64,000 bases of DNA from Halocafeteria seosinensis. Its lineage: Eukaryota; Sar; Bigyra; Bicosoecida. The notes under the pieces are model-generated. The model ran no database searches. It had not been told where the DNA came from and was given only the letters and a program-made list of their open reading frames with translations. Of the stretch, positions 1-64,000 are shown one piece after another (position 1 is the stretch's first letter; each line of letters begins with the position of its first letter). Position numbers and translations under genes: made by a program. Location: the NCBI GenBank assembly GCA_001687465.1, contig LVLI01000344.1, positions 1 to 64,000 of the forward strand, read 5' to 3'.

Positions 1-3000
1 ATGTTATAATTGTCGCACCAGACGAATCAATGGAAAGGTTCCCACCAGACCCGGCAGAAGAAGAAGAGCCTGCGTGCACATCAACGTTAGCCCCTACACG
101 GGGGGAAGACCGTCCACTCTGAAACCTTATATTTCCCCCCTTTCCAAATCTGCTTTGCCCACCATGCATATCAACGCCTTTCCCACTAACAATACTCACA
201 CTAGTTCCGTCATTGTGCGNGGTCGAGCCAGTGGCCAATTTTAGGGAACCTGAACGCTTCCATGAATGCCCCGAAGACACAACTATATCGCCCCTCTCCG
301 AATTTATCTCGACATGTCCTGTGGAGCCCTGTCGACTACGACCACTCTCCACTACGATGTCCCCACTGTTGCTCCCAAATCCGCTACGGACATCGATTGA
401 AGAAAGGGGCAGCCCGGAAGAAGTCGACGGAATAAAGGCAACCATGCTAATCTCACCAGAGCCTTCAGCACCCCCGTTTGTTTTGAGATGTACCACACCC
501 CTCTCCCGACCAATGGGTGGGCTAGAAGTGCGCCCACTTCGGACTATGACACATCCTCCCACGACTCCTTCTCCACCCAAGATGGATACTGATCCTCCGA
601 CATCCCCACTTCCAGCGCGCCAACCAATCTTACTTCCTAGAGGACCAACATGAGTGTTGCCTCCCAACATTGAGATATCTCCCCCATCATGGAAACTATC
701 CCCCGTCACAAGACTGACTTGGCCGGATCTACCTGCATCTGACGCGCCTGTCTCAACGAAGATCGAATTGTTGGAGCTTGCGATGTCAACACTTCCATCG
801 CCTTCCGCTACAATATCTACGTCTGCTCCATTCTTTCTTTCTGAGGTTCCACCATGAATGACAATCTCTCTACTCTCCAAAGTGACCTTTCCCGAACCTC
901 CGTAGGCCATGCCGCTACGTAGCGATACATTTCCAGAACTACCTGTAGTCTCATTTCCTAATACCCCAGAAGACGATAACGTTAGTCTACCCGGAGATGT
1001 CACCCCTTCTCCAGGTTTCAAGACAACGTCACCGCCAACTCCCGGCCCAGCATCCCCATTGCCCCCCTTCACGTATACGACCCCTCCTACTCCCGAGACA
1101 GAGGTGCTTATTCCTCCAGTAGCGCGTAGCAAGCCACCACCGTGGTTTTGTGAGTTACCAGGATTGATAATGACGCATCCTCCCTGTGTTCCCTCACCAG
1201 TGCGTAGACGGAGATGTCCAGATACTTCTTGCAATGTGTCTCCCGATGAGAGCAAGACAGCCCCACTATGTCCACAGCCAAAAGCGGTTGAAATCGACAA
1301 ATCTCCAGAGCTGTCTCCCGCACCAGAAGAGACTTCCAACAAACTATTCGATACATTGTTCCCATCTCCACTTGTGATACGTACGTTTCCTCCAGTGTGT
1401 CTTCGTGACCCTCCTTTAACAATCACAGATCCACCTTGAACGACGCCGTTTCCACCCGATACGAAGATACGCCCACCCCTCCCTGAAGATGTCTGGCTCC
1501 CTCCAGCTGTGAACCCCACGGATCCCCCGTTTCCGCAAGACGCTCTGCCTACATGCAATCGCAGCTTTTCCTTCGAGGTACCGTAACCACTAGCCCCCAC
1601 AATTACGTAACTAGTTCCACTTTGTCCTCTTGAGTGACCCGTGGAAATGAACACGCTTCCCGACACGTTCGCCAAAGTCGGTGCGGAGACTAGAGCTGCA
1701 TTGCCGATCGAAAGGAGCCGTGTTGTTCCTCCACGATGAACGCTTGCAGCCCCTCCTTCAATAAACACGCCGCCTCCTTTCGCGCGCCCTGCTCCCCCAG
1801 AGGCTACGACTGATCCTCCGGCACTATTGTAGCTTGCACCTGATATGATTCGCACCATTGTTTCAAGGAGCTTGCTCTCACCGGGAAAAATGGCAATGTC
1901 ACCAGACTTTCCTTCCGACCGGGCAGTGCGCAGCCTAACGTTGGACGTCGATGACCGCAGGACTACTGATCCAGATTGCTGAGATGCCGTGCCTGTGAAT
2001 ATACTTACGTTTCCCGGAATCAAAGCATCCCCGGTTCTGGCATAATAAGAACTACCAAATGTCGAATACACTGAACCGGTCCTGTACATCGATTTACCGG
2101 ACGATACTGACACTGGACCACTATAATGCTTTGAAGAAGTCGATCTAAGTGCTACTACCGGGTTGCATGCTGCGGCTACAAGTGCAATGTTTCCTGTATG
2201 ATTGGAGGAAGAATGTGTGTATATCAGCACTGCGCCAGCAGACCCTGACGACTGACCGGCGAGCAACCGTACATTTCCACCCTTTGACAAGCCACTCCCT
2301 CCCTCTAGAGAGATCAATCCTGCTCGTTCTCCACTGTCTCCCGTACGGAAATCTGTAGCTGCACTAGTCCCTCTACTCACAGATCCTGTAAGAACCGTAA
2401 CGTCACCTGATCCAGCAGCGGCACTTCGAGTAGTGACGAGGACGCTTCCCGAGTTGTCTTCGCGGGCCTTGCCCGTGCGCAGCAGTATATCACCTGATTG
2501 GTTGAAGCTATCACCACTAAAAGCGCAAATGGATCCAGAAGATCTCGTCTTCGCGTTGCCCGTTGAAACTATGAAACTTCCAGAGCGAAAACCTAACCCT
2601 GTACGAAGCGCAAAGGAACCAGAGCACCGACCAAGCCCAGTTGATAGTTGAATGCTTGCGGAGATGCCCGTGTCTGGAGAGCTTCCTACTACGATATTGC
2701 TCCGCTTCGCTCGAAGCTGTACCTGCCCAGTGTTTGCTTCTACAGAATGCCCAGACGTCAGAAGAGTGAGCCCATTTGTGCTACGTGAAACAATACCGTG
2801 GTCTCCTCCTAGGATCAACGGCGAACCAGCGTCGTAGGATCTGCCTCCCTCGACGCTTACATCGGATGCCGCAATATCAATATCACCGTCCTGGATGCCG
2901 GTGCCGGCCCTGATTTCAATACGACCTGATCGCTCAACAGCATCTAGTGATCTCAATGAAACGTTCGCACTAAGAATTTGAATATGACCTGAAAAGGCTT

Positions 3001-6000
3001 CCATCGAATTACCTGAATACAGGACAATCGCTCCGGAATGGCTTCCGCTAGCTGTGGACAACGAAATCAATCCATTCTTTGTATTCATAGTCACATCCCC
3101 GCTAACTCGTGTACCCAGAGTGTCAATACGAACTTCACCAGAGGAAGAACCGGCTGGTCCGGAAAACAATGTAAGCCTCTGAGGTGAAATCGTCAGGAAG
3201 CCACTGGAGCGCTCCCCTTCACCGGTCACGGCCCGTATCCCCATAGCATTTTTACCGGTTGCCACCCAAATGCTCTTGCCAACAAATTGCATTGCTCCTG
3301 AGGTCTTGGTGGAACCAGTAGTAAAGACAATTTGCCCGGATCTTTTACGGCCCTTTCCACCTGCAAGGTTCACCACACTTCCAATAACGGAAACTTCCCC
3401 TCCTTTATATCCTCCGTCACCACCACTAAGTAACATTCTCCCCACGTTTCCCTGCAAGGCGTCCCCTGTTGTTAGCTGCAAAAAGCCCCCCTTACCACTT
3501 CCGTACCCTGCAGCTAACTTAACGTCTCCAGACACTGTAGCATTCCCGCTAGTTACAAGTATGGACCCTGCTCCTAGCGCCAAGTTACCAGACACACTTC
3601 CGCAACCGCTACTGGCTATAACGGCCCCACCCTTGTTAGCTTCGGAAGCGTTTCCTCCCTGGATGGTCACGGGTCGAGGGGCTTGCAACCCTACAGACTG
3701 TGACAGGAGGATGCTGCCGGACTCCCTTGCATTGCCGGTGGAAAGTTCAACGGAGGGACCGGAGCACGGGGAACCTATCGAAACTTGGCCACTCTCTCGA
3801 GAAAAGGCTGAATGTAACAGCAGATCGCCGCTGCGATCGTACCCTTCCGTCGACATGCTTATCTCAGACGGGCCGGAGCTACCTAATGTGATATTACCTG
3901 GTTTTGCGCCCTCCCCGGCATGCAAGACTATGCTTCCTCCGACCTCCCCTGTTGAACCCTTCGCTATAATTTCACGGCTTGTAAAGCTGATGTCAACGCC
4001 GTTACCTTCCTCTACAAACGATCCACCGAGAAGAATGTCTCCTGTGCGTACTCGACCGTCTCCAGTGTTTATCACCAAATCTCCACTCGTACGGCGCTTG
4101 CTTGACCCCGTGGACAACCTTAAGGATCCCGAGTCTGTAACAGCACTCCCCGTCTTGAGGAAAACATCACCTGACACTGCCCCTGTAGCGGTAGCTATGA
4201 TGGCTGGTCCCAGATACGGAAGGACACTGACATCACGGGTCCCTTGGACCAGCGTGCTGGCAGCTCCATCCGTGGAGGTTTTCTGAAGAGAGAATGTTGC
4301 GTGTTTGCGATGCATCCTCTCGAGCAGAGCCTTCAAATGATTTGATATAGTGCTCTGCTTCGTTCGCGCATGCAGAGCTTGATCCAATATAGAAACTCGA
4401 AGCTTTTCTGCATATACTCGACCACTAATGTTAAATGATGATTGGTTGGATGACAAAACACGCCTACCCCCGACGCCTACACCGAACCCACTCTGGAACT
4501 GGATGCGAGACGAGGCGCAAGAACTCCACAGAAAACCACGTTGTGAACGCATCTGAACGCCCCGGTGTGTGAAGGAGATATCAGAATCAGAACCACGCAG
4601 TTGTACAGCCCGTGCGGCAGGGTCACTACTGGAGTCTTCGATGGTAATATCAGTGTTTGAACGCACAGAGATGTTCCCTCCCGCCCCACTGGTGCTGTGT
4701 CCTCCGACAAAACTAGCGCTGGAGCCATTGGGTCCACCTCGAAAGATAAGGTCCCCTGACCTCCGTGTTGAGGATCCCGTTGCTACAACGAGGGCAGCTG
4801 ACTGTACCACAATGGAACCTGAAGACCTGACGGCATTGCCGGTATTAAGCAAGACATCCCCTGAAGTCGATCCACTAGTTCCAGAGTGGATAAACACCGC
4901 TCCAGAGCATTGCTGGGCGAGCCCACTCGCAATGTTAATGGATTCCTCCGTAGCGCCTGAGGAGACATTTACAACTCTTCCTTTCAAAGACACGCTTGTC
5001 TCGCTCGAAAGTGTATCTCCAGTAGCTATATGCACTCCTCCTGAAACAGCCGCCACTGTTCCTGAAGCATGGACGGCAACGTTTCCTGATGTAGATGAGC
5101 TGGGAGTAGATATCTCGATCCGTCCAGCCTTTCGCCCACTTCCACTATGGATTACCTTGCTCCCCAGCAAATGTAGACTTCCGGACATCGAGGATATTTG
5201 CACTGCTCCAGAGTCTTGCTTCGACCAACCACTACTTAGACCCACAGTTCTGCCTGCACGTACAGAGGAGCTACTTGCGGCCGAAATGGTGACGTTTCCA
5301 CCTTGGTAATGGTTGTTTCGACTCTGTCCACTGGCAATTACGGTAGTTTTACTACGGAGACTGATAGACCCACCCCGTACACCCGAGCTTCCTGCTACAG
5401 CGAAAATGGAGCTACGGTCCTGTCCGTCACCCTTCATTGCGATTCCGCAGGATGAGGACATGACAACAGAGCCAGGAGCTTCAGCATTTCCTGTTTGTGC
5501 CTCGAACAAAGAGTGCAGCGCATTTAGTGACAATCGTGTGCTGTTGAAATCAATCGAGCCTGAAGTTGTTGCACTGTCTCCGGTGAGAAATTTCCTCGAG
5601 CCAACTGTAGAGCCAGCGATGACTATAGACCCACCAAGACGACGGCCACCCGTGCTGACATCAACCGAGCCAGATAAGGTCGAGTTTTGCGTACCGATGC
5701 GTACATGGCCGGAAAAGAACCGGGATTGTCCTGTACGGACAAGCACCATCCCACTAAGCTTACCCCCTCCAGACTGCAGTGCAACTCCACCACTCTTGCC
5801 AGCATCGCCACTGATGATTGTAACAGCGTTACTGATCGCTGCTCCACCACTGTTTATTCCAATCGCACCACTTCGCGGAGCTTTGCCTGTCGACATCTGG
5901 ATCTGCCCCGTATGCTTTGCTCTTCCTGAAGCTATTGTCATCATTCCAGCACTAGTAGCCAAAACAGCACCCCCCGTCGTTCCGTCTCCACCTGCTATTT

Positions 6001-9000
6001 GAACAGTACCTGAGCTCCCAGCAACAATGCCGATGTTGCCCGCAGACAAAACGCTGCAACTTGAGGAAAAGCGGATATCTCCGGAGCGGGATCCTGCGTT
6101 ACTCGTCAGAATGAGGACATTTCCTGAGCGTCGGCCGCAATGAGAACTGAGCTCTAAATGGCCCATGTTGTCGTCTCGAGAACATGAAAGAGCAGCTACG
6201 GTTCCACCTCTCGATGAAACGCTTTCTCCAGCTTTCAGGTGTATGTCTCCACCCCGTACCCCGGAGCTGTTTCCCACTTCTACCAACACTTCATCTCGAG
6301 AAAGAATACGTATACTGGGACTGGACAGGGTTGGATACGTGGGGACAGTCACAAAGTCTATGTCACCACTTCCATAGCCAGGCGGAGAGCGAAGCTTCAA
6401 GGAGCGCGTGTTGGAATACACTCTACTTCCGGAATGTACAAGGAAACCACCGGGAATCCCATTCCGTGACTCACCTGCTTGAAAGACGGATTGCACGGCA
6501 TTGACAGCAACCGATGATACTCCAAATGTTCCACCGCCAAAAGCCTGATAGCCAATACTGCCACCTACCACGGAAGCAGAGCCTGTAGACCATCCGGTTG
6601 ACTGGGATTCTATTTCAATCTTCTCTCCATGAAAATTGAGACTACCGGAGTCGTTTGATACCCCACTTTGAACGTTAACGATGTTTCCAGATAGTCGCAC
6701 GTTTCCTGAACCTCTCGTCAACATTGCGATACTACCTCCTTGTTCACCTCCAGTGTGACTCCTGAGGGACAAACTCCCTGAAGATGTGTTGCCCCATCCC
6801 GTAGAGATTTTTACTCCTCCTGAAAAATTAGCTTTGCCGGTAGCTCCACCGACTCCTCCAGAAATAGCAGAGGACCCGGTAAATAGCTCGACACCGCTTG
6901 ATCCAATGTCCTCGCCAAGGCTGCCAAAATCTACATTGCCACTAGCGCCCCCGTCCGATGATCCGGATTTCACCAAAACTCTGCCTCCGACAAGCCCTTT
7001 TCCGGACTTGATACCTATAGACTCGTCGTCATGCGAGGTTTGTCCGTAGAAGAAAACGCCACCACTATTCAAGACACTATTTCCGGTTTTGAAACTGACT
7101 GTCCCCGAGTTCTCCAGGGTTGATCCCGTCGTGACATTGAGGGTGCCAAATCCCGAATTGAGATTAACGTCCCCTCCAACCGAACTCGAGCTACCAGATT
7201 TCAAATCAACAGTCGCTCCTGATATCTGGACAATTCCAGACATATGCTCAGTAGAGAATGCTGTCAAGAGAACTGCACCAGGGATCCCATTCCAGGATTC
7301 TCCAGCACGCACATAAATAGAATCAGATGATAACGTTATTCCCCCAAATGCGTCGAGTGAGTCACCGCTCTCTGACCTTAAACCTACGTCACCACATGAC
7401 GACCGGAGGTCGATCGACGATCCCTGACCAAAGGAGGCTAACGTGACGGGTGATTTCTTCGCATTCACGACAATATTTCCTGACTGCTTAGAACCACCGC
7501 CGGTAGTAATTGAGACAGCTCCGTGTTCAGCCGAAACGAGTGCATTGCCTGAGCTCTGAATAGCCTCCGCCGAGCGTAGCGATATGCTACCTGAGCCAGA
7601 CCCTTCCCCAGAGGAAAATGATCCCCGGTTAGCTATCGTGGATATGTCGCCCCCAAGATACCTCCCATCTCCTGCCTGTAACAACATCTTCTCTCCCTGA
7701 AGGAAACCAAGACTTCCACCACTGCGTGTGCCATTACCTGCCTGTACCGTTACACAGCCTCCTACGAATCCAATGTCTCCACCACTTGTTCCATGTCCTC
7801 CCGCAAGCTGTAAGTTTCCCGACACATACGCTGAGAACAATTTAGACCGCACCAACGCCGACCCACCCATGCTTTGACTACCCGAAGCTGCGACGGCTTC
7901 AATACTTCCGGCTCTAAGCTGAGACAACCCAGTCTTCACAAATGCTCTCTTGCCGAACACACTAACGCCTGAACTACTGTAAGACTGGGAGTTGCCGGAG
8001 CTCAAGGCCACTTTCCCAGTGCCACAGTTAGAAGACGAGGTTCGTATGGAGATTGGTTTTCCCAACGCCCGCAGAGACATTTCGCCGCCCGACATACCTT
8101 GGACAGATCCCCCAGCAGTATAGTAATGATGCTGAGACTTCACATCTATAAAGCCTGATGAATCGTTCTTCGAACTGTGGGTGCTTATTTGGAGGTTTCC
8201 GGAAGCCTTTTTCCCGGGAGATGTGCGCAGCGCAACAGTGGAGGCTTTGTCTCCACTGTGCACGGAAATGGAAGGTGATCCAATACTAACATGTCCACCG
8301 TGTGAGGTCCCTGAGTCCCCAGCTGAGACTCGAATGGCCCCTGCATTGTCTTGTGACATCTCACCCGAAGCAACTTGTATATCACGGGCAGAAACGAGCT
8401 CAACACTTGCACTTCCAATCAAACCAGATCGAGTCACAAGTGAGATATTGCCACTTCCTCGCATGTTTTTCCCAGAAACAAGGGTCAAACCTCCTGCACT
8501 CTTCAAGGAGATATGTCCCAGAGTATCGCCAGTTCCAGTTCTTAGACTGAGAGACGAAGAAGATGTGTATGTAATGTTGCCCGAATGACCAGGCGTCGTG
8601 TTACCAGTATGGAGCATCAGGTCTCCACTCCTTGTGGAGTCTACCGATTGGAGAGTCACAAACTGTGCACTGATGCTCACCGCGGAGGCGGTAGCAGACG
8701 AAGTACCATGTGTGTATATAGAACCTCCTGTGTTTCCCCCTCCCGCAATTACTTGGGCACTTTGAGCTAGTACACTAATGTCTCCGGAATTGTATTGTGT
8801 ATCTCCACTCGTCAAGTGCACGCTATCCCTTGACCAAAGGTTGACATCCCCAGCCTTAGATTCCCGGCTCCTGGACACTCCTGCGTTCACTAAGACGTCC
8901 CCCGTGTTTCCCCCGTGCTCCGCGATACTTCCACTGGCAACATGAATGGATCCCGCAGAGCGGGAACGAGATGTAACAAGGTAAACATCACCACTGTCCC

Positions 9001-12000
9001 CAGCTGCAACTCCAGAACTGACCCGTAAGTTTCCAGAAGATGCGGCTTTGCCTGTAAAAAGCTGGACGTTGGCAACGCCAGTCCTTGGACGGCTCAAAGA
9101 GGCTCCATTGAGGACGATGCTCCTGTCATCAATCTGCAATACACTGTTTCGAATCCGCAATTGCTCCAAAACTTGGATAGTTGGATCAAGCATGGATTTC
9201 TCGTTTCTCCTTGTTTTGGATTTATCGCTGCTCTCTGGTGACAAGCGAGCGTATAGCTTCCCGATACCTGTCATTTCTGCCCCGGACATGTGCTTGTCGC
9301 CAGGGTCTTGTAGAATAGCATTTTGGGAGTCATCAATCACGACAAATGGCTTTCCGCTACCCACGGTAAAATCTGCTTCGTGACCGGCAGAAAGAGCGAG
9401 GCGCAAACCTGAGTCAACTGTGGCATTGGTGTACAGCCTCATCATTGACATATTTACGCCTGATAGAACAACCCCAGAACCTGACTGAGAGAGACCAGTC
9501 TCTACTGGAAGTCGAAAGTTCACCGTTCTCCGGCCCGCCAAATGCAGATCCTTGCTGCTGTAAAGAGATATAGATCCTCCATCCCCATTTGTACTCGATC
9601 CAACGAGAAGATTGATACTTCCAGATGATCCCGTCTCTGTGTTCCCCGTTGAGAGCTCGGCACTGCCAGACCGACCCGACCGAGACTGTCCAGTACTTAG
9701 GAACATCCCTCCACTTTGTCTCTCAACGGAACAACCTGTTCTTATCGTGACTAAACCCGACGATCCATTGTGCGATGCAGAATGTCCGCTAGATAAGTCA
9801 ATACTACCGGTCAAACGACCGGCTGTCATGGACGGTGCTGTCTGGAAAGAAGTGTGTCCGCAATTGCTTCCACTAATCATCTCAATATTACCACCGGCGA
9901 GCTCACTGCTCCCCGCAACTATTTCGATTTGGTTTCCTCCAGCAAGTACAATATCTCCACCAGTGGCATTTCCTGTCGATCCGCCGAGGATGTTTATACT
10001 TCCACTCCTATTAAAATTTGTTTCACCGGTCGCCAGGACAGTCTTCGATCCCTTACCCAATAATGCGATCCGGCCTGCAATACCGGATACTGACGCTCCC
10101 GTAGTAAGCAGTATAGTGTTGCCCGCGTTGCTGGAGCCAAATCTAATCGATCCACCACTTCCTCTGCAGGTTTCACCAGTCTGCATTGATATAGTTGCGG
10201 AACTGTTTCCTCTGGCACTGGAAGCGATCAGTATGTGTCCCTCCGTGCCAAACGAGACTGCCCCAGACTTCGTAGCAGCAGCCGTCGCAATGGTTACAAG
10301 AGAATCCGTGCCAGAAGAGGATATGCGAGTTTCCAATGCTTCCAGCAGCACGGATCCTGATGACGCGAGCGTCAAAGAACTTCCTTTCATCTCAATGTGA
10401 TTGTTCTTACTCCCAGCACTGCTGATAGCTACTGACCCATTAACCGCGTTCGCAAACATGGACACATTCTTAGAGGACATGATGATGCCTCGTGAACTTT
10501 GGATGGCTATTGAACCTGTGGATGAGGATGCTCCTGTGGACAGTCGTATGTTACCGGACTCACGTTTACTTTGGCCGCTGGAGAGGGACAAATTTCCCCC
10601 ACGAGAAATTACTCGAGTATCTCCGTTACTACTAAGCACTGTACTACCACCAAAACTGCCTTCGCCTGCTGATATTTCAACTCGCCCCCCCATACGAGCG
10701 GAGCTCCTACCACCCTGAATCCATATAGCGCCCCCACCTTGAGTAGAATATCCCGAAGAGATATACACGTTTCCTCCTGTTTGACGCCCCATATTATTCA
10801 GCGAGTGGACAGTAATGCTTCCACTATTTCCGGCGGCTGCATTGCTGGTTACCATCTTTACTGTGCCGCTGTAGTTACTTCCTCCAGAAAGCATTTGAAG
10901 GTTGCCCCCTCTTTGCTCACCGTCACCAGCCTTTACAGAAATCTTTCCGCTTGATCCATTTCCATAACTGCCTGCAACCCCAAAGATAGATGGAGCTGTT
11001 AGAGAAATGGTTCCAACATCGCAGCGCGAGCTTCCCGTAGCAAGGGTAATACCTCCTTCGCCTGTTGAGGCCAGCGAGACCGAATAAGCTTGTACAGCCA
11101 GTCCTCCACTACTGGAGTTCTCCCGGTGTGCAGTCCGCAGGTTGATGGACTTAGACAAAAACTCAATCCCTCCGCCTCTCATAGATATCTTCCCCCTATG
11201 GACGGATGAATAGCCTGTTGACAAGTAGACAAAAGAAGGTACACCGGGACCTCCCAGCGTTACGTTGCCTGAGATTGAGGCCCTACCGCTTGATATACGA
11301 ACGTCACCGGACTTGTCCGATGGCCCAGTACGTAAGACCACCGCTCCTCCCGTCTTGTGGGCATTCCCTCCACGTACAGTGATTGCAGATGCTGAAACAG
11401 CGACTTTTCCATCTCCACCTGGAAAAGACATTATCCCAATATTACCCCCCGTATGGCTTCGAAAAGTGACGGAGCCGCTATTGGAGACTCCTGTAGATGT
11501 TTGAAGCTTTAGGGACCCACTTTGTGTGCCCGACCTCGTTGTTGAGAGCACAATGCCCTCAGCACCACGCAAACGCACACTGCCGGATCTAAGAGTCGAG
11601 GCTCCACTTTTTAGTATGATCATCGCATGAGAGTTAACCAGCCCCTTCTGACCACTCGCAACCTTAACATTACCCGACATTTCCGCATTTCCTGTGCGTA
11701 GGTTGATACTCCCGCTCCAATTGCTGGGCCCAGTGGATAGAACTAGGCGTGAACCCTCATCACTCCCTATTCCACCTTGCACAAGCAGGGAAGATGACAT
11801 TGCCGATGAAAAACCAACTCTGTGTCCCAGAAACGCAATGTCCCCACCCCCAGTGTTGCTACTGGGAACAGTCATATTTATCCGTACGGCGGAGAGACTC
11901 GCTCCCTTACTACCAAACTCGATGTCGACCTTTCCTGAAGTACAATGACTGACACCAGTACTAAAATAGAGCCCACCTCCTGCAGCCAACACTGCATTCC

Positions 12001-15000
12001 CCGAAGATGCAATGTCAATCTTTCCGGAGCTACTAATGGATATGTTTTCTGACCCATTCACAGCTTCTTGGGTTCGCAAGTTTATGTCTCCGGCTACACC
12101 GATTGACGACTTTCCGGTAGCCAGACAGATGTTACCCGGAGCAGTGGCGGTATTCCCAGTAGAAAGGGAGATATTTCCGGATCCCAATGAAGAGGTACCC
12201 GTGCCAATAGCAAGAGGGGAAGACGTTTGTCCATGTTGCGTTGAGAATAAAACCCAGCCGCTAGATAATTTTCCCTTGCCACTCTTTAGTCTTACTGCAC
12301 TTTGAGCACTTCTTACAACTATCCTTCCCGAGCCATAGGTGCTTCCATCGGAGACTAGGCGAACATCTCCTGAGGCATCACCGGACTTCCCGCTCCCCAG
12401 GGAAATCGTCCCGTGTACGCTGTGATGCGTACTTGCATTTGCTCTTGTAATCAAGCGTATGCTGCCGGATGATATATCAGCCAGTGCAGTCCCGATAATG
12501 ACTCCATTCCTTCCGCTTACAGAGACTGTGCCGCCAACAATAGAAACGTTGGCAGAATGAGAAGCCTTCCTCTCGGCTGATGTCACGCGCACACCACCAC
12601 CATACGACTCCACATATACGGAGCCACCCTTGACGTCTTTTGATCGTCCCGCGATTGCGTGAAAGCTTTCTTCCACCGTCGCTGCAATATCCCCACCGAA
12701 CGTCCCCAAAAATATGCACCCACCATTGTCAGCTTCCATAGACAAAGTGCTACGATTCCCGACCGCAGACAAAGCAATTCCCTGGGTAGCGCTCGCAAGA
12801 ATACTTCCGCCAGCACGCTGCGCCTTGCCAATTAAAAGTTGTGTAGTTAGCGCCGATATGATTACCCCTGAGCTACTGCTAGACTGGGAGTTACCGGAAC
12901 TCAAGGTCACTTTCCCAGTGCCACAGTTAGAAGACGAGGTTCGTATGGAGATTGGTTTTCCCAACGCCCGCAGAGACACTTCGCCGCCCGACATACCTTG
13001 GACAGATCCCCCAGCGGTATAGTAATGATGCTGAGACTTCACATCTATAAAGCCTGATGAATCGTTCTTCGAACTGTGGGTGCTTATTTGGAGGTTTCCG
13101 GAAGCCTTTTTCCCGGGAGATGTGCGCAGCGCAATAATGGAGGCTTTGTCTCCACTGTGCACGGAAATGGAAGGTGATCCAATACTAACATGTCCACCGT
13201 GTGAGGTACCTGAGTCCCCAGCTGAGACTCGAATGACCCCTGCATTGTCTTGTGACATCTCACCCGAAGCAACTTGTATATCACGGGCAGAAACGAGCTC
13301 GACACTTGCACTTCCAATCAAACCAGATCGAGTCAAAAGTGAGATATTGCCACTTCCTCGCATGCTTTTCCCAGAAACAAGGGTCAAACCTCCTGCACTC
13401 TTCAAGGAGATATGTCCCAGAGTATCGCCCGTTCCAGTTCTTAGACTGAAGGACGAAGAAGATGTGTATGTAATGTTGCCCGAATGACCAGGCGTCGTGT
13501 TACCAGTATGGAGCACCAGGTCTCCACTCCTTGTGGAGTCTACCGATTGGAGAGTCACAAACTGTGCACTGATGCTCACCGCGGAGGCGGTAGCAGACGA
13601 AGTACCATGTGTGTATATAGAACCTCCTGTGTTTCCCCCTCCCGCAATTACTTGGGCACTTTGAGCTAGTACACTAATGTCTCCGGAATTGTATTGCGTA
13701 TCTCCACTCGTCAAGTGCACGCTATCCCTTGACCAAAGGTTGACATGCCCAGCCTTAGATTCCGGGCTCCTGGACACACCTGCGTTCACTAAGACGTCCC
13801 CCGTGTTCCCCCGGTGCTCCGCGATACTTCCACTGGCAACATGAATGGATCCCGCAGAGCGGGAACGAGATGTAACAAGGTAAACATCACCACTGGCCCC
13901 AGCTGCAACTCCAGAACTGACCCGTAAGTTTCCAGAAGATGCGGCTTTGCCTGTAAGAAGCTGGACGTTGGCAACGCCAGTCCTTGGACGGCTCAAAGAG
14001 GCTCCTTTGAGGACGATGCTCTTATCGTCAATCTGCAATACACTGTTTCGAATCCGTAATTGCTCCAAAACTTGGATAGTTGGATCAAGCATGGATTTCT
14101 CGTTTCTCCTTCTTTTGGATTTATCGCTGCTCTCTGGTGACAAGCGAGTGTATAGTTTCCCGATACCTGTCATTTCTGCCCCGGACATGTGCTTGTCGCC
14201 AGGGTCTTGTAGAATAGTGTTTTGGGAGTCATCAATCACGACAAATGGCTTTCCGCTACCCACAGTAAAATCTGCTTCGTGACCGGCAGAAAGAGCGAGG
14301 CGCAAACCTGAGTCAACTGTGGCATTGGTGTACAGCCTCATCATTGACATATTTACCCCTGATAGAACAACTCCAGAACCCGACTGTGAGAGACCGGTCT
14401 CTACTGGAAGTCGAAAGTTCACCGTTCTCCGGCCCGCCAAATGCAGATCCTTGCTGCTGTTAAGAGATATAGATCCTCCATCCCCATTTAGACTCGATCC
14501 AACCAGAAGATTGATACTTCCAGAAGATCCCGTCTCTGTGTTCCCCGTTGAGAGCTCAGCACTACCAGACCGACCCGACCGAGACTGTCCAGTACTTAGG
14601 AACATCCCTCCACTTTGTCTCTTAACGGAACAACCTGTTCTTATCGTGACTAAACCCGACGATCCATTGTGCGATGCAGAATGTCCGCTAGATAAGTCAA
14701 TACTACCGGTCAAACGACCGGCTGTCATGGACGGTGCTGTCTGGAAAGAAGTGTGTCCACAATTACTTCCACTAATCATCTCAATATTACCACCGGCGAG
14801 CTCACTGCTCCCCGCAACTATTTCGATTCGGTTTCCTCCAGCAAGTACAATATCTCCACCAGTGGCATTTCCTGTCGATCCGCCGAGGATGTTTATACTT
14901 CCACTCCTATTAAAATTTGTTTCACCGGTCGCCAGGACAGTTTTCGACCCCTTACCCAATAATGATATCTTTCCGGCAGTTGTTTCAGCAGCACCCGTAG

Positions 15001-18000
15001 TCAGAACAACGTTTTGCGTTGCACTCACAAGTACCTTACCGGCACTTTCGGCATCTCCTGAGGAGACCAGAATGTTGCCGCCTCCTTTCCGTTCCTCGTC
15101 CGCGCGTATTGTCGACAAGATGACTATGTCAGAAAGGGAGTTACGAAAGCTCACTCCACCACCATCAAGCGCTTGAAGACTCAGCGTGCCTCTCGTGGTT
15201 ACTCCAAATTGGGATGTCACGAGCTGGATACTAGCACCAGCATCCAAGAAGATCGAACCAGATATATTTTGCCCCGAAAAGCCGTTGCGGAGTCTTATGT
15301 TCCCAGCAGTCTCGAGTGTTACTCCGCCACTATCTATAGGAGAATTTCCTGTATCTAGTGATAATCCGGCCCTTGAGCGAATGGCCACATGACCGGTGGT
15401 TGCGGCAGTTCCTGTGAGTACCGCTACATCGCCTGAAATGTTTGTCGACGCACCGGACCCAACAGTCACTTCTCCACTTATGTGACCCTCTCCCGAAATG
15501 ATGTATGATCCACTTGTACTCCGTGCGAGAATACTCCCACCTGAAAATTTTCCAGCACCTGCAGTCAGAGAAATGGAGCCGGAACGTGTCCTATCCCTGG
15601 CCGTACGGATGGAAATGCTCGCCGGATGCACTGAATAACCGACTCCCAAAAATACAGAGCCTGAGCGAGCACCTCCAATGGTGACGGATCCACTCATGCT
15701 GCCTCCTCCTGTAGAAATTCGTATCGAACCGCTGGAGTCACCGTCCGTGGTTTTCAGGAAATGAGAATCTGCATCGAGTTCAATGTTTCCTCCTCTTTTG
15801 CATTCACTGGCCCCAGACGATACGGCAACCATCCCACCCTGTGCACAGTGAGAGTCACCAGCAATTAGTTTGAATCCAGGGCTTCCATAGTTACTGTTTC
15901 CCGCTGCAATCTTTGCCATTCCAGCACTATACCTACTATCGCCTATACCAAAAAGCACCCTCCCAGAATCGTTCCGATTTGAGTTGGAGGTGTTGAACAT
16001 GATGTGTCCGGTATTGTATCCACTACCCGTGGAAAATTCCGCCCCGCGACTACCGGAAGCAATGCGCACGTTGCCTGAGATCCGGCTGCTACCAGTAGCG
16101 AGAATCACCTCGCCGCTTTGAGATTCATGAGTACTACCAGTATTTATGGTAATACTCCCGCTGTGCCTTGATCCTGCCGTTCGTACCTGTACCGAGCCGG
16201 AGACGTTAGAGGCAAACCCACTCATGAAGCTGAGTTCCCCTGAGATAGACCCTCTCCCAGTTCTAAGTTCAGCACACCCCGCCTCAAAGGCAACCCCTCC
16301 TAAACCAACACGCGATATCATACCAAACCGAGTAGCGTGAGTAGTAATGGATCCGTCCGTTGCAGTCACTGCAACAGTACCAACTGCACCACTAGAAATG
16401 GAAATCGAATCAGCAGCCTTTGCTTTGATGCTCCCAGCGTGGCGATGACTAAATCCGGTCTCAGCTATAATGGAGCCACTGCCGTCACTAGAACCTCTTC
16501 CTGTGAAAATTCGAACATTGCCAGATAAACTTTGAGCATTTCCTGTATGCAAACAGAGGGATGCCGAACTGGCTTGCAGATGCGATTGTGAAGTAATTTC
16601 AACAGCGCCTGTGACACGATTCCCTTTCCCCGTGGAGAAAAGGACACTATTTCCTGCCAGAACAAGGTTCCCGGCTACGCCCCGGCTGCCTCCGGTGGAT
16701 AGGAAAATCGCCCCAGATACACCTTTTGCCTTGCCAGTTGTTAAACCTACACTACCTTCGCTATAATACCGTTGTTCCCCACCGCTTTTTGTTCCACCCG
16801 TTGACTCAAGCACTACTGAACCTGCATTATGAGCCGCACGTCCACTGCTAACCACAATTGTACCAGAGTTGGATCCAACCCCCGTGTCAATCTTTATTGA
16901 ACCTGACCGCCAACTGCCATCTGTAGAAAGCTCTACGTCCCCTGTGCTTGTCCCATTGTTTGATTCGATACGTAGCGTGGAAGACTCGATGAGGATAGTT
17001 GAGCTACGAAGTAGGACACTACCCGCACTTTCGATAGCAGGTCCAGTCCGAAACAAAATTTCACGCGTAAAACGACCACCCATTTCTATGGCATTCGTGC
17101 TGCGCATGTTTACGCTACCTCCCGAGCTTCCAAAACTGCGTCCCGTTCGTATTACAGTCGGGGCAAAAGGCCCTGTCTCCGATTTTTGGCCTGCAAGTAG
17201 AATTCTGTTGGATGCAGCAAGCTGGATCTTGCCAGTAGTAGCACCGCCTCCGGAAGATATCATAACACTTCCAGAGTTCTGAATCGAGCTCGGCGGCGAT
17301 GACACGTCGAAAGAACGCCCTGTCAAAAGAACACTACTAGCCGAGGAGAGATAAGCATTGCCCCCGGTCTGACCTTCACCAGATTTTAAATGAATGCTCC
17401 CACCACGATGCACGGAAGAGCCCGCAAGTACGCTGACCTGCCCACTCCTCTTCAAGCTATTTCCGGACCTAAGGATGATACTCGAAGATACATTGCCACT
17501 CCCACTTGAGAAGCTCAAGTTTCCGGATGCTTTGGACGCAGGTGTGGTTAGAGACACAATACCTCCACTTACAATGATCGCTCCCGAAACACTCGTGCCA
17601 TTTCCGGAAGACACTGTAATGGATCCACCATGGGTTCCATTGCCCCCCACTATCTGCATAGACCGTGGGACACCGGCCGATGTGCCGCCTCGCAGTTCTA
17701 CAGAGCCTCCAGAGCGGACACCGTCTCCAACAGCAATTTGAACCCTTCCAGAAGATATTGTGTTCGTTTGTGTAGAGAAAGAGATCCCCCCTGATCTCCA
17801 CGCGGGTCCAGTTAATAGTCTCCCCATCCCTGAAGAAGAGGAAGATACAGTCCCTATCCGGACAGAGCCAGATACCGAGTTGAGTTCCAGGGCACCGCTT
17901 TTCACTCCAGTTCCCGTTACAAGAGAAACACCAGCTGCCGTTCGCACTGTTGTTGCACCAGGGCGCACACGAATATCACCCGATGGCCCTGAAGCACTTC

Positions 18001-21000
18001 CAGTGAATACGCCCACAAGACCACTCCTTTCAGCACCGTTCCCTGAACCGATAGCCAGGGAGCCGGGCGAGCGGATATTCATATCCCCAGAGCTCTCTCC
18101 ACACCCTGTCTTCAGCCGCAACGAACCACTTATGTGGCCTTTTCCACTGCCAAGACTTATGTTGCCTCCAGAATTCCCAAATCCAGCAGATATGGTCGAG
18201 CCACCACTGCTGGTATAGGAGCATCCCCCCGCAAACGTAACATCCCCGGATTTCATCCCTGAATCTCCTGTTCGAAGGACTATTCCAGGAAGCGCCGGGC
18301 CGCCACATCCTCTTAGCACGGTGTTCCCGCTCACTTCCGAGTTACCAGTGCCAAAGCCTACGTCACCGCTGTTGTTAGATATCCCCGTAGATAGTACGAT
18401 AATACTAGAACCACCACGTCCCATTGTGGCAAATGATACCGATCCACTCAATTCATTTGAATCGCCTGAGGCCAACGCCAGTCCGTCAGCGCCACTGGAA
18501 ACGAGAAATGCTTCCTCGGAAGACACTCGAACTAGGCCAGACGACAAACCGGTCCCAGAGGACAAACGTACGACGCTCCCTTTGCTCCGAGATCCAGAGA
18601 TAATAGAGATTTCCCCTCCCTTGCTACTGAAATCCACGGAGCCACTACTCAGTGACCCATTTCCGCTGAACAATGAAAGGGAGCCTGCCTTAGAGCTTGA
18701 TCCTGTTCCGAGGCGCAAACTTCCTGAGGTCGGAGCGACGCCAGATAAAAGGCGGATAAGTCCAGACTGGATTCCACAACGAGTGCTAAACTGAACACCC
18801 CCACCTCTAACTGCACCATGCGAGGCGATAACACTCAGGTTTCCACCAATCATCCCTTCGCCCCCAAGAAATGAAATACTTCCAGGTGTCTGTCGAGAGG
18901 AAGAAGCTGCAATAGACATACCCGAAACGACGCCCCAGTCGTGAACGCCTCCATTCAGCAGAACGTCACCGCTTGAGACCCAGCCGTTGCCGGTTTGTAA
19001 TACAGTATCGGAAGCACTCGTTACATTCATTTCACCACCGTGCAGATGGACGCTACCTGAAGTGAGAGCCCCCATTGCTGTACGAAGAGAAAGAATCCTA
19101 GTCGTAGAAGATCCAAGCTGCACGATTCCGGCTTCCCCAGTAGTTTGTAAAATGATTCCCCCACCAAACGTCCCCCCTGAACCAGCCAATAGGGACAGAG
19201 CGCCACCACGTTCATGTGCTTTACCACTTCTGAGGTGTATATGCCCACTGGTCTCACCGTCTCCTGTCGCAAATTCAATTGAACCACTGGTACGAATGGA
19301 GTTCCCCGTATTTAGGCGCACAGAACCCGACAAACGCCTAGCTGACGGAGTACGTACCATCATATCTCCCATTTTACCTGTCCCACTACTTAGCCTGACG
19401 GCTGTGGAAACAATAGATGCTTGAGAACCACTCCGTTCTTTGCCTCGGCCTGCGTCGACCAGTATCTCGCCACTACGTTCTTCGGAGTAACCTGACGACA
19501 GTGTAACGTCTCCTCCAGTTCTTAAACTACTACCGGAAACAAGAAATATGTTGCCAGAGCTACTTCCCGAGCCGGAGCCGATCCGTACACAGCCAGAAAC
19601 ACTTGATGAGCCCGTTCCAAACATGACAGCGCCACTGTGAACGGCATTGTCCGACGCAATTCTAACAGCACCCGAGACGTCCCCCATCCCTGAATCAACA
19701 GTAACACTACCACCAGATAACGAGGAAAACGCGTCGCCAGCAGAAAGAGCAATAGTCCCCCCTTTATATGCCAGCCCACCATAACCACGCACGTCTCCCC
19801 CGTGTCCAGTAAAGCTGTCACCCGCATTGACACTAAAATCCCCGGAGGATAATAGTGACCCACCAGAGCGAATGTCAACGTCGCCTGTAGAACGTATACT
19901 TTCCCCTGTCCGAATTGATAAATGCCCGCCATGGCTGCCGAAAGAACCACCAGAAACAACCATGATATTACCGCCAGGTGAAAGGCCCGAGGAGAAGCCT
20001 GTGTAAAACGCCACTCCACCGGAATTGCTCTTGCCGTAGCCACTTCTGACAGACAACCCGGAGCTGCTCCCCTTCTTTGAATCTCCGCTTTTCAGGAGAA
20101 CATTACCACTCCTCTCGCTACTAAGCGTCCTCAAAGAAACGTGACGCCGTTGGTGGGAGATAAGGACTACGTGCCCACTTGAGTATAAGCCTGAACCTGA
20201 AGACAGACTGACGCCTCCATCACCATGGAAGCCTACCTGCCCACTCCCTTGGAAAACACCAGCGTGACCACCATCAAGTGGCGTTGTACCAATTGCTGAT
20301 CCTCCAGACAGCCGAACCCTTCCACTCTCGTGAGCCCCATCCCCAGATTGCACCAAAATATGGCTAGTGTTTGTACCGCCTACGAAAACAGTTGAACCAT
20401 TGCTTCGAACACTACTCCCTCCTAACACACGGAGTGGAGAAGTTTTCCCGAAACTATCGCCGGTACTCAGGACAATATCCCCGCTAACTATACGCCCACC
20501 CGGGCTTGATAGATATAGACCGCCACTTTTGTGAGAAGAGTAGCCGGTGTAAAGTAGGATAGCTCCTGATGTCTTGCGCCCCCCTGCGTTGACAACGATA
20601 TTTCCGCCAAACGATCCATCTCCACCTACGACGCCCATTGATCCCACTGATCCACAGCTAGAACCTGTACTTATGCGTATGGATCCTGAAGTCAATAACT
20701 GAAGGGATGAGGGGAGATTTTTCTTGGATGAACCGAGTACAGTGACTGTGCCGCCTCCTTCGCTCCCTAAATGCACATTCCCTCCTCTAACACCGTCTCC
20801 CCCAATCAGCACAAGGGTATTGGAGGCATTTCCAGACACTTGGGTCAGGACAACGCTTCCGGCTGAAAACCTGCTCGGACCTGTAGCAAGGGAAATAGAC
20901 CCAGAGCTCGTGCTGGCATTCCCCGTTAGTACGCCAAGCTGCGTTGAAGCTATACGCAGGCATCCAGAGAAAGCGCCATTGCCACTACGTATGGTTGCAC

Positions 21001-24000
21001 TTCCACTTGATTTTTCAGCTTTGCCAGTCACAAACTGTGTCCAGGAGCCCTTCAGAGTAAGGTTCCCCGTGAGACCGGAAGCTGGACTCCCTAGTATCAC
21101 GTCACCACTGGCAAACGAGTTTCCCGAAGATAGTCTCAAAAGCCGACTTGCCTGTAGAAAGACGTCGCCCCCACTCTTCTTGCTGGTGTAACCGCCTTGT
21201 ACTCTCACGCTACCCCCTATAGACGATCCTTTCCCCGCTACTACCGAAACCAGCTCTCCGCCAATCAGCAACGACCCAGCCGTACCAAGAAGAGCGGAAC
21301 CACTATTCCCCGTTTTGAGGGTTACAGTTCCAGCTTCTAAGGACGAGTTCCCTGTTTGAATCCGCAAACCTCCAGAAAAGTAGGAATAAGCGGTTGCTAT
21401 CGTCATATTTCCGCCCCCAACACCAGCTTGCAGAGAAACGTTACCTGCGGCTGCATCTGAAGAGCCCGACATCAGCACAACACCTCGATTGGACGCAGAA
21501 TCACCGAATCCAGCCATTAGGCTTATGTTACCACTACACATATTCGCATCGTGGGAAGCGATGGCTATATTCCCAGTATCCGCAGCGGAACCAGTTCTCA
21601 ACACAATACGCGATTTGTCTCGAAGGGTTTGTAACTGTAAATTTCCACTCCGGCTTAACCCTTCGCCACTACGCAGAACGATTTCACCACCGCCGAAACT
21701 TTCAAACCTTAAATCGCCGCCTTCAGCATTAGAGTCTCTACCGGCACTGTGCCCTGCCTTAATTTGGACAAGACCACCTCTATTAGAGTACCCTGCGCGG
21801 ACAACGACAGAGCCGGTGTCCCTGTCACTATTAGCTGTGAACAGTGAAACTGCTCCGGCCACCCCAAAGGGGGAGCTACCGACTGCCACAGTGACGCTTC
21901 CGGAGTTTCCACCAGCACTGCCTGAGAGCAACCGGACGTCTGCAGAGCGAGTATAGGCAGTACCACTGGCCAAGCGAAATGCTGAACTATTGAAACTGCT
22001 ACGAGTGGCAAGGCTCACCGTCCCGGTACTTCCTCTTTGATTCACCGACATAATGCGAATAGCTGCACCCTTCCAGTAGCCGACCCCGCCCTGGAACAGA
22101 ACCTCTCCACCCCCTAGTCCTAAGCCCCCTTTGATATCTAAAGAGCTTCCGTTCGAAGCAGAATGTCCTGTTCCAACCAAAAGATTACCGGATTTGTCTG
22201 AGGTACCCGTGAAAATTGTAAGGTCACCACTAGCTCCGCGGATTCCTCCTCGTGCACTCCGAATGTGTGCACAGCCAGAGGACACCCAACCATTTCCTGT
22301 CTTGACGTCCACAACTCCGCCAGCTTTACTTATGCTTGCCCCTGACTGAAGGTGTACTAATCCGCCTTCAGCTTCATCATCGCGGGCTTTGGTATCCCCT
22401 CCGGCAAGCTCTATATCTCCCCCAGGCCCTTTTGCTCCGTCACCACCGCGTAACACTATCTCACCGTGGTGGGCGACGCCCCGTCCTGGACTGATAGTTA
22501 CGTCCCCCCCGTTGTCAAGTTCGCTATGCCCTGCAGCGATACTTACTCTTCCCCCTTGGGAGATTGACCTGCCAATACGCAAAACAATCTTGCCGCTACT
22601 TCCGTTACGACTCGCAGATGTATACATCGAAAGGTCCCCCGACTGCACTAAGGATGATGCCGTTTTCGCTACGATCGCCCCCGATATCCATGATTGATGA
22701 GTACCAATCACAACATCACCCCCCGCTCCAAGGGTTGCCCTACCACCTCCAATCAACAATCGAGAAGACGACCGTTTTGCTCCCGTCGTGGAGCCACCAG
22801 AGTGAAGTCGGAACGTTCCGGCCGTGGATCCAGACCCTGTACGGATTCTTACGGAACCTCCCGTGGTCCTGGAGCTGTGCGTGTCTCCCCCATTTAATTG
22901 GATTAGAGCCCCTTTGTTCTCACTCTTGCGAAGATTTCGACCGGTACGTACGCGGATGTGAGTTCCACCAATTGAAATGCTTCCTGAGACGCCGTCTCGT
23001 GTAGCTCTCCCACTTAGCAGTTTAACACCTCCGGAGCTCCCCAAAACACTATCAGAAGTTGTAAACGTTACACTCTCGCCACTACGTAGCACCATATGTC
23101 CACCAATCATGCCACCATCACCGCCTCTCACATCTACAGAACCTGATTCGCCGGCTGTAAGAGAAGCCAGCAGTATGTTCCCACCCGAAGTTCCTCGTCC
23201 TCCCGAAAGAGATATATGCCCCCCATACTCCCCATCTCCTGCTAGTGCGCGAATGCGATTTGTTGTGCTAGCATGCGATATTGCCGACAATGTAATATCT
23301 CCAACTTGTGTGTACCCCTTGCCCGTTGTTATCTGGACAGAGCCAGAAATCGGTCCGTTGCCCGAGAAGACCTTCACCGGGCCAGTACCCACAAGTCCTT
23401 TTCCTGTAAGTAGAGCTATCTGCCCTGAATTGCTTTTTGAGGTGGCACTCGAAATTCTTATAGGTCCGGAGGCACGGCTAGGAGAGCCATAGCCTGTTGC
23501 TATACCTACGATTCCACCGTATCTTTCGGAACTTCCTCCTATAACCTTGATGTTACCTGCAGACATCCGAGACGTCCCAGACACTACATTAATTGATCCT
23601 GAGGTGGCATTCTGGGTATTGCCTGTCTTTAGAAGGACTACAGAGGATTCCCAATTCAAACTACCGCTTGAACTCCCGAATCCTGACCGGATTAGTAGTG
23701 GGCCAGATTTGAGCCTGGACTCTCCTGACGAAAGAATCATTTTTGCACCGCCAATATAGACGCGACCACCTTCTGCATTATCCTCTTGATCACGACCACT
23801 GACTAAAACATTACCTCCCTGTTCCCCATTACCTCCCCCCACTTTTACTGTGCCACTTGATTGTGTTGTGTTCCCTGGTGATATCAGTATGGCACCGCCA
23901 CTAATTGCGTTGATTGGACCTGACTTGAGCTCACCTGTCCCCGTGTGTATCATTACTAATCCCGAATGACAGTCACTGAGACCGCTTGAAACCGTGACAC

Positions 24001-25239
24001 TCCCACTCTCTGTTCCGGAGTGTTGAGAGGAGATACTAATGCTGGTATGTCCCACTCCTCCGCTCGAGCCGAGCAATTGAACAGAGCCTCCTTTAGAGAT
24101 TGAACCGCCACCCTTTATGACAATATTACCGCTGCTTAAGCCTAAAATATCTCCTCCCTCGCTACTACTATTACCAGCGCGAAGAAGGATAGAACCGCTC
24201 CTGCTTCCTTTTGCTCCGCTAAAGAGTGTAACATTTCCAGACCGTCCTGTTGAAACCCCTGACGATATCACCACATATCCTGATCGAGGAGAGACGGCTG
24301 TAAATATCGAGGACACCCCACTTTTCACACCGCTTCCACTTGAGAGTGCAAGTCTCCCATGCGACAGCACACTGATATGCCCTCCTTGGTTAGCTGTGGT
24401 CTGAGCATGCAGAGTCACGTTGCCCGGCCATTTCCTGGCTTGCGAACTCATTCCAGCGCGAAAGCATAGCTCTCCCATGTGTTCACCCGGAATGCTAACC
24501 ATCTGAATGGTCGTAAAATTCAATGTTGCTTGCTGAGGGGTAATAGAAGCACCACTGCTGCTTGACTGGTACGACAACCCGGAGACATGCTCGTCACTTG
24601 GTTGAGCAATCTCCAACATGCCACTGACCCTTGTAACTGCGGAAGAAAATGAAGCGGATACAATTGCAACATCCGAAAAGAACGTACATCGACCTACTAG
24701 ATGTGAAAGCCGACGGACATGGAGTGTCAAAAACTGTTCCTCGACACATGTATTCGAACACAGACTCTAGAGGAACGCATATGCTCTGAGAAGTGCACCA
24801 CGCACAGCTGCTATCTAGTGCGCACACGGAGCATTCCCTCCATGAAAAGCATTCTGCATTTTGAACAATGTTGGCTACCAGAAATTCTTATTGATGGTTT
24901 GGTCGAAGTATTGAGGGAGAGCTCACCTGAGCAATGTTCCGTGGATTGTATCCATAGATTGCATTCTCCAGCGATTGAGTCATCTATACCTGCCCCAAAT
25001 TTACACTCATCTTTCTCCACGCAGTAGCGACACTCAGGAATTTCAGTACATTCCCGGCATCTGCGAGCACACCGCGGGTGTATAACAAGTTGGGAACATG
25101 GCGATGTTCAAACGTACCCTTTACGGGTTTCACACGACTCCATCCCAACGGAATGCTGCGCAAGGGCAGAACACAGAACGAAAAGGATCGCAGTGCGTGT
25201 GATGATGTTCGTTGCACAAATGGTCTGAGAGTTGGCCAT
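1..25239 (-). CDS. Giant secreted Ser/Gly-repeat protein with PSI-like cysteine-rich N-terminus (partial, C-terminus off the left edge)
   Basis: Seen: the ATG at 25239 opens a signal peptide with a hydrophobic core (TAILFVLCSALA). Exons 25239-25118, 25060-24927 and 24874-24688 join in frame and encode two cysteine clusters of PSI type (C..C..ALDSSCAWC pattern). A final exon begins near 24623 and stays open to position 1; I confirmed the same minus-strand frame (codon low base = 2 mod 3) near 24.6, 18.0, 12.2, 4.2 and 0.9 kb and at the edge. The protein is at least about 8,350 residues, almost all short units of the form SGxVxLxSGxS, about 14-18 residues each. Inference: a secreted or cell-surface beta-solenoid. 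The last acceptor is ambiguous; 24624 (CAG) and 24630 (AAG) both keep frame, while the stronger CAG at 24637 does not. Position 220 is an undetermined base. I do not recognise an ortholog, and function is unknown. Confidence 0.85.
7967..10065 (-). repeat. Internal duplication of the giant gene, copy A
   Basis: About 2.1 kb that matches copy B (12866-14964) base for base apart from scattered substitutions, at a constant offset of 4,899 bp. The offset is exactly 1,633 codons, so both copies lie in the same reading frame. No indels were noticed across the anchor points I compared (8181/13080, 9048/13947, 10065/14964). Similarity fades at both borders into ordinary, diverged repeats. Confidence 0.93.
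12866..14964 (-). repeat. Internal duplication of the giant gene, copy B
   Basis: Second copy of the 2.1 kb segment, nearer the N-terminus of the encoded protein. It differs from copy A at a few per cent of positions (for example in the bases around 13134 and 14218) and keeps the frame open. About 2.8 kb of non-duplicated repeat sequence separates the copies. Low divergence relative to the other, strongly diverged repeat units marks it as a recent event or one homogenised by gene conversion. Confidence 0.93.
24688..25060 (-). other. PSI-like cysteine-rich region of the giant protein (exons 2 and 3)
   Basis: Spliced exons 2 and 3 (intron 24875-24926, GTGAGC..GGTAG) encode two cysteine clusters just after the signal peptide. 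The first reads CRECTEIPECRYC, then an acidic-basic stretch with another Cys. The second reads ECFSWRECSVCALDSSCAWC and then CVP. The spacing C-x2-C-x5-C-x2-C with a Trp before the last Cys is what PSI (plexin-semaphorin-integrin) modules show. PSI domains are extracellular disulfide modules, which agrees with the signal peptide. Membership is by eye; a short EGF-like or lineage-specific cysteine module is the alternative. Confidence 0.55.
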
Positions 25240-26202
25240 GGCTCGGCGGCAGATTCCTCTTGGTATTGACTCCCCTCTGATGTCCTCCACTGTACACATT
25301 TCCGTATATATGACAGTCCTTGCTAATGCAAAGTTTCAGTTCCAACCACGTTGTTCGCCTAAAGACTATTCGAAAGAACCATCCATGTAGTTGGGGTGTG
25401 TCTCTTGTGCGTTTTGTGTCCTATCAGTTCCTTTTGTCCTGCTTTTTCCACCTCCCTGGTGACATTATCCACGATAAATCTCAGGCACTACGGTTTATGA
25501 TGGAAACAGAAAACAAACGCAACACTATTAGAAAACAGAGAATAGGTCTATGTCATGAAAAAAGCAACCGAGTTGTAGCGCTTTGTGCCACGTACACAAA
25601 CAAGGAGGGGAAAACGAAAAAAAAGAAAAAAAAAAAAATGTACGCCTACTTTACACAACAAAAAGATGAAATAACTATCCTACTACCTAGTTTATACTAC
25701 GCAAAACTATATTACGTTACATGTATAGCTCTCCTATGGTTGTGTGATACCCTAGAGCTCGTTATTTTGGCGCGGTAGTACCAACGAAATCAAATCAACT
25801 TCGAGTTAGTGAGCCGGGGGAAGGCAAAGGGGCACTGGACAGCTCAAATACCTCCGAAATGTTTGTCGTGTTTGCCGTCGAAAAGGAGGAATTCAGAATT
25901 CTGTGGTTATAGGGTACATTAATTTATTAGTGATTTGATAGAAAACCACAGGTATACAATCCCATGCTACGAATCTGTGGAGGAATCGATCGCTAGCACG
26001 GGAAAGACTTGTAATCAGTTGCCACCTACGCTGGGGGTGCAGGAATCCAAGCCATTATCAGATACCTAAGCCTCACGTTACAGTAAAAATTCTCTCTATG
26101 TAACTTGAGAGCTGTCTATTGGTCGAGAGTCCAGCCCCCCCCCCCCTTGAGCGAATGATCAGTGCCAGGTTTTCAATACCTGCTGTTCGCACGATTACCC
26201 TC
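25240..26202. other. Intergenic region with A-rich and C-homopolymer tracts
   Basis: Between the start of the giant gene and the stop of EME1, so it should hold the promoter of the first and the 3' end of the second. An A-rich tract lies at about 25614-25640 and a run of C at about 26135. A 152-codon open frame at 25320-25778 has a low-complexity Lys run and no recognisable domain, so I do not call it a gene. No RNA gene was recognised. Confidence 0.6.
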
Positions 26203-27821
26203 TCATGTGATCCGTGTAAATGGGTTATCGCAATTGAAAAATTCGCAGATTTTGCGTGACAGCTCAAAGTGTCGTTTTGGGGGATTGATAATAGACTGCG
26301 TCATCAAAAGTGAGTACATCAGACAGCCTGGTTGTTGGAAATGGAGCAACATACCTGCAGCATTTCTTGTCTCTGTTTGTCACTCTCCAGTTTACCATAC
26401 GCCTCCATTAGAGACCGAAACGACGGGTAGTGTTTCACAATATTTAACGCTCTGTACATACTATACAGTAGTACCTTTAACCAAGATTGCAAAAAACACC
26501 TGAACGTACTTAGTTGTCGAAACCCCAGGTATCATCTGAAGTTGCGCATACCATACCGCAAGATCGCTTCGAACTAGACGCTGATGGTCTTCTGATTCTG
26601 TGACAGCATTGTCAAACAAAATACCATCATTTGATTACAGGTTGAGTGAGTGGCACCAACTTACTGGTGCTACCGTTGGGTCTGCTCCGTTTGTTCCCTC
26701 GTGGCTTAGAGCTTGAGCTCTGGGTAGGATTCGGAATTGAATAGTAAGAACATAAATACTCCAAAAAGCCTGCATCAAATGTAGCCTTCGTTCTTTGCGC
26801 TACGGCCAATGCTGCAGGCGACATTCTGTAAGGCTTCTCCGAAGCAGCTCTAGCTAAAGATACGAGAGCCTCAGCTGATTCAGCTTGATTAGCTGTCTTC
26901 CGGACTGTGACGTTCCGGGTTACATGCAACTTCACGGTAATCTCTGTAATTCTGTCCTCGGACATTCTGTTACGGTCATTGCTCTTTTTCTTCTCTCTTC
27001 CTGCATAAATGGAGCTTTCATACGGTAGCAGCAGAAGTGGAAACGGTCAAGCCTACCTTTACGAGCTAGGTAACTGGAGACACCTTGGAGCAAGACGATT
27101 ATTTCCGAAACCTCATCGACACTCGATCTGCAGAACGAACCAATCCGAGGTAAAAGGAACCTCATTCGTTGCTTGAACTCCGATGAGCACGTCGCTTACC
27201 TTAAGTCATCGAGAAATTCTAGCACCGATTTGATACCATTCGTTTCGAGTCTTGAGCAGAACTCTGACGCTTCCCAAACGACTACAACAAGTGGATCCAG
27301 GAGGGGATCCTCCGTATCCAAGGTGAGTGTTTTTCCTTCTACCCATGTACACATTCTGCAAGAGTGTGGGGTTTTGGAATACGTCAAAGCATGTCAACAT
27401 TTTAAAGATAATGGATGGCGACGACGTACTGGCGAAGGAATCGAAAAACATAAGGCGAGCCTCCCACTCCATTTCCCACACTGGGAACCCAGCGGACAAC
27501 TTGTGAGCCCTCAATTACCCTCATTTTGTAGTGATGTGCATATATCATGATGTTCTCGAGGAAAGGATACTTAAGCGCAGCTTGTTTATCGGAGCGATCA
27601 TAGCCGGATCCGTCCAGTTGAAACCGTCGGAGCTCATCCAGAAACGGTGACGATTCGGCATCAATAGCATTATGTGGGGCGACAATAGCCAATTCTTGAA
27701 GGGCAAAAGCACCCCGTCCTTGTCTCTTACGGTGAGCCGCAAGTTGCCTTTGCTTCTTTTCCTCAAGTGCGCGTTGTCGTTTCTCCTCTTTCTTTGAAGC
27801 TGCTGTACTTGCCGTCGCCAT
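26203..27821 (-). CDS. EME1: Crossover-junction endonuclease subunit EME1/Mms4-like
   Basis: EME1 is the non-catalytic partner of MUS81, which cleaves branched recombination and replication intermediates. Seven exons (27821-27430, 27355-27200, 27127-27057, 27000-26665, 26597-26510, 26451-26355, 26295-26203) join in frame to 410 residues. Seen: a basic N-terminal helix; an ERCC4-like fold with VIEGSQVVRWVP (matching the family's ESQ..P.S..WRR strand) and VVVVWEASEFCSRL; then ALVSLARAASEKPYR, which fits the family's conserved helix; and a C-terminal helix-hairpin-helix, IPGVSTTKALNIVKHYPS, ending with ELSRKIC. The GDxnERKxxxD nuclease motif typical of MUS81/XPF catalytic subunits is absent, as expected for EME1. 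RMI1 is divergent on the other side of a 454 bp gap. Confidence 0.82.
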
Positions 27822-28275
27822 CGTTTTCGACCCAAGAACACCAAATCACTCCACTTTTTATTCCCACTGATACTCTGCTATAAAGGGATGGAAAGGAACG
27901 AGCACACAAGCCACACAGTGTTGACAATTCCTCATTAAACTCTCCGCGCCCCGGGTTTGAATCAGGAAGCTACAAACGCGCAATCATTCCTTCGAGCTGA
28001 AGATTCAAATTTCCGAGGAATCCAAGCCTTTCAAAGCAGAGTGTTGTACCCCGTTCAGGAATTACCATTGGGTCAGTATGCCAACACTGGCTAAGGGATA
28101 GTCGGAGAGCTGACTGCATGACCGGCAAGCTTGGCTATTATTTGTAGAGAGAGGAGCGAGGCGTGTTTTCTCTTGGAAGCCACATGACGCAAAAAGAATT
28201 GTACATGCTATGGAGCGTTCCTTCAGTGTAGCCATACAACGAGCCGTGGAACGAAGAGTATAAAAGTAGATTATA
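27822..28275. promoter_or_regulatory. Shared divergent upstream region of EME1 and RMI1
   Basis: The 454 bp between the two start codons must hold both promoters. No other gene was seen. A GGGTTTGAATC string near 27953 resembles a tRNA T-loop, but no acceptor or anticodon stem surrounds it. No TATA element or known motif can be assigned. Confidence 0.5.
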
Positions 28276-30077
28276 ATGAGCCATTCTTATGGAGAGGCTT
28301 CTGTGGCGCCGTATGCCTCTTCGTCCTCTTCGCTGCACCATCACAGTGTGGCTCGGAATGGACTAGATACGAATAGTGAGCGTCTTATTGATTCTTTGAG
28401 GGATTCATTGATGCACTATGGTTTTCACGTCAAGAAAGAATGGTTTGTAATGTTATTCGCTTGCTAATGGGAAGTAGTGGCCTAGCGTCTGAGTGACAAT
28501 GGTACTTGATTGTTACGCAGGCTTTCGCGGTGTGTGGAGCTACTCGTCAACTCCGGGTGCTCCCGCTCTATAGAACCCCTCCTACCTAGGGTTTATTCTC
28601 AGTTACTATTCAACCCCATTGCTATATGGGGTGAAGCGTCTCTACCACGCATACGTGGTGAAAGAGGCCACTTGGCCAAGAAATCAGCTCCGAGCGGCGT
28701 GGGGGATCCGCTTGTTGTAGAGGTCAGAGATTTCGCAAACATTGGAGCATCTCAAACAGAGCAATCGAAAGCAAACAGCACCGAGGCCCACTCGAAAGAA
28801 GTTATGAAACCAGAAAATGTATCGCTTGGTGCGGCTAACTTGCGGCGCATGCTGAAGATGATCGTCACTGATGGCAATGAAACCCTCGTTGCATTCGAGT
28901 AAGTTACAGACGCTTTTCATGGCAGTTTCACCGCGTACCTTGAGCATGCACAATTTTGTGGCTCAGAACGACCCCAAATAGGTTTTTGAACGACTTGCGG
29001 CGTGGCTGCAAGATATTAGTGAAACACGCAAGTATCAAGGACAATGCCCTTATGCTCAACTCTTCTTCGTGTCTGTTGGGTGGCTCTCTCGATGCTGAGA
29101 CTGTCAATCATAGTACTATAGCAGCGTCTACCGCAATAACAGCGAACGCTAGTTCAAGCACCGCATGTAGTTTTTCGAATTCAGGAGTGCGTGATCCTGT
29201 ATCGGGAACCCCTGCCGTCACTCAACAAGTCTCTAGCACTTATACCGCAACAACCACAGGTATTGTAGATGATATACCGGATAGTTTTTGGGAGAACTTG
29301 GATATCCCTTCGGAAAGCGCTCATAATGAGCAGCAAAGCTCTGATTGTATTCCATCTTCTACGTCCTCGGGAATGAGCAGCTCCGTTGACGCGGATATCT
29401 GTATCGATACCTCTCAGTCTAGTAGCAGTCGCGGCGTACAAAATGGTTTCTTGTCTCCTGAGTTAACCGAGAATAGTCAAAGTTCTTCCGAAGAATCACC
29501 TTTGAAGGATTTACCACGGATACGACTTCAGCAGTTGGAATCAGATCCTTCGTCTGTCTCTCTCCTGGAAGGAGTATCGAGATTGAGAGATGGTACTATG
29601 TCGCAAGCATTGATCCGAGTAAGCTTCTAATTTGCCGGATTCTGGTGCTTTGAGTTGTACTTCCCATATTTCTTTTGTTCGTTGTTTCTTCGTTTTGTGC
29701 AGTGTAAGACAACAGGGATTGTTAACCAGATTACGTTCGAAAGTGGAAACTATAACTTTGCGCTACTGGTATCAGAAGTTGACATGTCTCACACAGAAGC
29801 TATTTGTGTCGATTCCGACTGGCTACGGCGAATAATTGGTGTTGATGCTGCGTATGCGGCAAAGATTTTGCGTCCAAAAGATAGGAGCCGCAGGACTCCT
29901 AACCGAAAACTGTTGAAATCAAGATTCCGAGAACTTGGTCAACTTTTCAGTCAATTTAGTGGAGTAATATCGTGTAAACTACAAGAAGAGCGTCTCATAC
30001 AGTTTGCAGGATCGGAACGTCAGATTGCCATTGACATTACAGCACTGGATTTCCAGGAAATCAAGCATGCTATTTGA
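28276..30077 (+). CDS. RMI1: RecQ-mediated genome instability protein 1 (RMI1)
   Basis: RMI1 is the OB-fold scaffold of the BLM/Sgs1-topoisomerase III complex that dissolves double Holliday junctions. Exons 28276-28442, 28521-28898, 28967-29618 and 29703-30077 join in frame to 523 residues. Seen: an N-terminal helical region (HYGFHVKKEWLSRCVELL, then YSQLLFNP); the OB-fold with LKMIVTDGNETLVAFE, LRRGCKILVKHASI and an LLGGSLDA strand, matching the family's K-L-L..NV..LGG pattern; a Ser-rich linker at roughly residues 220-400; and a C-terminal beta-rich part beginning CKTTGIVNQITFESG, likely the second OB-fold. The length is near that of animal RMI1. Upstream neighbour EME1 works on the same substrates. 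Confidence 0.8.
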
Positions 30078-30322
30078 ATTTCGGAGCTTCACAAACGAGT
30101 TTTATGTTTCTACATGATGCACACACCGTAGAAGCGAACAATGCAGCACAATTGTTCATCGCGGGAAAAAATAGAGATAAATAAATCGTGTCAGAGCTAG
30201 CTCCGTATAGCGTTTGTATATCCACCTTCTTCACATTAAGACGCACGCGCTGGCAGCCAGGCTAAGCCAGCTCCTTCTTTGAGAGCTTCTTGGACGAATA
30301 CAGATATCCACAACGAGAGACA

Positions 30323-32794
30323 ATGTCTACAACTCGAGCTACTTCCGTAAATGGTTCAACATTGCCGCTGCCGCCTCGACAGCAACGATTGGTTATCCTT
30401 TACGGCACTCAGACGGGCAATGCACGCGTACGTGTCTTGGATGACCTCGGGTGTCTCAGTTCATTAGATGTTGCTAGCATGATAACGCAGAATGCGGCTG
30501 AGAGGATAGCGAAAGGTTCGGCGAAGCGAGGATTTGACCCTCAGGTTTCAAGCATGAACGACTACAATATTCAACACCTCCCCGAAGAGGAACTCGTCAT
30601 TTTTGTGGCTGCGACGACGGGAGACGGAGATGCACCAGACTCCATGACGGTAGGTGGAATACTTTGCTCTTTTTCTCACCTGTTTGTTTCGACATGAAGG
30701 TGATACCACATGAATAACTATTCGTGCATGCACAGAGGTTCTGGAAGTTTCTTCTGCGAAAATCACTTCCCCATGACGTGCTTGAAAATCTACAGTTTGC
30801 AGTATTTGGACTTGGAGACTCCAGGTGAGAAGTGGCTACAATTTTCAAATCGTCGGGTTTTGATATTTTTCTATGCATCTTGGTTCGCATAACAATCGCA
30901 GCTACCCAAAATTTAATGCAATTGCTCGAAGGATGTACACACGACTGCAGCAACTAGGTGCCAAGCCATTGGTAAGCATAGGGTTGGGAGATGACCAAAG
31001 CGGCTACGGAATGGAAGGTATGGGGTTAAGTCCTGTGAATAGTCTCCAAGCATACCTACCTGTGGATATTGCTTACAGGTGACCTGGATGTGTGGATTAA
31101 GGAATTGTGGGACAAGCTGCTGCAACGCTATCCCATCCCCGCCGGTTATGAAATTAACGACGCACCAGAGCTCATTGAATGCCGCTACGAGGTGCACCGG
31201 GTGAATGGCATCGCTTCGAGGGAGGAGCAAACGTTTGGATTCTTCAAGCCTCCCAGCGATGCATATTCACGCCACGATCAAGTTGCCGGCTGCGAGCATC
31301 AGAAAGTGTATTTGGCACCTGTTGTCGAGAATAAAAGGATTACCGCACAACAATGGGAGCAAGAGACTAGGCATGTCTCTGTGGACATATCATGTTCTGG
31401 TTTGGAATATAAACCGGGAGATTGTGCTGTGATATGGCCGTCAAATGATATCGACGGTGGAAATCTTGCACAGAGGTAAGCAGATTGCGTACTGTCTCTT
31501 TCATACGTATTGAAATCGCCTCGCCTTTCAGACTAGCTACTCGATTGGGAATCTGCCTCAACGATCAAATAGCTGTAACCATGACAGATGCGCCTGCGGG
31601 TGACGCTGAGACTACCATAAGACTTGGCTCCGCCGCCACCAATGACCCATTCAATGTCCCTAAACGTGGCACAATCCCAGCCACCGAAGAAATTCACCGG
31701 CTACCATCGGTGTTAAGTGCTGCAGACTTAGTAAGCTAATTGATGTGGAATTGTCAATAACGACCTCGTAGACGTGAGTCTTCATCTATTCACTTGATCT
31801 GCAGTTCTTAAAACACCTTGATATTTGGGGTAAGCCTCGGCGGTCCGTGTTTGAGCAGCTTGCTTTCTTCGCGACCGACGATGAACATGCGGAGAAGCTA
31901 TTAGAGATATCTCGACCTGAAGGAGCTGATCTTTATTTCTCCTATATTTTACGAGAAAAACGAACTATCGTCGAAGTTCTCGAAGACTTTTACTCAATTC
32001 AGTTGCCTTTGGCCTTTCTCTTGGAACTTGTTCCACCGTTGCAACCTCGCTATTTCTCAATAGCGTCCTCGCCTAATGCTCATCCAGGAAAACTTGACTT
32101 TTGCATCGCGGTCGTAGATTACTTTACACCGTTCAAGAGGCAGATTAAAGGCGTTTGCTCAAATTGGATCGCGCAGAGGCCTCCTATAGAATCTCCTACC
32201 CTTGCGGACTGTAGCCTTCATCCCGAAGGCTATGTTGACGAAAACAATAACGTGAGAGTTTCCTCGCAACACTTAATCCCTCTGGCGATAAAGCCAGGGT
32301 CAATCTTCTTACCGGATGATAAAACTCCTCTTATATTGATTGGTCCTGGCACTGGGATCGCCCCCATGCGTTCAATTATCCATGAACGGGCTGCACGGAA
32401 AGAACTGTCTACAGTACCCGACACTTTCGGCCCCGTGGACTTGTATTTCGGGTGCAGAAAAAAAGAGAAAGACTTTTACTATGAAGAAGAATGGAAAGAC
32501 CTGTTAGAAAAAGGCGTCCTGAACTACTTATATACAGCGTTTTCCAGAGACCAAACAGCCAAAGAATACGTGCAACTGCGACTCTACGAAAACCGACAAA
32601 ACATAGCCCACTGGCTGATGAGGAGCGATACCCATCTCTTCATCGCAGGTTCAGCGAAAAGAATGCCAAACGACGTCGCCGAAGTTTTGTGCAGTATACT
32701 GAGCGAAGTCCGAGGATTGACCGAACAAGAATCCCAAAAATACCTGAGGCGCCTTTCTGCGGAGCGTCGCTATGTTGTTGAAGCGTGGGCATGA
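30323..32794 (+). CDS. NDOR1: NADPH-dependent diflavin oxidoreductase (NDOR1/Tah18)
   Basis: This enzyme passes electrons from NADPH through FAD and FMN to the Fe-S protein Dre2/CIAPIN1 in cytosolic Fe-S protein assembly. Seven exons (30323-30427, 30491-30649, 30736-30824, 30902-31017, 31079-31475, 31532-31730, 31805-32794) give 684 residues. Seen: the FMN-binding flavodoxin domain (LYGTQTGNA, ATTGDGDAP, GLGDSSYPKFN); the FAD domain (RYFSIASSP, GVCSNWIA); the NADPH domain (GPGTGIAPMRS, YFGCRKKEKDFYYEEEW); and the family C-terminus ending in WA. A second in-frame TTG upstream is not needed; the ATG at 30323 is preferred. Intron 30428-30490 is 63 nt and stop-free. KDM8 is convergent, with 13 bp between the stops. 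Confidence 0.92.
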
Positions 32795-32807
32795 CGGCTG
32801 CCAATTC

Positions 32808-34316
32808 TCACCACCAGAAACTAACACTGAAGCTGAGCGACATGGATCGTATCTGGTGCCAACAACCCTGTGGGATGTATAACGTATCTCCGGGTCCAAT
32901 CAGAGCCTCGTATAGTGGGACTTCCTTAAAGTGAGGAAACTCGTCCAAGTCTGGATTATCTGGGTCCACTTGGCTGGTGTTAGACATTATACCCGGATGA
33001 GGATACAGTCTTTCTCGATAGCGATTGTCCACGAGAACGACACGCTTCCATCCGACAACCTGAGCGAGAAGGTTATGATACGGATCATTATGCAGACACG
33101 AAAGCGTGCCAGTAGGTCCCAACCACGCATTGATCTGAACCTCTCCTGTGGCCTTGGCTTCTTCATCCATTAAAGCGCAATAGTCCGGTACAAGGATATC
33201 TTGGCGCAATTCAGGAATTTGCTCAAAGAGTGGATGCTGTGCAAGATATCCAGTTGTTCCTGCACCATTACAATTATCATTTTGTTTTCCTAAAACGTAT
33301 CGATCTATGAAGTTGTCGAAACGGAGAAGTTCCTGGCCCCAGTTACCGGCCATATAGTGGTCTCCTGTCTCCACGGGCACAGTCCGCAAACCAGCTTGTC
33401 TTTTGAGGTACGATACATTTGCCCACTCTCTGGTTGAGCCATCACTTGTTTTGCCAAAGGCTGGCCACTCGTTTAAGAGCCCTTCAATAACCACTGGAAC
33501 TTTGTTGCCCATGTACTTCTGGAAGAAATCGAATAACGAGGGTGGCTCAGTCACTCGCTCAATCCCATACACTAGCCCTTTATTAGGAGCCTGCGAACTT
33601 CGAAAGAGGTTGGAACGCATTTCTGGAGTAAGTTCACAAGGCTGCTGGATGATTTCGTCTGTTCCTGCATCTTCGGTATTCTGTCCAGATAATTTTGTCA
33701 TTTCTCTTATAATGTCTTGAATTTGACCACGTTCTTGCGGTGTCGTCGTCATGCAGGCCAAATCCAATGTTCTTAACCACTCGGCGACGCGCTCGGTGCA
33801 TGTTTCTTCTATGTGCAAGAGCATATCGTAGTATATAACGAATCTGACAGCTATGGCATATAACACTCGCCAACCCAGAGCCACATCTTTCCAAACTCTT
33901 CCATGAAGCATATCCCAGCAAATTCGTTTGGCTTGGCTACCTAATTTCAGCTGCTGCGAGAGGACAGACGACACCTCATGGGTCCTCTGTCTTTTGGTGG
34001 GTTCAACAGGAGGATTCTCTTCGACACGAGTACTCGTTATGCTCTCAGATCGTCGGTAAGCAGCATGGCCGTAGGTATATGCTTTGTGAAGTACCTGAAC
34101 CACTCCCTGCGCTAGATGCCTATCTGCTGAGGACATAGAATCGATCCAGTGCTCATCACTCGCCTTTTCAATGCCACATCTTCTTTCCTTGGATCTATCT
34201 TTGTCAACTTCTGGGTTCTCTCTATGGTATAACGCTTCGATTCGACCATAATCTTGGCGTGCCACTTCCCTTAGTTGGCGTGTGATAAGCCTCTTCCACC
34301 TGTCGAAATCGTCCAT
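32808..34316 (-). CDS. KDM8: JmjC-domain oxygenase, KDM8/JMJD5-like
   Basis: An Fe(II)/2-oxoglutarate-dependent oxygenase. Family members act as protein hydroxylases, with reported roles in cell cycle and circadian control. It is a single exon of 502 residues. Seen: an N-terminal helical domain (about 1-240), then the JmjC core from VPVVIEGLLNEWPAF, with RTVPVETG, GYLAQHPLFEQIPELRQDI, INAWLGPTGTLSCLHNDP, NTSQVDPDNPDLDEFP, LYIPQGCWHQIRS and the terminal LSFSVSFWW. The iron ligands HxD (LHND) and the distal His (WHQ) are present, so it should be active. The order and spacing fit JMJD5 rather than FIH or HSPBAP1. The substrate cannot be read from the sequence. Confidence 0.92.
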   Translation of the reverse strand: MDDFDRWKRLITRQLREVARQDYGRIEALYHRENPEVDKDRSKERRCGIEKASDEHWIDSMSSADRHLAQGVVQVLHKAYTYGHAAYRRSESITSTRVEENPPVEPTKRQRTHEVSSVLSQQLKLGSQAKRICWDMLHGRVWKDVALGWRVLYAIAVRFVIYYDMLLHIEETCTERVAEWLRTLDLACMTTTPQERGQIQDIIREMTKLSGQNTEDAGTDEIIQQPCELTPEMRSNLFRSSQAPNKGLVYGIERVTEPPSLFDFFQKYMGNKVPVVIEGLLNEWPAFGKTSDGSTREWANVSYLKRQAGLRTVPVETGDHYMAGNWGQELLRFDNFIDRYVLGKQNDNCNGAGTTGYLAQHPLFEQIPELRQDILVPDYCALMDEEAKATGEVQINAWLGPTGTLSCLHNDPYHNLLAQVVGWKRVVLVDNRYRERLYPHPGIMSNTSQVDPDNPDLDEFPHFKEVPLYEALIGPGDTLYIPQGCWHQIRSMSLSFSVSFWW

Positions 34317-34969
34317 GGCAACATGATATTCCCTAAAATGACTCTAGAAAGCGGGCATACTTTATTGTTGAGTGGTTCGGCGTCTTCGACACTACAAACC
34401 ACTGTCGGTTCTCTCAAGTTAGCACTGCTAGCTTACATTACCGGTACGTTGACAGTAATATATGTGAACTTGCTATGGTTCGAAAAATTCAATTACGAAG
34501 GATAATGAAGGAAAAAAGAATGCAAAGGGTAAGCTGTAGCAGCCATGGAACTGGTCTAGTTGTCGGAACCGGTTGGTGGAGTACTTAAACAGTACGCGTC
34601 TGAAGCGTCACCATAAGGAAGTTTGTCCGTCCACCATCACAGTCAAATCCATTTGGGCACTTAGGGTATTTCATGAATTTGAGAACAACGTAACTCCAGA
34701 AACTCCCCGCATCCAGTGAGGCCCCGTACCCAATATACGTAATAAAACTTCAAAACAGTTTGCGATTTTTGTATTGATTAAGGTGCCTTAGTCACTGTTG
34801 TCGAAGTGTTAAAGTGCCAATATCCAGAAGAACCGGCAGCTTGGTTCGTAGTTTCATATCCGTGTAAAACGCAATGCTTACCGATTCATAGGAAATTTTA
34901 TTGCATCGTCTGCCGAAATCGCGTTTATCCTTGAGCATTTTCGTACAGGAAAGCACTCTGAGACTCCGA
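34317..34969. other. Intergenic region upstream of KDM8
   Basis: About 650 bp. It should contain the KDM8 promoter. Short open frames are present but show no domain and no consistent splice joins. No repeat or RNA gene was recognised. Confidence 0.5.
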
Positions 34970-35251
34970 ATGGCGGAAACGCCTCTTTACAGTTTTGAGC
35001 TTTCCAATGAAATGTTTAAAGGTTCATCTATAGGATCTGGGCGCGCTCTATGCACCACAATAGATCCCGATATGGTAATATTCCCTATATAACTTTCTCA
35101 CAATCTACATAGGTTTCTCCTCTTTTTTTTTCTTTTTTTTGGTATTCAGTTTGTGGTCTCGTCGAACGGGATAATGTTAGCGACCTCCGCTTTCGGACGT
35201 GTTGTAAAAGGGACTTTCAAGCTAACGGAAAAGTGGATCATATTGCCATAA
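34970..35251 (+). CDS. Possible small two-exon gene, unknown product (68 residues)
   Basis: Not recognised. The ATG at 34970 opens an exon to 35074. A GTAATA donor and a strong pyrimidine-rich acceptor (two T runs before TTCAG at 35149) bound a 75 nt intron. The second exon, 35150-35251, stays in frame to a TAA. The product begins MAETPLYSFELSNEMFKGSS and continues with a beta-rich stretch (SSNGIMLATSAFGRVVKG). No signal peptide or membrane segment is seen. It could be a real small protein, a decayed gene fragment or chance. Confidence 0.3.
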
Positions 35252-36110
35252 ACGTTTAACAAATATTCATTGAGAGGAAGGGAAAGAGAGACAGAAAGGG
35301 TTGTAAGTGAAAGTGACAATCCGGTGAATGGTAAAACTATTCAGATCAACTTGGTGTTTAGATAATATTCTTACACCAGTCTCACACCTACTGTGGCTAA
35401 TGCTGGTAGAATTATACGGGAGGAGAACACATGGTGCTAATTTTTCACGACCCATGATACTTCTAAAGGACGGTGTGCGACATAAAGGAAATGAGAAAAC
35501 AAACTACGACGAACTAGCCCCATCGAATGAAGTCCTACCGGAACTACAAACATTTCCTTTATGTCGCACACCATCCTTTAGAACTATCGTCAACGACAAT
35601 AAATTCGTTAATCCAATACTGTTGCTGCGGCGCAGAACCTTGGCTTCCATCGTTTAGTACCAGTAGTACTGTGACGCATCGCACCCAATCCTTTGGATTC
35701 CTTTCCTGATCAACTTCAACGATACATTCTTTTCGCAGACTTTCGGAATGAGTTTTGTACTCAAAGCCTTAAAAAAGGACCTTTTTGCTAACATTTCATC
35801 AGTGTTTATATTTGCCCTCCTAGATTTGTTTGAATACATGGCAGATAGAAGTTTATATGTTCCCAGTTCTCGGATCGTTACTGGGACCTAGTATTGAGTG
35901 CGCATACCCTGGGTTCCTCAAGGACACGGAGAGAGTCTCTTTTGTCACTCAAGAAATAGCAGAAAATAGTGGGAACTGAGACTGGACTGTCATACAGTAT
36001 TTTAGCACGATATACGCAGGACCTCTGTTATTCTATTGCAAGTTCTTCGCACGCGCCAATCGATAGGGGAAGGAACCTGGTAGAGGGACTTTGTTTGAAC
36101 AAGTAGAACG
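35252..36110. other. Gene-poor region containing the inverted repeat
   Basis: About 860 bp before the SET gene. Apart from the hairpin at 35461-35583, nothing could be assigned. It should include the promoter of the downstream SET-cyclin-CDK gene. Confidence 0.5.
35461..35583. repeat. Long inverted repeat (33-bp arms, 57-nt loop)
   Basis: Arms at 35461-35493 and 35551-35583 are reverse complements with one mismatch (a G/A difference in the middle). The transcript of either strand would fold into a long hairpin. The flanks just outside the arms show only weak further pairing. No open frame spans it sensibly. Confidence 0.88.
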
Positions 36111-39100
36111 ATGAACAGTGAGGAGAAACAAGGGACGACTGCTTCCCTCGTGGAACAGGCTTCCTTGAAAGCACGGCAACTGTCTTCGTCCCAATACAAC
36201 ATGGAACTAGTCAAAGAAAGCTTGGACTTTGAGTCGATTGATGAACTAGAGTATGTCAACCGCAAGAAAGCGCTACTGACCCAAGACGACGCGTTAAACT
36301 TGCAATGCGATTGCCGGACACAATTTGATGATGAGCTTATATGTGAGGATGAACGCTGCATTAATTATACCTCTAGAACAGAATGCCCCTTGGGAACATG
36401 TAGTAAACGACGGTGTGGAAATAAACGATTTCAGAAGAAGCAGTGGAAGGAGGTGGAGGTAACACCAGTAAGTCTGACTTTAGTTATTGAACTCGTGCAT
36501 ACACCTTTTTCTATTAAATGAAGCATGTCAAACTCTGTATGTATACTGTGCTTCTTATTCAGACGGAGAAAAAAGGAAACGGATTATTCTTGTGCGAACC
36601 AGCTGATGCTGGGGATTTCTTGATTGAATACGTTGGGGAAGTTATTTCAGAAAATGAGTATAATTCCCGGATGGACAAGTATAGACAGGAGGTGTGTGAA
36701 CTCGTTGATGTGCTGTCAAAGGGAAATTGATTGAAGCCCTCAAACTCTGTGCTTACGTCGCAGAAGAGGAAACACTTTTACATGCTTCAGATCAGAAAAC
36801 AAGAATACATTGATGCTTGCCAGAAAGGAAATGTAGCTCGGTTTATTAACCATAGTTGCGAGCCAAACTGCAGGACAGAAGTATGGTAGGTGCAAAGAAA
36901 ACAGATTATACCTTGTTGGCGTAACCATCCTCCGTTCATGTCTTCAGGCACGTGGGAAAAGAGGAGCGCGTGGGGATTTTCGCTATTAGGGATATCCGCG
37001 CCCAAGAGGAATTATGTTTCGATTACCAGTGGCAACGTATTGGTGAAGACAGAATCAAGTGCTACTGCGGGACGGCCAGCTGTAGAGGCTATTTGGGGGC
37101 TAAAGAAGATGATAGAGCAGGGCTCCCCTGTGGGCGATTTCGTGAACCACATGAGACGGAACTGGCGGCGGGCAAGTCCCTCATTAATAAATTCGTGCGG
37201 GTCCATAAGGATAACGATGATTTAATAGGGTCTTCTAAGAGCCGGGCCAAAGCAGTTAAAGCGAAGCGTGAGAGTTCAGTGGAACTAAGTGAGGATGTTG
37301 TAGAGGAAGATGAGGATGGAATATGGTTTGCCGCCCGCGTTAGCGATTATAATAGCACAACCGGTGGGCACAAACTCGCGTATTTGTTGGATGACACAAT
37401 ACAAGAAGAGGATTTGAGAACCGATCGATGGCAAATCCTGGAGGCCTCTCACTTGGGGCCAACGACGGCGTTAGATGAAGCAGAACCAAGCGAGGTTGCC
37501 AATCTGCCTCGTCGCCACAATGCGGAGCAAATGGAAGAACTAAAGAGGGAGTACCAACAGCAGCTCCAGGAAGAAGAAGATGCGGCTGCTGTTGCAGCCG
37601 TAGAAAGGCAAAAACGTGCGAGAAAGCTCCTGGAAAAGACTCAACGTGCTTGGGAAAAGAAACTCGAAGAACAAGAAAAAATGTCTAGGCGGAAGAACAG
37701 AGAAATTGCCGAGCAGCTCAGAAAGAGCAGGGAAACGGAAGAAACAGATTTGGAGGAACAAGAGCAGCCCAATTCGGCTTCCAAAATTGACATGCGCCGG
37801 AAGATGGAAAGTTTCCTCCAGCAAGATGGTAAAAGCCAAGAACAAGAGGCTTTAGAATACTGGGGTGAAAGTGCGGTATCTCATCGCTCGACTGCAACAA
37901 GCCAGGCTAGCCATTATTCCGGAAAACGGAGCCGCCAAGCACATAATGACGACAAATCGCGAAAAAAGAGGAGACTGAAAGACAAGCGACGCTTCTCATT
38001 CACCGAGTACAGGAATCATGCAGGAGAAGTGAATCTACGGCCAACCCACGGTTCCCGGTTTCCGTTTGAATTGAGTTGGCGCTTTGCCGTACGAGATGTT
38101 ATCTCACCACCTTCAAAGAAGCACGGCTTCTCGTTGGAAGATGAGTACCTTTGGAGGTATCATGCTCAGCTATTGGTGGCCCAATCTGCGAGGGACCTGG
38201 AGGTGTCCTTCAGAATGATGCTTCGAGCAATGCTAATAACGCACAAGTTTTGCAGCGCATGTAGCCTAAAAAATATCCCCCTGAGGGCGGTCGTATCTGC
38301 TTCCCTTTTAATTGCTCACAAATTTGAGATGCAGGTGGATGATAAGCAAAAGTTTTCTGTCTCCAGAATATCTAGAAGAGTGGCGAAGACTGCAAAGGAG
38401 ATGATTTCCAAACATTCCAAAGATTTTACTTTCAGCCAGCAAGACGAGCCTGGACCAGTCCGGGAAAGCATTCATGGATATTGCTGTGGAGTCCTTTATG
38501 AGAACTCTTTTTCTTCACCTGAGCAGCTGCAAAGAGCATCAGAGCTATCTGCCTTTAGTCCCGAAGGTATGACGTCAACGGATTATTTCGCCATGGAATG
38601 CCTGCGGGCTGTGCATACTGAACGTCTCGTTCTGGGTGTTTTACGCTTCTGCGTAGACGACATAGATGTCGAGGGGATAATTGGTTTGCTGGATACGAGC
38701 TGGGCTTCGAGCTTTCTGGGGGATGAGAAACGCAGCAAAACGAAACGAGATGAGATTTTGAAAAAGCACCCGTGGTTGCAATATGCCGCGCGGGCTAAGG
38801 ATGAAGATGGACAAATCTGTTATTGGAGAAGCCTCACGCAGTTGGTGGTTGTAATTTCGTTAATTACTCGACCTTGGCTTTGGAACCTACACGTTCCTGA
38901 AGCTGTGATCAGTTCCATTGCTCATTGGTGCGCATATGACGCCGATCCGGAAAACGTCAATTCTGCCAACAAGGGTACATTTGAGCTGGCATTTCAGCAC
39001 CGTTACCTGTACATTCAGTCAGCGTCGAAGACTCTGCGCTATTCTTCGCTTAAGACTCTTGTAACTGGAAGAGATATTAGATACTTGCTACCTTTCGTTG

Positions 39101-41109
39101 ATCATCGTTTCGGAGTGCGGTATTCGCAAGACTGTGTGCCTGTTGCCCGTTTAGCTTGTCCAACCGTCTCAAACGAAGACTTGGAAAAGGATATCCGAGA
39201 ACGTGTGCAAGTCCTGTCTAACATGATCAACGATGATGAATCGGAAACGAGCATCAGCGGCGACGGTTTCAGTGAGACCCTTCCCGTAGACCTACTTCAG
39301 TCAGAACAATGGAGATTCAGACATGAGATCGCGTTGCCTACGTCTCGCGACGACGAGACAAAGCTGCGGACTGTAAATGATTTCGAATTCGTGGGTCAAC
39401 TTTCTGGAGGCTGCTATGTGGCAATTGACCACGGCCGTCACTTGGATAAACCAAAGCTAGTTTTACTGAAGAAATGGCCCGAGAGAGGATGTGAACAACC
39501 TTCGGAATCCCTAACTGCAATAGCAGATCAGAAATTGTATGGACTTGCCTCTTCGGCGTTTTGCGAACTGAATTATTTCCGTATACTGCACTGTCCTTGG
39601 AGAGACACAAACCCGAAAGAGGAGTTGGTCCAGTCCATTTACGAAGGTATATCGCGCAGCGTATCCTCGCCTTCCAGAGCAAAAGTCAACAGGAATATAA
39701 TCTTACCAGTGGAAATGGTTGTTGGTGAGAGTTTTCTCTCTTCGATGAGCTATGTTGTTGGTGACAATGATTCCATCCCTGTGCAAACGGCCGACCCGCC
39801 ATGTACAGAGTGTGATATTGCTGGTGTACCTGACATTCCTGATGGTAAGCTTCGGGAAGAGAACTTCATGGTAATGGAATACCTTCCTCACAACTTGAAA
39901 GGATTGACGATGGCAGGTGTGAACTTTACTCCGCCTTTCCAGTTAAAGTTTTCTTCTAGCGTCCTAAAAGCAGTACGGGCGCTACACCGGCACGATATTG
40001 TTCACCACCATATTAACTGCAATCACGTGCTTCTCTCGGACACTGGTGAGGTGAGGCTCTACGGGTTGGGTGATGCAAAATCGTTTGATCGGGCTTTCGT
40101 AAAAAATGCTGAGCAAAAGCTGAATAGCAAACCGAGCAAGGTTGATGAAACTGAGATTGTTTCTTTGGCTAATTCGTTTCGCGTAGATCCAACGAAAAAG
40201 GCAGGCTCTGCGCATGTCTGCCGACCGCCTGAGCTACTGATTGGGTGCTCTTTGTACTTGCCAGCTTCCGATATGTGGTCATTGGGCTGCGTACTTGCCG
40301 AGGCATACTTGGGGGAACCATTATTCGATGGTACAGCGACGATCAAAGAACTGGCAACTGACATTGCAAGGTTCTGTGGTAATTGGAGAAAGGCATGGCC
40401 AATGTGCAAACGTCTTACTGATGATGAGATGATCAGTGACGTAGCAGTGGTCACGGATGGTCTCAAGGCTCACTTAATGAAAAAGAACCTTCCCGAACCT
40501 CAAGCCAAGTTACTGAGCCATTTACTGCAGATCAATCCAGTCAAGCGTGTCACGGCGGAATCTGCTTTGCGCATGTCATTTTTCAAGAAGCACTCGCCTC
40601 CTCCTGATGACCGATTAGTGACTTTTTCGGCCAAGTTCCCGTTCGAAGAACTAAGAATAGACCCATCTGCACCAGTGGAAGGTTCGGAATTAGCACAAAT
40701 TCTACCGTTGCGTAGCTACGAAATGCGCCTAAGGGAAAGAAAAGCGCAAGTAGTGCTGGACAAAAGTTTTTGGAGGAACGTCCTTCAACGGATAGGTGCC
40801 CTTGGCTCCTCGCCCTCCGGAGAGAATGCTGGACATCCTGGGAAGAATGGTGAGATCGACAGTATGATGACCGATACAAGTCAAAGCGGGAAAAATCGTG
40901 AGTCGGGCACAACTCCTACGGAGTCAGGCCGCGGAGTCGATTCCCGAGGATCATATCATCATCACTCGAATTCTTACCGAGATTCTTCGAAGGATGAGAT
41001 GTACAGTAGCTCAAGCAGAACCGACGATGGAGACACCAAGCGGCAACTTGAGTACGATGAAGCGGTTAACTCCGACGAAGACAGAAGCAACAACGTAGAC
41101 ATGTCTTAA
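36111..41109 (+). CDS. SETD2/ASH1-type histone methyltransferase fused to a cyclin and a CDK-like pseudokinase
   Basis: Exons 36111-36467, 36563-36691, 36764-36885 and 36948-41109 join in frame to 1,589 residues. Domains: AWS (about 64-115, zinc cysteines in [16 protein letters not shown] and [13 protein letters not shown]); SET (about 119-235, [28 protein letters not shown]); post-SET ([13 protein letters not shown], about 241); a Tudor-like segment (about 325-370, [20 protein letters not shown]); charged coiled coil (about 398-474); basic stretch (about 525-560); cyclin-like fold (about 575-870, [26 protein letters not shown]); and a CDK11/12-like kinase fold (about 1010-1425, [41 protein letters not shown]). 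AWS-SET enzymes methylate H3K36. The kinase part lacks catalytic residues. The SET end, cyclin and kinase share one 4.16 kb exon, so the fusion is not an annotation join. Confidence 0.88.
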
Positions 41110-41788
41110 AACTCAGAATACACACGCATCATTAAATAATCATTGAGGAGTGGTATAAATGACAGCTTCAGTGCGCATTATACCGGGCATGTCATTCAGC
41201 ATTAAGTTTGTGGTGGCACCGTGCAACGGACACTTTCCATGCGCATTGCGGTGTCATGTGTAACCTCGATTTCCTCCGTTCAAGTACATACTGCTCAGTG
41301 TGCCCTGTAGCCTGTAACGTGCGCTTGGAACTTGATATGATATGTGTCTGACTGTAATTACAGTAGGTTGGTAGGTGAAGCCAACCAGGTTTAGCTCAGG
41401 TCGCACGAGTTCCCTTCAATGCATGCCATATGAACATAACCTGATGTTTCCGGACTTGGGACCAGCCAGTTTTGTCACTCACATTCGCCCCGGGTGAATG
41501 GATGAATCTTGATAGACAAGTTTTGGATTCTTTTCTTACAGGTGTAGATACAGTGAAGTCTCTCGCGTGCTGGTCGCAAGGGGGGGAGGGGAACCGAATC
41601 CAGTCGAGCACCGTTCACACCATTCACGGTCAGAAGACGCGGTGTATACCGCGAGGGCGTGGGATTGGTTGAACAGAGGAACCCAATCAGCCGTGGTTTT
41701 CGTCTGTGTGTCGCTCTGAGTGGAGGGAAAAGGGGGTCCCAATCGTTCCTTGAAGCTGCAACCTACCGTCTATCTGTCTGTAGGGACG
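41110..41788. other. Intergenic region upstream of the kinase-phosphatase gene
   Basis: About 680 bp between the SET fusion gene and the next start codon. A G-rich tract (gggggggaggggaac) lies near 41580. Overlapping short frames on both strands are not convincing genes. It presumably holds the promoter of the downstream gene. Confidence 0.5.
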
Positions 41789-44700
41789 ATGGGTGCTGTC
41801 TGTACCAAGGATGGTGGGAAGCCTCGAGCACACACCGACTCTTCCAAAAAGGCGTACCATGGGCAAGAGTTCCGTGGAGGAGCGGCGGCGGCTTCTCCTC
41901 CTCAAGACGTCTTGTACAGCCACAGTGGGGATTCGGCCTCCACCCCTAACGGCAGCGGATGGGTACGTGCGCTTCCCACCCATTACTTTTATTTTTTATT
42001 TTTTGTGGCTGTACTATACATGCATACATGAGTGAATCTCTGTATTGTGCTCTCAGAGTCCTTCGGATAGCAAGAGCCCCTCAGCCAGAAAGTCGTCTTT
42101 GGTCCGAAGCCCAGTGCACCAAAAATCCACGCCGGCTGTCCCCGACATGCACTCAGTGGAGAACCTCTTCACGCAAGGCGAAGCTGATGCGGAATTCACG
42201 TATCGAGGAGGACTTAAGGGATTAAAGCTGAAGCCGGAACGTATGTCCACTGTCTTGTTTCCTTTTTTTTATCTTTCGGTTGGTTTACATTGGAGTGGTG
42301 ATACAGAAGTCAAACATCGACAGCTAAAGGATGGCGCTCAGCAAAGTACAGAATCACAAGCCATATCCACCGGGGCAATAGAGCCACTGAACCAAGAAGC
42401 CGAGGATGACAATAGGAGCACCAGTAGTAGCGACAGCGAAGAAAGCGAAAGGTCCCAGCTGGTATGCCTGGATTGGCTAGAAAGTGATAGCGTCGGTGGC
42501 GAGGATTTTACAGAGAGTCCCGAACGAATTTTCTACGAAAACGATGAACATTTTGAGCGAAACGATAGTGTTAAGGGACTTCGCATGACGATTGACGGTG
42601 GGTTCCAACCACAAACTGCCTCAGGTTCCGACAGTGAGGATGAGGACGTGGGGAACTTTCTCGAGGATGATGACGATGACAAGGATTTTGACGATGATTC
42701 AGGAAATGGGGAGTCAGCAGAGAATAAAGAAACTAAGTCTTACAGTGTAGGTCCCTTGCCGTTCGTGTATACTGAAGTGCGGCGTTTGCAGAGACACTCT
42801 TTAATTTGTTTACAGGAATCTAGCAATTCGGATCAAATGTACCAACAGCAGTTCAAAACGTTCGATAAAGAATGGCAGAGTCTCGAAACGCTGAACCTTG
42901 TGTTGGAAAGGTAGGCTTACGGTACACTAGTGTGGACTGTTTTCGTTGGAACGACAGGTACTTTTTTATTTATATTTCTTCTACTACCAGGGCTCACATC
43001 CCTCAGAAGGAGCAAGACAAGTTTTTGAGTGCTTTGCAACGTGAGGAGTTCTCGCCTGGAGAATATATCGTGAGGGAAGGTGAGATGGGAGACAAAGTAA
43101 GTCTATCGCTTGATGTTCGATGCCGTCTGCTTTGGGAACGACGAACTTTCCCGCTCTCCCAGTTTTACATTGTTACTGAAGGCGAAGTTGTAGTCACGAA
43201 AAATGCACCGCAACAAAGAAAGCGCCGAAAGAGTCTTGTAGAGATGATCTCATCCTCATTAAAACGGAAGGAGGTTGTTCCGGAGAAAACCATCACTCGT
43301 CTCTATCAGGTATGTTTAGAAACCGGCGCGGTATCTTCTGCTACTTCAAATCTTGCTTAGTCGGATAATCCACACAGGGACATTTCTTTGGTGAAACATC
43401 GTTAGCAAAGGAAGAACCTCGAAACGCGAACGTCAAAGTTCCGAATAACGGCACTAAAGTGGTCTGCATGAGCATGACGAAAGACGTCTTTAAGCCTTTC
43501 CTTGAACAAGAGACAAATTTCAGAAAGGTATATGCTTCATCATTTTATCCAATGTGACTCGACGGTTTGCCCTGAATGGTACATGTTCATTCGATGCAGA
43601 TGATTGGAGAGCTTATGATGAAGAAAGAAGAAGTGAGAAGTCGCCGGCAGAGTGTTAGCATGAGCAAACTCCAGGATATGGCCAAGAAGCAGACCCAGTT
43701 GACGGAAAATGATGCCAAAATATTGCGCTTGCTACGACGAGTTAGAACAAGTGATGGCCGAGTTGTCATAAACAATTATCTCCTGAATAAGCTCTTAGGC
43801 AAAGGGTCATACGGATCGGTATGGTTGGCGCGACACTTGGGATCCGGGCAACATTGCGCGGTTAAAGTAGTTTCTCGAAACATGCTAAGGAAAAAACAAC
43901 TCAATAAGCGAAGCAATGCTCAGGTCCTGAGAGAGTTCGCTGTGATGAAGAAACTCAGTCATCCCAACTTGGTAAAACTTCACGAAGTCATAGATGATCC
44001 CGAGGGAGACTTATTCTACATGGTACAGGCAAGTAGTCATACACGTTGTGTCCTAATCTTCTCGCTTCTCATTAACATGTTCACAAATGCTATGCTGTCA
44101 ACAGGAATACCTTGAACTCGGACCTATAATGACTGAGCAAGAATATAATCAACCACTCGAGTTATCTGTCGCTAGAAAGTACTTTAGAGATATCCTTAAC
44201 GCTGTGCATTATCTGCATTACCAGGGTGTAGCTCACCGGGATATCAAGCCCTCGAATGTACTCGTCTCCACCACCGGCAGTTGCAAACTGGCGGACTTTG
44301 GAGCGTCTGTCATCACCAAAGACGGGATGGCAGAACTCAATGACGTTAAAGGGACGCCTGCATTCCAACCTCCAGAAGTATTCACCACTGATAGTGGGGC
44401 ACGATACGATTCCATTGCCGTCGATATGTGGGCTGTTGGGGCGACGCTTCACTGCATGGTAGTTGGAATCCCTCCTTATATGGCGAACAATGAGCTCGAG
44501 CTTGTGGAAAAACTGAAAAATGAGCCGTTTCGACTTGCTGCAAACATTCAGCTGGATCCACATTTGAAAAATTTGCTACTGCGCCTACTCACCAAGGATC
44601 CAGAGAAGAGAGCTACCCTTTCCGACGTAATGGAGCATGACTGGGTTACCGATGAAGGCTCTATGCCTTTGGTGTTACCGACGTACAAGTATCTTGATCT

Positions 44701-47700
44701 CGCCAATAACTTGGAGACGATTGAAAAAGATATTGAGAGAAAGCAAAAACACCATGCCCGAAAAGCAGCCCGAAATTCGATATACAGGAGCCCTGACTCT
44801 CCAGGAATTGCTGAAAGGGGATACTCCTTTGGTAGTAGCAATAGCAGCTTTGGAGACTCGTACCATTCCATAGAGTCGAAGCCAAAGGCGGCCGAAGCAG
44901 AATCTCCTCCCAGAAGGAGAGCTAGGTCTGTGAGCGTTGAATCTGAGCCCTCGCCCGAGTACCGCCGAAATCATTTTGATGGTATTCGAGGTTCTCCTCT
45001 GGGACCGCGTGGGCAAGATGGAACATCCGAAAAGAACGATCTGACGGATGTGACCGACTCGGAAAGTCCCTCTCTGCCTCCGCAGGCTCCAACGGGGAAC
45101 CGGGCGAACTCCAGTTGGAATTCTCTAGATCAGTATAACAAATCCCGAGCTCGGTTTCGGTCTGCCGATGACTCTAGTCCCTATGGAGGAACCATCTTGC
45201 CACTTCACGGGGAAAGTACTTCGCACCAAGCAGAGTCGAATGCCCTTCCTTTTAGGCGGAGCGGTTCGAGTGACGCATCCGTCAAACACAATACCTCTCC
45301 TTTTGGGATCCGAATGAATAGCAGGAACAAGTCTCTGCGAGCAACGTCTTCCGCATACCACATGATGCGAGCTTCATCTCGGACCCTGAAAGAACGCTCG
45401 CCAGAGCGTAGCGGGCATGCAATGAAGCCTGTGGACGATGCATCAGCAGCTAAAGCTCACCTGCAGAAACTGAGGTCCCGAGAACAATTCTTTCTGAACA
45501 AGTTGAGTGCTGACAAAGGAACAGATATCTTACAGGAGCAAATACGTTCAACGTCTTATCCCGTAAACACGGAATCAATCATCGAAGAAATACTCTTTGA
45601 TGCCAGTGGCAGTGTCATTGACCCTCTTGAGACACCACATTCGAATTCAGGATCAACTGCTGGCAGTGGTCTTTCAGCTTCGCACTCAAACCTTCGCTCA
45701 TCTGCGGAAAATGGGAGAGGCGATTATAAGAAGTGCAATTCAGACGTACCGATGAAACACGGAGCAAATGAGCAGTCTATTGACGCTGAGCAACCTATTC
45801 ACAATGGATCCGATCTTACAACTCTTGATGTTTCTGCAGAAGAAGCGCATACAGTTGATATTTCAACGAACAGCTTTTCAAATCTGGGAGTGTCATCGGG
45901 GGACAGGCCACTTTCCACTGTGTTAGAAACACCTGCGTCTTCCGGTGGCACAAGTGGGAAAGCTTCGTCTGTATTACCCAGCTCTGACGAAGATGAGCCA
46001 AAGAGCGATCTTAAATTGTATACCTCGTTTTCTGAGCTTGAAAATAAATCATCTCGTGGACAATCTTCATTGACCCGGGCAGACGACTTTATGATGGTGC
46101 CAAAGGCGTCACACGCAGGGGGATCGGCCAAGGTAGTGTATCGAGTAGAAGGTGGAATTATGCGCGCTCATACTCTTCACGATGACCATCAAAAGAGCAA
46201 TTCATCTGAAGGCACTTCGAAGCTGGTCTCCCCAAAGGGCAGGGGATTTAGCGGCCCCGATGATACGATCGAAGAATCTGAGGAGCACCAGCTGGGCAAG
46301 TCCGACGACAACGATAACGATTCGAGTGACTTTAGCACTGCAGACGAAATTGAGACTGTCGACGATATGGAAGGGGATAAAATCAACAAAAACCTGGAAA
46401 CTGTGCTAGACGGACTCGGTAGAGTTCAAGACAAGCAGCTTGCAAACTTGACGAAGGAGGAAGCTCAGAAATGGAAATCTTGCCAAACTGATTTGCATCT
46501 GAATGTTCCCGCCACTGACGAGAAGATCCAATACTTAATTGATGAGGACATTCCACAACACAAATCTGTGGCCACAGCCGGATCGTTGCCGCGTCGAGAT
46601 GCAGGAAGAGACACAAGTGGCGCTACGTCGTACAGTACATCTGGCTCCGTGAATGCTCAACAGAAGGAAGCTCTCCCCCAGGTTGAGCAGCAATGCCAAG
46701 GCATTATGAGGCGAGACGTACGAGGAAAGAATGGGAAATTGGGACTGCTGTATGCCCTTGCAGCCCAGCAGGGCAGTCTTCCGGCTATGGAGGACCGTGC
46801 TGTTGTTATCCCCTCCCTAAATGAAGTTGCATCCCAATTCAGTTCCAATGGCTATCCTCAATGTGCGTATTTCGCAGTATTTGATGGCCACAGTGGAGAC
46901 TTGACGAGCTCTGCATTGGCACATCGTTTACATGAACATATACTAGCTCACAAGGCAATCACTAACCCAGATCCAACTTCGGCTTTAGTAGATGGATGTC
47001 TAGATTGTGACGAGGAGATACTGCAGGCTTCGAACAACGACATTTCCGGATCTACAGCTGTTGTCATATTTATGACAAAGCCCGATAGAGATTCCCCTAC
47101 GTACATTTACTGCGCAAATGTGGGTGATTCGCGTGCTATCCTTTCACGACACGGGACTGTGATAGAGCTTTCTGTTGATCATAAAGCGACTCGGCCTGAT
47201 GAATTAAAGAGAATAGAGAATGCAGGTGGGCACGTTGTGAACGGCAGGGTACAAGGTGTGCTGGCAATCTCAAGAGCATTCGGGGACGGTATGTGTCACA
47301 GCATCGAGCACTTCGTGCTGGTTTTTGACATTACGTTGTTCTTTCTCTTTCTACAGCTGAGTGCAAGAACGGACGTAACGAAGATATACCGACAAACGTT
47401 CTCACTGCCTCACCCGAGGTAATGCATGAAGCGGTCCAGCCGGAGGACGATTTTATTGTGGTATGTAAAGATTTTTTGAGGCGTGCGTTTGCTCTCTCAT
47501 AGGAGTTCCAATTGACGTACAGTTGGCCTCGGATGGTCTATGGGATGTAATGACAAACCAGGAAGTAGTCAATTACGTAAGGAGGCAGCTTTCGGAACAT
47601 GGAGATGTTACAAAGGCAAATGAGCAACTAGTGGAAAAGGCGATTGCCTCTAGTAACCATGATAACGTAACCAGTATCCTCATTGGGTTGAATCAGGGCA

Positions 47701-47714
47701 TGGAGGACTCCTAG
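41789..47714 (+). CDS. Myristoylated cNMP-binding / CaMKK-like kinase / PP2C phosphatase fusion
   Basis: Exons 41789-41962, 42057-42240, 42307-42746, 42816-42910, 42991-43096, 43163-43309, 43378-43527, 43600-44028, 44105-47288, 47357-47460 and 47523-47714 give 1,734 residues. MGAVC at the start fits N-myristoylation with a palmitoylatable Cys. The cNMP-binding domain (about 300-425) has GEYIVREGEMGDKFYIVTEGEV and the phosphate-binding cassette GHFFGETSLAKEEPRNANV. The kinase (about 490-760) has GKGSYGSVWLA, the catalytic Lys in CAVKV, HRDIKPSN, DFGAS, GTPAFQPPEV. It looks active and most like CaMKK/GRIK kinases (EVIDDP, MVQEYLELGPIM). A Ser-rich linker follows. PP2C (about 1450-1734) keeps MEDR, FDGHSG, GSTAV, GDSRA, ISRAFGD, SDGLWDVM and the late DN. 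The intron at 44029 is GC-AG. Introns 42241-42306 and 42747-42815 are inferred and stop-free in frame. Confidence 0.88.
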
Positions 47715-47730
47715 CGGAGAGATGCTTACT

Positions 47731-49039
47731 TCAATACGCAATTCGGAACACTGAGCTAGTGCTTGATTCGGTGCATATTAACGAGCCGTCCACAGGGCTG
47801 TGCACGTATCGTTGAAGAAACACATGCTCGTACTGAATGTACACAAAATCCAAAACCTCCGAGCAAAACGTACCTAAAGGCTATTCCGGTAATTTCAGGT
47901 CCAGAAATGCTCCATTCTGTCAGTAACGAACCGTCCTCCCCATCCAACAACGAAATTATACCGTTGTTTGAGCATTCTGTACCGAACAACAAGTTTGAGT
48001 AAATTGATATGGAGCTTAAATATGCATCATTAGAGCATAGTACTTACCAGCGAAGTCGAAACGAGCGACGACCAAGTATTTCTTAGATTGATTATATGCA
48101 AGTGCTGCCGGTCCGAGCTTTCCTGAAAACTGGTGGAACACGGAGCAATGAAAAACCCCGCTCGGTCTTTGTACGAGTCGGAGAATCCTATTCGACAATA
48201 GCTCAGCCGCGAAACTGCAAGAAGGAAGCTATGATGCTTAGATCTTCGGTATAATTCATTACTCTTGTATTTCGTATCGCTTACATCTCGTTGTCTGACG
48301 AGCCCACGACCACTGCTGAGGGATGAGCCAGGCATTCATATAGTATCGGTCGTAGTATCTGTTGGGTTGTGATACAATACAGGCTCCCGTTAGGCTGCTG
48401 AAGAGTTGTTTCACCAAATGGCCCACTGTCCGTAAAATACATATTTCCAACCCGATCGTATGAAAGATGGTTTGGACCCCAAAAGGGTTTCCCTTCATAT
48501 TCTGCGTTGCAAGTGAGGCAGACATGAAGTATTGTTCAGGGAAGGGAATATATAGACAAACCTTGTACTATCAACTGCGGGGCATCGTCATCTGTCGCCG
48601 AAGGTCTCGACGACGTTGGGTACTCTCTGTTCGAGCTTTCGCCCGTGGCAGCTCGAGGTTGAGATCCTGGGCCAATCGACAAGATCGACCCGTGGGCAAT
48701 ATCCGCTACTAAGATCTGCTGTGACGATTGTCCTGGAGAGCCGTCTCCGCTGTCTCTCTCGCCTCCTTCAATGAACGATATAGACATAGGCTGTCCTCCT
48801 GTATTGGCCACTTCTTCGAACTGTACATTCCCTTGATCATCTCCCTTCTTCTCTTCTGAGTCTTCCTGTGATCCCGAGCTCAATTTGGCAATGCTTCCTC
48901 GTAGCGAGAAACACACATATAAGTTCCCATGTGCGTCGAACGTCGGAGCCCGAAGTCCCACATTTGGAGGAGCTTGACCAATGGTTTGCATCTGAAACGA
49001 AGACGACGACTTCGTCTTGCGTAGATTTTTGGAACTCAT
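47731..49039 (-). CDS. SMP-30/gluconolactonase-like beta-propeller protein
   Basis: Exons 49039-48562, 48501-48285, 48214-48048, 47976-47874 and 47797-47731 join in frame to 343 residues. Seen: propeller strands typical of the SMP-30/gluconolactonase/strictosidine-synthase-like superfamily (APTFDAHGNLYVCF, GPNHLSYDRVGNMYFTDSG, GSLYCITTQQI, LLSNRILRL, KLGPAALAYN, ITGIAFSPVDGSLICTESS, SVFRIAY). Known members hydrolyse lactones or bind Ca2+; the metal ligands cannot be assigned by eye. A Ser/Gly-rich insertion (about residues 55-140) interrupts the first blades. The start is uncertain: an upstream exon may exist between 49040 and 49200. Its stop is 16 bp from the convergent kinase-phosphatase gene. 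Confidence 0.72.
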
Positions 49040-49456
49040 TCAAGTTCTGGATCGTGCGACTGCCGTCCACCACTGGAATTGAACTGCAGGCCACTGTAAA
49101 ATCTGCACTGGGAGTGGATCAAGTACGAAAAATACCGAGGATTGCGTACGACGCTGTATTGAGATCGACATGAAGCTCTAGAAGACAAGCTGCTCGGATA
49201 AAGACTACTTAAGTAACTTAACGGTCTTCAGCACAAGGCACCTTCACAAGGAGGAGTGCGACCTGGAAATTCTGCTGGAATCCTTCCTACGATGTGGAAG
49301 CCTATGCAAACCGTACGTTTTGTAGTGATAGTATTAATCCACTCTGAATGAAAGGTGTGCGTAAAATGGTATAGGAAGTAGGGTGATAATGTGGCGGGTT
49401 GNAACAACGCAGAGTGAGCTTTGAATTGAAAGCCAGAATCTGGAAGCAGCATCACG
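49040..49456. other. Divergent upstream region of the propeller and macrodomain genes
   Basis: About 420 bp. It includes an undetermined base at 49402. A short minus-strand frame (around 49030-49110) could be an upstream exon of the propeller gene, but no splice choice was clearly best. Confidence 0.4.
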
Positions 49457-49999
49457 ATGGGAGTTGTAGAGACAATCGAAGGGGACCTAACTGAGCAGGA
49501 TGTGGATTATATTGTTCAACAATGTAATTGCAATTCCAATTCCGCCAAGGGACTATCGAAGGCAATATTTGAAAAGTTTCCTGAGACGAACATCTACTGC
49601 GGATCTCAGAAAGTGAAACGGAGAGAGCCTGGCGAAGTCTACGTTAGACCAACGGGAAAGGGACCCGATGAGCAGGGACCAAAACATGTCGTGAATCTTC
49701 TGGGACAAAATTCCACCGGACGCGCCAAGAAAGCAGAAACAAGAGAAGTGCGCCTTCAGTGGTTCAAACAGGCCTTGCGCAACTTCATGAAGCACACCCA
49801 GCTCGAAGGCCGAGACATTGCATTCCCGAAGAATATTGGCTGCGGATTGGCTGGCGGACGCTGGCGTGACTATCTTGATATTATTGAATGGTTTGCAGAG
49901 CAACTCCGAGAAAGCCGCGTTTTCATTGTTGAACTACCGCCTGTACCGTCGAAGTTAAAACGTAAACAGCGTGATTCCCGGGAAAGAAAACAATCGTGA
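49457..49999 (+). CDS. Macrodomain protein (Poa1/OARD1-like ADP-ribose hydrolase)
   Basis: Single exon, 180 residues. Macrodomains bind ADP-ribose; small stand-alone ones of this kind remove ADP-ribose from proteins or hydrolyse ADP-ribose-1''-phosphate. Seen: the opening strand ETIEGDLTEQ, VQQCNCNSN with the usual polar pocket loop, a central strand KHVVNLLGQ, the helix LQWFKQALRNF, and IAFPKNIGCGLAGGRWRDY, which is the conserved G-C-G-L-x-G-G-x-W binding loop. A lysine/arginine-rich tail (SKLKRKQRDSRERKQ) could be a nuclear signal. Assignment to the fold is firm; the exact enzymatic class is inferred. Confidence 0.82.
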   Translation: MGVVETIEGDLTEQDVDYIVQQCNCNSNSAKGLSKAIFEKFPETNIYCGSQKVKRREPGEVYVRPTGKGPDEQGPKHVVNLLGQNSTGRAKKAETREVRLQWFKQALRNFMKHTQLEGRDIAFPKNIGCGLAGGRWRDYLDIIEWFAEQLRESRVFIVELPPVPSKLKRKQRDSRERKQS

Positions 50000-50785
50000 G
50001 CCATTGTGCGAATGCCACCCCTTTGCTATTGTGCATTCTGAATTGATTGTGGTATATTGACTTCAATTATTGACTTTACTTCCTCAGAGTGCCATGCTGA
50101 CACGTTGGTCAGAATGCACCCCCTAGGTTCAGCCATAGTATGTGTTCTGTGCCATTTGACGCACAATTTTAACAAAGTAGTCATGTCCACTGCTATTCGT
50201 TCACGTTTTTCCTTTATTTCTCGGGTTGTGATATGTTTGAATTCGACAATTCTTTTGCTTCAACTTGAAGACAAGTTGAAGTAGCTTTTCCGCATTGAAG
50301 TTGCAGAAGGCATCCCTCCCTAAAACTTACGCCTTCAGCATGGTTCACTTCCATCCGTGTGTTTAGGTTTTCATTGGCGCTGTTTCTTTCTTGGGAATCA
50401 ATAAAGTTATGACCGAACCTCATCGGTTCGTTTGGTGTTTGCTCCATCGTCTATGCCGAGTGACAAAAAAGTGAAGGAGGTGTGCCGACTTCAAGGTCTC
50501 TTCTCCTTGTATAGAGCATGCTTGTCCTTGTGATTCCCCATTGAGAACCACGCAAACCGAAATTAGCCAACTAAGCGCGCATTTTTCTCCCCTTTGTGCG
50601 TGCAATTAGCGTCCGAATCGACTAGCTGAGCCGGGAAAAGACGGAAGAGTCGTCATTTCGAAGGGATCCTTTACTTTATAACCAATTTGCATCAATCCAC
50701 GTTGGCCGGTTTGGGAGGGTCAATTTCTCACCCCACGAGAGAAGCGATCCGTCGCTTGGAAGATCGTGTTTCATCGCTGTTTACA
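50000..50785. other. Intergenic region upstream of ATG4
   Basis: About 790 bp. The frame of ATG4 stays open upstream of its ATG (about 50687-50785, HPTREAIRRLEDRVSSLFT) without another ATG, so an unseen 5' exon could extend ATG4. Nothing else was recognised. Confidence 0.45.
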
Positions 50786-52345
50786 ATGGACGGCGAGGTA
50801 TATGTGCTCGGGCAGCACTGTTGTAGCATCGGTAAGTTTCTTCAATGCGCAACTTCAGCTTCACTTTCACTCAAAACAACTTCTTTCATGAGTATTACTT
50901 CATTTGGTATTTGCGGGGACAGAGGAGGCTAGAGTTGCAGTTGCGTCTCTGTATTGGAGCACGTACCGGAGAGGGATACCAGAACTCTCATTAAGTACCG
51001 ATGCAGGTTGGGGATGTATGATACGAACAGGTGGGTCACGGGGTTTTCAGTATGTCTACACTATTTTTGTCGTTTACATACTATCGTTTCCATCTCGATT
51101 TGCAGCGCAAATGATGCTTGCGCATGCGTGGCAGCGTTTTCGGATGTCGGAAAAGATTTCTCAGGATGTGAGCGCGACAGGTAAATAATTATAATTCCCG
51201 CAACGAGGGCTCTTTGTTGTCGCCATTATCTAGCGCCTTGCCGTTTTGAGTTTCAGGGACACTCTTTCCGAAAAACGAAGACGAATTGTCTGAGCGAGCG
51301 AGAAACGTTTTCCTCGAAATATCATGGCGCTTTGCCGATCTACCTGCCGACTTTTCGTGCTTCAGCATCCATCACATACTTCAGACAGCGCAGCAACTTG
51401 TTAACATGGGACCGGGTAAGTGGTTCTGTTTTCTGGATGCTACCAAATGCGTTTTACTGACCAGTACCGGCTACAGGGGAGTGGTTCGGTCCTCATACCA
51501 TCTGCTCCGTGTTATCATCGATAGTGAACCAAGCTGCAACGTCACATGCATGGAAGCTAAGAATGTCCGTAGCAACGGATAGCATGATTTTTTGTGACCA
51601 GTTAGACGATCTCTGTTCAAGGAGTGACGAGAAGCAGTCACAGAATGACTCAGGAAACTGGGACCATTCTTTGATTTTGACCGTCCCTCTCAGGCTTGGC
51701 GTTGAGCAGGTGGAGCGAGCAAAATTGCAAGTGTTGATGGCCATGCTGAAACTTCCACAGTGCATCGGCTTTATTGGTGGTACCCCGAGGCATAGCCTCT
51801 ACGTAATTGGACAACAACCCAATACTGAAAATCTCCTTTATTTGGATCCCCATACCACCCAAGATACCCTATCGGATGAGCATACTGCATCATCGGAGCT
51901 GAAGAATGACAAAAATGGACAGTATATTGATGCTGATAACGTGCCGTTCCCGGCTCTTCCAGAGTGGTATTTGGAATCTGTGAAAGCTCCTCAGCCGTAT
52001 TCTATGCACGCGACATACCTCGACCCTTGTTTAGCGATCGGATTCTTCCTTTATGATAAAAGCTCCTTAGAGGACCTGCGAAGGGAAGTAGACAAGATAT
52101 TTACTACTCTGGATGAACCGCTGCTTCAAATCTTGGACAAGACACCTTCATATATGAGTAGCAAGGCGGAGAGATGCAAACGAGACGTTCGTCTCTCTCT
52201 GGACGGGGAGTTCAGCGAGGATGAATTAAACTCAGGGTATGAGCATCATGGCAGAAAACTCAGTAGGTTATCGAATAGCAGTTGGGAGAAATGTGAGCAT
52301 GAGGATGCAAAAGAATCCGGAGACGATGAGTTTGTTCTATTGTAA
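50786..52345 (+). CDS. ATG4: Autophagy cysteine protease ATG4
   Basis: ATG4 trims the C-terminus of ATG8 before lipidation and later releases it from phosphatidylethanolamine. Exons 50786-50831, 50923-51030, 51106-51180, 51257-51415 and 51477-52345 join in frame to 418 residues. Seen: YVLGQHCCSI near the start; the catalytic cysteine in DAGWGCMIRTG; the GPGEWFGPHTICSVL helix; LTVPLRLGVEQV; CIGFIGGTPRHSLYVIGQ; the catalytic Asp-His pair in YLDPHTTQ; and MHATYLDPCLAIGFFL. The C-terminus ends DDEFVLL, which fits the acidic LIR-type ATG8-binding motif (FxxL) seen in animal ATG4B. All key residues are present. A short upstream extension is possible. Confidence 0.93.
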
Positions 52346-52409
52346 GGTGTGCCTCAGAGCCTATGAATCCGAGTCGGCAGCACAACTTACACATTGTTAC
52401 AGTCAGCAT

Positions 52410-53244
52410 CTACTGAAAGTATCTCGCTCCCTTGCCGCCTGTCTGTTCGAAATAGTTATCTCTACTCTTCGTCCGAAAAGAATCATCGGCCGGGGTAGGC
52501 ATGGGTTTGCCACCGCCTCGCCCAGTGTGAGCTATTGACCGGTAGGGACGAGGTCGTGGATTGGGCTCTATGTTGCCAAAAGTTCCTGTACTGGTCGGAT
52601 CCCCAGGGCCGTAAGTCCCGTTGGTGGGGCTGTAGAGTGTTCTCCCACCCCATTTTGCCGGAGGTTCATACCACTCTTTATCCTCTTGTGGATACCATGT
52701 TTTCTCGTCTATCAGCGGTGAGCGCCGTGATCCCGTTGTTCTATATGTGTCAGAAGGGGCCGTTTGTGGGCGGCCAATCTGAGTGTGCCTGTGCACCCCG
52801 GTATGTCTACGTCCTGGAAAGCTCGTAGGATTACAACAATGTACACCGTCACGATACCCATTTCGAAGTGACGCGTTAGTCTTGCAGCTAGGCCTAAATG
52901 TCGGTCTTTTGTCGCGGTAGTATAGCGTCTCTCTCTTCTCCTTTGGGTCCACGTATGGGACATAGGAAGCCCGGCGATTTTCACGAGGACTGCGTGTACA
53001 ATGTTCAGTACCCTGTTCAGTCAATTTCACGACCACTACGAGCAACTACTTACAATACACCATCCGTCATGATCCGGGATACCTCACTAGCTCTTGCTCG
53101 TTCCAGTTCTTTTTCACGCCGCTCCATTGCCTGCTTCTCCCTGAGAGCCTCCTTGGAGGTACGCGCAATTCCAGCTGGCCCGTACACCTGGCTTCGCTGC
53201 GTCCATTTCGACGAATGCGCGGCATCGTACTGGAAATTAATCAT
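52410..53244 (-). CDS. Hypothetical Pro/Tyr/Arg-rich protein
   Basis: Not recognised. Exon 1 (53244-53059) encodes MINFQYDAAHSSKWTQRSQ and a charged helix (EKQAMERREKELERARASE). Exon 2 (53012-52410) is joined through a 46 nt intron with a weak GTATTG donor; GTAAGT at 53053 is an alternative donor that breaks this frame. The 262-residue product is basic and rich in Pro, Tyr, Arg and Gly (YVPYVDPKEKRETLYYRDKR, WYPQEDKEWYEPPAKWGGR), so it is likely mostly disordered. No signal peptide or membrane segment is seen. It converges on ATG4 with 64 bp between stops. Confidence 0.55.
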
Positions 53245-54420
53245 CGTCCAAGCCCACTTAGCGAGACTCTCTTTCCGATTACGACGGAGAAACTATCAAC
53301 GCTGCCAAGATAGCGGCACTTGATTGTGTCGCAACAAACCCAACAAAAATCCTGCAGGCGCGCTCCAAGCTGTATACACCACAATATCTGCGAGAGAGCA
53401 TGCGATGTACCGTGGAATCCGGTTCCCTTAGATGCGGCACCAAGGTCAGCGCCATACAAAACATGACTATGGGCTATCTGATTAGTAATTAGCCCTCGCT
53501 TGGCCAAAACAAGCCACGGACAGAAATCTTAGCCGATAGTCGCAACCCCCTAACTCCAACGAATCTTTCGTCTCCCCCCCTGCTGAGGGAAGCACTTTAT
53601 CACCTCTCATCGCCTGCTCATTCCAGCAGACAAGGCCAGGTCTCCACCCCTTTTAAACACGCCAGACAGCCGTAAGGGCTGAATGAACCAGTCTGGAAAG
53701 GTCTTAGAGGCTGCCTAGAGCTTGTATCTGCTGGACGCCGCGCGTACAGCGCCCCCGGAGATTCAGCGGCATTGGCTGCACGTTGTACAGCTCCAAACTC
53801 GTGGCTTACTACTCTTTCATTCTTGCTATTCAACCAGTCTCAGAAGGCGGACACTAATGACGGCTGGAGGGAAACACACATACACACGTCTAGCAATCGT
53901 ACCTGCTTGTACGCAGTGTAGTCGTCTTCGGCTTCGACTCTGGTCTGCTGAGAAAAAGCTACAATGTTGATAAGCAGCAGCCCACAAAGGACTATACCAA
54001 TATATTCGTCTCTCTCATGGAAAAGAGAAATCTACGATGAGAATCAATGCTGAATGCATCCTGCATATACGCCTGTCTCGCGGCCACAACGTACTACGTG
54101 GTGGCTGGTCAACTCCCGCTTGGAGGGAATCGAGGCGCTTCGAACAGATACCGGCAACTCCTTTTCCATTGTGTGTTATGGCTTCTTTGATCAAATTCCT
54201 TCACAGTATAACATAATTGGAGGATAGAACCCCGCCATGGGATGAATAATGTACTGTGCAAAGAGGCAACAAGTTTATATTATTTCATTGATCAAGGCTA
54301 GCAGAGTGATGCCAAAAACTTCTGAAAATAGAGGCGTGATTGTAAAAAGGAGGACCATACCGAAATAGTCCTACTTCCCGAGAACTTGACGCTTTTGAAA
54401 ACGTCATTCAACTCTCCTAC
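53245..54420. other. Region without a recognised gene
   Basis: About 1.2 kb between two minus-strand genes, the longest empty stretch in the right half. Several frames of 60-90 codons exist on both strands, but none has a domain, a codon pattern or splice joins that extend it. It should hold the promoter of the hypothetical gene and the 3' end of eS7. An undetected small RNA cannot be excluded. Confidence 0.45.
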
Positions 54421-55011
54421 TTAAAGGCGGTATGAGGGGAACTCGAAAGTAACTTCCTTGTGGCACAAAGCCTTGTATACTGCCGAAAACGTTTGGAGCT
54501 TTCCTTCTACGGCGACTTGGTCCTTAGGGTTCAAGTGAACCTTAAGAAGTTTGCTTCCATCTGTACGAACACGAGTGCGCTTTCCGACAATTTCGGTGGG
54601 GTATACGAGGTCATCCAAGATAGCATTGTGCACATGTGTCAGCGTGCGACTACGAGGACGGGGACCATTGAACTTTTTGTTCCTCTTAAAGTTCTTGCTC
54701 AGAATGGTGCGCTGGCCAATTATCACCACATCCTTTCCAGAGAACTTCTTTTCGAGCTCCTCCACGAGAGTCTTTTGGATTTTTCGGTATTCTTGTAACT
54801 GAGGGTAGGGCACGAAGATGATAACAGCAGAGCGTCCATTGGCCGGCACCTCAATTTGACGAGCAGCAGCTATTTGCAAGGGGATGAGATCGTTTCTAAT
54901 GGCAGCATTGTGTGCCTGGATATTCTTAAGCTCTTGCGCAACATGCTCTTCGAATTGGCTGGGGGTCTCACCCTCTTTCTTACGGATTTTTGGTATATCT
55001 ACAGTAGCCAT
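54421..55011 (-). CDS. RPS7: 40S ribosomal protein eS7 (RPS7)
   Basis: Cytosolic small-subunit protein, 196 residues in one exon, close to the usual 190-200. Seen: AVIIFVPYPQLQEYRKIQ, LVEELEKKFSGKDVVIIGQR, RPRSRTLTHVHNAILDDLVY, PTEIVGKRTRVRTDGSKLLK and the C-terminal VTFEFPSYRL, all in family order. The start is set by MATVDIPKIRKKEGE, with the usual PSQFEEHVAQ helix after it. No intron interrupts the coding part; a 5'-UTR intron is possible (a GTGGG/GTAGC context lies upstream) but not shown. Confidence 0.97.
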   Translation of the reverse strand: MATVDIPKIRKKEGETPSQFEEHVAQELKNIQAHNAAIRNDLIPLQIAAARQIEVPANGRSAVIIFVPYPQLQEYRKIQKTLVEELEKKFSGKDVVIIGQRTILSKNFKRNKKFNGPRPRSRTLTHVHNAILDDLVYPTEIVGKRTRVRTDGSKLLKVHLNPKDQVAVEGKLQTFSAVYKALCHKEVTFEFPSYRL

Positions 55012-55715
55012 TTTGCTTCTGCATAGAACAAGAGGGTGGGAAAACGTTCAATTTACCTTTTCTCTACTTCATTATATGCACATATGAGCTCTGCCAACTA
55101 CTTACCTCTAGTTTCCGGTCTTTTATCGAGTCCTGTCAGAGATGATAACCCGACGTCTGTATCAACAAGTACCATACAAGATGAATATGAACAAATATCC
55201 CACACCAATATACAGTCATTTGCAATACAGTATGCCCCAAAAATCGTAGTTTCAGTATCATTCGCCCATGTATAGCAGGGTAAATAGGCATCCGCCAGTG
55301 TCAGTGGACATGGAAGCCCGAGGCTCCTTTTGGTTCCCCCAGGCTCCCCGTTGTCGCCGACCCTCGACCCTTTTTGTAGTTCCCCCTATAGATCGACGCC
55401 CACCCTCTTTACCACGTGAAACCACGGAAATTCGCCACTAATTGAAATCAGAGAAGCACCTACCTTTCTCTGCAAGCCTTGAACTCCTTATTTGTCCTAA
55501 TCAAATAGACAAACACGCCTCTGATACTCGGTAAAGCTTCATCAATGCGCCGACTCGAGCTCTTTGGAAAAGTATCACAAAAGATTGTCGTTTTCCTGAA
55601 CGACAACACGGCTAGACAAGTTGATATAACGCAATGCAAACACTTTAAGACGTCTTGAGGGGACGGATGAGGGAATACATTGAAATGATAAGGTGGTGCG
55701 AAGAGTGAGGATACA
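55012..55715. other. Divergent upstream region of eS7 and mS34
   Basis: About 700 bp that must hold both promoters. Minus-strand frames at 55460-55898 lie across the mS34 first exon and look like chance. No RNA gene or repeat was recognised. Confidence 0.45.
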
Positions 55716-56362
55716 ATGACGGGAGGTAAAAACTTGTTTGACATCATCATGCGTCGGGCCAACATGGGCGTGGGAAGCCATGTTACCCGGAAACGATGGC
55801 TTAAATACCCAGGAACGCACTGGGTGATCACCAACGTTCAGCCGTATGCCCGAGTAAGTATTAGTAGTAGTGGTGCATGGGGTTGTGCGGTGTTTCACTA
55901 ATTAATTGAGCTGCTTTGCAGTCAGCTAACCGAGCTAAAGTACGAGGGGTCTTTAAGTTTCGACGTAAGTAGAGACCTGTAGAGATGGAGAGACAAATGA
56001 CGCAGAATATAGTCATATCTATTTAATTGATGTGGTGTCAACTTGCAGATTGGTTGCGGGAGCCTAAAATCTCCAGGATACGAAGCCAACTGAAGCGGGA
56101 ATGGGTGCTCCTATACGATGCTGAGACAAACGAGTTTCACAGATCGGCGATACCCAAGGAATACGCACAAGAATGGGAAGAGCAATATTTCCAGCACAAT
56201 GAGTTATTTGAGTACCCTCCGATTGTCCCTACAAAGGAAGAAAAACACGAAGCTAAGAGAGCAGCAGCGCTCCCAAAGCAGAGACCAGACACACAGTTTG
56301 CTGCATACAGTAATAGCCCAGAGGACCAAGCCACAACCACCGAGGCTAACGAACAAAGATGA
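55716..56362 (+). CDS. MRPS34: Mitochondrial small-subunit ribosomal protein mS34
   Basis: Exons 55716-55853, 55922-55964 and 56049-56362 join in frame to 164 residues. Seen: NLFDIIMRRANMGVGSHVTRKRW, which fits the family's L-F..L...G-x-G-x-x-V-T-R-K-x-W signature; HWVITNVQPYAR, fitting its W.(I/L)T.V.P; then RAKVRGVFKFR, corresponding to the G-K-A-W-G-x-L-T-F-K-G region; and KREWVLL near the human D-W-R-L-V. The tail is charged and low in complexity. No separate targeting peptide is obvious; the N-terminus itself is short and basic. Assignment rests on remembered family patterns, so it is moderately firm. Confidence 0.68.
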
Positions 56363-56452
56363 AACCTGATAAATTAAGTTTCAAGAGCGCGCGTACATCC
56401 AAGTATTGAGTCATCTGCCTGTACTAAACAGCGGCGATCGCGTTCAAGCGAG

Positions 56453-58283
56453 CTACGTGCGCCTTCGCACTGGTTCCGCTTCATTTTCCGGATTAGACGA
56501 TCTACCGTAGTCTGAAAATTCTCCAGAATCCGTCGAAAGCAGAGATACTTTCTCTAAGCTTTCAACGTCGCCCGAGCGGGTCGTTTTTGGAGCCAGTAGT
56601 CGTTGGAGTTCTTCCAGCGATTTTCCTTTGGTCTCGGGGACAACAAGGACGGCAAAGAGCCAGGCGCATAAACTAACGCCTGCAAATAGCCAATACACTC
56701 TTCCTACACCGATCCGTTTTTCGTCCTTTGAGCTTCCTCCACCTAAAACCTGTATAAAACTGAGCATACCGGCAGAGAGAGCAAGGTTGCCTATCCAATT
56801 TAGGAGAGTCGAAACACTCATGACTTTCTGTCTGATGCACGTGGGTACTACCTCACCCACCATCGTAAAACCAACACCTCCCCATGAAATAGCAAATCCG
56901 CTTACGTATAGCAGCACGCAGGCGACGGTTATGATTCCAGCTGACTTGGATTTCGAATACTGTAAAACCGAACCCATTGTAATCAATGCTATCACCATAA
57001 ACGTAGATCCCGTGACCAGTAATTTTTTCCGACCCACTCTATCGATCACTGTAACGCATATAACGGTCATCACTACATTCAAGCCAAACACGATCACCGT
57101 GGATAGGAGAGACTCCTTCACACCGGCAAATTCGAAAATTTGCGAGCTGTAAAATATCACACTGTTGATGCCGGTCCAACAAGCAAACGAAAGCATTCCG
57201 ATACCTATCACAACTGTCCTTCTATACTGAGGCCAGAGTACTGCTCCCCAAGTAACACTTTCTTTTTCACGGTTTTCAGCTTCTGCTTCATCGGCCATAT
57301 CGTTTACCTCGCTCGAAATGTCGAAACCGTCGGGGCGTAGTTTCCGAAGCCTGTGGTTGTGAGAGAACGCACGATAAAGCAGTCAACTAACCAGGGGACT
57401 CACAAAAAGGTATAGTTTTCCTCGACTTACATTTTTTCTACGTCATCTTTCGTTTTGTTCCGTAGCAGCCAACGTGGACTCTCCGGGAGTACAATCCAGC
57501 CAATGACGAACTGCAGCATTGCTGGGATGAGACCAAAACCGAAAAGCCATCTCCACCCGCTATCGACGAAGGAAACAAATATGTAACCCAGGAGACCCGA
57601 TGAAAGGATACCAATTGTAATAGCGAGCTGATGAAATGTAGTGAAGAAGCCTCTTGCAGCGGGTGGTGCTATTTCTGCCAATAGCACAGGTGCCAGGATC
57701 CCAGCTAGGCCAGCGGCAACACCCACAATAAATCGCCCGACGAGCAAGACGCTGTATACAGAAAATAGGGAAAACACCGTCCCTCCCAGGTACGTCAAAG
57801 ACACCCTGCATCGTAAGCAAGAAAACAGGGAGTTCGGTTCTATCCAAAACAAGATCGAGTTGGGTTCGCTTACATCAGCATGGACCAGCGGTATCCAAGC
57901 TGCTTTGGAAGTATGCTAAGAAACGACCCTACAGCCGCTCCTCCGATGGTAATTGCAGTAGCAATCTCCTTCTTCTCATCTGTCAGTTGGAGAGCCTTTG
58001 TGAGACTTCCCTTGGGCACTGGTTCTTCACTTGAAATCACAGTATTGAGGACACTGGTATGCCATCCACTGAGAAACGACGCCATGACTACCACGACAGC
58101 CGCGACGTACAGTCTCCACGGCCATTTCATCTCAGCGTGGATAGCATCAGGTGCGGCTACTTCAGCCTCTTTGACGCCCATTGTATTCGCCGTCTCCAGA
58201 GTGCTGGCATTGGCTGAGTTCAAAGGGGTATTCTCCTCTTTCTCTGGCTGTGGTGGACTATTGTCACCAAGACTGTTGGACAT
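56453..58283 (-). CDS. MFS sugar (hexose) transporter
   Basis: Exons 58283-57874, 57805-57431 and 57350-56453 join in frame to 560 residues. It is a proton-coupled or facilitative sugar carrier of the glucose-transporter family with about 12 membrane helices. Seen: a long polar N-terminus (about 55 residues); helix 1 YVAAVVVVMASFLSGWHTS; GRFIVGVAAGLAGILAPVLLAEIAPPAARG (family G-R-x3-G...E-I-x-P-x-x-x-R-G); PESPRWLL after helix 6; FACWTGINSVIFYSSQIF in helix 7; DRVGRKKLL; GEVVPTCIR; and the terminal VPETKGKSLEEL. These are the standard sugar-porter signatures, all intact. Substrate and membrane cannot be decided. It converges on mS34 with 90 bp between the stops. Confidence 0.92.
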
Positions 58284-58502
58284 GGTCCCCTCTGCTGAAT
58301 TCGTCTATTTCTGTGGCGAGGGGACGAACAAAAGTATGGGGGAGTTACCTGTAGTTGTAGCAATATGATGGATACATCAATCAAATCCAGCGATGATTTG
58401 CGAACTTCACTTCACCGTCAGAGAATAACTAGCTCAAGGTGTTCCTTGTTTGTTTGTTTGTTTGTCGCTATCTATGTAATGTACATTCGGGGTTAGAACA
58501 AT

Positions 58503-60334
58503 ATGATGATGAGAATAGCCTTATTATGTGGTTGTGGTCGGCCCCGAACTGTGGGCGGTGTACGGCGACAGTCGAGCTCCATACGCTCTGCTGTGATACC
58601 GCCCATGACCCTCAGCCTGCCGCGAGTTGCCCCATGGGGTGTAACAAATGAGCGACGACGATGCATGAGCACCACTGGCACCGGTAGCAGCAACAGCAGC
58701 AGCAGCGGTGCGTTTCTGTCCGAGCAGACATTTCGAGACATTGGGGTGACGGAGAAGCTGACTAAGAAATTAAGGAAGCTGGGATTTGTGAGACCTTCCT
58801 CCATTCAAGCGTCTGCTATTCCCCCGGTCCGAGAAGGGCAGAATGTGATCATCAATGCAGAAACTGGATCCGGAAAGACTTTAGCCTATACACTTCCACT
58901 TCTTGAAAAGCTTCAGGGGAATTCAACCATGCCCCTAGTCTGTATACTGGTGCCCAGCCAAGAATTATGCTCCCAAATTCATCAGGTCATTCAAATACTG
59001 GACCCAAGCTCTAAACCTTTGTCGATATATCGAGGGTCCAAAATTTCCCCTAAACAAGTTGGACAGCACAAGGTACTTGTAGCCACGCCATCTGCTTTGG
59101 AAAATGTACGTAAGACACACTCGTTGGTTGGTGCTTCTTTTATCTCCTGGTTTGACTTGGAAAGAAATTGGTATGCTCAGAAAATGTCGAAGCTAGTGTT
59201 TCGAGAGTTGTTGGATAATGTGAAATATTTTGTGCTAGACGAGGCTGATATTCTTCTATCGGCAACATTTCAAAAGTCTGCCAAACAACTTGTATCAATG
59301 GCTGGACGCGCATACTCGAACGAGAAGGATGTTGCGAAAAAGGTCCGCTCACCTCACGTACAATACATATTTTGCGCGGCAACAATGCTCGATAAAAATC
59401 ATAAGAAAGTGGGACAGTGGCTCGATGAGAACTTCTTTGATGCCATCCATTGCCGGACTCCAAGGTTGCATATGCTATCGCCAAATTTAAAGGTGAATAA
59501 TATCCGCATTGACGTAGATTCGGTTCTTGGCAATGGTAAGTGCTTATTAAGATACTCCAGTTCTTATTGTGCCTATTATATTTCAGACAACGACTTGCAG
59601 AAGAACAACTTCAAGGGTATTCTCCAGATGAAGTTATAGTGGACGCTCAGCTGGAATCCCTCCTCCGGGCACTTAAGATATCCGGTCTTGGGACCGATGC
59701 TAGTACATACCAAGAGACAGGGGGCAAGACATTGGTATTCGCTAGTAGCTTTCCCATGTGCGAAGCTGCTGCCGACTATCTGCATTTACATGGTTCGTCC
59801 GCTTGAAGTAGTAGTCCTAGGGCACAATGGGTATTGTGGCACATGTGTTTATGCGTATTTCTGCAGCGCCTGAGTTAAAGAGTGCACCCTTACATAAAGA
59901 AATACCGAAAGAGATTAGGGAGAAGACTGTCAAAGAGTTTCTTGAGGGCACATTGGACGTGCTTATATCTACCGACCTGATGTCAAGAGGCATTGATACT
60001 AGCCGAGTTGAGCATGTGATTCAACTTGAATGTCCAGATGACTTACCGAGTTATATCCACCGATGTGGTAGAACAGCAAGAGCTGGAAGAGGAGGGATTG
60101 GTATGTCCGGGTTTCTGGGTATTGCTGTTGTGCTTTGCGTGAAGAGATTGCTCATTGCTGTGGTTTGCAGTGACTAACATTATTCCTTCTACAGAAGATG
60201 AGTATATGAGCCAACTTCAGAACAGTGCAGCTGTTGGGCTAGAAGACACATTCTCACGCACGCGTAACGCTCGATATAAGCAACGACGACTAAAGAAGAA
60301 AACCTCAAGGCGACAAGCCTTTAATAGCAGTTGA
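58503..60334 (+). CDS. DEAD-box RNA helicase, probably organellar
   Basis: ATP-dependent RNA helicase. Exons 58503-59535, 59601-59792, 59867-60100 and 60171-60334 give 540 residues. A further 75 nt stretch, 59106-59180 (GTACGT..TCAG), is probably an in-frame intron: removing it restores the usual spacing between ATPSALEN and the DEAD motif, giving 515 residues. Seen: Q-motif-like FVRPSSIQ, motif I AETGSGKT, motif II DEAD, motif III CAAT (usually SAT), LISTDLMSRGID, and motif VI HRCGRTARAG. The first about 55 residues are Arg/Ser-rich without acidic residues, fitting a mitochondrial or plastid targeting peptide. The tail is Lys/Arg-rich. Confidence 0.9.
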
Positions 60335-60532
60335 AACAAGATCGTTGATTAGATTGTACTCGACAAGCCCTGCTCGTAGCCGCGAGTATATAAGTATCCA
60401 TGGTACTTCGTCATGTTTCAGTGCAACTGATATGGCAAACTAGGTGATTAAGAGGGAAGATGGGGGCTCGAACGAGTCGTACTCGCTCAATGCGTACTTC
60501 TTTTCGAAACAGTGTTTATTGTGTTGAAGACT

Positions 60533-61823
60533 CTAGTCATGATAGTAAGGATACACCTTAAACGACCCGGACTTGAGTTTCCCATCAGGAGTATAGTGCA
60601 GCCTGTGAAAGCACTGACTGCAATAGTATGTAGGGTTATTGTTGCCAACACTATCCCCATATAATAGACATTCAGCGGGACGAGGACAGGCTGCGCATTT
60701 CGACCGTTTTAATACCGTTTGAAATGTATGAATAGGGTACTTATTTTCATTCAATTCATCGATCCGTGTCACCGTGCGCATATCTGTGAACACCAGAATA
60801 TGCTGACAATCTCCCTGGTGGCAAAAGAGATAGTGCGCCCCTAGCCGCATCGTCAGATCGTTAAAGCGGGTTTTTTCCATTGCTTTGCTTTCGAGCAAGC
60901 CCCAGCCAGATACCTTACCAGAAGTCAGTGCCGCCCGCGACCAGTCAATTACTGGTTCGCTAAGCTGTGTCCTCTCTTGTCCGTCAGTACCTGGAATAGG
61001 TCTACAATCATCATAACATATCCCATCGATATAAAAATAAGCTGCACTTGACGCAGCTCCTTTGAATGTATCTTCGTTGTCCGAGAGACAGTAAATTCTG
61101 TCGCGTAAAATTGTTAAAGGTTGCGAACCCAGCACAAGAAACTCTTGCCTCTTCTTGCAGTCCCTGTAGTGATAGATAACGACACGAATGATGACCTCAT
61201 CGTCGGCAAGCCTTGCAAATGACGTTCTTTGCTCTCTTTCAGATGGGGTGGCCGATGCAATCGCTGGAGGAATTACGTTCCGAGAGGGCCCACGACTGTC
61301 GTACTTGCTTTTACCCTTGCGTGCTTTGACTTCGCCTCTGATATTTGGCCACGCTTCTTCGTATCTTCGTTCTAGCTCCGCATATTCGGGAACAGCATTC
61401 ACTAAATGCTGATTGTTTTCGTATTCTATTCGTACGCGCTCATTCGTCATATTAACGGTGTTAGCCGACTCCCGCCCCACTGCTCATGTCAAAGAAAAAA
61501 AGCAAAAGTGACATCGACAAAGGTTGACAAGCATTTAACTTTGGAAAACGCTTACTTCGTTCATTCGGATCCTCTTCCGTTCTGTCCCATGCTTCCAAAG
61601 CGCGTTTCACTCGGGATTCCACGTCCCCTGTTATCGTGCATCCTTGGATGTCCGAGGTATCAATGTGAGGACCATAATACTGCTCGGCACTTGGTTCATG
61701 GGGTTTTAATTGATCCTCCTCCTCCTCACCCCCTTCCTCTGTACCAGCGAAAAGGTCCTCTGTGGGAAATAATGAATGCAATTCAGAGGGCTTGGTCGGA
61801 GGCAGGATACTGTGTTCAGCCAT
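60533..61823 (-). CDS. SNAPC3: snRNA-activating protein complex subunit 3 (SNAPC3/SNAP50)
   Basis: SNAPC3 is the DNA-contacting zinc subunit of SNAPc, which binds the proximal sequence element of snRNA promoters for RNA polymerases II and III. Exons 61823-61556 and 61479-60533 join in frame to 404 residues. Seen: an acidic N-terminus; IRVVIYHYRDCKKRQEFLVLGSQ; LTILRDRIYCLSDN; AAYFYIDGICYDDCR; MEKTRFNDLTMRLGAHYLFCHQGDCQHILVFTDMR; and the C-terminal zinc region CAACPRPAECLLYGD..TYYCSQCFHRLHY. All are hallmark SNAPC3 stretches in the right order. The ATG at 61823 is preferred; an upstream in-frame GTG is ignored. Divergent from the sideroflexin gene. Confidence 0.9.
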
Positions 61824-62266
61824 CGTTTTCTGTCCCTCAAAGGCACCCAATTGTAATTTCTCTTTTGTTTCTAGCAAGTACACTCTATGCACCTTGTATC
61901 ACATCCACCCGGGGAAGTAGAGACCAGTAGGAAAGCCTCGAAACCAACCGAAAGGAATCGAGATCCGAGCAAAGGACGGTCTGCGAGACCTCCGGGAATC
62001 GGGATCCGGCAGCGCCTCTCGCGGTCCCGGGTCGAAGTCAATCCCACGCCTAGTGACTGGTGTCCGTCCAGTATAGGTAGTACGAAAGTATTGTAGTATC
62101 ACTTTTGCTCCTTCCTCATCTTCTGGCCCCCTCGGCGTCCCGGCTTCCTACTACTCTTTGGTGTCGTTGTTTGATTGATAGCGGGTGCTTCGTGGAAGTT
62201 TGTTCTTTCTTCTGCTCCAGCTTATTCCGGCGTCTTTACCACTCTGTTTGTTGAGGACTTGCAACC
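61824..62266. promoter_or_regulatory. Shared divergent upstream region of SNAPC3 and sideroflexin
   Basis: The 443 bp between two start codons must serve both genes. A GC-rich part near 61970-62050 contains GGGTCGAAGTC, which superficially recalls a tRNA T-arm, but no cloverleaf closes around it. No known motif can be assigned. Confidence 0.45.
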
Positions 62267-63928
62267 ATGGGAGTACTGGACGAGGTATTAGGGAACAAGG
62301 AGGAGCAGTACCCTCCCTTTGATCCGAGTATGTATCGTGTGTATTAAGCATGGCTCTTGTTCTGCCACCCTTGCGGGCTTTAGATGACACAACGACCCCC
62401 ACCTGATGTATGTCTGTGTACGTGTTTACGAATTCCTGCAGATCGTCCTCGGTTTGATCAAACCCACTATTGGGGACGCTTCCGTCACTTTTTGCAAGTG
62501 GTGAACCCTTTGTAAGTTGGAAGCGACAACCACCTGTTCCAGTTGGGGTGAAAGTCACACGTCATGGATACAGGACTTTGTTGAATTCCCAAGAGAAGGT
62601 ATACGAATCTAGAGACTTTCTGAAAAAATGGGAAAGGGGGGAACTCAACCCAAGTGAGGTCACTAACAAAGACCTATGGGAAGCCAAACGAAGTGAGTAC
62701 CTGCTGCGTGAAAGACGACATGTCCATTCCATGAGAAGTATTGACGTGTCTTTTGCGTGCGTGTATCAAACAGTTCGAGATGCGGCAATCCATCCTGATA
62801 CTGGTGAAATAATTCCCTTCTATTTCAGAATGAGCTTTTTTGTGCCCATCAACATACCCATCGCCGCTGGGATGACACTGTGGGGCAACACGGTAAGTGC
62901 CCACCTCCGCTACCAAGACAATAATAATTAAAAGGAAATATAGTTCCCGGCACTGACCCCAGACCCCTTCTCAACTTTTCTGGCAATGGACGAACCAAAG
63001 CTACAACGCTGGGATGAACTACGGGAATCGTAATGCTACGCTCCCTGTTAGTCCAAAGGATCTAGCTGGTGTGTAGTAACTACTGAGTGTGATTGGCACA
63101 ATCTCGTCCATACCGATATCGTTTTATCTCCTTTTATGCAACAGTGTCGTATGTTGGAGCCTGCTCTATTGCGTGCGGTGTAGCATTCGGCTTTGGAAAA
63201 TGGAGTAACAAAATAGCAGAGTCGAAACGGTTTGGCCCGACGGTCACAAAGTTGATTCAAAGAGTAAGATAGTGGCTGTATACTTCGGCCGAAATACGTT
63301 GACTTCAATTAGTGTGTGAATGGATGTAACAGTTTGTGCCTTTTACGGCGGTTGCCTTAGCTGGAGCTGGCAACGTCGCTTTCATGCGTTACAACAACGT
63401 ACGGGATGGCATTCGAGTATACGGTACGTTCCTATGTACACACTTCCTTCTAAGAATCCTGCGCTCAAGTGTGCGATTATTTTCAAAACAAAATCAGATG
63501 AATTCCGCGACGAACAAGGCACCAGTATCACTGCGGGCCGCATAGCCACAGGGCAGGCGGCGTTGACGCGTATGGTCTTGCCTATTCCAAGTACGTATTG
63601 AGAACAGCAAGCGATGGTACTGAGGGACAACTAACCCTGAACCCTTGGTGTGTATTTCGTTTCAGTCATACTTTTCCCGCCGTATGTACTTGACTTGGTT
63701 AAGCGATCGAAGATGATCACCAATGCCGTCGCCAAAAACCCTCGTCTCAACCTCCCTCTTGAGTTGGCCGTCGTAGCTGTTTGCCTCACCTTTGCTCTCC
63801 CTGCTGCTATTGCCGTTTTCCCGCAAGAATCCGAAGTTGAGGCCACAAAATTGGAGCCGCAATACCATAATCTCAAAGACCGTGAGGGGAAACCTATCCA
63901 GAAGCTGTACTTCAACAAAGGATTGTGA
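62267..63928 (+). CDS. Sideroflexin family mitochondrial carrier
   Basis: Sideroflexins are inner-mitochondrial-membrane proteins; the best characterised (SFXN1) imports serine for one-carbon metabolism. Nine exons (62267-62327, 62442-62511, 62574-62692, 62774-62892, 62963-63068, 63145-63263, 63333-63423, 63498-63590, 63666-63928) join in frame to 346 residues, near the family's 320-340. Seen: [107 protein letters not shown]; and the C-terminal [21 protein letters not shown]. All signature blocks are present. The gene has the highest intron density in the window. Intron 62693-62773 is 81 nt with no stop in frame. Confidence 0.93.
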
Positions 63929-64000
63929 GCAGTCTTTTGAAATTTTTGTAGGCAGGGATCTGTATTTGTGTTGCTGAGATGGTGGCTTCACTTGGCATGT

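Follow-up and report, generated by a model that had tools for sequence, protein, structure and literature searches.

In Halocafeteria seosinensis, a SETD2-like SET domain, a cyclin-like part and a CDK-like part are fused in one polypeptide chain. The gene lies in the window, that is, the whole stretch of 64,000 nucleotides that was analysed (contig LVLI01000344.1), and its features are collected in Table 1. Judging by its homologues, the product belongs to the SETD2/Set2/ASHH2 class of H3K36-type methyltransferases, and its kinase part is, by its motifs, a conserved CDK-type pseudokinase that has lost its catalytic residues. We rate the protein as a member of a familiar catalytic class whose regulatory half is new; the architecture is solid, and the function is inferred. 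No description was found in the literature on the architecture or on the host biology, judging by titles and the openings of abstracts, and literature searches for the transcript record gb/GECG01004771.1 yielded nothing pertinent. In the printed domain column of the 120 listed homologues of the SET part (448 significant of 628 candidates), the kinase domain PF00069 occurs on a single protein, P0002, which corresponds to the fused protein itself. In addition, viral contigs searched with two peptide patterns yielded no relative.

The introns of the gene are all of the GT..AG type, and the last exon is free of stops to the gene end. The cyclin part, the kinase part and the junctions between them are all located inside this one uninterrupted exon. 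P0002, with the source label 'eukprot' and the record gb/GECG01004771.1, derives from a transcript and equals the spliced product at 1,584 of 1,589 positions. Because of the five substitutions, at residues 276, 512, 538, 696 and 822, the transcript is suggested not to be derived from this assembly. An intron-1 donor nine bases earlier, giving a product of 1,586 residues, was ruled out by the transcript, so that 1,589 residues is correct. From residue 253 onward, the product shares 50% identity and the domain order with another protein, P0003 (ENA source; contig of 63,228 bases). The P0003 frame opens at a methionine within the post-SET tail, a stretch in which it agrees with the window protein at 19 of 23 residues, and it runs as a single chain through the kinase. 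The retrieved sequence is without the SET part, which counts against the best explanation given below; the SET exons are presumably located upstream of the recorded frame. The cyclin-kinase order rests on two species, the findable relatives being those that share short exact words. A misjoining of neighbouring genes by the assembly or the gene model, or a decaying gene, would fit the low score that the cyclin part has in Pfam. This explanation was rejected as scarcely credible on the transcript record and on the relative with the same order, and the open frame and the even conservation argue against it as well.

Table 1. Features of the fused gene in the window (residues refer to the 1,589-residue product)
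Feature	Position	Strand	Remark
Whole fused gene	36111..41109	+	4 exons, product 1,589 aa
Exon 1 (residues 1-119)	36111..36467	+	N-terminus and AWS region
Exon 2	36563..36691	+	opening part of SET
Exon 3	36764..36885	+	SET core including NHSCEPNC
Exon 4	36948..41109	+	SET end, cyclin, kinase and tail in a single open frame
AWS-like zinc region, residues 74-110	36330..36440	+	under Pfam cut-off
SET domain, residues 124-230	36575..37029	+	exons 2-4, SETD2/Set2 class
Post-SET, about residues 239-253	37054..37098	+	
Tudor-like segment, residues 276-375	37165..37464	+	assigned by eye; 61% identity with P0003
Charged region, residues 390-500	37507..37839	+	probably coiled coil (by eye)
First cyclin box, about residues 578-666	38071..38337	+	T-type, WRF...SPPSKKHG
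Remainder of cyclin region, residues 667-925	38338..39114	+	second box unrecognised by sequence
CDK-like pseudokinase, residues 1006-1425	39355..40614	+	
Glycine-loop equivalent	39403..39426	+	SGGCYVAI (P0003: SSSCFVAI)
Beta-3 lysine equivalent	39469..39471	+	retained
Alpha-C glutamate	39565..39567	+	retained, in PSTAIRE-like SSAFCEL (P0003: PSAFREL)
HRD site	40003..40011	+	HHH; HQV in P0003
DFG site	40063..40071	+	GLG, likewise in P0003

The SET and post-SET parts are most similar to SETD2/Set2 by Pfam, by database homologues and by solved structures. The SET domain was recovered by Pfam at 7.9e-26 with the N-terminal 300 residues and at 3.5e-25 with P0002. The AWS match was weak (18.1 bits, E 0.0028, with the N-terminal 300 residues; 16.5 bits with P0002; cut-off 23.3), and the region was aligned through in the solved-structure comparison with Set2/SETD2 chains. 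In that comparison, Set2 and SETD2 chains were at the top (1e-53 and 1.6e-52), above NSD, ASH1L, MLL and EZH2, among the 60 of 125 matches listed. Where specifically named, the database homologues listed (120 of 448 significant) are mainly SETD2, Set2 or ASHH2. The post-SET cysteines and the NHSCEPNC and FDYQW motifs are intact by eye. The plant ASHH2/SDG8 proteins share the SET class and make up many of the best homologues, whereas most listed ASHH2 entries carry PF07496, which we take to be the CW domain; none was found here, where the cyclin-kinase half is present instead.

A second AWS-SET-post-SET gene of this genome, C387, carries a PHD finger. When four SETD2/Set2/ASHH2-type proteins were compared by tblastn with 16 loci (covering 8 of the genome's 18 SET matches), the window gene had the best E-value with all four, via linked exons, in one case by a small margin over C387 (2.3e-34 to 6.0e-33). 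By best single piece, C387 scored above the window gene with three of the four (132 to 91, 139 to 81 and 120 to 90 bits). Because of these near-equal and, in single pieces, higher scores, C387 may be a second SETD2-like gene, and its closeness was counted against the best explanation given below. The PHD fingers of C387 point to NSD types.

The stretch between SET and cyclin includes the Tudor-like segment, for which neither a Pfam nor a solved-structure match was obtained. SRI (PF08236) was not listed for the fused protein at E up to 10, a search in which the HMMER filters drop most weak matches, and no WW domain was reported in its Pfam search. An SRI domain was found on a separate protein at C313:3883-4047 (L049:3853-4242), with 31.7 bits against a cut-off of 23.5 and weaker overlapping matches to other helical families. 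The carrier looks RS-rich and separate, and no SET was seen in the listed frames nearby. As a stand-alone domain, this SRI could supply the CTD-reading function missing from the methyltransferase.

The middle part of the protein resembles T-type cyclins over its first box. With a single sequence, Pfam Cyclin_N reached E 0.035 (14.3 bits against a cut-off of 23). Among solved structures at E up to 10, cyclin T1/T2 chains filled 13 of 19 rows with the single sequence (best 0.0027) and 13 of 18 rows with the two-species profile (best 3.4e-5). The match spans about 90 residues of the first box only, and the alignment opens at the W-F...PS...G stretch of cyclin T; W-F...PS at the N-terminus is a signature of T/K/L-type cyclins. 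No significant match for a second cyclin box was obtained with the two-species profile against solved structures. The window protein and P0003 are 56% identical over residues 556-700, including the first box, and 39% identical over residues 701-925. No match resulted when the cyclin region was compared by profile with the cyclin K/T-like protein of the genome, which counts against the best reading. The value of 99.7% between profiles A6 and A5 was taken as an artefact, P0003 with its cyclin region being common to both, and the comparison of profile A3 with solved structures was dominated by the P0003 kinase, its row being untrimmed. The predicted cyclin-kinase model had a mean pLDDT of 33.8, too low to use; this and the unrecognised second box likewise weigh against the best reading.

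The kinase part was matched by Pfam Pkinase at 1.6e-18 over profile positions 72-263 only, so that the small lobe is outside the match. Its nearest solved chain is CDK12 (E 2.7e-22), and CDK5 and CDK2 match too. The named database matches are CDK, CDKG or CDK11, and PF00069 is present in 17 of 17. Between the two species, this part is 56-57% identical. In both, the HRD and DFG aspartates, the catalytic asparagine and the glycine-loop residues are missing, and the beta-3 lysine and the PSTAIRE-like helix are retained; the activation segment holds a conserved insert. The DFG aspartate is kept in all seven comparator kinases (six DFG, one DLG). Four of the comparator rows are database CDKs (P0136, P0130, P0131 and P0124) that were cut out by an HRD-seeking script, so their HRD is there by construction. 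The comparators L032-L034 were chosen from three kinase places among 20 genome matches, with frames picked by motif; the L032 row is the large lobe only and the L033 row starts past its HRD position. The three CDK11/CDKG-type matches compared and P0136 keep the aspartate as DFG or DLG, in contrast to the fused kinase, and no CDK11/CDKG kinase is known to be fused to SET.

What an earlier sequence-only reading had observed in this DNA was confirmed, and its interpretation was supported in part; the loss of the catalytic residues of the kinase had escaped it. It had placed one polypeptide of 1,589 residues at these positions, which the spliced model and the transcript-derived P0002 confirm, and the junctions that it located in a single exon are indeed found in uninterrupted exon 4. 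Its three folds in one chain agree with the Pfam matches of SET and kinase, the cyclin T structure matches and the transcript. The H3K36-type assignment agrees with the database homologues and the solved-structure ranking, the CDK-like fold with the CDK12 match, and the cyclin fold with T-type matches over the first box. The domain search that it had suggested for the product succeeded in part: SET and kinase were recovered and the cyclin stayed under the Pfam cut-off, yet cyclin T1/T2 were found among solved structures. Its search for the same order in relatives likewise gave the post-SET tail, cyclin and kinase in P0003, with the SET part outside the retrieved sequence. The proposal that the writer is merged with its upstream cyclin-CDK module fails as stated, as the kinase is without catalytic residues in both species and separate CDK and cyclin genes exist. 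Because of this loss in both known species, the fused kinase probably does not act as the CTD kinase upstream of the methyltransferase.

These separate genes were found in the assembly of 30.6 Mb and 605 contigs. C306 encodes a CDK in which the HRD and DFG motifs are intact and which has an RS-rich tail. Its nearest solved chains are mixed (Cdc2-like, PHO85, CDK16, CDK13 and CDK12), and the label CDK12/13-like therefore refers only to its tail and to the sequence of its PSTAIRE region. C39 is presumably a CDK10/11-like gene and C111 another CDK, the subtype being assigned by motif. The best solved match of the cyclin K/T-like gene C415 is cyclin K (1.7e-11), and C136 holds a 1,771-residue frame with Pol II-type heptad repeats, a putative RPB1 by these heptads. 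Since a separate CDK, a cyclin K/T-like gene, heptads and SRI are present, the fused module appears to be an extra one and not the cell's only CTD-type kinase; by comparison with these genes, the fused copy appears to be an added, degenerate module. In the same genome, no psbA/D-type or light-harvesting matches were found in the search, and the host is therefore probably non-photosynthetic.

The explanation that we tentatively place first is that the T-type cyclin and the degenerate CDK12/9-like kinase form a non-catalytic docking or switching tail where SETD2 has SRI. The argument on mechanism, in which an excerpt of PMC4446442 is cited, proceeds from there to a contrast between two kinds of tail. 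SETD2/Set2 and the fused protein are alike in the AWS-like, SET and post-SET regions and in the best solved-structure matches of the SET part, but the fused protein is without an SRI or WW match and has cyclin and pseudokinase as its C-terminal half. In Set2/SETD2, recruitment and autoinhibition are done by SRI and an autoinhibitory region, and the tail of the fused protein is proposed for these jobs. The cyclin and the pseudokinase would pair in cis and fold like P-TEFb or CDK12-cyclin K, and the paired module would recruit SET to Pol II during elongation, via the CTD or an elongation factor. The same module might also relieve or impose autoinhibition of SET. P-TEFb (CDK9-cyclin T) and CDK12-cyclin K are the closest known pairs, the cyclin box being nearest to cyclin T and the kinase to CDK12 by sequence; here, in contrast, cyclin and then kinase are in one chain, without catalytic residues and joined to SET. 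Against docking, recruitment could run through the C313 protein, because an SRI domain exists there. As to origin, the capture of a CTD kinase-cyclin pair by a SETD2-type enzyme, with catalysis lost and the pair turned into a fused reader of elongating Pol II that replaces SRI, is a doubtful though serious proposal.

Other roles for the tail were weighed against the same evidence. An active bifunctional enzyme, in which a histone or the Pol II tail is still a substrate of the fused cyclin-CDK, so that one protein both makes and uses the signal, would agree with the affinity to cyclin T and CDK12 and with the retained beta-3 lysine and alpha-C glutamate. It is judged very unlikely, as the catalytic and glycine-loop motifs are lost in two species and the genome has a separate CDK with intact ones. 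The separate CDK and cyclin genes would suit a scaffold, in which the fused cyclin binds in trans to a CDK that is active, such as that of C306, and brings it to chromatin with the methyltransferase. This is unlikely, as the retained PSTAIRE-like helix of the fused kinase favours pairing in cis. Pseudokinases often serve as allosteric switches, and the conserved insert within the activation segment would also fit an allosteric sensor, in which the pseudokinase-cyclin half responds to a partner from the cell cycle or from signalling by opening or closing SET independently of Pol II. Such a sensor is rather improbable, as cyclin and kinase are closer to the transcriptional than to the cell-cycle type, although CDK5 and CDK2 match the kinase.

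The loss of the catalytic residues suggests that a former signalling enzyme has found a new use on a chromatin enzyme, as a module for docking or switching. The protein offers a natural case in which a methyltransferase that acts after the CTD kinases carries a degenerate cyclin-CDK copy. Should the module dock on Pol II, the coupling of H3K36 methylation to elongation would have a second evolutionary solution, and a CDK-cyclin pair would have been put to new use as a non-catalytic domain.

Several other features were observed in the window. Head to head with the methyltransferase gene, with about 1.8 kb between them, lies a KDM8/JMJD5-like cupin/JmjC gene (32811-34343, minus strand; Cupin_8 9.6e-42, ARM_KDM8_N under cut-off); KDM8 has been called an H3K36me2 demethylase, which is disputed. 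At 42869-47422 (plus strand), apparently one gene combines a protein kinase domain (1.2e-38) and a PP2C phosphatase domain (3.7e-37), both within one 1,121-residue open frame, with a weak match for cyclic-nucleotide binding. With stops masked in the reading of 49517-49882 (plus strand), a macro-domain match of 22.3 bits was obtained against a cut-off of 22. Positions 1-24000 (about 24 kb) have a higher GC content (49-53%), a negative GC skew throughout, and plus-strand proline-rich frames whose coding value is doubtful. The same region holds a direct repeat of 300 bases (96%), with copies at 7965 and 12864, 4.9 kb apart.
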